Source of the DNA: Terriglobia bacterium | Lineage (GTDB): Bacteria > Acidobacteriota > Terriglobia > JAIQFV01 | Direction of reading: 5' to 3' | NCBI GenBank assembly: GCA_028716525.1 | Contig: JAQUPQ010000031.1 | Span: 1 to 49,454, forward strand | Length of the DNA stretch: 49,454 bases | Part shown: positions 1-49,454 of the stretch, piece by piece | Position numbering within the stretch: position 1 is the stretch's first letter | How the letters are laid out: each line of letters begins with the position of its first letter | The notes under the pieces: generated by a model | What the model saw: the letters and a program-made list of their open reading frames with translations, nothing else | Databases searched by the model: none | Told to the model about the DNA's origin: nothing | Position numbers and translations under genes: made by a program

Positions 1-673
1 TCTCCGGGCCGCCGGTCAAATGGGGCAGAGCCAGCAGAAGGTCACGGCGGCGGGCGTCGAGTTTCAATCGTTTCAGCTCGGCGGTGAGCGCCGTGATATC
101 TTTGATGTCGATTAATTCGCGAAGGTGATGCAGAGTAGCATCATTCAGACCGATGCGCTCGACCACGCCGGCAAAATATTCCATGTGCCCGAGATTGATC
201 TGAAAATCCCGCACCCCGAGACGCGACAACACTTCCATGGCAATCGCAAGAACCTCGACATCGGCCTCGAGGGCCTTGCCGGCCACGTGCTCCAACCCGA
301 TTTGAGAAAATTCCCGCTGCTGGCCGCCGCGGGGGGGCTCATAGCGCAACACTTCGCCGCAATAGAACAGGCGAATGGGTTTCGACGAGCTGGGCATTCG
401 AGAAGCCACGGTCTTGGCGACCAGCGATGTAAATTCCGGCCGCAGAGCCAGAATGTGCCCCTCGCGATCGAGGAAACGATAGACCTTCTGGCCAAGGTCT
501 GCGCCTACGCCGCGCTCAAAAACATCGGAATAATCGAAAATCGGGGGAATGATTTCGTCGTACGACCAACCTTCAAACACACGCGTGACAATCGACTCCA
601 TGCGTCGCCGGAAGCGCGCACGTTCGCCCAAGAGAACTTGCGTCCCCAAAGGAATTTGCGTCAGCGTGTTCAT
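1..673 (-). CDS. hisZ: ATP phosphoribosyltransferase regulatory subunit HisZ (3' end outside window)
   Basis: HisZ is a histidyl-tRNA-synthetase-like protein that joins short-form HisG to make active ATP phosphoribosyltransferase, the first step of histidine synthesis. Reading the minus strand from an ATG at 673 gives about 224 residues beginning MNTLTQIPLGTQVLLGERAR, open to the window edge, so the C-terminus is missing. Class II synthetase-type motifs are visible: ALRPEFTSLVAKTVASR (about residues 77-93), then IRLFYCGEVLRYEP and GQQREFSQIGLEH. A true HisS would be longer and carry an anticodon-binding domain, which cannot be checked here. The start lies 35 bp after thrB, consistent with one operon. 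A histidyl-tRNA synthetase is the alternative; the sequence style and operon favour HisZ. Confidence 0.82.
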   Translation of the reverse strand, partial: MNTLTQIPLGTQVLLGERARFRRRMESIVTRVFEGWSYDEIIPPIFDYSDVFERGVGADLGQKVYRFLDREGHILALRPEFTSLVAKTVASRMPSSSKPIRLFYCGEVLRYEPPRGGQQREFSQIGLEHVAGKALEADVEVLAIAMEVLSRLGVRDFQINLGHMEYFAGVVERIGLNDATLHHLRELIDIKDITALTAELKRLKLDARRRDLLLALPHLTGGPE

Positions 674-708
674 ATTCCATTGGATATGAGCTTCAACAGT
701 CCGAAGCC

Positions 709-1662
709 TTACCGCGGCTTCAGCCGCCTGGTCCTTCTTCCTTTACGGTCAATCGATAAAACCTGCATTTTAGACGACAATCCGTGATTTGAAAAGCATT
801 TCTGAAGCCGGCGCCCGATCGATTCAAAATTGCTTGTGGCTAAAGCAGCCAACGTCGAACCGGAGCCGCTCAAGAAAACACCCACCAAACCGGCCATTTT
901 GGGCAACTGGATCGCCTCAGTCAGACCCGGGAGGAGTCTCGCCCGATAAGGTTGATGAAGCCGATCGGAAAAAAGATGACGGGATTCAAAATGTGAAACC
1001 TCGCCTAGGGCATGAGAAAGGAGAACGGCATTTTGAAGATTTGACACCACGTCAGCCCGAGGGTAAGTCGGCGGCAAAACCTGGCGAGCCAGGTGCGTTG
1101 AAATGCGCAATTCTGGAATGGCCACAATCACTCGAAGATGTCGATCGAGGGGCAAACGGCGAACCCATGCGCTTCTTCTAAGGTCTACTTGGGCCGCGGT
1201 GAACCCTCCCAGCAAACAGGCTGCCAGGTTGTCGGGATGAGCTTCAAAATTCAATGCCATCCGAAAAATTTCGGATGTTGAAAAAGATCGTCGCGAGAAA
1301 CATTCGGCGATGGAAATGCCCCCGATGATCGCCGCCGCGCTACTGCCCAATCCACGAGCCAGGGGGATGTCGCTGTGAATCTTCAAATGCAGCCCCGGTA
1401 ATTTGAAGTGGTGCGCCGCTGCCGTCTTGCGCGCCACCTCCAGAATGAGATTCCGTTTTTGATTCTGTAGATCCGCCGCATCAGCTCCGGTGATCTCAAG
1501 TTGATGGGATCCTGTGCCGGAAGGTCTTGCTTCAATGCCCAAGTACAACCCCAAGGCCAAGCCAAAGACGTCAAAACCCGGACCAAGATTGGAGGTTGAG
1601 GCCGGAACGCGTATGGCAAAGTGAAAGTTTTTCGAGGAGCGGTTCATAACAGCATCGATCAT
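709..1662 (-). CDS. thrB: Homoserine kinase
   Basis: This GHMP-family kinase phosphorylates L-homoserine with ATP to O-phosphohomoserine on the way to threonine. The 317-residue product is of normal family length. The N-terminal motif VPASTSNLGPGFDVFGLAL (about 19-37) and the glycine-rich ATP loop PLARGLGSSAAAIIGGI (about 99-115) are typical, as is the C-terminal GVFLSGSGSTLAAL segment. Its ATG at 1662 overlaps the stop of aroDE by four bases (ATGA), so translation is probably coupled. A second Met five codons in (MNRSS) is a possible start. It lies between a shikimate-pathway gene and a histidine gene, giving a mixed amino-acid operon. Confidence 0.93.
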   Translation of the reverse strand: MIDAVMNRSSKNFHFAIRVPASTSNLGPGFDVFGLALGLYLGIEARPSGTGSHQLEITGADAADLQNQKRNLILEVARKTAAAHHFKLPGLHLKIHSDIPLARGLGSSAAAIIGGISIAECFSRRSFSTSEIFRMALNFEAHPDNLAACLLGGFTAAQVDLRRSAWVRRLPLDRHLRVIVAIPELRISTHLARQVLPPTYPRADVVSNLQNAVLLSHALGEVSHFESRHLFSDRLHQPYRARLLPGLTEAIQLPKMAGLVGVFLSGSGSTLAALATSNFESIGRRLQKCFSNHGLSSKMQVLSIDRKGRRTRRLKPR

Positions 1663-3200
1663 GAAATGGATTTAAGGGCGGACTTTGGCAAACGTCGCCC
1701 TGTAAGAATTTCAAATTGTCTTTGGGCTTGAGCTTGAAACATTTTGATACCGGGGACGATCTTTATCCCCCGGCGACGAGCGCCTTTCAGAAGTGCCGTT
1801 TGAAGCGGTTTATAAACCATATCGAAAACAGCTCGTGTCTTTACTCTTGAAAGATCGATGGGTCGGCCTTCCGTATTTGGCCACATGCCTACGGGAGTGG
1901 CGTTGATGATCAAATCAAACGTTTGACCTTGAACATCTTTCCAATGCACTGCGTGATGTCCAAATTCTCGAGCGAGTGACCGCGCCGATTTGAAAGTTCG
2001 ATTGAAAATTGAAACTTTGGATTTCTTCCGTTTGAGTAGTGCTGCTGCCGCACGTGCCGCTCCTCCCGCTCCCAGGAGAAGTACTCGGGCGTTCTTCAGT
2101 GGGATTTTCGATTCCGCCACAGCCTGCTCGATTCCATGAAAATCCGTATTGAATGCCTGCCAACGATTCCCCCGGCGTTTCAAGGTATTGACCGCGCCGA
2201 TTTTCTTGGCCAGTGGTTCAGTCGTCGACACATATTTCAAGACGTTTGATTTGTGCGGCAAAGTCACTGCCAACCCGCGCAGGTGCAGTTTAGACGTCCA
2301 TGTTTGGAAGCCATCCAAAGTCGCGCACTCGAACGGCAAATACACAGCATCCATTTTCAGTTTTTGAAAGGCGACGTTGTACAAACGGGGCGAGAGTGAA
2401 TGAGACAACGGAAAACCCAAGATGCCGAAGAGCTGGGTGCGTGAATTGATGAGCTGAATCCGATATTGCGATTGGAGTTCATCCACGGTGGGCTGACCGG
2501 GTGCGGATTGCTTTTCGTGTCGGAGGGTGCCAAAAGTAAATTCGGCGCCGTGCGCCGGCCCCAGCACACGCGTGAAAAGACCGCTCGGACCCATCCCCAG
2601 AACCACGCTGCGACACTTTCGATGATGCAGCCACTGTTGCAAATCCAAAAGGCGCACTCCGTCGGCGATGGTTTGTGTTTGGGTGGCGATCTTCACAAGG
2701 TCGGGCTGAAATTCAAGCAGGTATCCGGCTGCGCCGTGGAGGTCCTTCGGCGTCTCTGCGAAATTATGATGGGAGAGAATGATGCGCGCTCCCAGTTGTC
2801 GCCAGGCTTGGAGGATGCTTGTGCCAATCAACCGGGCGGACTCAATTTCCAAATCAATCCAATCTCCAAGATGAGCCGCCCGGCAAAGCCACCCCGCCTG
2901 TTGTGCGATGGTGCCCTGATAGAAGCCGCCGGCGTCTTTTCGGCGCAATGTGAAAATGAAGTGATTGCCTCGGTGTAGCCTTAATCGAACGCCCCGGAAT
3001 ACCTTCTCAATTTCATTTTCGGAATTTAAATAATCCAATCGGAACTCCACCCAGCGAACCCGTTGGGAAGCCTCGAACGCGGACCGCAATGCTTCCTTTG
3101 CTGTACGCGCAGTAATAGGAACGCACACGCTCCGGAGCAGGGGCGATGATCCCTTAGGGCAGACGTCCCTAGGTGGAAGAGTTCGTTTTTTAGTCGACAT
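1659..3200 (-). CDS. aroDE: Fused 3-dehydroquinate dehydratase (type I) / shikimate dehydrogenase
   Basis: This bifunctional enzyme carries out steps 3 and 4 of the shikimate pathway. The N-terminal half is a type I dehydroquinase: the catalytic His lies in ILSHHNF (about 141-147) and the Schiff-base Lys in LVKIATQ (about 168-174). The C-terminal half is shikimate dehydrogenase: SHSLSPRLYN (about 266-275) binds shikimate, AVTLPHKSN holds the catalytic Lys (about 317), GAGGAARA is the NADP loop and INATPVGM follows. From the ATG at 3200 it has 513 residues; an in-frame TTG at 3242 would add 14 that match nothing in the family. This fusion is well known in plants and chlamydiae and scattered elsewhere in bacteria. 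First gene of the aroDE-thrB-hisZ operon. Confidence 0.93.
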   Translation of the reverse strand: MSTKKRTLPPRDVCPKGSSPLLRSVCVPITARTAKEALRSAFEASQRVRWVEFRLDYLNSENEIEKVFRGVRLRLHRGNHFIFTLRRKDAGGFYQGTIAQQAGWLCRAAHLGDWIDLEIESARLIGTSILQAWRQLGARIILSHHNFAETPKDLHGAAGYLLEFQPDLVKIATQTQTIADGVRLLDLQQWLHHRKCRSVVLGMGPSGLFTRVLGPAHGAEFTFGTLRHEKQSAPGQPTVDELQSQYRIQLINSRTQLFGILGFPLSHSLSPRLYNVAFQKLKMDAVYLPFECATLDGFQTWTSKLHLRGLAVTLPHKSNVLKYVSTTEPLAKKIGAVNTLKRRGNRWQAFNTDFHGIEQAVAESKIPLKNARVLLLGAGGAARAAAALLKRKKSKVSIFNRTFKSARSLAREFGHHAVHWKDVQGQTFDLIINATPVGMWPNTEGRPIDLSRVKTRAVFDMVYKPLQTALLKGARRRGIKIVPGIKMFQAQAQRQFEILTGRRLPKSALKSIS

Positions 3201-3362
3201 GTGATGACCGTTACAATGTTGGAGCGCGAAGTATTCTATCAATATAATCTCTAAATGAGGGGGATTTAAAACGGGTCTTTTGAGTTCGAAAGCTGCTATG
3301 ATCTTGGCAGTTCAAATCGATTAGAGCAAACGTCGAAGAATCTGAGTCAGGGGGATACTTCT
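3201..3362. promoter_or_regulatory. Divergent intergenic region between aroDE and a secreted-protein gene
   Basis: This AT-richer 160-bp gap separates the leftward aroDE operon from the rightward gene at 3363, so it should hold promoters for both. On the plus strand a -10-like TATGAT occurs at 3297-3302 with no convincing -35 box. On the minus strand a TATATT-like element lies near 3240-3250. A good ribosome-binding site (AGGGGGA) precedes the ATG at 3363. No operator-like palindrome was found. Confidence 0.35.
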
Positions 3363-4175
3363 ATGCGATCGAGCCGCGCGTTATGCACGTTTTTGGTTTT
3401 GACCGTGGCTGTTTTCCTGGGATCGGGTGTTGCCCATGCCCAGGCAACGAAGGGTACCGCCACCGTCGCTTCGTATACCGACGCCTATTGCAGCGGTTTT
3501 GTCGCGGAGTCTCCGATCGCGGAGTTGGGACAGGTGGTGGGCATCCAAGGAGGTCGGAGCAAGAATGAAGTATCCGTGGGTGAATTTGTGTACCTGGCAG
3601 GAGAAGGAATGCGCGGGGTCAATCTCAATCAGGAATTCTTTATCGTTCGTCCCGGAGAGAGGATCAAGAACATTGGAACCATTTATGATGATGTGGCCCA
3701 TGTAAAGATCGTGGATGTTCGAGACACCGTCCTGGTGGCCGAAATTACGTTTTCATGCAATCCACTGGGTGTGGGCGACGCGGTCCTGGCTCCGGAAGGA
3801 CGCCTCCAGCCGGTGACTCCGCCCGCGGCCCCGGTGGACCGCTTTGCCGCTCCCCGAGGCCAAGGCCAAGGACAAATCATCGCCTCCAAATCGCATTTAA
3901 TTCAGCTGGGGCAGAATCTGATCGTGTATCTGAACGTCGGGGCGGAACAGGGTATTCAGCCGGGGAATACGCTTCGCGTTTTCCGATACGCCAGCGAGGG
4001 GTCTGTGAATGTTTTTAGCCGCGACATTTACCGGAAATATTCCAAAGCGTATCAATATCCGCGCGAGGTATTAGGGGAGTGCGTTGTTTTGAAGACCGGG
4101 AAGAATACCGCGACGGCGTTGGTCACCCAGAGCGTGGAGGAACTGGCGATCGGCGATCATGTGGAATTGAAGTAG
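3363..4175 (+). CDS. Secreted protein of unknown function with FlgT_C-like C-terminal repeat domains
   Basis: The 270-residue product starts with a clear signal peptide (MRSSRALCTFLVLTVAVFLGS, probable cleavage after AHA at about 26). The mature part appears to hold two copies of a small beta-rich module: each has a G-x-x-V/L...G...F/L-R-V pattern and ends near G(V/I)GD(A/H)V (about GVGDAVLAP at 137-145 and AIGDHVELK at the end). The segment LNVGAEQGIQPGNTLRVFR resembles the C-terminal domain of FlgT and the tail of some secreted LysM proteins. No catalytic motif is seen. A strong ribosome-binding site, AGGGGGA, lies 8 bp before the ATG. It is probably a periplasmic or outer-membrane-associated structural protein. 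Confidence 0.6.
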   Translation: MRSSRALCTFLVLTVAVFLGSGVAHAQATKGTATVASYTDAYCSGFVAESPIAELGQVVGIQGGRSKNEVSVGEFVYLAGEGMRGVNLNQEFFIVRPGERIKNIGTIYDDVAHVKIVDVRDTVLVAEITFSCNPLGVGDAVLAPEGRLQPVTPPAAPVDRFAAPRGQGQGQIIASKSHLIQLGQNLIVYLNVGAEQGIQPGNTLRVFRYASEGSVNVFSRDIYRKYSKAYQYPREVLGECVVLKTGKNTATALVTQSVEELAIGDHVELK

Positions 4176-4186
4176 AAGCAGCTGTT

Positions 4187-4825
4187 TTAAGCCAGGGTGA
4201 TTTGACCCGGGCCGGCTTGGGGGGCTTGAGTCGTACGTCCGAATACATCCTGCAATTGCAGCAGAAAACGACGCCCCAATGGACGGCCGGCGTTCTGCAC
4301 TTCGACGAGTTGCCGTTGAAAGGTGAGGCAGTCAAGAACCGTCGAGAGTTTCATGTGTGACTTCTGGGCATCCGGGTGCGACATGGCCTTGTCGATGGCT
4401 TCCTTGAGTTTTGTATAAAGAATTTGCTGGAGGCCCTGTTCAGGCTTGGAATCGTAATAGAGGCCTTTATCCAGGGTTTCGTAGGTTTTCTGAAGAGCGA
4501 TCAGAGCATTCAGAATATCCGAATCGTGAATTTGAGTTAGCGATTGGTACGTCTCCCAAATCACCTGCCACTGCTGCAGCAGAAACGGTTCATTGGCGAC
4601 AATGAAACGGTGATCGAAGGATCGCTTCACTTCCGACGTGGGCGCGGGAGTTTCGGCCGAGGATTTATTGTGTCCATAGTCATAGCCCTCACGGAGATAC
4701 GGGCAGGTTATGGGACAATCAATTTCCACCTCGCGCTTTCGGCCACAGCACACGGTACAAATCTGTGTTGACTTTGCGGGGCACGAACGCCGCGCTTTTC
4801 TGGAATTACAAAGAGGACACACCAT
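4187..4825 (-). CDS. Conserved Cys-rich (zinc-binding-type) protein of unknown function
   Basis: The 212-residue soluble protein has eight cysteines in its first 41 residues (C3, C6, C15, C23, C26, C27, C37, C41), in the order CPLC, CPAK, CTVCCG, CPITC, which suggests a double zinc-binding module. The rest (about 60-212) is predicted helical with no Cys and no recognised catalytic motif. I know similar N-termini from acidobacterial hypothetical proteins; their role is not established to my knowledge. It is convergent with the secreted-protein gene ending at 4175, only 11 bp apart. Without a homology search it could be a nucleic-acid or protein-interaction factor. Confidence 0.6.
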   Translation of the reverse strand: MVCPLCNSRKARRSCPAKSTQICTVCCGRKREVEIDCPITCPYLREGYDYGHNKSSAETPAPTSEVKRSFDHRFIVANEPFLLQQWQVIWETYQSLTQIHDSDILNALIALQKTYETLDKGLYYDSKPEQGLQQILYTKLKEAIDKAMSHPDAQKSHMKLSTVLDCLTFQRQLVEVQNAGRPLGRRFLLQLQDVFGRTTQAPQAGPGQITLA

Positions 4826-4926
4826 TGAACCGCACCGCCTTATTAATCCCCAGACTGCCGCACGAGCGGGTTACTCTAATGGAGCCATTCACACCTGTCA
4901 AATCGGACAGACCATGAATTTGTTTT

Positions 4927-4955
4927 GGTAGCGCCGCCCGTTCTGTTGGGCGGCG
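4927..4955 (+). repeat. GGTAGC-headed hairpin repeat (copy 1)
   Basis: GGTAGC (4927-4932) is followed by a perfect 8-bp stem: CGCCGCCC at 4932-4939, loop of 8, GGGCGGCG at 4948-4955. The head, the GTTCTGTT loop and the GC-rich stem match other copies in this window (26465, 31904, 36282). It has no following T-run, so it is not an obvious terminator. It lies in the 450-bp gap between the Cys-rich protein gene and kdtA. Confidence 0.7.
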
Positions 4956-5277
4956 ACGATTGCCTGGCGAATACAAGGGCTATGCATTGTGCGAGAAATC
5001 GCGGGCCTAAAGACTTGCAGCGCTGCCGCTGCAGCCGCAATTCGCCGGGGTGAAAACGCACCGGTGCACCCCATGCCGCTACAGAGGGATTGTACTATGC
5101 CATTCCAACCCCCAGAATTTCTTGGCATGCGGGGTGAGGATTCGTTATATTTCCGCAGGTGCCGGGCCGCACTCGCGTTTCACGCGGAGAGGTTGATTCC
5201 CAATTTCGCCGGGATGAGGAATCGCAGGCCCGTGTCCGACACCGCGGACGCCGGCGCTTCCAGTAAGGTTTTTCCAC
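4956..5277 (+). promoter_or_regulatory. Upstream region of the LPS core operon with a sigma70-type promoter at 5122-5150
   Basis: A -35 box TTGGCA (5122-5127) and a -10 box TTATAT (5145-5150) are separated by exactly 17 bp, about 130 bp before the kdtA start. The leader between them and kdtA holds a small hairpin GTCCG...CGGAC near 5235-5250. Further upstream is a hairpin TGCAGCG-ctgc-CGCTGCA near 5016-5033. No open reading frame in this gap looks like a real gene. Confidence 0.5.
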
Positions 5278-6552
5278 TTGTACATTCTTTACAGCGTTCT
5301 GCTGTCTCTGGGTTTCCTTTTTGCTTTGCCGTATTTCCTGATCAAAGGGCTGCGGCAAGGAAAGTATTTCTCTAATTTTTTTGAACGACTGGGAAACTTG
5401 CCGCCGGAGGTTCGGCAAGGCACACCGGGCGCCTTGTGGATTCATGCCGTCTCGGTGGGAGAAAGCAACGCCATCACCGTGTTGGTGGAGCAGATTCGCG
5501 GGCGCATCGGAAGCCGCAAGATCGTGATTTCGACAACCACTCAGACCGGGCAGAAAAATGCCCGGGAGCGGATACGCGGGGCCGATGGTTTCTTTTATTT
5601 TCCCTTGGATTGGAGGTGGAGCGATCGGCGCAGTCTGAATCGGGTTCGGCCGGCGTTGGTCTGTCTTGCCGAGACCGAAATTTGGCCGAACTTCGTCAAC
5701 GAAGCGCACCGGCAGGGGATTCGATTGGCCGTTATCAACGGACGCATTTCTGAACGCTCCTACCGCCGGTACAATCGCTTTCACAGGTTCTTTTCACCCC
5801 TGCTGAAAAACATCGATGTGTTCTTGATGCAAACCGACCAGGATGCCGAACGAGTCCTCCAGTTGGGTGCTGTTCCCGACCGCGTTAAGATTTTGGGAAA
5901 TTTGAAATATGATTTCGCATTGAAGATCGATCAAAACCATACTGCTGACGACGTTCGGGAGAGATTTTTGAAAAATTCCAGGGATCCGGTTTGGGTGGCG
6001 GGAAGTACTGCCGAAGGCGAAGAAGAGTTGGTGATCGATTCGTTCCGGGAGTTGAAATTCAGAATTCCCAATTTGCGTTTGATCTTGGCCCCCCGGAAAC
6101 CCGAACGATTTTCAATCGTGGCCGAAGCGTTGACGCGCAGCGGCCTATCCTTCCTTCGAAGATCCCAGCTGGGCGCAGACGCTCCCTCCAGCGATGTGTT
6201 GCTCCTGGATTCCATGGGCGAGTTGTCGGATGTTTACGGCTTGGCTCGGGTGGCGTTTGTCGGAGGCAGCCTGGTCCCCCGGGGAGGACACAATATCTTG
6301 GAGCCCTCTGCCTACCACGTTCCGGTGGTGTTCGGTCCTCATATGTTCAATTTCTCAAGCATGGCGGATGAATTCCTGGCCAAAGGGGCGGCTATTCAGG
6401 TCGAGGACGGGAAAGGCCTGACACGAGCGATGGCTCGCCTGCTGGAGAATCCTCAGGAAGCACAATCCATGGGCGACCAAGGCCGGAATCTGGTGACGGC
6501 CAGCTCCGGAGCCACGGCGAGAACCGTTGAAGAAATTTTGAGGCTGCTGTGA
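5278..6552 (+). CDS. kdtA: 3-deoxy-D-manno-octulosonic acid (Kdo) transferase
   Basis: WaaA/KdtA is an inner-membrane GT30 glycosyltransferase that adds Kdo from CMP-Kdo to lipid IVA. The 424-residue product has an N-terminal membrane anchor (about 1-20), the motif WIHAVSVGESNA (about 49-60) with the family's conserved Glu, LAETEIWPNF (about 140-149) and the C-terminal donor-binding segment VGGSLVPRGGHNILEPSAY (about 328-346). The start is a TTG preceded by AAGG; no ATG gives a better N-terminus because YILYSVLLS belongs to the anchor. It is the first gene of a tight operon and overlaps lpxK by four bases (GTGA). Whether it adds one or two Kdo residues cannot be told. Confidence 0.93.
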   Translation: MYILYSVLLSLGFLFALPYFLIKGLRQGKYFSNFFERLGNLPPEVRQGTPGALWIHAVSVGESNAITVLVEQIRGRIGSRKIVISTTTQTGQKNARERIRGADGFFYFPLDWRWSDRRSLNRVRPALVCLAETEIWPNFVNEAHRQGIRLAVINGRISERSYRRYNRFHRFFSPLLKNIDVFLMQTDQDAERVLQLGAVPDRVKILGNLKYDFALKIDQNHTADDVRERFLKNSRDPVWVAGSTAEGEEELVIDSFRELKFRIPNLRLILAPRKPERFSIVAEALTRSGLSFLRRSQLGADAPSSDVLLLDSMGELSDVYGLARVAFVGGSLVPRGGHNILEPSAYHVPVVFGPHMFNFSSMADEFLAKGAAIQVEDGKGLTRAMARLLENPQEAQSMGDQGRNLVTASSGATARTVEEILRLL

Positions 6553-7595
6553 TTCAAAACCCGATCTTGAGAGTGCTGGTCAGCCCTCTCACTATCATCT
6601 ATTCCGGCCTTGTACGGTTGCGACTCGGGCTTTACCGGCTCGGAATCCTGAAGGCTGTGAAGGTTCGGCCCCGAGTGGTCAGTATCGGGAATTTGACCCT
6701 GGGAGGCACCGGAAAGACGCCCACCGTGATACGGTTGGCACAGCTTCTCAGTGATCGCGGGAATTCCGTCGCCATCTTGGGCCATGGATATCGGGGTTCT
6801 TCTGGAAAGGACACCGTCCTTGTTTCTGACGGTTCACGGATTCTGGTGGACTCTTCAATCTCAGGTGACGAAGCCCAATTGTGTGCGCGTCGGTTGAAGG
6901 GAGTTCCCGTGGTTGTGGGCCGGACCAAATGGAAGGTCTCTCAATGGATCGACAAGAATCTGGCGGTGGATTGGATTATTCTGGATGATGGTTTTCAACA
7001 TTTGAAACTGGGCCGAGATTGCGACATCGTTTTGGTGGACTCGGGGTGGCAGGGAGAACAGGATCAGATTGTCCCGTTGGGACGTTTGCGGGAGCCCTTG
7101 CCGGGGCTTAAGCGCGCCGACGTGGTGGTGATCGTCGAAGAGGCCGGCGTATCTGCAAACCCCAACTTGCCTCAAGAACTGAAGCGTCATGCACCGGAAG
7201 CTGCTTTTTTCACTGCGTGCCGCGAGTTCGCAGCGATCGGAGCCGTCGACGGATCACCTGGCCCGGCTTTGGAAGAGCTGCGCCGAAGAAAACTCCTGGC
7301 CTTTTGTGGACTGGCCCAGCCGAGCCAATTTTTTTCAGAATTGCAGCGGCAACAATTCTTGATATGCGATACGTTGGAGTTTCCGGACCACCATCTTTAT
7401 ACCCAAGGAGATTTGCAAAGAATTGTGAAACGGGCTGAAAGCGCCGGAGCGGAAGCGCTCATCACGACGGCAAAAGATGCAGTGAATTGCGCGCCACGGG
7501 CGTTCGGTGATTGGTCATGCTATGTGTACGAAATCAGGATGAGCATTGACTCCGAGGAGAAACTTCTGGAAGCGTGTTTGCGCCAAGGGCTCTAA
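6549..7595 (+). CDS. lpxK: Tetraacyldisaccharide 4'-kinase
   Basis: LpxK phosphorylates the 4' position of the lipid A disaccharide precursor at the cytoplasmic face of the inner membrane. The 348-residue protein has an N-terminal hydrophobic segment, the Walker A motif NLTLGGTGKTPTV (about 48-60), GHGYRG (about 78-83), and the DDGFQH motif (about 145-150) that is diagnostic for LpxK. The GTG start at 6549 overlaps the kdtA stop. Lipid A kinase next to Kdo transferase is biochemically consecutive and a common arrangement. Confidence 0.95.
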   Translation: MIQNPILRVLVSPLTIIYSGLVRLRLGLYRLGILKAVKVRPRVVSIGNLTLGGTGKTPTVIRLAQLLSDRGNSVAILGHGYRGSSGKDTVLVSDGSRILVDSSISGDEAQLCARRLKGVPVVVGRTKWKVSQWIDKNLAVDWIILDDGFQHLKLGRDCDIVLVDSGWQGEQDQIVPLGRLREPLPGLKRADVVVIVEEAGVSANPNLPQELKRHAPEAAFFTACREFAAIGAVDGSPGPALEELRRRKLLAFCGLAQPSQFFSELQRQQFLICDTLEFPDHHLYTQGDLQRIVKRAESAGAEALITTAKDAVNCAPRAFGDWSCYVYEIRMSIDSEEKLLEACLRQGL

Positions 7596-7726
7596 GCGGG
7601 AAATTGAGTGGCGCGTCTAACTCGCTCCGGCGACGACAGCTTCCTCTAGATTGTTTGATCGAACGAACGCAACGCCGGATTGATGCCGTCAAAGTTGATG
7701 TGTTACTCTTGGCGGCGCGTGACCAA

Positions 7727-7751
7727 CGTCGCCGTCCCTTTGACGGCGACG
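7727..7751 (+). other. Perfect 10-bp hairpin in the lpxK-gmhB gap
   Basis: CGTCGCCGTC (7727-7736) and GACGGCGACG (7742-7751) form a perfect stem with a 5-nt loop, 26 bp before the gmhB start. No T-run follows. The 180-bp gap is unusual in this otherwise overlapping operon, so the hairpin could be an mRNA processing, stability or attenuation element. Nothing else was recognised in the gap. Confidence 0.5.
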
Positions 7752-7776
7752 GATAAACAGCAGGGTTAAACAGGAC

Positions 7777-8376
7777 TTGGTAACTCAGAAACCTATCGCC
7801 ATTTTTTTGGATCGTGACGGAACCATTTGTGAGGAGGTCGGATACGTCAATCATCCCTCACGATGCCGACTTCTGCCGTTCGCCGCTACGGCCATTCAAA
7901 AAATCAATGACGCCGGTCTGAAAGCTGTTGTGGTTTCGAATCAGGCCGGAGTGGCGCGCGGTTATTTCTCGGAGGAGTTGGTTCATGAGGTTCATCGAAA
8001 GATCGCCATCGAAATAGGGAAAGCCCGCGCCCATATCGACGCCATTTATTATTGTCCGCATCATCCCGATGGTTCCGTGGCGGAATTTCGAAAGGTCTGC
8101 GAATGCCGCAAACCCCGGCCGGGATTGTTGCAGCGGGCCGAACGCGAATTAGGGGTGGATTTGCAGCGCTCCTTCGTGGTGGGGGATCGATATTCCGACG
8201 TTGAACTGGCCGCCCTCAACGGACTTCAAAGTGTCTTGGTTTTGACCGGGTACGGGCGCGGCGAATGGGAATATCATCGCCACGAATGGAAATATCAGCC
8301 TCATTGGGTATGTGAAAACGTACTGGAAGCGGTGGAGAAGATTATTGCGACGCTAACGACGGCCGTGAAATCATGA
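7777..8376 (+). CDS. gmhB: D-glycero-beta-D-manno-heptose-1,7-bisphosphate 7-phosphatase
   Basis: This HAD-superfamily phosphatase removes the 7-phosphate during ADP-heptose synthesis. The 199-residue product has the HAD nucleophile motif IFLDRDGTI (about 9-17), VVSNQAGVARG (about 51-61), the zinc-site Cys/His cluster YYCPHHPDG...CECRKP (about 91-114) and the distal VGDRYSDVELA (about 135-145). The start is a TTG; a CAGGG element lies about 10 bp upstream. It ends with a four-base ATGA overlap with rfaE1, which supplies its substrate. Confidence 0.93.
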   Translation: MVTQKPIAIFLDRDGTICEEVGYVNHPSRCRLLPFAATAIQKINDAGLKAVVVSNQAGVARGYFSEELVHEVHRKIAIEIGKARAHIDAIYYCPHHPDGSVAEFRKVCECRKPRPGLLQRAERELGVDLQRSFVVGDRYSDVELAALNGLQSVLVLTGYGRGEWEYHRHEWKYQPHWVCENVLEAVEKIIATLTTAVKS

Positions 8377-9389
8377 AAGATCATCCCGACACACAGCGAC
8401 TTCTCGACATTGTCAATCGATTTTCCCGGGCAAAAATCCTGCTCCTCGGCGATTTTGTCGCCGATGAATTTATCGACGGTGAAATCTCGCGGGTGTCGCG
8501 GGAAGCTCCGGTCTTGATTTTGAAGCATCGCGGCACCGCCATCGTGCCCGGCGGTGCGGCGAATGCGGCCAACAATTTGGCCGATCTGGAAGCACAGGTG
8601 TTTCCGTTCAGCGTGGTCGGTCAGGATGAGGCCGGACGCCGGCTGATCGACATGTTCAAAGCCAAGGGCGTCCGCGTCAACGGTCTTTTGACGGATCGGT
8701 CGTATTCCACACCCACCAAGTCGCGCATCTTGGCGGGGTCAGCACACACCACTCATCAGCAGGTCGTTCGAATCGATCGCGAACCGGCCTCGGCTCCTCA
8801 CAGTGGAGTGATATCCCGAATCTATCAGCTGGCGTTGAAGAACGCTTCACGGGTTGATGCCATGGTCATTTCGGATTATGGGTTGGGATGGATCACTCCC
8901 GGACGAATCGCATCATTGCGCGCCCTGGCAAAAAAGCGGGGGATTCCCATATTGCTCGATTCCCGATACCGCCTGCGAGGGTTTCGCGGGTTTACGGCGG
9001 CCACTCCCAACGAGGCGGAAGTGGAGGCGGCCTTGGGCGTATCCATCGGGAATAATCTTCGCGCTTTGGAGCCGGCGGGACGAAGGCTCCTGCGACACCT
9101 GGGTTCCGAAGCCCTGCTGGTCACGCGCGGCAGAGAGGGAATGGCACTGTTCGAGCGGGGCCGGAAGACCGTGCACATCCCGATTTTTGGAACCGATCAA
9201 ATTACCGACGTGACGGGCGCCGGCGATACCGTGATCGCGGTGTTTACCCTGGCGTTGGCGTGTGGCGCGAATTTTGTGGAAGCGGCGCACCTTTCCAATT
9301 ATGCCGGGGGACTGGTCGTCATGAAACATGGCACCGCGACGGTTCGTTTGAAGGAATTAATCTCCGCCGTTCAGTCTGAAACACGTTGA
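8373..9389 (+). CDS. rfaE1: D-glycero-beta-D-manno-heptose-7-phosphate kinase (RfaE domain I)
   Basis: This PfkB-family sugar kinase makes heptose 1,7-bisphosphate from the 7-phosphate. The 338-residue product shows LLLGDFVADEFIDGEISRVS (about 25-44), the first PfkB signature VPGGAANAANNLA (about 59-71), and the second signature with the catalytic Asp, DVTGAGDTVIAVF (about 279-291). In E. coli this domain is fused to the nucleotidyltransferase as HldE; here the second domain is a separate gene 39 bp downstream. The ATG at 8373 overlaps the gmhB stop. Confidence 0.93.
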   Translation: MKDHPDTQRLLDIVNRFSRAKILLLGDFVADEFIDGEISRVSREAPVLILKHRGTAIVPGGAANAANNLADLEAQVFPFSVVGQDEAGRRLIDMFKAKGVRVNGLLTDRSYSTPTKSRILAGSAHTTHQQVVRIDREPASAPHSGVISRIYQLALKNASRVDAMVISDYGLGWITPGRIASLRALAKKRGIPILLDSRYRLRGFRGFTAATPNEAEVEAALGVSIGNNLRALEPAGRRLLRHLGSEALLVTRGREGMALFERGRKTVHIPIFGTDQITDVTGAGDTVIAVFTLALACGANFVEAAHLSNYAGGLVVMKHGTATVRLKELISAVQSETR

Positions 9390-9428
9390 TCCCCAAGGTT
9401 TATTCCGCGTTCAAAGGATTCCTTCCCG

Positions 9429-9920
9429 ATGACCGAACACAAGATTGTCGATTTGCCGAAGCTTCAAAAGGCCGTCGCAGATTTGCGCGCCACGGGGAAG
9501 AAGATGGTGTTCGCGAACGGATGTTTTGACGTGTTGCATGCCGGTCACATTCGATACTTGGAAGCCGCCAAACGCCTGGGCGACGTGCTCGTGGTGGCGG
9601 TGAACAGCGACGCGTCAGTCCAGCGCATTAAGGAACCCGGGCGCCCCTTGCTGTCTGAGGCAGCGCGTTCGCGCCTCGTCGCGGCGCTCCGGTGTGTGGA
9701 CTACGTGATTCTTTTTGACGAACCCACCGTTGAACGCCTGCTCCAAGCTCTTGAGCCGGAGATCCATGCCAAAGGGACGGACTATACCGAGGAATCGGTT
9801 CCGGAACGCGAGGCGGTGCGCTCCTACGGCGGGGCTGTACGTATTGCCGGAGATTCCAAGGATCACTCCACGCGGGGTTTAATCCGTCAAATTCTTGTCA
9901 AGTCGGGGAGCCATCACTGA
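9429..9920 (+). CDS. rfaE2: D-glycero-beta-D-manno-heptose 1-phosphate adenylyltransferase (RfaE domain II)
   Basis: This cytidylyltransferase-fold enzyme makes ADP-heptose from heptose 1-phosphate and ATP. The 163-residue protein has the nucleotidyltransferase signature FANGCFDVLHAGHIRYLE (about 28-45), with the HxGH motif, and the family end GDSKDHSTRGLIRQI. It is the single-domain form, complementing rfaE1 upstream. The following glycosyltransferase begins within 2 bp of its stop. Confidence 0.93.
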   Translation: MTEHKIVDLPKLQKAVADLRATGKKMVFANGCFDVLHAGHIRYLEAAKRLGDVLVVAVNSDASVQRIKEPGRPLLSEAARSRLVAALRCVDYVILFDEPTVERLLQALEPEIHAKGTDYTEESVPEREAVRSYGGAVRIAGDSKDHSTRGLIRQILVKSGSHH

Positions 9921-9921
9921 A

Positions 9922-11052
9922 GTGAAAATTTTGATCGTGAAATTAGGCTCCATCGGCGATGTCGTTCATGCCTTGCCGGCGGTGGCGGCCCTTCGACGCC
10001 ATTTTCCCGAAGCTCACCTGGACTGGGTGGTGGAACGATCCGCCCGCCCGATCTTGGACTATTTCCGGCCTGTCGATCGAATCATTGAAATCGACACATT
10101 GAAATGGCGGCGCTCGTTGGGCTCACGGCAGACCTGGCTGGAGATTTCGGACCGATTAAAAATTTTTCGAGCCGAGCACTATGATTTGGTGTTTGATTTT
10201 CAAGGCCTTTGGAAATCGGCGTTCGTGGGTTGGCTGGCCCAAGGGACCCGTTTGATTGGCGCCGAACCGGAGCGCATGCGGGAATCGATCGCCGCCGTCT
10301 TCTATTCGCAACGGATTCAGATTCCTCCGCGCCGTGAAAATGTGGTGTTTGAACATCTTCGCCTGGTGGACTGTTTTTTGAGAGACCCGAGTGCTCTGGA
10401 GTCAAAGTCCGGGGAGCCTTCCGGAGATGATTTCGAAGTCGATTTTGACCGTTTGTATTCCCCTGAGGAGGAAGCTTGGGCCGGGTCAGAGCTCCGTCGA
10501 CGAAAGCTTCGAGAATTTATCATCCTGAATCCCGGTGCCAACTGGAAAAGTAAATTATGGCCGGTTGAAAATTATGTTCTGTTGGCACGGAAGATTCGGG
10601 ACGAATCGAGTTATCAGGTTGTCGTGACTGTCGGTCCCGACGAGCAAGAATTAGCTGCGGATATTTCTGGGCGACTGCCTGCAGGTGCGGTTGAGATAAT
10701 TTCCACAACACTCAATCGGCTGGCAGCGCTGGCTGCCCGGGCACAGTTGTTTGTCGGGCCCGATACCGGGCCTTTTCATATTGCGGTGGCCGTGGGGACA
10801 CCGGTCGTGGGACTCTTTGCCCCGACGGATCCTGTTCGCAATGGGTCATACCGTATGCAGGACATTATGATTCACCAAAATCGTTGCGGGGAATTCTGCC
10901 ATCGGCGCGACTGTGGGGCACGCCGGTGTATTACGGCCATTCCGGTGGATCACGTGTGGGAAGCACTCTGCTCGCGATTGAAATCGGCCGGTTCAAAACA
11001 AGCATCGGGTAATCCTAAAGAGCCTGCATTCAGCCCTCCAAGATATGAATAA
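9922..11052 (+). CDS. LPS heptosyltransferase (WaaC/WaaF family, GT9)
   Basis: Enzymes of this family transfer heptose from ADP-heptose to the Kdo or inner core of LPS. From a GTG at 9922 it has 376 residues starting VKILIVKLGSIGDVVHALPA, the usual GT9 beginning; an in-frame TTG at 9895 would only add residues inside rfaE2, and a GGGGAG site lies about 12 bp before the GTG. C-terminal motifs are ILNPGANWKSKLWPVENY (about 202-219) and FVGPDTGPFHIAVAVGTPVVGLFAPTDP (split over about 276-303). The segment HRRDCGARRCITAIPVDHVW near the end is a typical family tail. Only one heptosyltransferase is in the window; WaaC (HepI) is the likelier role. Confidence 0.88.
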   Translation: MKILIVKLGSIGDVVHALPAVAALRRHFPEAHLDWVVERSARPILDYFRPVDRIIEIDTLKWRRSLGSRQTWLEISDRLKIFRAEHYDLVFDFQGLWKSAFVGWLAQGTRLIGAEPERMRESIAAVFYSQRIQIPPRRENVVFEHLRLVDCFLRDPSALESKSGEPSGDDFEVDFDRLYSPEEEAWAGSELRRRKLREFIILNPGANWKSKLWPVENYVLLARKIRDESSYQVVVTVGPDEQELAADISGRLPAGAVEIISTTLNRLAALAARAQLFVGPDTGPFHIAVAVGTPVVGLFAPTDPVRNGSYRMQDIMIHQNRCGEFCHRRDCGARRCITAIPVDHVWEALCSRLKSAGSKQASGNPKEPAFSPPRYE

Positions 11053-11608
11053 ACAAAATTGGGCGGATACGATTGCGCGGTGGCGAGTCCCGGCGAGCTT
11101 CGTGATGGCGCTGATTTATTTTTTATGGGCACGGCCCACATGGCAGTCGCTCGGGGAAGGCGCGGCCCTTGCGGCGTTGGGGTTGGTTTGGCGCGCTTGG
11201 GCCTCGGGGACTATCCGCAAAGACTCCACCCTGGCCATGAGCGGACCGTATGCGTTTTCTCGAAATCCCTTGTACTTCGGAAGTTTCCTGATTGTCCTCG
11301 GTTTTGGCTGGGCCGGCGACCGCCGGCTCCTGCTGATTCTCCTGATTGTTTTCTTTTTGATTTTGTACGTGCCGGTCATGAAGTTGGAAGAAAACCACTT
11401 GGAAAGATTGTTCGGGGTGCGATTTCACGACTATCGCAAGAAAATCCCCTTGTTCCTTCCCTGGAAAAGAGTTCGGGCCCACGATTCTCCCGCGGCGGCT
11501 TTTAATTGGGGTCAATATTGGGGCAATCGCGAGTATAATGTTTTGCTGGGTTTTGGGGCAGCGGTAGGGCTGCTCCTGTTGATCAAATACTGGCGAGGGA
11601 TGCAATGA
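11045..11608 (+). CDS. Membrane methyltransferase, ICMT/PEMT family
   Basis: The 187-residue integral membrane protein has about five hydrophobic segments (about 16-30, 37-50, 75-90, 98-118, 165-183). Its core SGPYAFSRNPLYFGSFLIVLG (about 69-88) and the end LEENHLERLFGVRFHDYRKKIP are the SAM-binding signature of the isoprenylcysteine carboxyl methyltransferase/phospholipid methyltransferase group. The substrate in bacteria is usually unknown; lipids or lipid-linked molecules are plausible given the LPS operon. It overlaps both neighbours (8 bp with the heptosyltransferase, 4 bp with the DUF3108 gene), so it belongs to the same transcript. Confidence 0.82.
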   Translation: MNKQNWADTIARWRVPASFVMALIYFLWARPTWQSLGEGAALAALGLVWRAWASGTIRKDSTLAMSGPYAFSRNPLYFGSFLIVLGFGWAGDRRLLLILLIVFFLILYVPVMKLEENHLERLFGVRFHDYRKKIPLFLPWKRVRAHDSPAAAFNWGQYWGNREYNVLLGFGAAVGLLLLIKYWRGMQ

Positions 11609-12498
11609 GTATCAAACGAAAGGACGTGTGTTTTGTAGGTGTCGACCGGCCGCGAAGAATGCGGCGTGTCGTCGGTGGACTGTTGTGGGCCGGATCGTTA
11701 GCCCTGGTGCTCGTCTTGGCATGTTTTCTACATCCTCCGGCACCGACACCTCTTTTGGCACAGACTTCTCAGACCCAGGCAGCCCCGGTTCCTGCTGCCA
11801 GTCAAACCCTCAATTACAACATATATTGGCGGACAGCATCTGCCGGCGTGGCAACGATTCGCCTGGAACGCGATCCCAAAGCCAACCAGATAAAAATCAG
11901 CGGCGATGCTCATTCCAGCCGTTTCGTCTCGACGCTGTATCGTGTAGAAGATCAGTTCGAATCGCTCGTTTCGTTGAAAGAGTTTTGCACGCTGAAGATC
12001 AACAAACAAACCAACGAAGGACGGCGTCATCGCGAGATGCTTGTCGATTTCTTTCCCGACCAGCGAGTGGCGCGCTGGCAGGATCGCAACACTGCCGTGC
12101 CGTCATCGCCAGTCCGTCATTCGCAGACCTCCATTCCGGGATGCGTCCACGACGTCTTTTCAGCCGCGTTTTATCTTCAGACTCAACGGTTGGAACTCGG
12201 GAAGACCATTCAATTTCCCATTTTTGACGGCGGCAAGACTTATACGGTGGCGGTTGAGGTTCAGCAGCGAGAAACTGTTAAAACAGACGCCGGAACGTTT
12301 CAGACCATCCGTGTGGAGCCCAAGGTGTTCGGAAACTTGTTTCACCGCTCCGGTCGCATGTTTGTGTGGTATACGGATGACGCCGAACATCACCTGGTTC
12401 AACTCAAGGCGCGCATCTCTGTGGGAACAATTACCGCTTCTCTGGCTACGCCACTAAAGCCCGCCACACCTGCCGCACCTTCCTCCAGTTCGCCTTAG
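11605..12498 (+). CDS. Secreted/periplasmic DUF3108 protein
   Basis: The 297-residue product has an N-terminal hydrophobic segment (about 26-42) after a basic stretch, consistent with a signal anchor, then a Pro/Ala/Gln-rich linker and a DUF3108 domain (about 70-275): LNYNIYWRTASAGVATIRLER begins it, and VEPKVFGNLFHRSGRMFVWYTDDAEHHLV is characteristic. DUF3108 proteins are beta-rich and often found next to LPS genes; some are thought to act in the periplasm or outer membrane, but no reaction is known to me. ATGA overlap with the methyltransferase gene. The tail is a low-complexity Pro/Ala/Ser stretch. Confidence 0.78.
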   Translation: MSIKRKDVCFVGVDRPRRMRRVVGGLLWAGSLALVLVLACFLHPPAPTPLLAQTSQTQAAPVPAASQTLNYNIYWRTASAGVATIRLERDPKANQIKISGDAHSSRFVSTLYRVEDQFESLVSLKEFCTLKINKQTNEGRRHREMLVDFFPDQRVARWQDRNTAVPSSPVRHSQTSIPGCVHDVFSAAFYLQTQRLELGKTIQFPIFDGGKTYTVAVEVQQRETVKTDAGTFQTIRVEPKVFGNLFHRSGRMFVWYTDDAEHHLVQLKARISVGTITASLATPLKPATPAAPSSSSP

Positions 12499-12549
12499 AA
12501 CTCAAACACATTCGAGATCAAGAGAATTTGGTCCCGGGCTTTCTCGGAT

Positions 12550-13017
12550 ATGGCATCCCTTTACGACATCATTGGAAATATTTCGCTTTTTCCCATTCCA
12601 GAGGATCGTCAGACGATTCTGTGGGTATGGAACGACGAGCGCTCTCGCCTCGACAAGAAATGGGTCGAAGGTTTGATTCAGATTTCCAAGTGGTGTCCGG
12701 ACCTTGGAATTCGAACCGCCCACTTGGAGCGGGACCCGGTCAAGGGTGCGCACAAGGACGGGATGCCAGGACTCAACTTGATTTGGGTTCATGTGGGTTC
12801 GGGATTCAGAATTGAAGAAAGTCGGGTTGAGGCAACGCCTGGTGATGTGATTTTGTTCGATCGTCAGCGCGGCCACCGAGTGGACGCAGAAACCCCGTAC
12901 ATTCGGACTGTGATAACCACAATTGGCCCCGAATCCGAGCAAAAACACCCTCGATTTCTCAAGAATGGGATTTTTTATGAGGATTTCAAACCACGGTTGG
13001 TGGAATTAGGACTCTAA
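12550..13017 (+). CDS. Small soluble protein, possibly cupin-like
   Basis: This 155-residue protein has no signal peptide. The segment IRTAHLERDPVKGAHKDG...LIWVHVGSGFRIEESRVEATPGDVILFDRQRGHRV (broken here) has the spacing and the PGDVILFD turn of a cupin barrel, with His residues at about 57, 66 and 117 that could bind metal, but the canonical cupin metal motif is incomplete. It follows the DUF3108 gene by 51 bp and is probably the last gene of the LPS operon. I do not recognise the family with certainty. Confidence 0.5.
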   Translation: MASLYDIIGNISLFPIPEDRQTILWVWNDERSRLDKKWVEGLIQISKWCPDLGIRTAHLERDPVKGAHKDGMPGLNLIWVHVGSGFRIEESRVEATPGDVILFDRQRGHRVDAETPYIRTVITTIGPESEQKHPRFLKNGIFYEDFKPRLVELGL

Positions 13018-13407
13018 AGGGCGGGCTTTCGATTTGTAAAATTTTTTCTCCGATGAAACTTTTATCGCGGAAATGCGTCTAAATAATCAAATTGTCCTTA
13101 CCTCCAACTGAGGACAAACCCGGGACGGCTGGTGGCGCAACCCAACCAACCGTCCCAAACATCCTTCCGAATCAAAACTCATCCGAAAGAAGATGGATTA
13201 TTGTCCGCCAGACGTTGTCGATAAGCAAGAGCTGCTTTTTGACTTTCATTCGGTTCGTTACCCCCACCCACTGCGCTATAATATTCAATGATCATCGACA
13301 GCGGAGAGGTGACACGACAGAACCGCAATCCACGCCGCCTTTGTCTGTGACCACAGCCATTCAGCATTGGCGCGTCGACCGGTTTTCGGCCTTTGTCGGG
13401 AGGATCC
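13018..13407 (+). promoter_or_regulatory. Upstream region of the Kgd-type gene
   Basis: This 390-bp gap carries no convincing gene. A consensus -10 box TATAAT occurs at 13277-13282, about 125 bp before the ATG of the next gene, but the hexamer 17 bp upstream (near TTCGTT) is a poor -35 match. A GGGAGGATCC ribosome-binding site ends right at the ATG at 13408. The leftward reading frame near 13179-13300 ends in a plausible-looking peptide but has no ribosome-binding site or homology that I can name. Confidence 0.3.
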
Positions 13408-16400
13408 ATGCCAACCAACCAAGCAGTCAGCCGGGAGGATCTGGAACAGTTTTTGTTTGCAGAGTTCGGAGTAAACTCCAAATACGTTGCTGATCTTCTG
13501 CAGGCTTTCCTTCTGGATTCTGCGTCCGTAGATTCGGAATGGCGGCAGTTTTTTCAGGATTTGATGACTCGGGAAAGTAATCTTGCCGGGTTAGCTGCCG
13601 CCGTTGATAGTGCGCCCACAGAGGGCTCAGAAGCTCCCGACACAGAAACATCGACAGTTTTTCCTCAGGTCAGCCCTCCGGTTGAGCCTGAAAAGATTCC
13701 TATCCGAGGAGCGGCGCTCCGCATTGTTGAAAACATGGAATCGAGCTTGGAGGTTCCCACAGCGACCTCGCAGCGGCAGATTCCGATCAAGCTGCTTGAC
13801 GAGAACCGCCGGTTGATCAATGAATATCTTGAACCCTCCAATCGCAGAGTTTCCTACACTCATATCATTCTGCAAGCCCTATTGAAAGCCCTGCAGCAAT
13901 TTCCACAGTTAAACGATGCCTTGGAGGATGTTGAAGGCGCCCCCACCCGTCTGCGGCGCGGGGAAATCAATCTTGGCATTGCGGTCGATGTGACGCGCCG
14001 GGATGGAACACGTTCACTTCTGGTGCCGAATATCAAGGGCGCGCAGCGCCTCTCATTCGCGGAATTGATGGAGGCTTATGATGCTTTGGTCAGGCGGGCG
14101 CGGGGAGGAGCTCTGGATCTCAGCGACTTTCAAGGCACCACCGTCTCGCTCACAAATCCGGGCACGCTGGGGACAACCGTATCGAATCCGCGCTTGATGT
14201 CAGGCCAGGGCCTGATTGTGGCGACCGGGGCCATCGAGTTTCCGCCGGAATATCAAGCCATGTCTGCAGAGGCCATTTCGCGTCTGGGCATCAGCAAGGT
14301 GATTACATTGACGAGCACCTACGATCACCGCATCATTCAGGGAGCGGAGTCGGGGTTATTCCTGGCGGCGATGGAAGCCTTGCTTCGTGGTGAACAGGAT
14401 TTCTATGATGAGATATTCTCCGGGCTGGGTATTCCGCATCGGCCCTACCGATGGGCGGTGGACGAAAACCCCGCCATACTCGGAGAAGAACGCCACCGCG
14501 ACGAGATTCGAAAACAAGCCCGGGTGCTTGAGCTGATCAATTCCTATCGCGTGCGGGGACACCTGATCGCGCATCTCGATCCGCTGGGAAGCCGAAGAAT
14601 CCTCTACCACCCGGAACTGGATATCGCCACCTATGGTTTGACCATTTGGGACCTGGACCGGGAATTTCTGGCTCGCGGCCTGGGAGCACGAGAGATGGCG
14701 CCGCTTCGCGACATTTTGCGGTGGCTGCGGCGCACCTACTGCGGCACGGTCGGTGTGGAGTATCGCCATATCCAAAGCCCCGAAGAAAAAGAGTGGATCC
14801 GATCCCGGGTGGAGTCCGAAGCGCCGCCGGCGTCTGTGGAAGTTCAAAAACAGATGTTGTGGAAGCTGATCTCGGCAGAACAATTCGAAAAGTTTCTGGC
14901 CACGAAATATCCGGGACAAAAACGGTTTTCCATCGAAGGCGCGGAAACCATCGTGACCTTGCTGGACCAGTTGATCGAAGGGGCCGCAGCGCGCGGCGTC
15001 GGCGATATTACAATCGGAATGTCACATCGCGGGCGGTTGAACGTCATCGCCAATGTGATAGGCCGTTTCTGCGAACGTATCTTTACAGATTTTGAAGGTT
15101 CCATTCACCCCAACTTTCCTCACGATCAGCACGACGTCAAATATCACCGCGGAGCCAGCGGAATCCGCGAGACGGCAGGCGGGGGCGAAATTTCGGTCAC
15201 CGTGCTGCCCAATCCCAGTCATTTGGAGTTTGTCGATCCCGTGGTGGAAGGGCTGGTCCGCGGGAAACAGGATGCTCATTCCTCGCCGGCTCCCGGGACC
15301 GCGGATTTGAAGGATCCCTCGCGCGACGGATTCCTGGCGGTGCTGGTCCATGGCGACGCCGCATTCATCGGGGAGGGGATTGCTGCAGAAACCCTGAATC
15401 TGTCGCAATTGCCCGGATACAGCACCAATGGCACCCTGCATTTGATTATCAACAACCAGCTCGGGTTCACCACCCCGCCCGAAGAGGGCCGCTCTTCCAC
15501 CTACAGCACCGATGTCGCACGCATGGTGCAAGCCCCCATTTTTCATGTGAACGGCGACGATCCCGATTCCGCTTATCGCGTCTTGCAGATTGCGCTTGAT
15601 TATCGCCGTGAATTTCACAAAGACGTGGTCATCGACGTGTTCGGCTTCCGTCGCTTTGGCCACAACGAAGGGGATGAACCCACCTACACTCAGCCGGTGT
15701 TGTACCGGTTTATTCAAAACCACCCGGGAGTTCGCTCCGTTTATTCCGATAAGTTGGTTCGTGAGGGGGTTGTGTCCGATGCCGAGGTGACCTCATTAAT
15801 TGAAGAACGGGTGAGGAGATACGAAAACGCTTTGTTGGGGGCAAAAGCGATTGTGGCAAGGCAAGGCACGAAGGTGAACTTACCTTCGTCTCCGGAAGTT
15901 ATCGAATTCCCGGAACCCCGCGAGACCGCGGTCCCCGAAACGCGCCTCTTGGAAATCGCCCGCAAGGTCACCACGGTGCCTGCGAAATTTCGTGTCAATC
16001 CCAAGATCGTGGGCTTGTTGGCGCGACGTGCCAAGATGGTGGAAGGAGAACGCCCCGTCGATTGGGCCATGGCGGAGACACTGGCCTTTGGATCGCTTCT
16101 TCTTGAAGGAATTTCCATCCGCTTGGCGGGACAAGATACCGTGCGGGGTACGTTCAGCCAGCGTCATGCGACGCTCTATGATTCTCAAGACGACACGCCT
16201 TGGACACCGTTGCAGGAAATTTCAAGCGATCAGGCCCGATTTCAGGTTTTCGACAGCCCTCTGTCGGAGGCCGGAGCGCTGGCATTTGAATACGGGTACA
16301 GCCTGGCTGTGCCTCAAGCCTTGCCCTTGTGGGAAGCCCAGTTCGGAGACTTCATTAATGCCGCACAGGTCATCGTCGATCAATTTATTGTTGCGGGAGA

Positions 16401-17085
16401 AGAAAAATGGAATCAATTGAGCCGGGTCGTTTTGCTCCTGCCTCACGGGTACGAGGGTCAGGGGCCGGAGCATTCCAGCGCTCGTATGGAACGATTCCTG
16501 CAGCTTTGCGCGCGATCCAATATCCGGGTGGCCTATTGCACGACTTCAGCCCAGTATTTTCACCTGTTGCGCCGTCAAGCCCTGGCCAAGCCCAAGCCGC
16601 TGGTTCTGTTTACGCCCAAGAGCCTGTTGCGATTTCCGGATGCCGGATCGTCCATTGCGGAATTTTCGGGCGGGAAATTTCAACCGGTTTTATCGGACCC
16701 CGGCGTTTTGAATGCCGCCACTGTTCGTCGCATCCTTCTGTGTAGCGGCAAGGTTTATTATGACCTGCAGGCGGAGCGAAAGAGGCTCAATGACTTGGCG
16801 ACAGCGATCTTGCGTCTGGAGCAGCTGTATCCATTTCCTGAGAGGTTATTGCATGAAGCCCTGAGTTCCTTTCAGGCGGCGAAGGATTATCGCTGGGTAC
16901 AGGAAGAGCCTGAGAATATGGGCGCCTGGCATTTTATGGACGGCTATGTGCGCGCCGTTTTGCCGCCGGACGCCCACTGGCGCTACGTCGGGCGTCCGGA
17001 GAGCGCCAGCTCCGCCACGGGTTCGCACACGATCCATCAAATGGAACAGCGGAAGATTGAGACCGAGGCTTTTGCGCCGTTGTGA
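13408..17085 (+). CDS. kgd: Multifunctional 2-oxoglutarate dehydrogenase E1 with fused E2 succinyltransferase domain (Kgd/OdhA type)
   Basis: This enzyme converts 2-oxoglutarate to succinyl-CoA in the TCA cycle. From the ATG at 13408 (after GGGAGG) the product has 1225 residues. Residues 1-55 resemble the E1 N-terminal helix (FGVNSKYVADLLQAFLLDS...EWRQFFQDL). About 95-335 is an E2 acyltransferase core, with the catalytic YDHRIIQGAESG near 310. About 370-1225 is thiamine-dependent E1: GMSHRGRLNV, DVKYHRGA, GDAAFIGEG, the NNQLGFTT motif and FGFRRFGHNEGDEP. No lipoyl domain is present, as in mycobacterial Kgd and corynebacterial OdhA, so a lipoylated partner from another complex must be used. 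A TTG 15 bp upstream is less likely as start. Confidence 0.95.
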   Translation: MPTNQAVSREDLEQFLFAEFGVNSKYVADLLQAFLLDSASVDSEWRQFFQDLMTRESNLAGLAAAVDSAPTEGSEAPDTETSTVFPQVSPPVEPEKIPIRGAALRIVENMESSLEVPTATSQRQIPIKLLDENRRLINEYLEPSNRRVSYTHIILQALLKALQQFPQLNDALEDVEGAPTRLRRGEINLGIAVDVTRRDGTRSLLVPNIKGAQRLSFAELMEAYDALVRRARGGALDLSDFQGTTVSLTNPGTLGTTVSNPRLMSGQGLIVATGAIEFPPEYQAMSAEAISRLGISKVITLTSTYDHRIIQGAESGLFLAAMEALLRGEQDFYDEIFSGLGIPHRPYRWAVDENPAILGEERHRDEIRKQARVLELINSYRVRGHLIAHLDPLGSRRILYHPELDIATYGLTIWDLDREFLARGLGAREMAPLRDILRWLRRTYCGTVGVEYRHIQSPEEKEWIRSRVESEAPPASVEVQKQMLWKLISAEQFEKFLATKYPGQKRFSIEGAETIVTLLDQLIEGAAARGVGDITIGMSHRGRLNVIANVIGRFCERIFTDFEGSIHPNFPHDQHDVKYHRGASGIRETAGGGEISVTVLPNPSHLEFVDPVVEGLVRGKQDAHSSPAPGTADLKDPSRDGFLAVLVHGDAAFIGEGIAAETLNLSQLPGYSTNGTLHLIINNQLGFTTPPEEGRSSTYSTDVARMVQAPIFHVNGDDPDSAYRVLQIALDYRREFHKDVVIDVFGFRRFGHNEGDEPTYTQPVLYRFIQNHPGVRSVYSDKLVREGVVSDAEVTSLIEERVRRYENALLGAKAIVARQGTKVNLPSSPEVIEFPEPRETAVPETRLLEIARKVTTVPAKFRVNPKIVGLLARRAKMVEGERPVDWAMAETLAFGSLLLEGISIRLAGQDTVRGTFSQRHATLYDSQDDTPWTPLQEISSDQARFQVFDSPLSEAGALAFEYGYSLAVPQALPLWEAQFGDFINAAQVIVDQFIVAGEEKWNQLSRVVLLLPHGYEGQGPEHSSARMERFLQLCARSNIRVAYCTTSAQYFHLLRRQALAKPKPLVLFTPKSLLRFPDAGSSIAEFSGGKFQPVLSDPGVLNAATVRRILLCSGKVYYDLQAERKRLNDLATAILRLEQLYPFPERLLHEALSSFQAAKDYRWVQEEPENMGAWHFMDGYVRAVLPPDAHWRYVGRPESASSATGSHTIHQMEQRKIETEAFAPL

Positions 17086-17095
17086 TGACAGGTTC

Positions 17096-17311
17096 CTAGG
17101 AGGGGACCGCAATGTACTCGGCAGTGGAATGAGATTTGGGAACTGGGAATTTATCTTCCAGCAGGCCGCGAACATGCAGTTCAATCGCTTGATGCATATT
17201 ACGTGTCACTCGCTGGCGGGTTTTGCCGGTTGCCACGCAACCGGGCAGATCCGGTGCGTAAGCAGAATAGTTTCCATTGGCTTTTTCAATAACGATCAGG
17301 AAGCGGCGCAT
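17096..17311 (-). CDS. hicB: HicB-family antitoxin
   Basis: HicB antitoxins bind and block HicA mRNA interferases and often repress their own promoter. The 71-residue protein MRRFLIVIEKANGNYSAYAP followed by DLPGCVATGKTRQRVTRNMHQAIELHVRGL is the standard HicB N-terminal fold (partly degraded RNase H-like). It is short and lacks an evident C-terminal DNA-binding helix, as in many small HicB proteins. It lies 6 bp downstream of the hicA-like frame and is convergent with kgd (10 bp apart). The reading frame itself appears intact. Confidence 0.85.
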   Translation of the reverse strand: MRRFLIVIEKANGNYSAYAPDLPGCVATGKTRQRVTRNMHQAIELHVRGLLEDKFPVPKSHSTAEYIAVPS

Positions 17312-17317
17312 TGTTTA

Positions 17318-17527
17318 CTACCTACCCTTTCCCGTCTTTGGCTTCTGTACCTGGGCTTGCTTGAAGATGCTGTTGAACGTTCCAGGGGCCAAATCGTCGT
17401 TCGCATGACCCGCAATCGTGACACGGCCGACTTTAGCATCGTGCTTGAAATGTCGGCGACTTCCTTTCGTAACAACTAAATACCAGCCATCTTCCACAAT
17501 CAACTTGATCACCTAACGAATTGTCAA
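17318..17527 (-). pseudogene. hicA: HicA-family toxin gene, apparently inactivated
   Basis: HicA toxins are small double-stranded-RNA-binding-fold mRNA interferases with one catalytic His in a G-S-H motif. The open frame from a GTG at 17512 encodes 64 residues (VIKLIVEDGWYLVVTKGSRR then HFKHDAKVGRVTIAGH...GTFNSIFKQAQ), clearly HicA. Two lesions are visible. The motif reads GSR: codon CGC where CAC would give the catalytic His. Just upstream, the in-frame codons are TTG ACA ATT CGT TAG GTG, so the usual N-terminus (T-I-R-E/D-V-I-K-L) is interrupted by a stop where Glu or Asp is expected. The toxin is therefore probably dead, or starts short at the GTG. The following hicB is intact. Confidence 0.72.
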
Positions 17528-17670
17528 TGGTCCCTAACCCTTGCTGTTAAAGTCGAAAGAGGGCATTGGCTGATATTCACAACTAATTTAACACCAAGAT
17601 CTGATGAGAATCTTCCCTCTGTTTATCCTTTGGCCATCCACCCATTCTTCTTCATCTTTCCAGGTTCCTC

Positions 17671-17699
17671 TTGACAGTTGTTGTCAGGATGTTTATTTT
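17671..17699 (+). promoter_or_regulatory. Sigma70-type promoter of the TetR/exporter operon
   Basis: A perfect -35 box TTGACA (17671-17676) and a -10 box TATTTT (17694-17699) are separated by 17 bp, 30 bp upstream of the tetR start. The expected transcription start (about 17706) falls inside the palindromic operator that begins at 17700, so repressor binding would block initiation directly. Confidence 0.75.
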
Positions 17700-17715
17700 G
17701 TGAACGTACGTTCAC
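17700..17715. promoter_or_regulatory. Perfect 16-bp palindromic operator for the TetR-family regulator
   Basis: GTGAACGTACGTTCAC is a perfect inverted repeat directly after the -10 box and 13 bp before the tetR start codon. Its form (TGAACG-x-CGTTCA half sites) is the kind bound by many TetR/AcrR-type repressors. The position implies autorepression of the whole exporter operon, released when the regulator binds its ligand. No second copy was found upstream of the hlyD or permease genes. Confidence 0.75.
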
Positions 17716-17728
17716 AAAGAGGCGAAGC

Positions 17729-18352
17729 GTGGCCCGCGAAAAATTAAGCACCCAAATTCGCCGTGACCAAATCCTGGACGTGGTGTTGAAATTAATTGCC
17801 ACGCGCGGGACGTGTTCACTCCGCATGACAAGAGTGGCCCGGCAAGTGGGCCTGGTGCCGTCGGCTTTATACCGGCACTTCAAGAACCGGGACGAGATTA
17901 TCGACGCCGCGATTGACCGCTTTCAAGCCATGGTGCTGGCCAATTTCCGGCTGGCCGCTCAAGAGAGCCGCAGCGCTCAAGAACGGTTGCACCTCCTGTT
18001 GAGGCGCCAGATGGAAATTATCCGGGAAAATCAAATCAACGCGCTTCCGCGAATTGTATTTTCGGAGGATCTGTATGGCAACCGCCCTCAGCGAAAGGCT
18101 AAAGTCTACCGGATGTTGAAAAACAATCTGTCCCGCCTGGAAAATTGCTTCCGAGACGGGCAGTTGCGTGGAGAATTTCGAAAGGAACTGGATCCGCGGG
18201 CGGCGGCTCGGATGTTCCTCGCGATCCTGCAGTCGTCCGCCATTTTGTGGTTCGTCAGCAACGGGACCATCGATGTCATGGGAAATGCCGAGGCGGCTTG
18301 GGTTCTGATGAAGAATGCCATGGCCGCCAGAGCGTCGAAGGCATCCCTGTAA
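17729..18352 (+). CDS. TetR/AcrR-family transcriptional repressor
   Basis: From a GTG at 17729 (ribosome-binding site AAGAGG) the protein has 207 residues. The N-terminal helix-turn-helix is clear: RRDQILDVVLKLIATRGT (about 11-28), then MTRVARQVGLVPSALYRHFKNRDEII (split; about 33-58). The C-terminal ligand-binding half ends with helices RMFLAILQSSAILWF. An upstream in-frame start at 17678 would put the operator inside the gene and has no ribosome-binding site. Gene order matches E. coli cecR(ybiH)-ybhGFSR, where a TetR protein controls an ABC exporter that affects drug sensitivity; the ligand here is unknown. Confidence 0.88.
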   Translation: MAREKLSTQIRRDQILDVVLKLIATRGTCSLRMTRVARQVGLVPSALYRHFKNRDEIIDAAIDRFQAMVLANFRLAAQESRSAQERLHLLLRRQMEIIRENQINALPRIVFSEDLYGNRPQRKAKVYRMLKNNLSRLENCFRDGQLRGEFRKELDPRAAARMFLAILQSSAILWFVSNGTIDVMGNAEAAWVLMKNAMAARASKASL

Positions 18353-18377
18353 ATTCACGATTCGTTGGGAGTGAGCG

Positions 18378-19541
18378 ATGGACAATCGAAAACGAAGATT
18401 CATCGGGATAGGCCTTGCGGGTTTGGCCGTAATCGCAGTCGTATTCTATTTTGTTCTGAGTCACACACATGCCCTCGAAACGCTTCGTGTGTCCGGCAAT
18501 ATCGAGGTGACCGATGCGGAAGTCAGTTTCAAGATTCCCGGGCGGGTCTCGGAACGGCTGGTTGATGAAGGAATGCTGGTCACGACCGGCCAAACGGTGG
18601 CCCGGCTGGAGAGCGCAGATCTGGCGGAGCAGGTGGCCGTGAGAACCGCCGAATGGCAGGCGGCACAAGCATTTCTTGAGCAAATGCTCGCCGGTTCGCG
18701 TCCTGAAGAGATCCAACAGGCGAGAGACGCGGCGGAACAAAGCGGAGCTCGACTGGAAGAATTATTGGCAGGCTCACGGACCCAGGAGATTGCCACGGCT
18801 CAAGCGAGTTTGTCTCAAGCGCGGGCGGATGCGGTTCGCGCTCATAGTGATTTTGACCGATATGCCCGTCTCTTCAAAAAGGAGAATGTCTCGGCGCAGC
18901 AATATGATGCCGCTAAAGCCGCGATGGAGATGGCGGAGGCACGCCAAAAACAGGCCGAACAGCAACTCCAGTTGGTCCAGGAAGGCCCCCGACATGAACA
19001 GATCGAACAAGCCCGAGCCGCTCTGGCACAAGCCCGAGCACACTACGCGTTGGTGAAAAAAGGTCCGCGCCGCGAAGAGATCGAACAAGCCCGAGCCCGC
19101 GCTGATGAAGCGCACCAGGCGCTGGCCATCGCACAAACACAGCTCGGCTATGCCACCCTGACGTCGCCTTTTGCCGGGGTCGTGCTTTCAAAAAATGTGG
19201 AGTCCGGAGAATTCGTCTCCCCCGGAACGCCCGTCATCACCATTGCCGACCTCAAGAACGTTTGGCTGCGGGCTTACATTAACGAATCCGATCTGGGTCG
19301 GGTGAAGCTCGGTCAACGCGTGTTTCTCACCACCGATACTTATCCGGGCAAGAAATATGAAGGGAAGATTTCCTTCATTTCGTCTCAAGCCGAATTCACC
19401 CCCAAGAATGTGCAAACGGAAAAGGAACGAGTCAAATTGGTCTACCGCATCAAGGTGGATGTGGAAAACCCCAATATGGAGCTCAAACCCGGCATGCCCG
19501 CCGACGCCGATATTGAACTGAGACCGAACGCCCGGAGTTGA
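18378..19541 (+). CDS. HlyD/YbhG-type periplasmic adaptor (membrane fusion) protein
   Basis: The 387-residue protein has one N-terminal membrane segment (about 10-28), then the split lipoyl-type domain (VSGNIEVTDAEVSFKIPGRV at about 38-57 and TLTSPFAGVVLSKNVESGEF at about 257-276) around a long alpha-helical hairpin rich in Ala/Gln/Glu (about 80-250). The hairpin holds short internal repeats: LLAGSRxxEI (twice) and a GPRxExIEQARA unit (twice). The C-terminal beta domain ends in GMPADADIEL. It probably links the inner-membrane ABC transporter to an outer-membrane channel that is not encoded here. It starts 25 bp after tetR. Confidence 0.9.
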   Translation: MDNRKRRFIGIGLAGLAVIAVVFYFVLSHTHALETLRVSGNIEVTDAEVSFKIPGRVSERLVDEGMLVTTGQTVARLESADLAEQVAVRTAEWQAAQAFLEQMLAGSRPEEIQQARDAAEQSGARLEELLAGSRTQEIATAQASLSQARADAVRAHSDFDRYARLFKKENVSAQQYDAAKAAMEMAEARQKQAEQQLQLVQEGPRHEQIEQARAALAQARAHYALVKKGPRREEIEQARARADEAHQALAIAQTQLGYATLTSPFAGVVLSKNVESGEFVSPGTPVITIADLKNVWLRAYINESDLGRVKLGQRVFLTTDTYPGKKYEGKISFISSQAEFTPKNVQTEKERVKLVYRIKVDVENPNMELKPGMPADADIELRPNARS

Positions 19542-19548
19542 AACGCCC

Positions 19549-20526
19549 ATGGAAACCATTCGAATCGAAGGATTGACGAAGAAATTCGGGGCGACGACGG
19601 CGGTCGACCATCTGCATCTGAGCATATCTGCAGGAGAGGTGTTTGGTTTGGTGGGTCCTGATGGAGCCGGAAAAACGACCACCATGCGCCTGCTCACCGC
19701 CATTTTGGAGCCTTCCTCGGGAGACGCTTGGGTGGCCGGGCATCACATCGTGAAGGAAGCCGGGGCCATCAGTGATGACATCGGCTACATGGCGCAGCGC
19801 TTCGGCCTTTATCCCGATTTGACCGTGGCCGAAAATATAACCTTTTATGCGGATATCTATGGTGTTCCTCAAAAGGGACGCGCCGAAAAAGTCGATCAGC
19901 TGTTGGGATTCAGCAATCTGCTGCCCTTCAAGAAACGCCTGGCCGGGAATCTCTCCGGTGGGATGAAACAAAAGCTGGGCTTGGCCTGTGCGCTCATCCA
20001 CACACCCAAGGTGCTGTTCCTCGACGAACCGACGAATGGCGTCGACCCGGTGTCGAGGCGCGATTTTTGGAGGATTCTCTATCATCTTCTGAGGCAGCAA
20101 GTCACCATCTTTGTGTCCACGGCCTACCTCGACGAGGCGGAACGATGCAGCCGGGTGGGATTGATTCATAAAGGGAAATTATTGGCTGTCGGAACGCCCG
20201 CGGAAGTCAAGCAACTGTCTCGCGGATCCATCCTGGAAGTTCGATGCCTCGAACCTCGCCGCGCCACGGCCTTGTTGCGGCAGGGCATGCCCGCGGCGGC
20301 CGTGGGGATGTTTGGCGATCGGGTGCATGTCGTTGCCGCTGATCCGGAACAGGCGGCTCAACAAATTGATCACACCTTGTCTGCCGCCGGGCTGGCCTTG
20401 GAAAGCCTTCACACAATCGAGCCCACGTTGGAGGATGTTTTTGTTTCTGTCCTTTCGAGAGAAGGCGGCGAAAAATTGCCTCCCCGGATGCAGCCCGGCG
20501 ATCCCTCTTCAGCGAGCCGATTATGA
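19549..20526 (+). CDS. ABC exporter ATPase, first of a pair (YbhF N-half-like)
   Basis: This 325-residue ATPase resembles the N-terminal half of E. coli YbhF. Walker A is GPDGAGKTT (about 39-47), the signature is LSGGMKQKLGLACAL, and Walker B is VLFLDEPTNGVDP. The H-loop reads VSTAYLDEAE, so the usual His is replaced by Ala, which predicts weak or no hydrolysis at that site. The C-terminal extension (about 230-325) is the extra domain of this exporter subfamily. Its stop overlaps the start of the second ATPase (ATGA), suggesting coupled translation of a heterodimer. Confidence 0.9.
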   Translation: METIRIEGLTKKFGATTAVDHLHLSISAGEVFGLVGPDGAGKTTTMRLLTAILEPSSGDAWVAGHHIVKEAGAISDDIGYMAQRFGLYPDLTVAENITFYADIYGVPQKGRAEKVDQLLGFSNLLPFKKRLAGNLSGGMKQKLGLACALIHTPKVLFLDEPTNGVDPVSRRDFWRILYHLLRQQVTIFVSTAYLDEAERCSRVGLIHKGKLLAVGTPAEVKQLSRGSILEVRCLEPRRATALLRQGMPAAAVGMFGDRVHVVAADPEQAAQQIDHTLSAAGLALESLHTIEPTLEDVFVSVLSREGGEKLPPRMQPGDPSSASRL

Positions 20527-21506
20527 AAAATTCAAGTCCGGGTGCCGATGACAAGGCCGTGGTGGTCCAAGACCTGGAAAAACGATTCGGAAATTTTGTC
20601 GCCGTCAATCGCATCAGCTTTGAAGTGCGTCGCGGGGAGATCTTTGGATTCCTGGGGCCCAACGGGGCCGGCAAGTCCACTACGATTCGAATGTTGTGCG
20701 GCATTTTGGCGCCCACCGCGGGCCGCGGGCGGGTGGCCGGATTTGATTTGCAAACTCAGACCGAAGCGATCAAGAAAAACATCGGATACATGAGCCAGCG
20801 GTTTTCCCTCTACGAGGATCTGACCGTGGAGGAGAACATTAATTTCTACGGCGGCATTTATCGCATTCCCTCTCAGAAGAAACAGGACCGCAAAGAATGG
20901 GTCATCGAAATGGCCGGTCTTCAAGAGCATCGACACACCCGTACCAGCATGCTCGCCGGCGGCTGGAAGCAGCGGCTGGCGTTGGGATGTGCCATCTTGC
21001 ATGAACCGCCCCTCCTCTTCCTGGATGAGCCGACATCGGGGGTTGATCCCATCAGCCGGCGATTGTTTTGGGATTTAATCTACGACATGGCCGGGCGCGG
21101 CGTGACCGTCTTCGTGACCACGCATTACATGGACGAGGCGGAGAATTGCGATCGGGTGGCATTAATCTACCGTGGAGAGTTGATCGCTCTGGATACGCCG
21201 GTTGTCCTCAAGACCCGGTTGATGCGAGAGCAGATCTTGGAGGTGCAGTGCGAACGTCCGCCGGACGCCTTGGGGATACTGGAGAAGGCCGCGGGAATTC
21301 AAGAGGCGGCGTTGTTTGGAAATGCGCTGCACATCGTCACGAATCAGCCCGAAACAGCCGCGGCTTCCGTCCGCGAGGCGTTAGCCCGAAACCACTTAGT
21401 GCTGCGTAGCGTGGAGAAGATTGCACCCTCGCTCGAGGATGTATTTGTTTCATTGATCGAGGAGCGGGATCGTAGGGAGAAACCTGTTCAGGAAGTGCGG
21501 GCGTGA
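20523..21506 (+). CDS. ABC exporter ATPase, second of a pair (YbhF C-half-like)
   Basis: This 327-residue ATPase resembles the C-terminal half of YbhF. Walker A is GPNGAGKST, Walker B LLFLDEPTSGVDP and the H-loop VTTHYMDEAE with its His intact. The signature is LAGGWKQRLALGCAI instead of LSGGQ, a variant common in this subfamily. With the first ATPase it should power the two ABC-2 permeases downstream. A 103-bp gap holding an inverted-repeat element separates it from the permease genes. Confidence 0.9.
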   Translation: MKNSSPGADDKAVVVQDLEKRFGNFVAVNRISFEVRRGEIFGFLGPNGAGKSTTIRMLCGILAPTAGRGRVAGFDLQTQTEAIKKNIGYMSQRFSLYEDLTVEENINFYGGIYRIPSQKKQDRKEWVIEMAGLQEHRHTRTSMLAGGWKQRLALGCAILHEPPLLFLDEPTSGVDPISRRLFWDLIYDMAGRGVTVFVTTHYMDEAENCDRVALIYRGELIALDTPVVLKTRLMREQILEVQCERPPDALGILEKAAGIQEAALFGNALHIVTNQPETAAASVREALARNHLVLRSVEKIAPSLEDVFVSLIEERDRREKPVQEVRA

Positions 21507-21511
21507 GGAGA

Positions 21512-21571
21512 GGGGACAGACACCTGGTCCTTGGATCTTTCACGGTTTTCGAGCATGAGGTGTCTGTCCCC
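21512..21571. repeat. Inverted-repeat element GGGGACAGACACCT (copy 1)
   Basis: GGGGACAGACACCT (21512-21525) and its exact reverse complement AGGTGTCTGTCCCC (21558-21571) enclose a 32-nt loop. A second element with the same arms but an unrelated loop lies at 45960-46020. It sits between the second ATPase and the first permease of the exporter operon and has no T-run directly after it (CATTTT follows). Arms of this type are widespread REP-like repeats in several bacterial phyla, as I recall; no transposase is encoded nearby. Confidence 0.8.
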
Positions 21572-21609
21572 ATTTTCCCCATTTTCCGCCATGGAGCGTT
21601 GACTCAGCC

Positions 21610-22743
21610 ATGAACTGGATGCGATTTTGGGCCGTGGGCCGCAAAGAGTTTATTCACGTTATTCGTGATCCGCAGAGCTTGATAACCTCCATTGCCATCC
21701 CGATGTTGCTGCTCACGCTGTTTGGCTACGCGTTGTCGTTGGATGTGGATCGGGTGCCGATGGTGGTGTGGGATCAAAGCCGGACACCCGCCAGCCGGGA
21801 TTTCATCGACCTGTTCAAAGGGTCCCGATACTTTTCGCTGCAGAACTATGTCGATACGTACTCGCGCTTGGAACGCGCGATTGATGGCGGGACAGCGATT
21901 GTCGGAATGGTTCTGCCGACAGATTTTTCTGAACGCTTAGGCGCCGGCCGTCCGGTATCAGTTCAGCTGATTGTCGATGGAAGCGATTCCAACACGGCGA
22001 CCATCGCGATGGGATATGCGGACGCGATTGTTCAGTCCTATTCCTTGAATGCTTCCGTCAAGCGTGTCGAACGGCTGGGTGCGCACGTGCCCAGGCCGCC
22101 GCTGGATTTTCAACCCCGCGTTTGGTTTAACGAGGATTTGCAATCGAGAAACTACATTGTGCCCGGATTGATTGCCGTCATCATGATGATCATAGCCGCC
22201 ATGTTGACCTCGCTCACGGTGGCCCGCGAATGGGAGCGCGGCACCATGGAACAGCTCCTGTCGACGCCCGTGCGCGCTCCGGAGCTGATTTTCGGAAAGC
22301 TCGTTCCTTATTTTGTGATCGGTATGGTCGATGTGGTTCTCGCGGTGCTGATGGGACAATTTCTTTTTCATGTTCCTCTTCGCGGCAGTGTCTTGCTTCT
22401 ATTCATCATGGCGGCCGTTTTCCTGGCCGGCGCTTTGTCGCTCGGCATTTTGATCAGTGTTCTGATGAAGAATCAACTGCTCGCCAGCCAGGCGGCCATG
22501 ATTTTGACGTACCTGCCTGCTTTCCTGCTGTCCGGCTTCATGTTTGCCATCGGCAACATGCCGAAGCCGCTGCAATGGCTTTCCTATTTAATTCCGGCCC
22601 GCTATTTCATCACCTTGTTGAAGGGCATTTATTTGAAAGGGACTGGAATTCGCGTCCTCGCGCCGGAGGCTTTGTTGCTGGTGGTGTTCGCGATCGTCAT
22701 GATGGTTTTGGCAAACGTTCGTTTCAAGAAGCGTCTGGAGTGA
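21610..22743 (+). CDS. ABC-2 type exporter permease (YbhS-like)
   Basis: This 377-residue membrane protein has one N-terminal segment (about 21-41), a large periplasmic domain (about 45-175; contains IVDGSDSNTATIAMGYA) and five C-terminal membrane segments (about 180-375), the ABC-2 topology. WERGTMEQLLSTPVRAPELIFGKLVPYF (broken here) is the coupling-helix region. The start context KEFIHVIRDPQSL is typical of the YbhS/YbhR family. The next gene, a paralogue, starts 2 bp after the stop; together they should form a heterodimeric channel. Confidence 0.9.
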   Translation: MNWMRFWAVGRKEFIHVIRDPQSLITSIAIPMLLLTLFGYALSLDVDRVPMVVWDQSRTPASRDFIDLFKGSRYFSLQNYVDTYSRLERAIDGGTAIVGMVLPTDFSERLGAGRPVSVQLIVDGSDSNTATIAMGYADAIVQSYSLNASVKRVERLGAHVPRPPLDFQPRVWFNEDLQSRNYIVPGLIAVIMMIIAAMLTSLTVAREWERGTMEQLLSTPVRAPELIFGKLVPYFVIGMVDVVLAVLMGQFLFHVPLRGSVLLLFIMAAVFLAGALSLGILISVLMKNQLLASQAAMILTYLPAFLLSGFMFAIGNMPKPLQWLSYLIPARYFITLLKGIYLKGTGIRVLAPEALLLVVFAIVMMVLANVRFKKRLE

Positions 22744-22745
22744 TT

Positions 22746-23876
22746 ATGTGGGAGCGCCTTCGAGAGATGCTCATCAAGGAGTTCATCCAGGTCCTTCGTG
22801 ACCCCAAGATGAAACGCATCATCTTTCTGATGCCGATCATTCAGGTTCTGGTGTTCGGTTACGCGGTAACCACGGACGTGAATCATGTTCCGACGGCTGT
22901 TTACGATCTCGATAATTCCGTTGCCAGCCGGGATTTGATCGCCCGCTTCGTTCGCTCCGGGTATTTTGACATCGTGGAGAACGTTGTGGATGCGGCTCGC
23001 GCGGAACACTTGATGGACCAGGGGCACATCAGCGTTCTTGTCCGGGTGGACCGGGGATTCGAAAATACCTTGAATGCCGGTCACTCCGCCCCGGTTCAGA
23101 TGATTGTCGACGGGACTGATTCCAACACCGCCGGGATCGTGCTTAGCTATGGGGCGAAAATCGCCAACGCCTATTCTCAACAGATTCTGGTTTCGGAAAT
23201 GAGCCGTCTGCATGGGCGGACGGCGGCCCTGCCTCAGGTCAATCTGGAGTCCCGGGCGTGGTTCAACGAGAACTTGGAGAGCCGCAATTTTTTTGTCCCC
23301 GGCGTGATTTCCTTGTTGGTCATGTTGATTACTTTGTTGCTGACGAGTATGGCAGTGGTTCGTGAAAAAGAGATCGGCACCATGGAGCAAATTATGGTGA
23401 CCCCGATTTCTCCGGCGGAATTCATTCTCGGAAAAACTCTCCCGTTCGCGGCGATCGCCTTGTTTGACGTTCTCGTCATCACCCTCATCGCCGTATTTTG
23501 GTTCAGCGTTCCGGTCCGCGGCAGTTTGGTGTTGCTGTTCTTTGCGACGACAATCTATTTGATGACGTCGCTGGGAATTGGACTGTTGATCTCGACCATC
23601 AGCCAAACGCAACAGCAAGCCATGCTGACCACGTTTCTCTTCTTTCAACCGGCCGTACTGTTATCGGGCTTCATGTTTCCCATTGCCAATATGCCGAGGG
23701 TTATTCAGTGGTTGACCTATCTGGATCCGTTGCGGTATTTCCTGGTCATTCTTCGCGGCCTCTTCTTGAAGGGAATCGGCGTCCGCATTTTGTGGCCCCA
23801 GATGCTGGCGCTGGGCGTGATGGGAATTTCTACTTTATGGCTGGCTTCCAAACGATTTAAAAAGACGATGGTGTGA
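22746..23876 (+). CDS. ABC-2 type exporter permease (YbhR-like)
   Basis: The reading frame extends upstream inside the previous gene, but the true start is the ATG at 22746, giving 376 residues beginning MWERLREMLIKEFIQVLRDP. Topology and motifs mirror the previous permease: one N-terminal membrane segment, a periplasmic domain with IVDGTDSNTAGIVLSYG, then five membrane segments. The coupling region is REKEIGTMEQIMVTPI. The two permeases share clear similarity along their length, indicating an old duplication. It is the last gene of the operon. Confidence 0.9.
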   Translation: MWERLREMLIKEFIQVLRDPKMKRIIFLMPIIQVLVFGYAVTTDVNHVPTAVYDLDNSVASRDLIARFVRSGYFDIVENVVDAARAEHLMDQGHISVLVRVDRGFENTLNAGHSAPVQMIVDGTDSNTAGIVLSYGAKIANAYSQQILVSEMSRLHGRTAALPQVNLESRAWFNENLESRNFFVPGVISLLVMLITLLLTSMAVVREKEIGTMEQIMVTPISPAEFILGKTLPFAAIALFDVLVITLIAVFWFSVPVRGSLVLLFFATTIYLMTSLGIGLLISTISQTQQQAMLTTFLFFQPAVLLSGFMFPIANMPRVIQWLTYLDPLRYFLVILRGLFLKGIGVRILWPQMLALGVMGISTLWLASKRFKKTMV

Positions 23877-23964
23877 GGCCCGGCTGGAGCGAAAGACAAC
23901 AGAGCTGGGTTGTCCACCCGCCGGCGCGGTGGCATTTCAGTGCGCGGGTTTGAGGATGACGCGT

Positions 23965-24738
23965 TTACTTTATGGCCTCCTCAATAGCTTTCTCCGCCAA
24001 CGGGGCCATGAGTTTGTAACCTTCCTTGTTGGGATGCAACCCGTCCTTTGAAAAATTCCGGCCGAACATTCCCTGATCGTCCACCAGAGCCGAATGATAA
24101 TCAACGTACCCGAATCCCTTCTCGGCAGCAAAACTCTTGAGCCATTGATTTAATTTCGCAATGTCCTCAGGAGGATGATCCAGAGTCATTTTTAATCGAC
24201 CGTAATCGCTGACCGGCAGCAGTGAGCACAAGATCACCTTGATGTGGTGCGAGGCCGCTATTTCCGTGATGGCGCGGAAGTTGTCTTGAATCATACCCAG
24301 TGTGACGGGTCCGGTATTCCGGGCGATGTCATTGGTGCCAGCCAGAAGAATCATCACCGCGGGTTTCAGTTTGATCACATCGGGATACATTCGGACGAGT
24401 ATCTGCGGGGTGGTTTGTCCGCTGATCCCACGGTTGACATAGGATTTCCCGGGAAAGAATTTTGCCAACGGCCAGAAATCCGTGATGGAATCACCCATAA
24501 AGACCACCCGGTTGTCCGGGACCGGCTGCGCGAGAAGGCGTTGGTCGTCTGCATAGTAGCGACCCAGTGATGCCCAGTCTTGAAGCTGTTCGGCTAACCG
24601 TTGGGCATAAATGCCAGATCCTGCTCCGCCGATTCCTTCTTTGGGATGAAATTCATCAAGCAATTGGGATAATGAAATCGAGCACAATCCCAAGGCCAGC
24701 ACCGTTGCCATAGAAAGATTTTTGATTGATCTGCGCAT
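23965..24738 (-). CDS. Secreted SGNH/GDSL-family hydrolase
   Basis: SGNH hydrolases cleave ester bonds of lipids or carbohydrates. The ATG at 24738, preceded by GAGGA, gives 257 residues with a signal peptide (MRRSIKNLSMATVLALGLCS). Block I is VVFMGDSITDFWP with the nucleophile Ser, block II has the oxyanion Gly in NRGISGQTT, block III is LLAGTNDI with the Asn, and block V is DGLHPNKEGY with catalytic Asp and His. The mature N-terminus (ASLGRYYADDQRLL) matches the platelet-activating-factor acetylhydrolase-like/rhamnogalacturonan-esterase-like group. The substrate is not predictable; a secreted carbohydrate or lipid esterase is likely. It is convergent with the exporter operon. Confidence 0.85.
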   Translation of the reverse strand: MRRSIKNLSMATVLALGLCSISLSQLLDEFHPKEGIGGAGSGIYAQRLAEQLQDWASLGRYYADDQRLLAQPVPDNRVVFMGDSITDFWPLAKFFPGKSYVNRGISGQTTPQILVRMYPDVIKLKPAVMILLAGTNDIARNTGPVTLGMIQDNFRAITEIAASHHIKVILCSLLPVSDYGRLKMTLDHPPEDIAKLNQWLKSFAAEKGFGYVDYHSALVDDQGMFGRNFSKDGLHPNKEGYKLMAPLAEKAIEEAIK

Positions 24739-24919
24739 GGCGTTTTTCCTCGTCTCATTTTTCATGTTGAAATTCGCCGAGTAAGTTCGGCAGGCCAACA
24801 ACTCTTGATTGATCTCTGTCAGCTCACGGGTTTCAATGTCGGCACTTTCCGATGATGGTGAATTTGAAGAAACCAATCGCTCATGCCGCGCGGTCGCACC
24901 CAGGAGCATGATAATTCGC

Positions 24920-25035
24920 TGAGGCGTTCCACCTCAAGCCCGATAGGGCGAAAGTCCCCCCTGGGGGATAGCCCCGGACGCCAGTCCGGGGTGGGCAGCA
25001 GAAAAACCAGTATCAGTCCCCCTTGGGGGACGGCA
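24920..25035. repeat. Composite palindromic repeat cluster
   Basis: This stretch holds several short hairpins back to back: TCCCCCCTGGGGGA near 24953, CCCCGGAC-gcca-GTCCGGGG (24972-24991, preceded by GATAGC, a variant of the GGTAGC head) and GTCCCCC-tt-GGGGGAC near 25016. The same kinds of module recur in the island at 31857-32460. The rest of the gap up to 25358 has no gene that I can support. Confidence 0.65.
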
Positions 25036-25358
25036 GATCTTTAGCCCGACACCTTCCGCGGCCCGGGTAAGAAATCGAGCGGTGAAATAAGTCCCGTTTC
25101 CGAAGGGCGGCAAAGAGATGTTTTTCGAATCCGCAGTAGGCTGATATCATCTCCTTCTGAAGTTCTGTCTGATTCTGTAACGCCAAAATCTTGCGGGGCG
25201 TCTTGCGAAAATGCAGGCGTCCCAGATTACGCCCAAAGAAGTCGTTCCTTTTCTCTCCGGTGGCAGGCCATAAGACTCCAAGCGATGATGCCATCACTCC
25301 GAAAGTTGCACAACCACTGAGATAGTGTTTCACACATTTCCGATAACAGGGGGTAGCC

Positions 25359-26423
25359 ATGAAAGTGCGATCGTGGATTTGTTGTTTAGCATTCATGTGT
25401 ACGCTGGTGGGAAGTGTGTGGGCCCAGGATCGCCCTGCGGCTGGCAACGCCGCCGCAGAGCCATCACGGCGTCCACAGGCCGCCGGTGCGGAATCGTCTC
25501 CCAACTTCATGGAGCAATCGCTCACCAAACGCATCGATAACTTGATGTGGTACCAGTTGCTGGGCGACATCGCGGATATCGACATTGTTCGTTACGCCGG
25601 GCCGCCGCCGCGTGTGATTCCGAATCCCACCGCGCAGGGCGCCGGGAATCCGGTCATCATTACTGCGTTTACATTTCTTCCGAAAAAACACCTCGCTGCC
25701 GGAAAACTTCCGCTCATCGTTCTTGTCCACGGGGGAGTGCACGGCGATTTTGCCACCAGCGCGGCGCACATTGTCCGGGAGCTGATTCAACAGGGATACG
25801 CCATCATCGCGCCGGACTACCGCGGGAGCACGGGTTATGGCCGGTCGTTCTACCGGCTGATCGATTACGGGGGATTGGAGAATGACGACGTGGTGGCCGG
25901 TAAACAGTGGATGCTGGAAAACCATCCCGAGATTGACTCTGCTCGCGTGGGAATCATGGGCTGGAGCCACGGCGGCATGATTACGCTGATGACCATCTTC
26001 AATCATCCTCAGGATTTCAAGGTCGCCTACGCCGGGGTTCCAGTGAGCGATCTGGTGGCGCGTATGGGATACAAAGGTGAAGGATACCGGGCGGAGTATT
26101 CAGCGCCCTATCACCTCGGCAAGACCGCTGAGGAAAATGTCAATGAATACCGTCGACGTTCTCCGGCCTGGAATGCCGAGAAATTGCAAACACCACTTCT
26201 CATTCACACCAATACCAACGATGAAGACGTCAATGAACTCGAGGTGGAACATCTGATTCAAGCTTTGAAAGCCGCCAACAAGAAATTTGATTACAAGATC
26301 TATCAAAACGCGCCGGGCGGGCATATGTTCAATCGGATCGATACAACGCTTGCCCAGGAATCCCGCGGCGAGGTGTACCGGTTTCTGGCGCAGTATCTGA
26401 ACCCGCCGAACCCGGTAAAATGA
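25359..26423 (+). CDS. Secreted S9-type prolyl oligopeptidase-family hydrolase
   Basis: The 354-residue protein has a signal peptide (MKVRSWICCLAFMCTLVGSV, cleavage near WAQ at 24) and an alpha/beta-hydrolase domain. Oxyanion-side motif: LIVLVHGGVHGDF (about 124-136). Nucleophile: IMGWSHGGMITL, Ser at about 205. Catalytic Asp in HTNTNDEDVNELE (about 285-297) and His in APGGHMFNR (about 322-330). The beta-propeller of full prolyl oligopeptidases is absent, so it is a single-domain S9-like peptidase or esterase. A periplasmic or secreted location is expected. Confidence 0.85.
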   Translation: MKVRSWICCLAFMCTLVGSVWAQDRPAAGNAAAEPSRRPQAAGAESSPNFMEQSLTKRIDNLMWYQLLGDIADIDIVRYAGPPPRVIPNPTAQGAGNPVIITAFTFLPKKHLAAGKLPLIVLVHGGVHGDFATSAAHIVRELIQQGYAIIAPDYRGSTGYGRSFYRLIDYGGLENDDVVAGKQWMLENHPEIDSARVGIMGWSHGGMITLMTIFNHPQDFKVAYAGVPVSDLVARMGYKGEGYRAEYSAPYHLGKTAEENVNEYRRRSPAWNAEKLQTPLLIHTNTNDEDVNELEVEHLIQALKAANKKFDYKIYQNAPGGHMFNRIDTTLAQESRGEVYRFLAQYLNPPNPVK

Positions 26424-26439
26424 ACGGAGAATTGCCCCG

Positions 26440-26610
26440 CGCTTCTGCCTCCGAAAATAGCTCTGGTAGCGCCGGCAGTTCTTTATGCCGGCGATTATCT
26501 GTCGCCCGGATAGCGCTCGCCCCGATGCATCTCTCTGACCGGCCCTCCGGGCCTAACCGGGTCGGTGCTCATCATTTTCATGCTCCCGGGTGCTCCTATG
26601 GACTATGAGC
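26440..26610 (+). repeat. Composite structured repeat, left flank of the egt locus
   Basis: A GGTAGC-headed hairpin (26465-26493; stem CGCCGGC/GCCGGCG) begins a 67-nt module (26465-26531) that is 65/67 identical to 31904-31970 in the same orientation. A second module, CTGACCGGCC through CTAACCG (26535-26559, 25 nt), is identical to 32102-32126. Relative to the right-hand copy, this one lacks about 130 bp between the two modules. The short open frame running through it is not a gene. Confidence 0.8.
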
Positions 26611-26701
26611 CACTGGGGTGAGAAGCGTCGAGGGGAAAAAGGCTTACTATCCTGGAATGATGTTCGCATCTTAATCACGCCGATCCGCCCCACAAAGGGA
26701 T

Positions 26702-27508
26702 ATGATGTGCCAGGACAATTCCATGAGCCTATCCACTTCTGCCCGACCGGACAGGGAATCCCCCGGTTCGGTCATTCAATTCCAGGACGTCTCTTGGAAA
26801 TCGCCTGAAGGAAAAACCATCATAAGAGATTTGAGTTTTGATGTTCCTCGCGGGGAAACATTGGTTTTCTTGGGGCGCAGCGGATCAGGAAAAACGACCA
26901 CGTTGAAAATGATCAACCGGTTGTTGGACCCCGCGGGAGGCGAAGTCCGCGTGGACGGAATTCGGACCACGGATTGGGATGTGACGGCGCTCCGCCGGCG
27001 TCTGGGTTACGTCATTCAGGAGATCGGACTTTTTCCCCATTTCACGGTGGAGAAAAATGTCGCTTTGATCCCCCGGTTGTTGCAGTGGTCGCCGGAGCGC
27101 GTTCAGGCGCGTACTCGCGAGGTTTTGAGTTGGGTGGACCTGGATCCGGAGGAATTTTTGCAGCGGTTTCCTCGTGAGCTATCGGGCGGGCAGCGTCAGC
27201 GCGTGGGTGTGGCGCGAGCCTTGGCAGCCGATCCGGAGATTTTGTTGATGGATGAACCCTTCGGGGCGCTCGATCCGGTCACGCGCACGGCCTTGCAGCA
27301 GGAGTTTGCCTTGCTGGTGCGGCGCTTGCATAAGACCATCATCTTTGTGACGCACGACGTCCGCGAAGCCTTGTGGCTGGGTTCGCGCATCGGATTGATG
27401 CAATCCGGCCAATTCGTTTTTCTGGATTCTGCAGAAGCCTTTCTGAGCTCGCCTTTGCCCGAAGTAATGGCCTTTGTCGACTCGGGAAGAATGAAACCGG
27501 TTCAGTGA
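26702..27508 (+). CDS. egtV: OpuC/EgtV-type ABC transporter ATPase
   Basis: This 268-residue ATPase belongs to the quaternary-amine uptake (OpuCA/ProV) family. Walker A is LGRSGSGKTTTLKMINRL (about 59-76), Q-loop YVIQEIGLFPHFTV, signature ELSGGQRQRVGVARAL, Walker B ILLMDEPFGALDP, H-loop IFVTHDVREAL. The C-terminal CBS domains of ProV/OpuA are absent. The ATG at 26723 has the better ribosome-binding site (AGGA). The following gene is its fused permease/binding protein, and ergothioneine synthesis genes come next, so the substrate is inferred to be ergothioneine rather than glycine betaine. The symbol rests on context. Confidence 0.78.
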   Translation: MMCQDNSMSLSTSARPDRESPGSVIQFQDVSWKSPEGKTIIRDLSFDVPRGETLVFLGRSGSGKTTTLKMINRLLDPAGGEVRVDGIRTTDWDVTALRRRLGYVIQEIGLFPHFTVEKNVALIPRLLQWSPERVQARTREVLSWVDLDPEEFLQRFPRELSGGQRQRVGVARALAADPEILLMDEPFGALDPVTRTALQQEFALLVRRLHKTIIFVTHDVREALWLGSRIGLMQSGQFVFLDSAEAFLSSPLPEVMAFVDSGRMKPVQ

Positions 27509-27551
27509 CCGACCCATTCGCGCGTTCGATCGGCAATTTCATTTTTCTTTT

Positions 27552-29105
27552 ATGGGTTTGATTCACTTCTTGATTCAGCATCGCGCGGAAGTTGTTGCGC
27601 TGACCACCCAACACCTTTTATTGGTTTTGTTGGGAACGGGTGCAGGAGTCCTGACGGGTGTGCCGATTGGAATCCTGCTGACGCGCCGGCCGGGTGCCCG
27701 CAAACCGGTTCTGGCGGTCGCCAATATTTTTCAAACCATTCCCAGCCTGGCTCTTTTTGGATTTCTCATACCTCTCCTGGGCTCCTATGGAATCGGGCGG
27801 GTTCCGGCCATTATTGCGCTGTTTATTTATTCGCTTCTCCCCATTCTTCAAAATACTTCCACGGGAATCTCGGGAGTTGATCCTGCTGTGAGAGAGGCAG
27901 CCGTCGGGATGGGTTTAACCGACTGGCAGCTTCTGACCATGGTCGAATTTCCTTTGGCGCTGCCCGTCATCATTGCCGGTATCCGCGTGGCCACGGTTAT
28001 TTCAGTCGGCACAGCAACAATTGCCGCGGCCATTGGCGCGGGTGGCCTCGGGACTTTCATCTTTCGCGGGCTCCGGATGAACGACAATCAGCTGATTCTG
28101 GCGGGTGCGGTGCCGGCAGCCTTGATGGCGCTGGCAGCCGATGTCGGTCTCGGATGGCTGGAACGCTCCCTGGGTCCTTCGCGAAGCCAAAAAGGTGTGA
28201 AAGTCTTCAAGTGGGTTCCCGCACTCGTGTTGATCGTCGTTTTGCTTATTGGCGTCGTGATTTGGAATCGACATGATGGGCTGCAGCCGAACGGCCGGGT
28301 CGTCATCGGCTCCAAGGATTTTACGGAGCAGGTCATTTTGGGAGAATTGCTGTCTCAACAGATTGAACGCTACACCGGTTTGGCCGTTGAGCGACGATTC
28401 GAATTGGGCGGAGATCTGTGCCATCGGGCCCTCGTGGCAGGGGAAATCGACGCTTACGTGGAATACAGCGGGACCGCCTTCACGGCCATTTTGAAACATC
28501 CTCCCCTTGCCGACGCCCGTGAGGTGGAGAATCAAGTGCGTCGCGAGTATGCCGAGCGATTCAATCTCGTGTGGCTCCCGTCCTTGGGATTCAATGATAC
28601 CTTCGCCATTCTGATCCGAGCGGATGACGCCCGCCGATGGAATGTGCGCACTCTTTCAGATGCCGCCAAGGTTTCATCGCAGTGGCGGGCGGGATTCGGC
28701 CAGGATTTCATGTCGCGCCCGGACGGCTTCGCCGGGTTCGCCAAGACGTATCATTTGAATTTTAATGGTCCACCTCGTGAAATGGATCTCTCGTTGACCT
28801 ATCGGGCTTTGGCCGATCACCAGGTCGATCTCATTGCCGGCAACTCCACCGATGGGCGCATCGATCAACTCCATCTGGTTCAGTTGCATGACGATCGTCA
28901 TTACTTTCCTCCCTATGAAGCGGCGCCGGTGGTTCGGGAAGAGACATTGAACCGCTATCCCCGGGTGCGGACCGCGCTTGAAATACTTGCGGGAAAAATC
29001 AGTGACGCGGATATGCGACGGCTGAATCTTGCCGTGGATGAAAAGCACCGCGACCCCCGCGATGTGGTCAAAGAATTTCTTTCAAGTCTTTCGACGTCAC
29101 ATTAG
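27552..29105 (+). CDS. egtU: Fused permease and solute-binding protein, EgtU-type (ergothioneine/quaternary-amine uptake)
   Basis: The 517-residue protein fuses an OpuCB-like permease (about 1-210, six membrane segments, with the ATPase-contact loop REAAVGMGLTDWQLLTMVEFP) through one more membrane segment (about 222-240) to an OpuCC-like binding domain (about 252-517). That domain begins VVIGSKDFTEQVILGELLSQ and includes GEIDAYVEYSGTAFTAI and VDLIAGNSTDGRID. Permease-binding protein fusions of this type include EgtU, the published ergothioneine importer of Helicobacter pylori and Streptococcus pneumoniae. Glycine betaine, choline or carnitine importers share the fold. The location just upstream of egtB and egtD favours ergothioneine or a precursor such as hercynine. 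Confidence 0.75.
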   Translation: MGLIHFLIQHRAEVVALTTQHLLLVLLGTGAGVLTGVPIGILLTRRPGARKPVLAVANIFQTIPSLALFGFLIPLLGSYGIGRVPAIIALFIYSLLPILQNTSTGISGVDPAVREAAVGMGLTDWQLLTMVEFPLALPVIIAGIRVATVISVGTATIAAAIGAGGLGTFIFRGLRMNDNQLILAGAVPAALMALAADVGLGWLERSLGPSRSQKGVKVFKWVPALVLIVVLLIGVVIWNRHDGLQPNGRVVIGSKDFTEQVILGELLSQQIERYTGLAVERRFELGGDLCHRALVAGEIDAYVEYSGTAFTAILKHPPLADAREVENQVRREYAERFNLVWLPSLGFNDTFAILIRADDARRWNVRTLSDAAKVSSQWRAGFGQDFMSRPDGFAGFAKTYHLNFNGPPREMDLSLTYRALADHQVDLIAGNSTDGRIDQLHLVQLHDDRHYFPPYEAAPVVREETLNRYPRVRTALEILAGKISDADMRRLNLAVDEKHRDPRDVVKEFLSSLSTSH

Positions 29106-29263
29106 CGTCTCGGGCTGGACGGTCGCCGTTGCGGTTGGTCAGGCTTAAAACGGCGGGGGAAGGAAGATAGGGGCCATACTTTCTGCTTGCATTCTGCCCG
29201 CCGTGATCTCATCATAGCCCGTCACCAAAAGAAAGAAACTCGTTCGAATCGAGAGAGCGATCT

Positions 29264-30595
29264 ATGTCTGCCGTTATCCCAGCGGCCGAGTGGCGCCATG
29301 TCTTTGCGTCGCGTCTTGCGGAAGCGCGCGACTTGACCGACAGTTTGTTCAAGAAAGTATGTCCCGGGGCCTTGTACAAACGACCCATCCCTGAACGCCA
29401 CCGCATCATTTTTTACCTCGGCCACTTGGAGGCGTTCGATTGGAACCTCATCGGCAAGCAGGGTCTGGATCTACCGCCGATTCATGAGGAATTTGATCAG
29501 CTGTTTGCCTTTGGAATTGATCCGGTGGATGGGGGACTGCCCCAAGACCCGCCTTCGGCTTGGCCCGCCGAGTCGATCATTCGAAAATATGTCCATGAAG
29601 CGCGTCGTCGCATCGATGACTGCCTTCAGACGCTTTCGTTTGATGACGTCCGCCATCCGCTATTTTGTCGTGGACTTCTGCTTAACGTGGCTATCGAGCA
29701 TCGATTGATGCATGCAGAAACGTTCGCCTACATGTTGCATCAACTCCCCCTGGATCAAAAAGTTCATGAGTCACCCGAGCCCCAGGTGAAAAATTCCAAC
29801 CCCGGTTATCGCCAAATTGAAATTCCTGAAGGATTGGCCACCTTGGGATTGGTGCGTTCAGAACGCGCGCCCTTCGGATGGGACAATGAATTTGAAAGGC
29901 AACAGGTACATGTGCCCCGATTTGCTGTCGACGTTTACAATGTGACCAACGGGGACTTCTTAAAGTTTGTGGAGTCGGGAGGATATGCCGACCGGTCTCT
30001 TTGGAAAGACAGCGACTGGGAGTGGATCACCTCCAAGAACATTTCCCATCCCGGCTTTTGGAAGAAGAATGGAAATGGTTGGCTTTATCGCGCCATGTTC
30101 GCTGAAATTCCACTGCCACTCGATTGGCCGGTGTATGTGAGTCATGCCGAGGCCAATGCCTATGCACGATGGAGGGGACAATCACTGCCCACGGAAGCGC
30201 AGTGGCACCGCGCGGCGCTGGGAACGCCGCAAGGCTCAGAACAGGCGTTTCCCTGGGGGAATGAACCTCCGGATCGCTCGCGCGGAAACTTTGATTCAGC
30301 CCGATGGGATCCCGTTCCGGTGGCGAGTTTTCCCGAAGGTCGAAGCGCTTTTGGCGTTGAAGATCTGATCGGCAATGGATGGGAGTGGACCACCACTGTG
30401 TTTGAACCGTTCCCCCGTTTCGAAGCGTTTTCATTTTACCCCGGATACTCCGCCAATTTTTTTGATGGTCGCCATTTTGTCATGAAGGGCGGATCCGCGC
30501 GCACAGCGGCCTGCCTCCTGCGTCCCACTTTTCGAAATTGGTTCCAGGCTCATTATCCCTATATGTACGCCACTTTTCGTTGTGTTGAGAATTAA
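29264..30595 (+). CDS. egtB: Ergothioneine biosynthesis protein EgtB (sulfoxide synthase)
   Basis: EgtB is a non-haem iron enzyme that joins hercynine to a cysteine-type thiol with O2. The 443-residue product has the DinB-like helical domain (about 1-165) and a formylglycine-synthase-like domain (about 180-443). Iron ligands are visible as His in YLGHLE (H54) and the HxxxHxE motif EHRLMHAE (H146, H150). The second domain has TEAQWHRAALG, PWGNEPP, IGNGWEWTTT and the family end RPTFRNWF...YATFRC. No egtA or egtC is nearby, consistent with a type that uses cysteine directly, as reported for Chloracidobacterium thermophilum EgtB. egtD starts 20 bp downstream. Confidence 0.93.
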   Translation: MSAVIPAAEWRHVFASRLAEARDLTDSLFKKVCPGALYKRPIPERHRIIFYLGHLEAFDWNLIGKQGLDLPPIHEEFDQLFAFGIDPVDGGLPQDPPSAWPAESIIRKYVHEARRRIDDCLQTLSFDDVRHPLFCRGLLLNVAIEHRLMHAETFAYMLHQLPLDQKVHESPEPQVKNSNPGYRQIEIPEGLATLGLVRSERAPFGWDNEFERQQVHVPRFAVDVYNVTNGDFLKFVESGGYADRSLWKDSDWEWITSKNISHPGFWKKNGNGWLYRAMFAEIPLPLDWPVYVSHAEANAYARWRGQSLPTEAQWHRAALGTPQGSEQAFPWGNEPPDRSRGNFDSARWDPVPVASFPEGRSAFGVEDLIGNGWEWTTTVFEPFPRFEAFSFYPGYSANFFDGRHFVMKGGSARTAACLLRPTFRNWFQAHYPYMYATFRCVEN

Positions 30596-30614
30596 GCAAG
30601 ACGTGGAGGAATCC

Positions 30615-31583
30615 ATGTATACACAAACCATCCCGGCGGTGCCGCTGGCCGATTTTGCAAACGATATTCGAGCGGGCTTGAAGACATCGGGGCAAAAAGA
30701 ACTTCCTTCGAAATATCTCTACGATGAAGTGGGCTCGGCCCTTTTTGAGGTGATTTGCGTCCTTCCCGAGTACGGCTTGACGCGCGCCGACCAGCGATTG
30801 TTGCGCCGCCATGCTCAGGACGTTGTGAGCCACTTTCAAGGGCCGGTTATCGTGACGGAGCTGGGAAGCGGCAGCGGGCGCAAGACCCGCTGGGTATTGG
30901 AGGCGTTGTGTCGGCGTCAGGCGACTTCTTATTACCCCATCGAAATTTCGCAGAGTGCCTTGGCGCGCTGTGTCCAGGAATTGGGCCAGTTGAGCGCCTT
31001 GAGCATCGTGGGTGTTGAACGTCCTTATCTGGACGGCTTGTTGGAAGTGGCCGCTCGCCGCCGGGTCCGGGAGCATCTTCTCGTTCTGTTTCTGGGAAGC
31101 ACCATCGGAAATTTCGATCGCGAACCGGCCGTGAACTTTCTCAAAGAAATTCGACGCATCCTCCACCCCGGTGACGGCTTGCTGCTGGGAACCGACCTTG
31201 AGAAGCCCATTCGTGATTTGATTCTGGCCTACGACGATCCGTTGGGCGTAACGGCCGCTTTTAACCTTAATTTGCTGGGGCGAATCAATAGGGAACTGGA
31301 CGGCACCTTCGACCTTTCCGCGTTTGAACATGTGGCCCGATACGAATCCGCTCACCGCCGCATCGAGATGCACCTCCGCTCCCGTATGAAACAGGAGGTA
31401 TCAATTCCTAAAGCAAATCTGGAAGTTGATTTCGAGGAGGGCGAGACCATCTGGACGGAAAGTTGCCATAAGTACAATCTCGAGGAAGTTGTTCAAATGG
31501 CCAAAGCCAGCGGATTCGGCTGCGCGGCGCAATGGCTGGATGGAGAGTGGTTGTTTGCGGAAAACCTCTTGATCGCAGAATAA
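30615..31583 (+). CDS. egtD: L-histidine N-alpha-methyltransferase EgtD
   Basis: EgtD trimethylates histidine with SAM to make hercynine, the first step of ergothioneine synthesis. From the ATG at 30615 (ribosome-binding site GGAGG) it has 322 residues. Motifs: PSKYLYDEVGSALFE (about 31-45), SAM site VTELGSGSGRKTRWV (about 83-97), YPIEIS, FLGSTIGNF (about 160-168) whose Asn binds the histidine amino group, GTDLEKP, and TESCHKY (about 279-285), whose Glu and Ser hold the imidazole. An in-frame TTG at 30582 would overlap egtB and is unlikely. Together with egtB this is the minimal core pathway; the final C-S lyase (EgtE) is not in the window. Confidence 0.95.
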   Translation: MYTQTIPAVPLADFANDIRAGLKTSGQKELPSKYLYDEVGSALFEVICVLPEYGLTRADQRLLRRHAQDVVSHFQGPVIVTELGSGSGRKTRWVLEALCRRQATSYYPIEISQSALARCVQELGQLSALSIVGVERPYLDGLLEVAARRRVREHLLVLFLGSTIGNFDREPAVNFLKEIRRILHPGDGLLLGTDLEKPIRDLILAYDDPLGVTAAFNLNLLGRINRELDGTFDLSAFEHVARYESAHRRIEMHLRSRMKQEVSIPKANLEVDFEEGETIWTESCHKYNLEEVVQMAKASGFGCAAQWLDGEWLFAENLLIAE

Positions 31584-31658
31584 GGCCTTCTTGAATTTGA
31601 TGATGAGAACCCGCTCATCTTGAGCTTCCTTCTATCACTGACCTGTCAATCTCTTGGG

Positions 31659-31847
31659 CTATGATGTTTTGCCCGATCTTATCGATGTCGTCTCGCCGCA
31701 GTCCGGACAGCTGTGATATTCCTCCACAATGCCGCCCAGGTGCGGATCGACGAAGGCTTCCTCACCGGGATTGACCGGATCCACCAATTTTTCCGCGTGG
31801 AAATTCATTGGAACATCGCATTTCTCACAGTTGATTCTTTTTTTCAT
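31659..31847 (-). CDS. Small zinc-ribbon protein of unknown function
   Basis: The 62-residue protein has two CxxC knuckles, CEKC (C7, C10) and CPDC (C47, C50), the pattern of a single zinc ribbon. An acidic middle (PVNPGEEAFVDPHLGGIVEE) separates them. A good ribosome-binding site (GAGGAAAG) precedes the ATG. It is convergent with egtD and lies inside the interval between the two copies of the composite repeat. I recall similar small proteins from acidobacterial and NC10-type genomes but know no function. Confidence 0.65.
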   Translation of the reverse strand: MKKRINCEKCDVPMNFHAEKLVDPVNPGEEAFVDPHLGGIVEEYHSCPDCGETTSIRSGKTS

Positions 31848-31856
31848 ATGCTTTCC

Positions 31857-32460
31857 TCATCTCAATTTCGGCGCCCTCCACGGCTCTGCCTGGAAATTGC
31901 TTTGGTAGCCCCGGCAGTTCTTTATGCCGGGGATTATCTGTCGCCCGGATAGCGCTCGCCCCGATGCATCGGGGCAAGGCTGTTCTTCAAGTTTCTGTCG
32001 CCCGCCTAGGCGGGCTGGGCGATAAGGTTCTACACCATACCCCACCCTTGCTCTCCGCCCTCGGCGGAGGAGCAGCGGGTGGGGCTACCCCCCGCGGGGG
32101 ACTGACCGGCCCTCCGGGCCTAACCGAATCGGGCTTCATCATCTTCATTGTCCTGGGTGCGACTACGGCGCATGCCCGACTGCCTCGAAAATAGGAGAGG
32201 TTTCTGTCGCCCCTGCCGGGGCTTGGCGATCTTATCGGTCCGCAAGACTGTCAGTCCAGTCCCCCGCGGGGGACTGGGCTATTGAAGGTGTCCCTTGCAG
32301 GGACCAAAAAACCGTCGCTTCAAGTGCCTGAGTTCATTTTCATGCTCGTGGGTGCCCCGATACATCGGGGCATGAGGAACTGCTCCGAAAATTGAATGAT
32401 GCTTTCCTCCGCGTAGTCTCGGCGTCCTCTGCGCCTCTGCGGTAACCGGTTGCCAAATGA
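31857..32460. repeat. Large composite repeat island, right flank of the egt locus
   Basis: This 600-bp gene-free island is built of short palindromic modules. In order: GGTAGC-headed hairpin 31904-31932 (stem CCCCGGC/GCCGGGG) within a 67-nt module shared with 26465-26531; GCCCGCCTAGGCGGGC near 32000; CCCCCGCGGGGG at about 32087; a 25-nt module shared with 26535-26559 (32102-32126); CAGTCCCCCGCGGGGGACTG near 32254; CCCCGATACATCGGGG near 32357; and a reverse-orientation CGCAGAGG-type repeat (32406-32451). None of the open frames crossing it looks like a gene. Confidence 0.75.
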
Positions 32461-32510
32461 ACGAATCACTCTTATGCCATTGATTGCGCGAAACGCCTTC
32501 TCCCAAGTCC

Positions 32511-33080
32511 TCACTCCAATCCGATATTTTCCCGCCCGTAGCGCAGCGTCTTGGCCATCCAAATTAATTCGGCCAGGAATTTGTCAATGCGCTTGAGATA
32601 GGCCCCATCCAACAGTTTTCCATTCTCATCAAATGCCTTGTGAGCCGAAGAGAAGTTGACGTCCCAAAAGATGTTCACCAAACCCAGTTCCCGCATCACG
32701 GGGAGCAAGCCCTGGATTCCGCGGGTTCCGCCGAAAGGCCCGGCGGAAACGCCCACCAGTCCGACCGCCTTGTGAACATATTCTTTCAGGCAGCTATCCA
32801 GCACATGCTTCAGGAGCCCGGGATAACCATGATTGTATTCCGGCGAAACGATGACCAGCGCGTCGGCGCGGTTCATACGCTCCGAATAACCTGCATCCTT
32901 GATGGCTTCTCCGGCGTCGTCGGTGGGAAGTGGAAGGCGCGCGATATCGATCATCTCGGTTTCCACGCCGGCACGCTTCGCCACTTCATGGGCCATCAAT
33001 TGAGCCACATGAAGGCTGGAACGACCTTTGCGCGTCGTTCCCAACAGCACGGGAATATATAAAGGACGAGTCTCACCCAT
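32511..33080 (-). CDS. NAD(P)H-dependent FMN reductase-family flavoprotein
   Basis: The 189-residue protein has a flavodoxin-like fold: PVLLGTTRKGRSSLHVAQLM (about 8-27) binds the FMN phosphate, and VSPEYNHGYPGLLKHVLD (about 80-97) is the isoalloxazine-side motif of NADPH-dependent FMN/azo/quinone reductases. The ATG at 33080 is preceded by GGGAGA; a longer frame to 33167 has no ribosome-binding site and adds unrelated residues. Such enzymes reduce flavin, quinones or chromate; the physiological role is unknown. Confidence 0.85.
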   Translation of the reverse strand: MGETRPLYIPVLLGTTRKGRSSLHVAQLMAHEVAKRAGVETEMIDIARLPLPTDDAGEAIKDAGYSERMNRADALVIVSPEYNHGYPGLLKHVLDSCLKEYVHKAVGLVGVSAGPFGGTRGIQGLLPVMRELGLVNIFWDVNFSSAHKAFDENGKLLDGAYLKRIDKFLAELIWMAKTLRYGRENIGLE

Positions 33081-33572
33081 GAGCCAATCTCCCGGTCTCC
33101 GAATTTGCTTCGGCTTGAGGTGTTGCTGATTGAAGGAACGCTCAGATTCTAAACCGCACGATGGCATTATTTCAAGCCATGGGCGCTCACCCTATCGAGC
33201 CGCCATGGGAGAATGATTTTTTTGAAGACTGGGCTGCGATTGATCTTCGGCTTGGGACGAAATCCCAAGGGTTTCGTAACCGCGAAGGACTCGAAGGTGG
33301 CGCTGAGGAAGCAAGGTGGAAATTCTGAGTTCTTGGCGCCCGCTGAGGTTGCCTACGGATCTTTGCGGTCGAAGCGAAAAGGAGCCTTATCAAAGATCGG
33401 GCCTGACTTGTCTCTTTTCGCGGGGAGGAATATACTCCCTCTGCTGTACACCGCAGGGCCGAGCGGAGGCTTTCGAAGAGTTCACTCCCACTTGCAGTAT
33501 CTGCTCGTTTTTACAAATCCGAAGATAGATCAGAACTCATCCGCAAATTTCATATTCAGGAGAAAGACCGTC
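33081..33572 (+). promoter_or_regulatory. Gene-free region upstream of the S46 peptidase
   Basis: This 490-bp region holds a decayed CGCAGAGG-type repeat (33278-33311), a short hairpin GGGAG...CTCCC near 33421, and a strong ribosome-binding site (AGGAGA) 9 bp before the ATG at 33573. The peptidase reading frame runs through part of it but without signal-peptide or family features. No clear promoter hexamers were identified. Confidence 0.3.
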
Positions 33573-35756
33573 ATGAAAATACACCGTTTGATTTTTGTCC
33601 TCGTCTTGGCGTTGGGGTCGGTCAGCGTCCTGTCCGCCGACGAGGGTATGTGGATGCCGCAGCAGATCCCGCAACTGGCGGCGCGCTTGAAAGCCATGGG
33701 TTTTACGGGCGACGCCAATGCTTTTGCCGACCTCACGGGCCAACCTATGGGGGCCATCGTTTCGTTGGGCGGCTGCACCGCATCGTTTGTCTCTCCCGAT
33801 GGCTTGATCGCCACCAACCATCATTGCGTCACGGGAGGGCTGCAATTCAACTCCACGCCCCATCGCGACTTGTTGCACGACGGTTATCTGGCGAAGGCGC
33901 GTGACGAAGAGCTTTCTAACGGTCCGGGTTCCCGTGTGTTTGTGACCACCAAGGTCGCCGAAGTGACGAAAGAGATTACCGGGAATATCGATCCCAAGCT
34001 GACAGATCGCCAACGCTATGACCTGATCGAGCGGCGCATCAAGGAGCGTGTCGCTGCTTGTGAGAAGGGCGGGCTGCGTTGCAATGTCGCTTCGTTTTTC
34101 GAGGGTCTGAAATATTTTGAAATTGCGCAGCTCGAGATTAAAGACGTGCGTCTCGTCTACGCACCGGCAGAGGGGATCGGCGTGTTTGGGGGCGAGACCG
34201 ACAATTGGCGATGGCCGCGACACACCGGAGACTGGTCGTTCGTGCGCGCCTACGTTGATAAGGGAGGCAAGCCGGCCGCCTTCTCCAAAGACAATGTCCC
34301 GTATCATCCCAAGCATTGGCTCAAGGTTTCGCCTGAGGGCGCCAAGAACGGCGAATTGGTGTTTGTTGTGGGATATCCGGGAAGGACACAGCGTCATCGC
34401 ACTTATAATGAGGTCAAGGAAACCACGGAGTGGGCCTTCCCGCGTTCCATCCGGCTTTTTCAAGAACAACTCGACATTCTCGATAAAATGACTCACGACA
34501 ACAAGGCCTTGGCGATCAAAGTGGCTGGTCGCGTTCAGGGCCTGAACAATACACTGACCAACTACCGCGGCATGGAGGAAGGCCTTGTGAAGGGCGGCGT
34601 GCTGGCTGAAAAGGGAACTCAAGAGAAGGGGTTGAAGAAATGGATTGCCGCCGATCCCGTGCGCCAGAAGAAATACGGCGACATTTTTCCTGCTCTCGGC
34701 GCCCTCCAGGCGGAAGGTGAAAAGACCCGTGAACGCGATTCCGTTCTGGGAAGCGTTGCGGGGTCTTCGTCCTATTTGGGTTCCGCGCAGACTCTGTATC
34801 GACTTTCGATGGAACGACCCAAGGCCGATTTGGATCGTGATCAGGGATACCAACAGCGCGACTGGAGCCGCATTCGAGAGGCTCAGGAGCGTTTGCAACG
34901 CACCATTGATCCGACCGCCGACCGCGCACTCCTCACTTGGGCTCTCGGCATGGCGGCTGCGCTTCCTGCTGATCAACGCATCGAGCCGTTGGATAAGGTA
35001 GTGGGATTTTCGGCGGGCATGCCAAAGGACACTGCCGAAAAAGCCATTAAGGCCTACCTCGACAAGCTGTATGCCGGCAGTAAGTTGGCGGACCGCGATT
35101 TTCGCATCAGCTTGTTGGACAAGAGCACGGCCGAGCTGGTCGCAACAAACGATCCGTTCATCTCTCTGGCCGCGACATTGTATCCACTATCAGAATCGAT
35201 CCGTGAAACCGGCAAAGACCGCGCCGGGGCATACGCCCGGCTGCGACCGCGATATATGGAAGCCTTGCTGGCCAAGGCCGGCGGGCTGGTCGCACCCGAT
35301 GCCAACAGCACTCTGCGCGTCACCTATGGACAGGTGAAGGGGGTGGACTCCAGAGACGGCTTGTATTACAGAGATCACACCACGCTGCAAGGGATTGTCG
35401 AAAAGAACACCGGCACCGGCGATTTCAATGCACCGCAATACCAACTGGATGCCATCAAGAAACTGCGCGAAGGGAAGAAGACTCCCTACTTTGATGCCGC
35501 ACTCAAGGATGTCGCCGTGAACTTTCTCTCCACGGTCGACACCACCGGCGGCAATTCCGGTTCACCCACGCTGAACAGCAAAGGTGAACTCGTGGGATTG
35601 CTGTTTGACGGGACGTATGAAACCGTGGCTTCGAATTTTCTTTTTGACAAAGCCAGGACGCGGTCCATTCATGTCGACAGCCGCTACATGCTGTGGAACA
35701 TGACCGACGTTGATGGCGCCACGAATTTGCTGAAGGAAATGGGGATCGTGAAATAG
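33573..35756 (+). CDS. S46-family dipeptidyl-peptidase, DPP7-like
   Basis: S46 peptidases remove dipeptides from peptide N-termini in the periplasm. From the ATG at 33573 it has 727 residues, the usual length, with a signal peptide (MKIHRLIFVLVLALGSVSVL). The chymotrypsin-like triad is visible: His in GLIATNHHCVTGG (about 84), Asp in NWRWPRHTGDWSF, and Ser in GGNSGSP. The residue 18 positions after that Ser, which sets P1 preference (Gly in DPP7, Arg in DPP11 of Porphyromonas), is Gly here (LLFDG), predicting hydrophobic P1 residues. Cysteines in GGC and HHC could pair. It is monocistronic, with a terminator 75 bp downstream. Confidence 0.92.
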   Translation: MKIHRLIFVLVLALGSVSVLSADEGMWMPQQIPQLAARLKAMGFTGDANAFADLTGQPMGAIVSLGGCTASFVSPDGLIATNHHCVTGGLQFNSTPHRDLLHDGYLAKARDEELSNGPGSRVFVTTKVAEVTKEITGNIDPKLTDRQRYDLIERRIKERVAACEKGGLRCNVASFFEGLKYFEIAQLEIKDVRLVYAPAEGIGVFGGETDNWRWPRHTGDWSFVRAYVDKGGKPAAFSKDNVPYHPKHWLKVSPEGAKNGELVFVVGYPGRTQRHRTYNEVKETTEWAFPRSIRLFQEQLDILDKMTHDNKALAIKVAGRVQGLNNTLTNYRGMEEGLVKGGVLAEKGTQEKGLKKWIAADPVRQKKYGDIFPALGALQAEGEKTRERDSVLGSVAGSSSYLGSAQTLYRLSMERPKADLDRDQGYQQRDWSRIREAQERLQRTIDPTADRALLTWALGMAAALPADQRIEPLDKVVGFSAGMPKDTAEKAIKAYLDKLYAGSKLADRDFRISLLDKSTAELVATNDPFISLAATLYPLSESIRETGKDRAGAYARLRPRYMEALLAKAGGLVAPDANSTLRVTYGQVKGVDSRDGLYYRDHTTLQGIVEKNTGTGDFNAPQYQLDAIKKLREGKKTPYFDAALKDVAVNFLSTVDTTGGNSGSPTLNSKGELVGLLFDGTYETVASNFLFDKARTRSIHVDSRYMLWNMTDVDGATNLLKEMGIVK

Positions 35757-35765
35757 ATGGCTGGG

Positions 35766-35801
35766 GTAGCCGGGGTGCACTATTTTTGAGAACATCCCGG
35801 T
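35766..35801 (+). repeat. GGTAGC-headed hairpin repeat (imperfect copy)
   Basis: GGTAGC followed by CCGGGGTG (35771-35778) pairing with CATCCCGG (35794-35801), with one G-T wobble and a 15-nt loop. It lies just after the stop of the S46 peptidase gene and 30 bp before a second hairpin of the same family that has a T-run. Confidence 0.55.
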
Positions 35802-35830
35802 TCCTCCGCAAATTTGATTTCTGAGAGCTT

Positions 35831-35869
35831 GGTAGCCGGGAGTCCGCATTTTGGACTCCCGGTTTTTTT
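35831..35869 (+). terminator. Rho-independent terminator built from a GGTAGC-headed hairpin
   Basis: CCGGGAGTCC (35836-35845) pairs perfectly with GGACTCCCGG (35853-35862) over a 7-nt loop, and seven Ts follow (35863-35869). The GGTAGC head (35831-35836) shows it belongs to the dispersed hairpin family. It would end transcription of the S46 peptidase gene. Confidence 0.8.
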
Positions 35870-35904
35870 CTAACTCAAAGGCGTGCCTGCTGCCAGCCGA
35901 TGGG

Positions 35905-36075
35905 CAAACAAATTCCAAACTCCAAAATCCAAATAAGCTCCAAAGTCCAAGTCAATCTTCGCTCCTAATCTTCCCCGTTCAAACTCGACCACATGCCAAT
36001 GGCGTGCGAAGTGCGTTTCCGTTTGGATTTTGTGAATTGGAATTTACTTGGAATTTGGAGTTTGGAATTTATCGA
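35905..36075. repeat. Inverted repeat with AAATTCCAAACTCC arms
   Basis: AAATTCCAAACTCC (35910-35923) and its exact reverse complement GGAGTTTGGAATTT (36057-36070) flank a 133-bp core; weaker complementary motifs (CCAAAATCC, TTGGATTTT) continue inside. Each arm is itself built of short TCCAAA-type units. No transposase is encoded between the arms. It lies between the terminator and the tRNA gene. Confidence 0.7.
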
Positions 36076-36118
36076 AGATCGTCCTCTATGCCATCTCGAA
36101 ACGATCACAATGAAAGAC

Positions 36119-36195
36119 TGGTGGGCCCAGTAGGACTTGAACCTACGACCAACGGATTATGAGTCCGCCGCTCTAACCAACTGAGCTATGGGCCC
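36119..36195 (-). tRNA. tRNA with CAU anticodon, probably tRNA-Ile2 (lysidine-modified)
   Basis: The minus strand folds as a complete cloverleaf: acceptor GGGCCCA pairs with TGGGCCC, D-arm GCTC...GAGC, anticodon loop CTCATAA, T-arm GTAGG-TTCAAGT-CCTAC, and an encoded CCA at 36121-36119. The anticodon CAU allows elongator Met, initiator Met or Ile2. The first acceptor pair is G-C, so initiator is unlikely, and the TTGGTCG...TTCAAGTCC part resembles E. coli ileX, favouring Ile2, which requires TilS to convert C34 to lysidine. Confidence 0.85.
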
Positions 36196-36636
36196 GCTGA
36201 GCGGAGTACCTCAGGTCGCGGCTAGTGTAGCGGAATTTGTAGCGGTCTGCTGGCGAATTTTCTTGGCGGCGCCTTGGCTTGGGTAGCGCCGGCCATTCTT
36301 TGGGCCGGCGGCTTTTTCACGATCATCTTCACCGCGATGCATCGGGATGACGGCTACCCATCGTGGAGTGCGCCCCGACGTGTCGGGGCGCTTTGGATGG
36401 CAGCTCGCAACTCCTTGACCTCGGTCATGCCATTTCCCGCGGCTCTCTTTTCATTTCGAGAATCCAAAGCGGCGTCGCTCCTCCCGCAGGCCGGGATGGG
36501 ATTGCCGCCGCACTCCACAAAGGCGCACTCCAAAATGCACTCCAAATCACCACTCGGGCGATGCTTCGTAGTCATCGAAGATTCGAAGGCGATCGCACTC
36601 CGCGACTCTGCGGTGAGCCATCTCACTATTCGGGTT
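36196..36636. repeat. Composite repeat region: GGTAGC hairpin and GGAGTGCG...CGCTTTGG modules
   Basis: The 440-bp gene-free region holds a GGTAGC-headed hairpin (36282-36310; stem CGCCGGCC/GGCCGGCG, followed by CTTTTT), a shared ATCATCTTCA/CGATGCATCGGG stretch, and a GGAGTGCG...CGCTTTGG module with a perfect 10-bp stem GCGCCCCGAC/GTCGGGGCGC (36370-36391). An inverted second copy of the module type lies at about 36463-36540 (minus strand). A CGCAGAG-type motif occurs near 36600. Open frames through it are translations of the repeats. Confidence 0.65.
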
Positions 36637-37197
36637 TCACCGTGGCCACAGCCAGCCGAATGTCCCGGCGGTCAACAGCCCGTAAATGAGGCCATCAAAC
36701 ATGGTCAGTAAGGTCGTGCCCCAGTTGCGCTTGTACCAGATGGAATTTTGAAGCAATGCCAAGGCATAGCCGATAAACGCAGTGCAACCGGCAAAGCGGA
36801 ACACGGCCAAATAGTCTGCGCCCGCCCGCAAAGCTCGACCGGCGATATAGGCGGAAAATATACTGACGACCACCGAGTAAACAAACCACAGGGCAAGACT
36901 CGATCCCATCGTGGGTGGGCCGTTCGGAATCACGGTCATGAAGAGCACGGGGCCCGCTTTCCTTTTCTCGATGAATTCCGGGCTTTTCATGGCCTTCATG
37001 GAAGCAGGCATGGGCAATCCATAATCCCCCGGCGGGATGCTGAAACGTCGCAAAGCCTCTTGAATCTCGCTTTCTTTTTCAAGACGGCGAATATCGTTGT
37101 GGTGGAACGGCAGCACCATGTGAAAGATAGAGCTGGCGATGAACACAATCACCGCCGACAACAGGACGGGAATCCACAGTGACATAAGGGGCACCAT
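36637..37197 (-). CDS. Conserved membrane protein of unknown function
   Basis: The 186-residue protein has about four membrane segments (about 5-27, 99-119, 128-149 and 165-183). A soluble loop between the first two holds [26 protein letters not shown]. The phrase PPGDYGLP with PAS and the WYKRNW near the third segment look conserved, but I know no function. I recall similar proteins in acidobacterial genomes. The reading frame ends within a repeat-rich region. Confidence 0.6.
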
Positions 37198-37308
37198 ACA
37201 AACCTCCTGGGTTGGAGTGAGTTGCTCGATTTGAAAGAATCAATTTCACAACGGATCGGTTTCAACATTTCGGCAAGCGAAGCCCGGGCCTTGCCAAAAT
37301 CTCTTCAC

Positions 37309-37731
37309 CTATCCGCAAGTCACCAGGACCACTGGCGAACTCTCTGAAAGGTGCGTGTTTCCTGAATTGACAAAAAGGGTGACAGAAGCTGAATAACGCT
37401 GGCCCGGCGCACCCAAACGCCACGGCTCACGAAGGGTCATGGCGCGCTGATTGGGTTGAGGCCGTATCATCTGAACCGGGGTCTTCGCGCCATCGCTGCG
37501 CTCCCAATGGTAATTGAACACAAATCCGCCCGCATGGGGCCACACGAAGTTAATCGTGGCGGTATAGAGGATGTCGATGGGGCAGCCCGGTCCTGTGTAA
37601 GCTCTCCGGTTCGCCGTCACATGAATGGGTCCGAACGGCCCGGCTTGAGCGAAGACCTGCGATGCAAATCCAATGACGATGAGCACTGTAAGTCCCAGGA
37701 TGCTGAACGCACGCAGTCCTGCCTTCAACAT
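37309..37731 (-). CDS. Small secreted protein of unknown function
   Basis: From the ATG at 37731 (ribosome-binding site AAGGGGGA) the protein has 140 residues, with a signal peptide ending near FAQA (about 29). The mature part is beta-rich: IHVTANRRAYTGPGCPIDILYTATI, then FNYHWERSDGAK, ending with SSPVVLVTCG; its two cysteines (in GPGCP and VTCG) could form a disulfide. It may be an Ig-like domain. An upstream frame extension to 37794 overlaps the preceding gene and is unlikely. 28 bp separates it from the gene at 37760. Confidence 0.6.
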   Translation of the reverse strand: MLKAGLRAFSILGLTVLIVIGFASQVFAQAGPFGPIHVTANRRAYTGPGCPIDILYTATINFVWPHAGGFVFNYHWERSDGAKTPVQMIRPQPNQRAMTLREPWRLGAPGQRYSASVTLFVNSGNTHLSESSPVVLVTCG

Positions 37732-37759
37732 GGGTCCCCCTTTTGCAATGGTGTTCGCC

Positions 37760-38176
37760 TCATCGTTGGCTGGCCTTGATGGCCTGAGGTTCATCTTCAG
37801 GATTCTCGAGCATGAAGATAACGCTCATGCTCTTCCTTTGCACAGCCCCGTTATTGTTCTTGGAATTTTCCTTGGTGGAATCGGGGCCGGCATTCCGGCT
37901 TGTGGTCTTGATCAATTTGATGCGCTCGATCTGGACTCCGAGTTTCTTTGAGATGCCCCGGACTGTCTCGTCTCTGACCGGGCCTTTGGAAGAAGTCTTT
38001 TCAAGCTCACTCAAGATAGCGGCAGCTTGGGGGGCGGTAACGAGATGTTCCGGATACACCAGAACGATATTTCCACTGTTGCTCTTCGAAGAGTTGTAGT
38101 TAATCGACGCGACCGCAATGTTGGACGCCATCGCAACCAGACCCGTGAGGACTGCAATCTTGACCACGTTTCTCAT
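37760..38176 (-). CDS. Small secreted protein of unknown function
   Basis: The 138-residue product from the ATG at 38176 has a hydrophobic N-terminus (MRNVVKIAVLTGLVAMASNI) likely to be a signal peptide. After a Ser/Asn-rich stretch it has LVYPEHLVTAPQAAAILSEL, a predicted helix, then KKLGVQIERIKLIKT and an Asn/Lys-rich low-complexity piece. No known motif. It is followed closely by the secreted-protein gene ending at 37309, suggesting co-expression. Confidence 0.55.
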   Translation of the reverse strand: MRNVVKIAVLTGLVAMASNIAVASINYNSSKSNSGNIVLVYPEHLVTAPQAAAILSELEKTSSKGPVRDETVRGISKKLGVQIERIKLIKTTSRNAGPDSTKENSKNNNGAVQRKSMSVIFMLENPEDEPQAIKASQR

Positions 38177-38310
38177 TGGGGACTCCGCCTCTCTTTCATT
38201 CCCGCTTATCTGTTGCGGCCGGGCCCCGTTCAATCAAGATAGGCCCCGCCTCGGTCTCCATCCAGCATCCCTCATTTGAAACTAAGACCTCTTAATCCAA
38301 TTCCAGGGTT

Positions 38311-38916
38311 TCAGTTGTTTGTAATATTTGATTTTGACTTGACCTGGACAAATCCGCTGATCGGATGTTGGCCATCCGATTCAAAGATGATTTTGTCTTC
38401 AGCCTCGCCGCGGGCCGTCGACGTTTGGGCTGAGGGAATGGCTTTGTTGTTTTGAAAATTCCAACGCGCATTCACGGGTCCGCCGACAGGGCCGCTGATG
38501 GAGATGGGGCAATCGGTCAATTCGGAGACTGTAGGAATACCCCGGTGACGCGAAGTGCTCCCGCTGGGCTCGCCCTTCGATGAACTGGTATAAGAGAACG
38601 TCAAATAGTAGGAGCCTTTGGGCAAAACACCGAAATCGAAATGACCCTCGCTGTCAGTGGTGCGCGCGGCCGCTTGACCCCCCGGATTTTTTCCCAATTT
38701 CACATCCGCTCCCTTGAGGGGTGCTCCGGGTTTGGGCTGATTCTCTCCAGGAGGAAAAAAGTTCTTAACGAATGGATGGGAGGGCTTGATGGACGGGGGA
38801 TGAACGGAATCATGGCCGGTTGCGGCTTCTGCGACAGCGAAAGCGCTACACAGGCACACGCAGGCGAGAACTAACGCGATGCTGACTACAGAGCAAACGA
38901 CCCTTCGTTTTGACAT
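38311..38916 (-). CDS. Secreted protein with carboxypeptidase-regulatory/SdrD-B-like domain
   Basis: The 201-residue protein has a signal peptide (MSKRRVVCSVVSIALVLACV, cleavage near VAEA). The mature part contains GAPLKGADVKLGKNPGGQAA followed by RTTDSEGHFDFGVLPKGSYYL, the pattern of a carboxypeptidase-regulatory-like/Cna-B beta sandwich (about 63-150). Such domains occur in many secreted or outer-membrane proteins. It precedes two other secreted small-protein genes on the same strand. Confidence 0.65.
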   Translation of the reverse strand: MSKRRVVCSVVSIALVLACVCLCSAFAVAEAATGHDSVHPPSIKPSHPFVKNFFPPGENQPKPGAPLKGADVKLGKNPGGQAAARTTDSEGHFDFGVLPKGSYYLTFSYTSSSKGEPSGSTSRHRGIPTVSELTDCPISISGPVGGPVNARWNFQNNKAIPSAQTSTARGEAEDKIIFESDGQHPISGFVQVKSKSNITNN

Positions 38917-39116
38917 GGAAGTTCTCCTTGTTGAACAGCAAAATTGCAGGGTGTCCGCTGCCGGGTGGACATTTCTTCCTTATTAGTAAATGGAGATAAG
39001 GTTACGGCGAAATGGTATCACAACTCATGCGGATATGTTCGAAGCAATTCAATCGAGCCAGGGTGTGAGCATTGAACAGACTCCCTTTCACCCAGGCCGT
39101 TCGTGAGGGAGTAAAT

Positions 39117-39590
39117 TCATGGTCTTCTAAACACGGCGATGGCTGTCAGCATTTTCCCGGAACGGTCGGTGGTGTTGTAGGTCACCGTCATGGCCCTGCC
39201 ATCCTCGGAAATGACGGCCGTCTCGTTGGAAACGATCTTCCCCGCCTTTTTGGCAATGCCCTTGATGGTGTGGCTGTCAACTCGGTCGTAGATGACGGTG
39301 TCGGCGTAAGGCGAGCCTTTGACGGGATACTCCTGGCCATCGAATTTGGCAGCCACGCTGACTTCCATCGAGGCATGATCGCCAGTCATAACCTTTTCGC
39401 GGATGTGGATGTGTTTGGCATCGGCTTTGATACGTACGAATTGAGATTTGGGAATCGGGGGTGGAAGTGTAGATTCTGAGAGGACCAATGTCCAAACTCC
39501 GGTGAAAGGATCTTCCGCTGCTTTCAACCTCACAGGAATAAGGAAGATTGCGATGGCGATTAGAATAAATGAAAGTCTCTGCCGCATCAT
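39117..39590 (-). CDS. Secreted lipocalin-like small protein of unknown function
   Basis: The 157-residue protein starts with a signal peptide (MMRQRLSFILIAIAIFLIPV, cleavage near LKA). The mature protein begins DPFTGVWTLVLSES and consists of predicted beta strands with alternating charged and hydrophobic residues, ending RSGKMLTAIAVFRR. The GxWxL/V start and beta-barrel-like strand pattern resemble secreted lipocalin-like proteins that are abundant in Acidobacteriota. No active-site residues are recognised. Confidence 0.6.
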   Translation of the reverse strand: MMRQRLSFILIAIAIFLIPVRLKAAEDPFTGVWTLVLSESTLPPPIPKSQFVRIKADAKHIHIREKVMTGDHASMEVSVAAKFDGQEYPVKGSPYADTVIYDRVDSHTIKGIAKKAGKIVSNETAVISEDGRAMTVTYNTTDRSGKMLTAIAVFRRP

Positions 39591-39737
39591 GTTTCAGTTC
39601 CTCTCTCAAATGGATGGGATACGGTTGATCTCCACGAGATTCTCAATCAATCATCGTTGAATCGTATCTCAATTTTCTTCAGCGTGCTATGCATTTGCCT
39701 TTCGATGAATGGTTTCCGGGCTGCTTGGCGGCGGGTG

Positions 39738-40217
39738 TCACTTTGCTCTCGCCGGCCTTCGCGGTCGTTGTTTGGCGGAAATGGATTTGATGATGAGCTT
39801 TCCGCGGGTGCGATCTTGGAGGGTGTGTCCGGATTGTTTTACCGCCACCTTCATGAGCGTCCGGACGGCCGGAGAATTCAGAACCTCAGGGCTGGTCAAC
39901 ACGACGTGGCGCACCACATTTCCGGTTCCCTGAAGTATCTTTTCGGGATCGGGGAGAGAGGCTCCCTCGAGAAAGAACAGGCTCACCCAGCGAGGATATG
40001 CCGCAATGGAGAAGATGGCATCGGAGGCCCGCTCGGTCGGACCGAATCCGATCGCCAAGGCGTTGTAGTTGTCGTAGACGAGCTGAGTCGCGCCGGGAAA
40101 GCGCGCACGCATGATCTGGAGGGCCTGAGCGGCTCGCTTTTGGATTTCCGGATCGTATTTCTTCAGAAATTCGTCAAGTTGACGTCGGGGTGAGCGCGTC
40201 TTCACTGTGTTCACCAT
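39738..40217 (-). CDS. DUF1801-family protein
   Basis: The 159-residue soluble protein has the DUF1801 (YdhG/YdeI-type) pattern: LDEFLKKYDPEIQKRAAQAL (about 14-33), FPGATQLVYDNYNALAIGFG (about 40-59), AYPRWVSLFFLEGASLPDPE (about 72-91) and VRTLMKVAVKQS near the end. Family members are small alpha/beta proteins; some have been linked to intracellular iron handling, but there is no firm function. A basic tail (SAKQRPRRPARAK) is present. Confidence 0.8.
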   Translation of the reverse strand: MVNTVKTRSPRRQLDEFLKKYDPEIQKRAAQALQIMRARFPGATQLVYDNYNALAIGFGPTERASDAIFSIAAYPRWVSLFFLEGASLPDPEKILQGTGNVVRHVVLTSPEVLNSPAVRTLMKVAVKQSGHTLQDRTRGKLIIKSISAKQRPRRPARAK

Positions 40218-40624
40218 TTCAACAGATGATGACAGAATATAGTGGTGCCTCGAGGCCCGCGGTGCAGAAACCGCACCGCGGCTACCCCAGCCATGGCGCG
40301 TCGAAAAGAGTTACTGTCTGTCACTATGTTTTATCTTCGTCAATAGTTGTACGGTCAATGGATCGACTGATTGTGCTTCAAGAATCGGCAGGAGTGCAAG
40401 TCTTCCTTCTCTTAGATTCCGGAGATTTATCAAAGGATCCTAATTGCAATTGTCTTAGCCAGCATGATATAAGGGGTCCTGGATCAAGCGGGCTTGACCC
40501 GCTGAAGTTTTACCTCCCCCACATTCTGTTCATTTCCCCCGTGCGTTTTCTTTCCGACCCATGACTGCTTTTTTGGAGCAGATCTTTTCTGAACCCACCC
40601 CCGCCGAACAATCATGGAGACGCC
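40218..40624. repeat. Gene-free region with a reverse-orientation GGTAGC hairpin
   Basis: A 9-bp perfect stem CCGCGGTGC (40257-40265) / GCACCGCGG (40273-40281) is followed by GCTACCCC, the reverse complement of the GGGGTAGC head, so this copy points to the minus strand. A second hairpin AGCGGG-cttga-CCCGCT lies near 40487. No gene or clear promoter was recognised in the 400-bp gap. Confidence 0.65.
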
Positions 40625-41236
40625 ATGCCAGTCAATGATTTTGAGGATGTGTTTACGGACGATATCAACGAGCGAATTGAGAAATTGAAGCAGCGGGCCC
40701 GACAACTGTGCGGTCCTGAAATGACGTCGGATGTAGCCGCTGAATGTCCCCCGGAGGTGGAAGAACAATTTTGGCAGCAGGTGATTGCCTATCACGAGGC
40801 CGAAGAGGCTCCTCTGTTTGATGTTCTGCTCAAGTCAGGAGTTTCCTTGCCGCCGCCTCAGCAGATGAACGATGCGCAACTCACGGTGAAGTTATGGGAA
40901 GTGATTCGTGCTATGGCCGCGTTGGGAGCCTTCCTGGAATTTACAGATCACCTCAGCGATCGAGAGCTCTATGCCAGACTTTGGAACGATGTTTTGCGCG
41001 AGCCCACCATGCTGATGCCGGAGGATCCCGCCTTTGCATGCCACATCGATATGATCGGCACGGGCAGCGAGGAGGACACGGCACTCTACTTGAAGTATTT
41101 TGCCGATGAGAACGCCCGCCGTGACTGGGCCATCCACTTTCCGGAAGAAACCATCCCGCGCCATGAGAATCTCCCTCACGATCGTGACCGTCATCTGCCC
41201 AAACCTCATGAGGAGTCGGAACTCGTGAAGCAGTGA
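40625..41236 (+). CDS. Soluble protein of unknown function
   Basis: The 203-residue, acidic, mostly helical protein has no signal peptide or membrane segment. Its middle (MNDAQLTVKLWEVIRAMAAL, about 82-101; FLEFTDHLSDRELYARLWNDVLRE broken here) and CHIDMIGTGSEEDTALYLKYFADE are distinctive. I recognise similar hypothetical proteins but no named domain or function. It lies upstream of, and in the same direction as, the sigma-factor gene. Confidence 0.65.
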   Translation: MPVNDFEDVFTDDINERIEKLKQRARQLCGPEMTSDVAAECPPEVEEQFWQQVIAYHEAEEAPLFDVLLKSGVSLPPPQQMNDAQLTVKLWEVIRAMAALGAFLEFTDHLSDRELYARLWNDVLREPTMLMPEDPAFACHIDMIGTGSEEDTALYLKYFADENARRDWAIHFPEETIPRHENLPHDRDRHLPKPHEESELVKQ

Positions 41237-41528
41237 GGTGGATTATTTCGGGGTGGGGAACTCAATTATAAGCTGACTTGCCTTCTTGGAACCCTTTCGC
41301 AAGGTTTCGCATGGAATTTTCTGAGAGGAGGCTCGGGCGGTGGTGTCTCTATCTTATCGAACCTCCAGCTTGGAATCGATAAAGGGAAGGAAAGGGCCTC
41401 ATCTCAGGAGCCGGCAAGGGATACCTTCGCTTTCATGTGAACTGGACACATCCGCAGAATTCCTACAATATTCACCTACCCTCATTCGTCTACAGTTGTG
41501 GATGAAGGATGCAGCGAGACTGGAGTGG

Positions 41529-42086
41529 ATGGCCTTGGAGCAGGACCAACAGATCTCCGACATCGTCAAGCAGGAGCAGTCGCGTCTGCGCAACTTCATT
41601 CGGCGACGGGTGCCCGATCCGCGTGACGTCGAAGACATTCTGCAGGAGGTGTTCTACGAACTGGTCGAGGCCAACCGCCTGCTCATGCCTATCGAGCACA
41701 TTACGGGTTGGCTCTTTCGGGTGGCGCGTAATCGGATTACAGATCTGTTCCGAAAGAAGAAGCCCGAAGCTTTCGGCGATGTGGCTATCGAGCTAGAAGA
41801 TGGTGAGGAACTGCAGATCGAAGAACTGTTACCCTCGCCGGATGCCGGACCGGAAACGCAGTTCCTGCGACGCCTGCTTTTGGATGAGCTCGAACGGGCG
41901 GTCGTGGAGTTGCCGAAGGAGCAACGAGAGGTGTTTGTGGCCCAGGAGTTGGAGGGGTGCAGCTTCAAGGAAATTGCCGCCCGCACCGGCATCAATGTGA
42001 ATACGTTGATCTCCCGGAAACATTACGCAACGCGATATCTGCGCAAGAGATTGCAAAGTGTCTACCGTGAATTTTCGAAACCGTGA
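41529..42086 (+). CDS. ECF-type RNA polymerase sigma factor
   Basis: From the ATG at 41529, which has GGAG 5 bp upstream, the protein has 185 residues. Region 2 is VPDPRDVEDILQEVFYELVE (about 25-44) followed by GWLFRVARNRITDLFRKKKP; region 4 is LPKEQREVFVAQELEGCSFK (about 130-149) followed by EIAARTGINVNTLISRKHYAT, a standard helix-turn-helix. A short linker replaces region 3, as in ECF factors. An ATG at 41502 or the frame start at 41340 are possible but poorer. The next gene, 10 bp downstream, encodes a small membrane protein that may act with it. Confidence 0.87.
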   Translation: MALEQDQQISDIVKQEQSRLRNFIRRRVPDPRDVEDILQEVFYELVEANRLLMPIEHITGWLFRVARNRITDLFRKKKPEAFGDVAIELEDGEELQIEELLPSPDAGPETQFLRRLLLDELERAVVELPKEQREVFVAQELEGCSFKEIAARTGINVNTLISRKHYATRYLRKRLQSVYREFSKP

Positions 42087-42096
42087 GGAACTCAAT

Positions 42097-42501
42097 ATGA
42101 AACCGAGATGGAAGAGAATAGCCTGGATCGCTCCGTTGGGACTGCTGGGAATGGCCGTGTTCATTGCCATCGGCGGCGAAATCGTAAAACTGCTGTGGAA
42201 CTGGTTGTTGCCCCAGTTGTTTAACTGGCGTCAGATTACATTCTGGGAAGCCCTGGGGATCTTGCTGCTTTGTCGGATCCTCTTTGGCAGCCTGGGGCTC
42301 CACGGCGGCTCACGCTCCGGAATGCGCCAGCGTATGGTCGACCGGGTGGCGGACCGGATGGCCGAACGCTGGGAAGCGATGACGCCCGAAGAGCGGGAAC
42401 GATTCCGGCAACGCCTGCGCGAACGCTGTGGGCTGAACGTGTCTGCCGCCGAAACGCCACCCGGTGTAAACAGGAACAATGATGTGGCTCCGGAAAAATG
42501 A
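42097..42501 (+). CDS. Small membrane protein, possible partner of the ECF sigma factor
   Basis: The 134-residue product (ATG at 42097, ribosome-binding site GAGGAA) has two membrane segments (about 10-34 and 50-66) and a basic/acidic C-terminal helix with MTPEERERFRQRLRERCG (about 99-116). The gene starts 10 bp after the sigma factor and in the same direction, which is the usual place for an anti-sigma factor, but no zinc-binding ZAS motif is present. The MTPEERERFRQRLRER motif is also seen in periplasmic-sensor-like repeat proteins. Function is inferred only from position. Confidence 0.65.
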   Translation: MKPRWKRIAWIAPLGLLGMAVFIAIGGEIVKLLWNWLLPQLFNWRQITFWEALGILLLCRILFGSLGLHGGSRSGMRQRMVDRVADRMAERWEAMTPEERERFRQRLRERCGLNVSAAETPPGVNRNNDVAPEK

Positions 42502-42585
42502 AAGGTGCGATTTAAAACGATCCTAGGCACGGAAGAAGGCTGGATGGGGCGACACCTTTCATTCGATCTCCACTGAGGAGGCACA

Positions 42586-43317
42586 ATGGCCACTTATCCG
42601 ATCGAAGACTCACAACGCACCGCCGCAAAGGTCGCGGGATTTGCTTATTTGATCTCATTTGCACTCGTGGTTTTTGCTTTCTACGGTATCTATGCCCGCC
42701 TCAACGTGCCGGGCAATGCCGCGGAAAGCGCTCGTAATATTATGGCTCACGAACGCCTGTTTCGCTTCAGCATTGCCTGCGACCTGCTCTTCTGCGTCGG
42801 CACGGTAGTGGTGCTTACCGCCTTGTACGTGATTCTCAAACCGGTGAATCAGGGCCTGACTTTGGTGGCCACATTCCTCAGGCTGGTGTGGGCATTGATG
42901 TACCTTCTTATTCCCATTAATTTTTTTGGTGTTCTACGGCTTTTCAGCGGGGCGAGCTACTTGCAAGCATTTGAAGCGGAGCGATTGCAGGCTTTGTTGA
43001 GGCTGCACCAGCTGGCCGGTTTTGATGCCTATTACGTGGGCTTGCTGTTTTGGGGATTGGCATCCACCCTATGCAGTTACTTGTGGTTCAAGTCGAATTA
43101 TGTCCCCCGAGCCCTGGCGGCCTTTGGCATCATCGCGTCCGTATGGGCCGTGGTGTGCGCTTTTGTTTTTTTCATTTTCCCCGGATTCGGCGGCGCAGTG
43201 AACCTGTACTCCTTCGATGTACCCATCGGGGTCTTCGAATTGGCGTTGAGTTTTTGGCTGGTCTTTAAAGGATTAAGACCATTCCGGACTGTTGTGCCTG
43301 CTCCAACAACGGGTTGA
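42586..43317 (+). CDS. DUF4386-family integral membrane protein
   Basis: The 243-residue protein has about six membrane segments and the N-terminal signature of DUF4386: RTAAKVAGFAYLISFALVVF (about 10-29) with the ESARNIMAHERLFRFSIACDL stretch (broken here) after it. HQLAGFDAYYVGLLFWGL in the middle is also characteristic. A GGAGG site lies a few bases before the ATG. No function is established for the family to my knowledge. Confidence 0.82.
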   Translation: MATYPIEDSQRTAAKVAGFAYLISFALVVFAFYGIYARLNVPGNAAESARNIMAHERLFRFSIACDLLFCVGTVVVLTALYVILKPVNQGLTLVATFLRLVWALMYLLIPINFFGVLRLFSGASYLQAFEAERLQALLRLHQLAGFDAYYVGLLFWGLASTLCSYLWFKSNYVPRALAAFGIIASVWAVVCAFVFFIFPGFGGAVNLYSFDVPIGVFELALSFWLVFKGLRPFRTVVPAPTTG

Positions 43318-43399
43318 GCAAGACCTTTATAGGTGCCTCAGTGCGTGTTCAGCCAAATTGGAAAGTTGTCAGCCCACACCGATTACCGAGAATACTCCT

Positions 43400-44362
43400 A
43401 TGAGAGCAATTGTCTGTTACCGCTACGGTCCGCCCGAAGTTCTTAAGTGTGAGGAAATTGATAAGCCGATTCCTGCGGACGATGAAGTTTTGATCAAGGT
43501 TCGGGCGGCTTCGGTCAATCCGATGGACCGTCTCTTCCGGGGTACCTCTTACCTCGTTCGTATGTTGACCGGATTGCGGAGTCCCAAGAATATTCGACAA
43601 GGGCATGATGTGGCCGGCCAAGTTGAGGCGGTGGGCAAGTCAGTGACAAAGTTCAAACCCGGAGACGGGGTATTTGGGGCAAGCCTTGGGGCTTTCGGTG
43701 AATACGTATGCCCTTCGGAACGATCCGTGGTCTTGAAGCCGGCTCTCTTGACCAGTGAACAGGCGGCTGCGGTGCCTGTGGCCGGATTCACTGCATTGCA
43801 GGGTCTCCGGGACAAAGGAGGGATTCAGCCGGGGCAAAAGGTTTTGATCAACGGTGCATCGGGAGGTGTAGGGACGTTTGCTGTACAGATCGCGAAATCG
43901 TTTGGGGCTGAGGTCACCGCGGTATGCAGCACGAGGAATGTGGACCTGGTGCGATCCTTGGGCGCCGATCACGTCATTGACTACACCCAAGAGGACTTCA
44001 CGAGATGCGGGCAGCGGTATGACATCATTTTCGACTGCATCAGCAATCATTCGCTGTCCGCCTGCAGGCGCATCTTAAATCCCAAGGGCATATACCTCAT
44101 CGTCGGAGGGCCCAGCAATATGGCGTTCCTGCTGACACGCGTGCTCAAGGCTTTTCTGCTGTCGAGTTTCGTCAGCCAAAAGTTCATCTTTTTTGTCGCG
44201 AAATTGAAGAGAGAGGATCTGGAGATTTTAAGCAAACTTCTGGAGTCGGGCAAAGTTACACCGGTCATCGACAGGCGCTATACATTGAGCGAGGTCCCTG
44301 ACGCGATTCGTTATCTGGAAGAAGGACACGCTCGGGGGAAAATAGTCATTACCGTGAGCTAA
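43400..44362 (+). CDS. Zinc-independent MDR-family NAD(P)H oxidoreductase (quinone-reductase-like)
   Basis: From the ATG at 43400 the protein has 320 residues. N-terminal GroES-like fold: MRAIVCYRYGPPEVL, VRAASVNPMDRLFRG, GHDVAGQVEAVGKSV. The Rossmann loop is INGASGGVGTFAVQIAKSFGA (about 146-166, split), followed by GADHVIDYTQEDF. Catalytic-zinc Cys/His ligands of alcohol dehydrogenases are absent, so it is a quinone-reductase or enoyl-reductase type. The reading frame begins at 43292 but the start there overlaps the preceding gene. Confidence 0.88.
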   Translation: MRAIVCYRYGPPEVLKCEEIDKPIPADDEVLIKVRAASVNPMDRLFRGTSYLVRMLTGLRSPKNIRQGHDVAGQVEAVGKSVTKFKPGDGVFGASLGAFGEYVCPSERSVVLKPALLTSEQAAAVPVAGFTALQGLRDKGGIQPGQKVLINGASGGVGTFAVQIAKSFGAEVTAVCSTRNVDLVRSLGADHVIDYTQEDFTRCGQRYDIIFDCISNHSLSACRRILNPKGIYLIVGGPSNMAFLLTRVLKAFLLSSFVSQKFIFFVAKLKREDLEILSKLLESGKVTPVIDRRYTLSEVPDAIRYLEEGHARGKIVITVS

Positions 44363-44471
44363 AAGGACAAAAAGTTGGTGTCGTGCCGAGCCGTGGACGC
44401 GACGCTTTCAATGAGGATGGGATCGTTCATCAGCCTGATGCAGAGACACTCCCGTGAAGAAAGGAACCCTC

Positions 44472-44942
44472 ATGTTCAACCGCCTTTTTCCAAAGAGCTT
44501 TGACAATGAGTATCAAGGCTCCAAAATTGCCCTTTGGCTCTTTGGCGTAGTTTTGATTGTGAAGACCGGGATTAGTCTGGGTTGCATTTTCAATGGTCGC
44601 GTGGCGGCGAGTTCCGCCGATGGGATTCCCCTCGATACCTTTCCTGCACTGGCGGCACAAGCGGTGATTTCGCTCTTTGCCCTGTGGGGGGTCACCTTCC
44701 TGATGATCAGTCTGGTGTGTGTGTTGGTCTTGATTCGATATCGCAGCATGATTCCATTTATGTTTGCGCTGCTGTTGGTAGAACACCTGAGCCGAAGGCT
44801 GATTCTTCAGTTCCTCCCCATTGTCAGAACAGGGACCCCGCCTGGGTTTTATATTAACCTAGGCCTTTCTATCGCGATGATCGTGGGCCTGGCGCTTTCG
44901 CTGTGGAGAGTTCCCATGCGAAATGCCCAACAACCGATCTGA
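44472..44942 (+). CDS. Small membrane protein of unknown function
   Basis: From the ATG at 44472 (ribosome-binding site AAAGGAA) the protein has 156 residues with four membrane segments (about 20-40, 60-85, 88-108 and 125-148). Cys residues occur inside segments. Sequence such as FNGRVAASSADGIPLDTFP lies in the first extracytoplasmic loop. No family recognised. Confidence 0.6.
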   Translation: MFNRLFPKSFDNEYQGSKIALWLFGVVLIVKTGISLGCIFNGRVAASSADGIPLDTFPALAAQAVISLFALWGVTFLMISLVCVLVLIRYRSMIPFMFALLLVEHLSRRLILQFLPIVRTGTPPGFYINLGLSIAMIVGLALSLWRVPMRNAQQPI

Positions 44943-45050
44943 GTGGTGAAACGGAAACAAACAAGAAGAATTCCAATTTAATGTGCGTGCTTCGCAAGAG
45001 CATCAGGTATTGAAGTTAGGCGCCGGCAGCTGGACCAGGACATGAACACA

Positions 45051-45064
45051 AGGTCTCTGTCCCC
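45051..45064. repeat. Solitary decayed arm of the GGGGACAGACACCT element
   Basis: AGGTCTCTGTCCCC differs at one position from the right arm AGGTGTCTGTCCCC of the elements at 21512 and 45960. The expected partner upstream (CAGGACATGAACACA near 45036) is strongly degenerate. This looks like a decayed copy, about 900 bp from the intact second copy. Confidence 0.5.
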
Positions 45065-45145
45065 AAATCAGAATCGCATCTTTGTCCAAACCGTTTCGCT
45101 CCATGAATCGTCAAAGCGTTAAGTCTCAACCCTGAGGAGGGAAGC

Positions 45146-45535
45146 ATGCGTACACTTGCCACACTATTGGTCCTTGGAATTCTGTTGATTCTAGCTGTGG
45201 GCATCTCCAATTTCGGAGCCCCAGCAAACGGCGCTTCCGGTTGGAACAGTTCCCAGGCAGTAAATGCAGTTCGAGCCGTTAACACGCTTGAAATGAATTT
45301 CAAAGCGCGTGAGAAACATTATGCCGCGGCGGATCAACTTGTCTCCGCGGGCGACTCCACAAGCCGAATGGTTGAGAATCTGATTAAACCGAACCAGACC
45401 GGCTACGCTTTGATTATTTCTCCCAGTGCCGATGGGCAGCACTATCTGTTGTTTCTCAAGGCCTCTGATGTGAATAAGAAATCATTCTTCAGCGATGACA
45501 GCGGATTGATTTTCGAAGGATCCCCGATCCGGTAG
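45146..45535 (+). CDS. Small exported or membrane-anchored protein of unknown function
   Basis: The 129-residue protein has an N-terminal hydrophobic segment (RTLATLLVLGILLILAVGIS) that could be a signal or anchor, a helix (SSQAVNAVRAVNTLEMNFKA) and a beta-rich remainder ending DDSGLIFEGSPIR. The layout (hydrophobic helix, then a C-terminal GYALIISPSADGQHYLLF sheet) resembles minor pseudopilin-like proteins, but the prepilin cleavage motif is not present. An excellent ribosome-binding site (GAGGAGGGAA) precedes the ATG. Confidence 0.6.
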   Translation: MRTLATLLVLGILLILAVGISNFGAPANGASGWNSSQAVNAVRAVNTLEMNFKAREKHYAAADQLVSAGDSTSRMVENLIKPNQTGYALIISPSADGQHYLLFLKASDVNKKSFFSDDSGLIFEGSPIR

Positions 45536-45595
45536 TTTTTAAAATTCGACCCTGCCTGCGGTATACTGCCGCCCTCCCAGAAGACTAACGGGGCA

Positions 45596-45613
45596 TTCCG
45601 GCTGCGGCCGGAA
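45596..45613 (+). other. Short hairpin in the leader of the 45638 gene
   Basis: TTCCGGC (45596-45602) and GCCGGAA (45607-45613) form a 7-bp stem with a TGCG tetraloop, ending about 13 bp before the ribosome-binding site GAGGAG. Role unknown; it could stabilise the mRNA 5' end. Confidence 0.4.
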
Positions 45614-45637
45614 AATCCATTCACAGAGGAGATGTCT

Positions 45638-45952
45638 ATGCAGTTCGTGATAATCGCCAAGCACTCGCCTGAACACTGTCCGACTTCCAACGCCAAGATT
45701 CGCCAACTCATGAAGCAGGGCGCCGGCGAAATTCCCAATGTGGCGAAAAAACTCGGTGTGAAGATCGTGACCATCAATGTCTTCGGTCCCGACCACACGG
45801 TCATGGCGGTGATGGAAGCCAACGGCATTGAACCGGTTCGCGACTTCACCATGGAGAGTCGGCTGATCCAGTGGAACACCATTGCCATTCATGCTACCTG
45901 GACGATGGAGGAGGCTTTATCAAAAGCCGACGCCCTGCAGCCGATTTTCTGA
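45638..45952 (+). CDS. Small ferredoxin-fold-like protein (DUF3303/GYD-like)
   Basis: The 104-residue soluble protein begins MQFVIIAKHSPEHCPTSNAK. The ATG at 45638 is preferred over the one at 45632 because GAGGAG lies 6 bp upstream of the former and touches the latter. Predicted strand-helix order (FVIIAKHSP, KIRQLMKQGAG, KIVTINVFGPDHTVMAVMEA, RDFTMESRL) fits a ferredoxin-like fold such as DUF3303 or GYD proteins. The Cys-Pro in EHCPTSN and the His in GPDHT may be functional. No partner gene is apparent; the inverted-repeat element starts 7 bp after the stop. Confidence 0.55.
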   Translation: MQFVIIAKHSPEHCPTSNAKIRQLMKQGAGEIPNVAKKLGVKIVTINVFGPDHTVMAVMEANGIEPVRDFTMESRLIQWNTIAIHATWTMEEALSKADALQPIF

Positions 45953-45959
45953 GAAGAAC

Positions 45960-46020
45960 GGGGACAGACACCTATTACGACGTTATTCCGCCCCACGCAG
46001 AATGGGAGGTGTCTGTCCCC
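45960..46020. repeat. Inverted-repeat element GGGGACAGACACCT (copy 2)
   Basis: GGGGACAGACACCT (45960-45973) and AGGTGTCTGTCCCC (46007-46020) enclose a 33-nt loop unrelated to that of copy 1. The total length (61 nt versus 60 nt) and arms are conserved while the loop is not. It lies between the small protein gene ending at 45952 and the amidohydrolase gene, and could act as a processing or termination structure there. Confidence 0.8.
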
Positions 46021-46140
46021 ATTTCGACCTTGATATTCCCCCTTAAATAATCCCATTTCTGCGTTATAGTATTTGCCGCCTGAAGGCTTGATGGCGCTGT
46101 CAAAGAGTGTTTCTGAACCACAGAATCGGAGCCTTACACC

Positions 46141-47577
46141 GTGGAATCCATACTGTTCAAAAACGTTCTGCTCATCGCGACAATGAACGACCGGCGCGAG
46201 AAGATCTCCAACGGATATGTGTTCATTCGCGGGCCGGTTATCGAGCAAGTGGGAGCCGGAAAATTCGAAGGACAAGCCGATCATGTGATTGACGCCACAG
46301 GAAAAGTTCTCTTGCCGGGCTTTGTCAACACCCATCATCATCTCTATCAGACCCTGACGCGCAATGTGCCGGAGGTGCAAAACGTTCCTCTGTTCGATTG
46401 GCTGATGGGGCTGTACGAAATTTGGCGCGAGATCTCATTGGAAGGGTTTTACACCAGCGCCAAGGTGGGCATTGCGGAATTGCTGCTTTCGGGCTGCACG
46501 ACAACGACCGATCATCTTTATCTTGTTCCACGCCGCGTTGAGAGGATTCACGACGAAGAAATACGGGCGGCCAAGGAACTGGGCATTCGCTTTCATCCCA
46601 CGCGCGGCTCGATGTCGCGGGGAAAATCGCAGGGCGGCCTGCCGCCGGATGATGTCGTTCAAACGGAATCCGACATCATGAGAGATTGTGAGCGCGTGGT
46701 GCGCGATCATCACGATGGCTCGCGATTCTCCATGTGTCGCATTGCCTTGGCACCGTGCTCGCCGTTTTCAGTGACCGATGAATTGCTGCGCGCCACCCTC
46801 AAGTTTGCGCGGCAAAACAAACTGCGAGTGCATACGCATCTGGCGGAAACCCGGGACGAAGAGGAATACTGCCTAAAAATTTATGGATGCCGACCTGTGG
46901 AACTGATGCGGCGACTCGAGTGGTTGGGCGAGGACGTCTGGTTCGCGCACTGTGTTTATTTGAATCAGAAAGAAATCGAGTTATTTGCCAAAACCGGGAC
47001 CAGCGTGGCTCATTGTCCCAGCTCCAACATGCGTTTGGGAAGCGGCATTGCTCCCATCCGGCAGCTTGTCGATGCCGGCGCCAATGTCTCGTTGGCCGTC
47101 GACGGTTCGGCGTCCAACGACACTTCAAATATGTTGGCTGAGACTCGCCAGGCCTTGCTGGTGCATCGTTTACCCGAGGCGACGGATAAGAACACCTCTG
47201 CCGGTCGCGCAGCTCATGAAAACTGGTTCTCTGCAGAAGACGTTCTGTGGATGGCCACGCGCGGAGGCGCCAAGGCTTTGGGGTTTGGCGATGAGGTGGG
47301 CTCAATTGAGGCGGGTAAAGCCGCCGATTTGATTCTAATTGACACAAATCAAATCAGCTTTGCCGGCGCTCTGAGCGATCCTCTGGCAGCGTTGGTGTTT
47401 TCTCAAGCCTCAAACGCGGTGCACTCCACCATGGTGAATGGTAAAATGGTCGTCGAGGCGGGGCGCTTGGTCGGGGTGAATTTAGAAGGCCTGATTCAAT
47501 CGCAAAACCGCCTTGCGGCTGAAATTCTGGAGAAAGCCCGCCGCCGGAACTTAAACGAAGTGACAAGTGGCGAGTGA
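46141..47577 (+). CDS. 8-oxoguanine deaminase-like amidohydrolase
   Basis: This 478-residue cytosolic amidohydrolase has all metal and catalytic motifs of the guanine/8-oxoguanine deaminase branch: GFVNTHHHLYQTLTRNVP (about 60-77), VHTHLAETRDEEEY (about 230-243), WFAHCVYLNQKEI, VAHCPSSNMRLGSGIAP and LAVDGSASNDTSNM. 8-Oxoguanine deaminase converts 8-oxoguanine to urate. The start is a GTG with GGAG 8 bp upstream. Molybdenum-hydroxylase subunits downstream fit a purine catabolism role. Its last five residues (VTSGE) and stop lie inside a dispersed repeat arm. Cytosine/triazine-type deaminases are the alternative. Confidence 0.82.
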   Translation: MESILFKNVLLIATMNDRREKISNGYVFIRGPVIEQVGAGKFEGQADHVIDATGKVLLPGFVNTHHHLYQTLTRNVPEVQNVPLFDWLMGLYEIWREISLEGFYTSAKVGIAELLLSGCTTTTDHLYLVPRRVERIHDEEIRAAKELGIRFHPTRGSMSRGKSQGGLPPDDVVQTESDIMRDCERVVRDHHDGSRFSMCRIALAPCSPFSVTDELLRATLKFARQNKLRVHTHLAETRDEEEYCLKIYGCRPVELMRRLEWLGEDVWFAHCVYLNQKEIELFAKTGTSVAHCPSSNMRLGSGIAPIRQLVDAGANVSLAVDGSASNDTSNMLAETRQALLVHRLPEATDKNTSAGRAAHENWFSAEDVLWMATRGGAKALGFGDEVGSIEAGKAADLILIDTNQISFAGALSDPLAALVFSQASNAVHSTMVNGKMVVEAGRLVGVNLEGLIQSQNRLAAEILEKARRRNLNEVTSGE

Positions 47578-47786
47578 CAAGTGATTAGTGATGACTTTCC
47601 TTTCTTGACCGTTCTCTCCCGAGTGCATAATGAGAGAAATAGCTTGTCCTTTAGACTCAGAAGGAAGCAATCCCAGCTCTTCATTCGGGTGGGTGAACGA
47701 GATTTTGCCGCCCGATAATCATTACAATGCTCTAGTCACTTTTCACTCGTCACTCATCACTGGGCACTAATCACTCGCCACTTGTC
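47562..47786. repeat. Inverted repeat with GACAAGTGGCGAGTGA arms
   Basis: GACAAGTGGCGAGTGA (47562-47577) and its exact reverse complement TCACTCGCCACTTGTC (47771-47786) flank about 190 bp. Related units (AAGTGATTAGTGATGA after the left arm, CACTAATCACT and CACTCATCACT before the right) make each arm a small tandem of variants. The left arm forms the 3' end of the deaminase gene. The core has no gene; the next gene starts 28 bp after the right arm. Confidence 0.75.
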
Positions 47787-47814
47787 CATTTGTCTGAGGC
47801 CGGGAACAAGCGCC

Positions 47815-48693
47815 ATGTTAATGAATCTGCGAAAATACTATCGCCCGCGTTCGCTTGAAGCGGCGGTGCAACTGCTGAGCGCCAATCCGGCGCGATGTTT
47901 GGTGCTGGCAGGCGGGACCTATCTGGTTCCCTCGGGCCGGCGCGATGTCGAAGAGCTGGTGGACATCTCGGCGTTGAAGTTGAAGGTCATGAAACAGGAT
48001 GCGGCCGTGATCCGTATCGGCGCGACCGTAGCGCTGGAAACCATCATCGACAATCCCCGCATGCGAAAATTTGCCGGCGGAATTATGCGTGACGCCTGCC
48101 GTGCCAACTCCGCTTCGCGCATGATTCGAAATCAACGGACCCTCGGGGGCGAGATTTGCTCGCCGTTGATCTTCTCGGATGTGGCGCCGGTGCTCTCCGT
48201 TTTAGATTCCCGCGTCAAGTTCGTGAATTTCTCGATGGAAGAAAAGGAACTGCCGATCGCCGAATTTTGGGTGAATCTGGATCGACATCGCTCCAAAAAA
48301 GAGCCGCAGGGATACTTCTCGGGTTTGATTACCGAGGTGTCAATCCCGCTATTGCCAAAAACCTCCTCCGCGGCTTTTGAACGCATCGCGCAGATCCCGT
48401 CTCAGCCCAGTTTGTTGTCAGCGGCCGCCGTGATTCATTGGGGCGAAGGAGGCGTGTGTTCCGAGGCGCGAGTGGCCCTGGGTTCGTATCGAGGGCGTGC
48501 CGATCGGCTGGCGGCAGTCGAAGACGCACTCAAGGGAAAAGCGTTGACTCGAGAAAGCATTGAAGCCGCCTGCGGGACAAATTGGACAAGCCTGTCGCCG
48601 GTGAGCGACAACCGGGCGTCGGAAGCTTATCGCTCCGCCGCCGCTCCGTCGTTGGTCCGGCGCACGTTGGAACGGTGTTTGAAAGGCAAATAG
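47815..48693 (+). CDS. Molybdenum hydroxylase FAD-binding subunit (XdhB/CoxM-like)
   Basis: The 292-residue protein belongs to the FAD subunit family of xanthine dehydrogenase, CO dehydrogenase and relatives. FAD-site sequences: VLAGGTYLVPSGRRDVEEL (about 29-47), IRIGATVALETI, and NQRTLGGEICSPLIFSDVAP (about 106-125). The C-terminal CO_deh_flav_C region includes ALGSYRGRADRLAAVEDAL. The loop GGEICSP departs from the usual GGNLC/GGSLA. The reading frame starts at 47782, but ATG 47815 begins the conserved part. It is followed after 6 bp by the iron-sulfur subunit. Confidence 0.88.
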   Translation: MLMNLRKYYRPRSLEAAVQLLSANPARCLVLAGGTYLVPSGRRDVEELVDISALKLKVMKQDAAVIRIGATVALETIIDNPRMRKFAGGIMRDACRANSASRMIRNQRTLGGEICSPLIFSDVAPVLSVLDSRVKFVNFSMEEKELPIAEFWVNLDRHRSKKEPQGYFSGLITEVSIPLLPKTSSAAFERIAQIPSQPSLLSAAAVIHWGEGGVCSEARVALGSYRGRADRLAAVEDALKGKALTRESIEAACGTNWTSLSPVSDNRASEAYRSAAAPSLVRRTLERCLKGK

Positions 48694-48699
48694 AACCAT

Positions 48700-49365
48700 A
48701 TGGAACTGAACTTCACATTGAACGGCCGGCGACGCAGCTTTGATGTGGCTGCCAATACCACGCTGCTGTCGCTCCTGCGCAACGAAGCCGGGTGTCTTAG
48801 TGTCAAGCACGGTTGTGAAACCGGCGAGTGCGGCGCTTGTTGCATTCTTTTGGATGGCAAGGTAGTCAACTCCTGCATCCTTCTGGCGGCACAAGTGGAC
48901 GAGCGAGAAGTGTTCACACTCGAAGGTTTTCCCGGGTGGGTGGATTATTTGAAGCGCCTGAATGTTGGAACGGATGAACCCGCCAAAGTGTCAGCGGGTC
49001 CATCGGCTTTCCAGAATCCGGAAGCCTTCGCCACCGATCAAAATCCCGCCGAGTACGATCGGCTGCATCCCATCCAACAAGCCTTTGTGGACACTCATGC
49101 CATTCAATGCGGTTTTTGCACACCGGGAATGGTTCTTTCGGTGCTGGCCTTGTTCATTGGACGCGGATTGATCGACTGGCCGGCGCTAAATCCAAAAAGA
49201 AAATTCCGAATGGCGATGGTTCCGCCAAAGAAGAAACCTTTTCCGCCTCCGACCCTCGATGAAATTCGGGACGCATTGGCAGGAAATCTTTGTCGCTGCA
49301 CCGGCTATGTGAAGCCCATCGAAGCCGCCGTAGAAGCAGCCAAGAGGTTTGTGGAGTCGAAGTGA
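48700..49365 (+). CDS. Molybdenum hydroxylase 2Fe-2S subunit (XdhC/CoxS-like), with insertions
   Basis: This 221-residue protein carries both 2Fe-2S clusters of the family: plant-type C39-x4-C44-x2-C47-x11-C59 (CETGECGACC...NSC) and the helical site C137-x2-C140 (CGFCTPGM) with C198-x-C200 (CRCTGY). Typical family members have about 160 residues. The extra length comes from two inserts, about 81-120 (Pro/Ala/Asp-rich) and about 156-183 (with FRMAMVPPKKKPFPPP). The catalytic Mo-binding subunit would be expected next but is beyond the window end or elsewhere. Confidence 0.92.
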   Translation: MELNFTLNGRRRSFDVAANTTLLSLLRNEAGCLSVKHGCETGECGACCILLDGKVVNSCILLAAQVDEREVFTLEGFPGWVDYLKRLNVGTDEPAKVSAGPSAFQNPEAFATDQNPAEYDRLHPIQQAFVDTHAIQCGFCTPGMVLSVLALFIGRGLIDWPALNPKRKFRMAMVPPKKKPFPPPTLDEIRDALAGNLCRCTGYVKPIEAAVEAAKRFVESK

Positions 49366-49415
49366 AGTTGGTGTTTTGGAGAGTTGTGCGCAGGTTTATT
49401 GGAATTGGAAATGCT

Positions 49416-49454
49416 AACCGCAAGGGTTGCAGAGGAGGCGCCAAGCACGCAGAG
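49416..49454 (+). repeat. CGCAGAGG-type intergenic repeat at the window edge
   Basis: AACCGCAAGGGTTGCAGAGG and the following GGCGCCAAGCACGCAGAG continue to the window end. The same pattern occurs in reverse at 32406-32451 (on the minus strand CCGCAGAGGCGCAGAGGACG) and decayed at 33278-33311. Such repeats of about 10-bp units (x-CGCAGAG-x) are common between genes in metagenomic genomes of several phyla. Confidence 0.6.

Follow-up and report, generated by a model that had tools for sequence, protein, structure and literature searches.

A probable palindromic operator on the promoter of a TetR-exporter operon in a Terriglobia bacterium, and a putative second operator with an upstream T run in relatives

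The exporter operon and its promoter

The window, that is, the whole stretch of 49,454 nucleotides of Terriglobia DNA analysed here, carries on its forward strand a tetR gene (17729..18352, 207 aa, GTG start) followed by genes for a HlyD-type membrane-fusion protein (18378..19541), two ABC ATPases (19549..20526 and 20523..21506) and two ABC-2 permeases (21610..22743 and 22740..23876), all five assigned by profile matches. The regulator is placed in the TetR family by its N-terminal helix-turn-helix domain (TetR_N, PF00440; 35 bits, above the Pfam cut-off of 24) and its C-terminal domain (TetR_C_24, PF17932; 36.9 bits, above the cut-off of 26.4). Relatives align from M-A-x-E-K-L, which makes the GTG at 17729 very probably the correct start. 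By sequence, the named TetR proteins closest to this regulator include FadR of Bacillus, SlmA, TtgR and AcrR. NCBIfam cut-offs were reached for none of the 15 matching models, and the scores against FadR, SlmA and AcrR lie far under the cut-offs (58.8 of 200, 52.9 of 120 and 37 of 271 bits, respectively).

The gene content is that of a YbhGFSR-type exporter, with a HlyD protein, two ABC ATPase domains (in two genes) and two ABC-2 permeases. The best NCBIfam match of the HlyD protein is PRK03598, which we take to be the YbhG model, at 277.9 of 393 bits and thus below the cut-off. The gene order likewise resembles that of the E. coli CecR (YbiH)-YbhGFSR system, namely TetR, HlyD, ABC ATPase and two ABC-2 permeases (excerpt of PMC7190983), although in E. 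coli a single gene, that of YbhF, encodes both ATPase domains (same excerpt) where the window has two genes. Two further differences are that the sequence upstream of cecR is unlike that of the window and that cecR and ybhG are separated by zero gap, leaving no place for the second operator (O2) described below. Orthology of the window TetR with CecR was rejected, the similarity being not significant (BLASTP E 0.06). A further target of YbiH is rhlE (excerpt of PMC6790063).

Between the second ATPase gene and the first permease gene, at 21507-21609, lies a REP-like inverted repeat with GGGGACAGACACCT arms (fold -44.6 kcal/mol, z -3.6), which might dampen permease expression. The arm occurs at 34 places of the genome among the matches listed (18 + 16 by strand), with 0 for the reversed control. 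Outside the operon, perfect GC-rich palindromes of 18, 16 and 22 bp are clustered at 31958-32277, with repeated words such as 'tttctgtcgccc' close by.

Ahead of tetR, the initial annotation had placed a TTGACA-17 bp-TATTTT promoter, followed immediately by a perfect 16-bp palindrome and, 13 bp later, by the tetR start. The promoter is present exactly where claimed on the forward strand, with the -35 hexamer at 17671..17676 (CTTGACA in the relatives' consensus, likewise 17 bp ahead of the -10) and, after 17 bp, the -10 hexamer at 17694..17699, where relatives have a -10-like hexamer abutting the operator. The 16-mer GTGAACGTACGTTCAC at 17700-17715 is perfect and directly follows TATTTT, and the 13-bp spacing to the GTG at 17729 was borne out. 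The extent of the palindrome had, however, been understated: the exact palindrome is TTTGTGAACGTACGTTCACAAA, 22 bp at 17697..17718, with 11-bp arms and zero gap, and the GTG lies 10 bp further on. We refer to this palindrome, which contains the family core GTGAA-N6-TTCAC, as operator O1. A putative ribosome-binding site, AAAGAGG (17716..17722, forward strand), overlaps the right end of O1 and lies 6 nt ahead of the GTG.

Taken alone, the tetR promoter is unremarkable, since five promoter-like sites including this one are found over 6 kb where 2.6 are expected. Perfect palindromes of 22 bp occur twice in the window, O1 being one of them, and the 16-mer of O1 is present only once there at up to three mismatches (shuffled-window mean 0.12). 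On sequence comparison, it is conservation in relatives that raises both the promoter and the palindrome above chance. A small inverted repeat (TTGACA...TGTCA, 17669-17689) spans the -35 and was flagged as terminator-like; the promoter spacer at this place is not conserved across the seven nearest relatives.

Conservation of O1 and the extent of the regulon

The comparison was based on 88 non-redundant loci, all found via TetR sequence, with the window itself left out. More specifically, a first search of 101 genomes gave seven close TetR relatives (38-54% identity), and further loci came from the best 80 of 134 relatives from named genomes, plus more from the phylum. The counts exclude duplicates (L020, L024, L027, L039, L078, L100, L101 and L106), ten distant loci (L109-L118) whose regulators share 24-32% identity with whichever of eight query regulators is closest and six distant loci (L013-L018); the near-identical pairs L080/L083, L104/L105 and L021/L023 were counted separately. 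Start and stop codons of the relatives were called by script. Shuffles for the O1 promoter, T-run, hairpin, TATA and O2-remnant tests kept base counts only.

Within 150 nt upstream of tetR, GTGAA-N6-TTCAC was found exactly in 69/88 loci and with at most one mismatch in 86/88, and the reversed motif in 0/88. Of 5450 stretches of comparable length in other parts of these loci, 30 contain a site at one mismatch. By this rule, L047 and L049 have no O1 within 150 nt of tetR; at L036, L063 and L071 the site has one mismatch and is either remote from the called start or placed on it, and chance or a wrongly called start may account for these three. The distance from O1 to the called start codon is 27-31 nt in 52/86 loci. 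In 43/84, O1 is adjoined by a hexamer pair with a score of 10 or more out of 12 against TTGACA/TATAAT, compared to 0.36% of shuffles. All seven nearest relatives carry the motif at a near-identical place (L011 with one mismatch), preceded in register by TTGAC and a -10-like hexamer, a layout kept in 7/7 despite TetRs that are only 38-54% identical to that of the window. This comparative support for GTGAA-N6-TTCAC as the likely operator of this regulator is strong. The distant loci L109-L118 have an O1-like word with one mismatch in five cases and O2 in none. On this more distant branch, a related palindrome, for example AATGTGAGTGAATATTCACT, lies upstream of tetR at L112, L114, L115, L117 and L118, likewise with no O2.

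These results bear on the central claim of the initial annotation, simple autorepression through blocked initiation, which is well supported given an O1 upstream of tetR in nearly all relatives and a good promoter adjoining it in about half. The candidate operator overlaps the promoter of its own operon and is conserved in relatives, as expected of an autorepressed efflux operon, and the window palindrome looks like a local autorepressor site. Many such TetR-family regulators bind palindromes overlapping promoters (excerpt of PMC6790063), and TetR-family autorepressors of efflux operons (PF00440) share with the window the palindrome on the promoter, the regulator in first place and the exporter behind it.

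With a probability of about 0.88, we propose that O1 is the operator of its own TetR, which would repress tetR-hlyD-ABC-ABC-permease-permease at initiation and be released by a ligand, and that O2 of the relatives would block elongation. From the computed sites, geometry, conservation and 16-mer uniqueness at up to two mismatches, we infer the following course of events. Transcription would start at about 17706, in the middle of the palindrome and about 7 nt past the -10, and tetR through the second permease gene would form one transcript. A TetR dimer bound to 17697-17718 would cover both the -10 and the start point and would thus block initiation at the best promoter-like site ahead of the operon. 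TetR would then leave O1 on binding a ligand, probably one of the exporter's own substrates.

The palindrome had also been offered as a motif for finding other members of the regulon, and for the 16-mer this fails in its own genome. A single site in the 4.2-Mb assembly matches the 16-mer at up to two mismatches, though at 96.5% completeness the absence of another is not quite certain; at three mismatches there are 12 other genome sites and 10 for the reversed-pattern control. The shorter pattern TGTGAAN6TTCACA (12 fixed bases) leaves some room for an unlikely reading in which TetR governs several operons of its own genome via weaker sites: at up to two mismatches it matches 155 sites per strand, own site included, versus 65 for the reversed control. 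In the window, GTGAAN6TTCAC at up to two mismatches is likewise in excess (34 versus a shuffle mean of 21.9, with 0/100 shuffles reaching 34). However, only seven other places match TGTGAAN6TTCACA at one mismatch and none at zero, and the excess is at least partly due to repeats, because several of the two-mismatch sites among the matches listed are copies of the repeated word GGTGAAAAAGAATTCAAA. We therefore see no convincing sign that the regulon extends past the operon itself.

The half-site TGTGA is similar to that of CRP, and one might suppose that another regulator, such as a CRP/FNR-type or global protein, binds the palindrome with tetR as a mere bystander. We consider this very improbable. 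CRP sites are spaced as TGTGA-N6-TCACA and the spacing here is TGTGA-N8-TCACA; moreover, the site tracks the TetR clade across several phyla, ahead of differing target genes, and the 16-mer has no further genome site at up to two mismatches.

The genes near the regulator vary by locus and include HlyD-ABC exporters, RND and MMPL pumps, CLC channels and a hybrid-cluster protein. For example, the same kind of regulator and operator was observed at L059, L060, L072, L028, L021, L093, L098 and L052 near genes for a HlyD protein, a hybrid-cluster protein with an ODP-type metallo-beta-lactamase protein, a CLC chloride channel, MMPL or an AcrB-type pump. Such varied neighbours suggest differing inducers, possibly nitrosative stress in some cases. 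O1 of the window gives the key to a family-wide code, since GTGAA-N6-TTCAC can be recognised across several phyla, close to pumps of the ABC, RND and MMPL kinds, to CLC channels and to hybrid-cluster proteins.

A putative second operator behind the regulator gene

At the end of tetR, in a zone from 40 nt before to 120 nt after the stop codon, 46 of the 88 loci carry a putative second operator, O2 (41 exact; reversed motif, 0). It lies 15-19 nt past the tetR stop in 25 loci. The flank of O2 is unlike that of O1, with no -35, no consistent -10 and a T run instead. A run of at least five Ts occurs in the 25 nt upstream of 28/46 O2 sites versus 6/86 O1 sites. By a rule that was derived and counted on the same loci, such a run ends exactly 9 nt before GTGAA at 22/46 O2 sites, compared to 0.24 expected from shuffles of the same bases and 0/86 at O1. 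The run begins anywhere between 7 nt ahead of the last base of the stop codon and 62 nt past it; the end of the run is fixed at -9. Five Ts in a row within 40 nt after the tetR stop are found in 29/46 loci with O2 and in 0/42 loci without. Eighteen of the 46 O2 sites have no run of five Ts, including those of L006, L007, L008 and L010, which belong to the seven nearest relatives.

Eight exact sites lie further downstream, and in four of them a run of at least four Ts ends at -9 (0.10 expected); one of the eight, at L030, resembles the promoter of another tetR. At L022, L034, L036 and L045 such a site precedes the hlyD match by 29-95 nt with a gap to tetR of 255-1300 nt. Since these sites stay near hlyD despite the long gap, it seems to be the target gene with which O2 is associated.

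T-run sites were found in Acidobacteriota, Planctomycetota, Thermodesulfobacteriota, Verrucomicrobiota, Myxococcota and Fermentibacterota. Desulforhopalus singaporensis DSM 12130 (L059) and Desulfobulbus rhabdoformis DSM 8777 (L060) are two relatives that carry a T-run O2. On a quick tree of 89 regulators, in which 37/86 inner branches are poorly supported, the T run requires at least 18 changes, a count that takes gain and loss together and has no shuffled control; the T run is therefore not one inherited accident. Searching 396 genomes of the phylum with T6-N9-GTGAAN6TTCAC gave three matches (reversed control, 0), two of them directly behind tetR homologues; the third, L123, has no homologue in 1.9 kb and is probably due to chance. 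A class-level search for further T-run loci gave nothing new.

In the window itself O2 is absent and only O1 is found, and the gap between tetR and hlyD is 25 nt. The word GTAAATTCAC at 18349..18358, which overlaps the tetR stop, is a possible remnant: it differs at one position from the half-sites GTGAA and TTCAC fused without their 6-bp centre, and 21 of 20,000 shuffles match the fused O2 half-sites equally well. In an alignment, GTA of GTAAATTCAC falls under GTGA of the relatives' O2. We suggest with modest confidence that this word may be a collapsed O2 and that the window's genome seems to have lost the second operator. With O2 missing, control by O1 alone, and hence simple initiation control, is expected. 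The window site looks like an ordinary operator. What sets the relatives apart from the TetR-family autorepressors of efflux operons is the second operator between regulator and target, often with an upstream T run. Neither the GTGAA-N6-TTCAC motif nor a T-run operator was found in the literature among the matches listed.

Possible action of the second operator

In relatives with O2, the repressor probably also blocks elongating polymerase. DNA-bound repressors inside a transcription unit halt polymerase in the case of LacI, CcpA and CodY (excerpts of PMC4132739 and PMC10310618), and the proposed O2 resembles these bacterial roadblocks in that a bound repressor would stop polymerase within the unit. 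When E. coli polymerase meets the EcoRI Gln111 roadblock, it halts 14 nt upstream of the protein's site (excerpt of PMC5499547). Counting these 14 nt back from the initial G of GTGAA or from the palindrome edge at -2 places the RNA end at -14 or -16, in either case inside a T7 run ending at -10.

As the favoured reading of O2 we propose a repressor-dependent roadblock terminator, with a second promoter, an intrinsic terminator and looping as weaker rivals. More specifically, the T7-N9-operator arrangement behind tetR could be a bacterial terminator that is active only while the repressor is bound, a tentative suggestion to which we give somewhat less than even odds. The bound repressor would halt RNA polymerase with the RNA 3' end inside the T run, and a weak rU-dA hybrid together with backtracking would release the halted enzyme. 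Thus the regulator would be made while its target stays off, with no RNA hairpin required, until a ligand lifts the block at O2. If this is correct, the T-run operator would be a compact, hairpin-free switch for ending transcription and could be used as a part in gene circuits.

A comparable element is the eukaryotic polymerase I terminator (Reb1/Nsi1, TTF1), a protein roadblock with a T-rich stretch 15 bp upstream that favours backtracking (excerpt of PMC12366685). A T run likewise ends at a constant spacing, 9 nt ahead of the operator, at 22/46 O2 sites. The differences are that another polymerase is involved, that a hairpin was found necessary there, for fast release (same excerpt), whereas half of the T-run O2 sites have no adjoining hairpin, and that the proposed bacterial roadblock would be controlled by a ligand. 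At the LacI roadblock in E. coli, Mfd clears most of the stalled polymerase, and upstream sequence is named as a factor beyond those tested (excerpt of PMC4132739). The excerpts on bacterial roadblocks mention no T run at a fixed distance.

A T-rich stretch ahead of an operator could also be the spacer of a second promoter that serves the pump alone, with O2 as its operator. Two observations are consistent with this reading, which we nevertheless regard as unlikely: the four bases before the operator's AT match TATA at 1.68 of 4 positions versus 1.04 in local shuffles, and L011 has TATAAT at O2. The best -35 match, on the other hand, averages 2.7 of 6 at O2 sites with T runs versus 4.1 at O1, and a promoter score of at least 10 of 12 is reached at 1/46 O2 sites compared to 43/84 for O1. 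Furthermore, the TATAAT match is at most 3 of 6 in 14/28 T-run sites, where the operator's AT alone gives 2, and the TATAAT score hardly differs between O2 sites with a T run (3.32) and all O2 sites (3.24).

T tracts are able to bend DNA, and O1 and O2 lie 619-710 bp apart within one operon in 45 loci. The two operators could accordingly form a loop, or the T run could merely bend DNA for the repressor, but the data make either quite improbable. The distances between O1 and O2 have no helical phasing (n = 45, R 0.17-0.20), no O1 site (0/86) has a five-T run at the same place, and the run is found on the upstream side only (downstream runs of at least five As at 2/46 sites and of Ts at 1/46).

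The T run could also be the end of an ordinary intrinsic terminator of tetR. No hairpin abuts the T run in 14/28 cases, and the mean hairpin energy at the run is -4.7 kcal/mol, near the -3.5 kcal/mol of shuffles. Since a hairpin is not general among the T runs, the repressor-dependent roadblock is favoured. Hairpins of -8 kcal/mol or lower do occur in 8/28 cases where shuffles give about 5 (17.5%), and strong ones precede the T run at several O2 sites (L009, L084, L093, L104 and L105) and at the downstream site of L072. Folding of the 50 nt upstream gives a mean z of -0.31, with 3/28 below -2. In addition, the position of the T run is fixed relative to the operator and not to the stop codon, and no locus lacking O2 has a five-T run within 40 nt behind tetR, so that we rate the intrinsic terminator as improbable, if marginally less so than looping or bending. 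In the downstream element of L072, some 3734 nt past the tetR stop, a strong hairpin is followed by T7 and, 9 nt later, by the operator, which reads as a putative intrinsic terminator joined to an operator.
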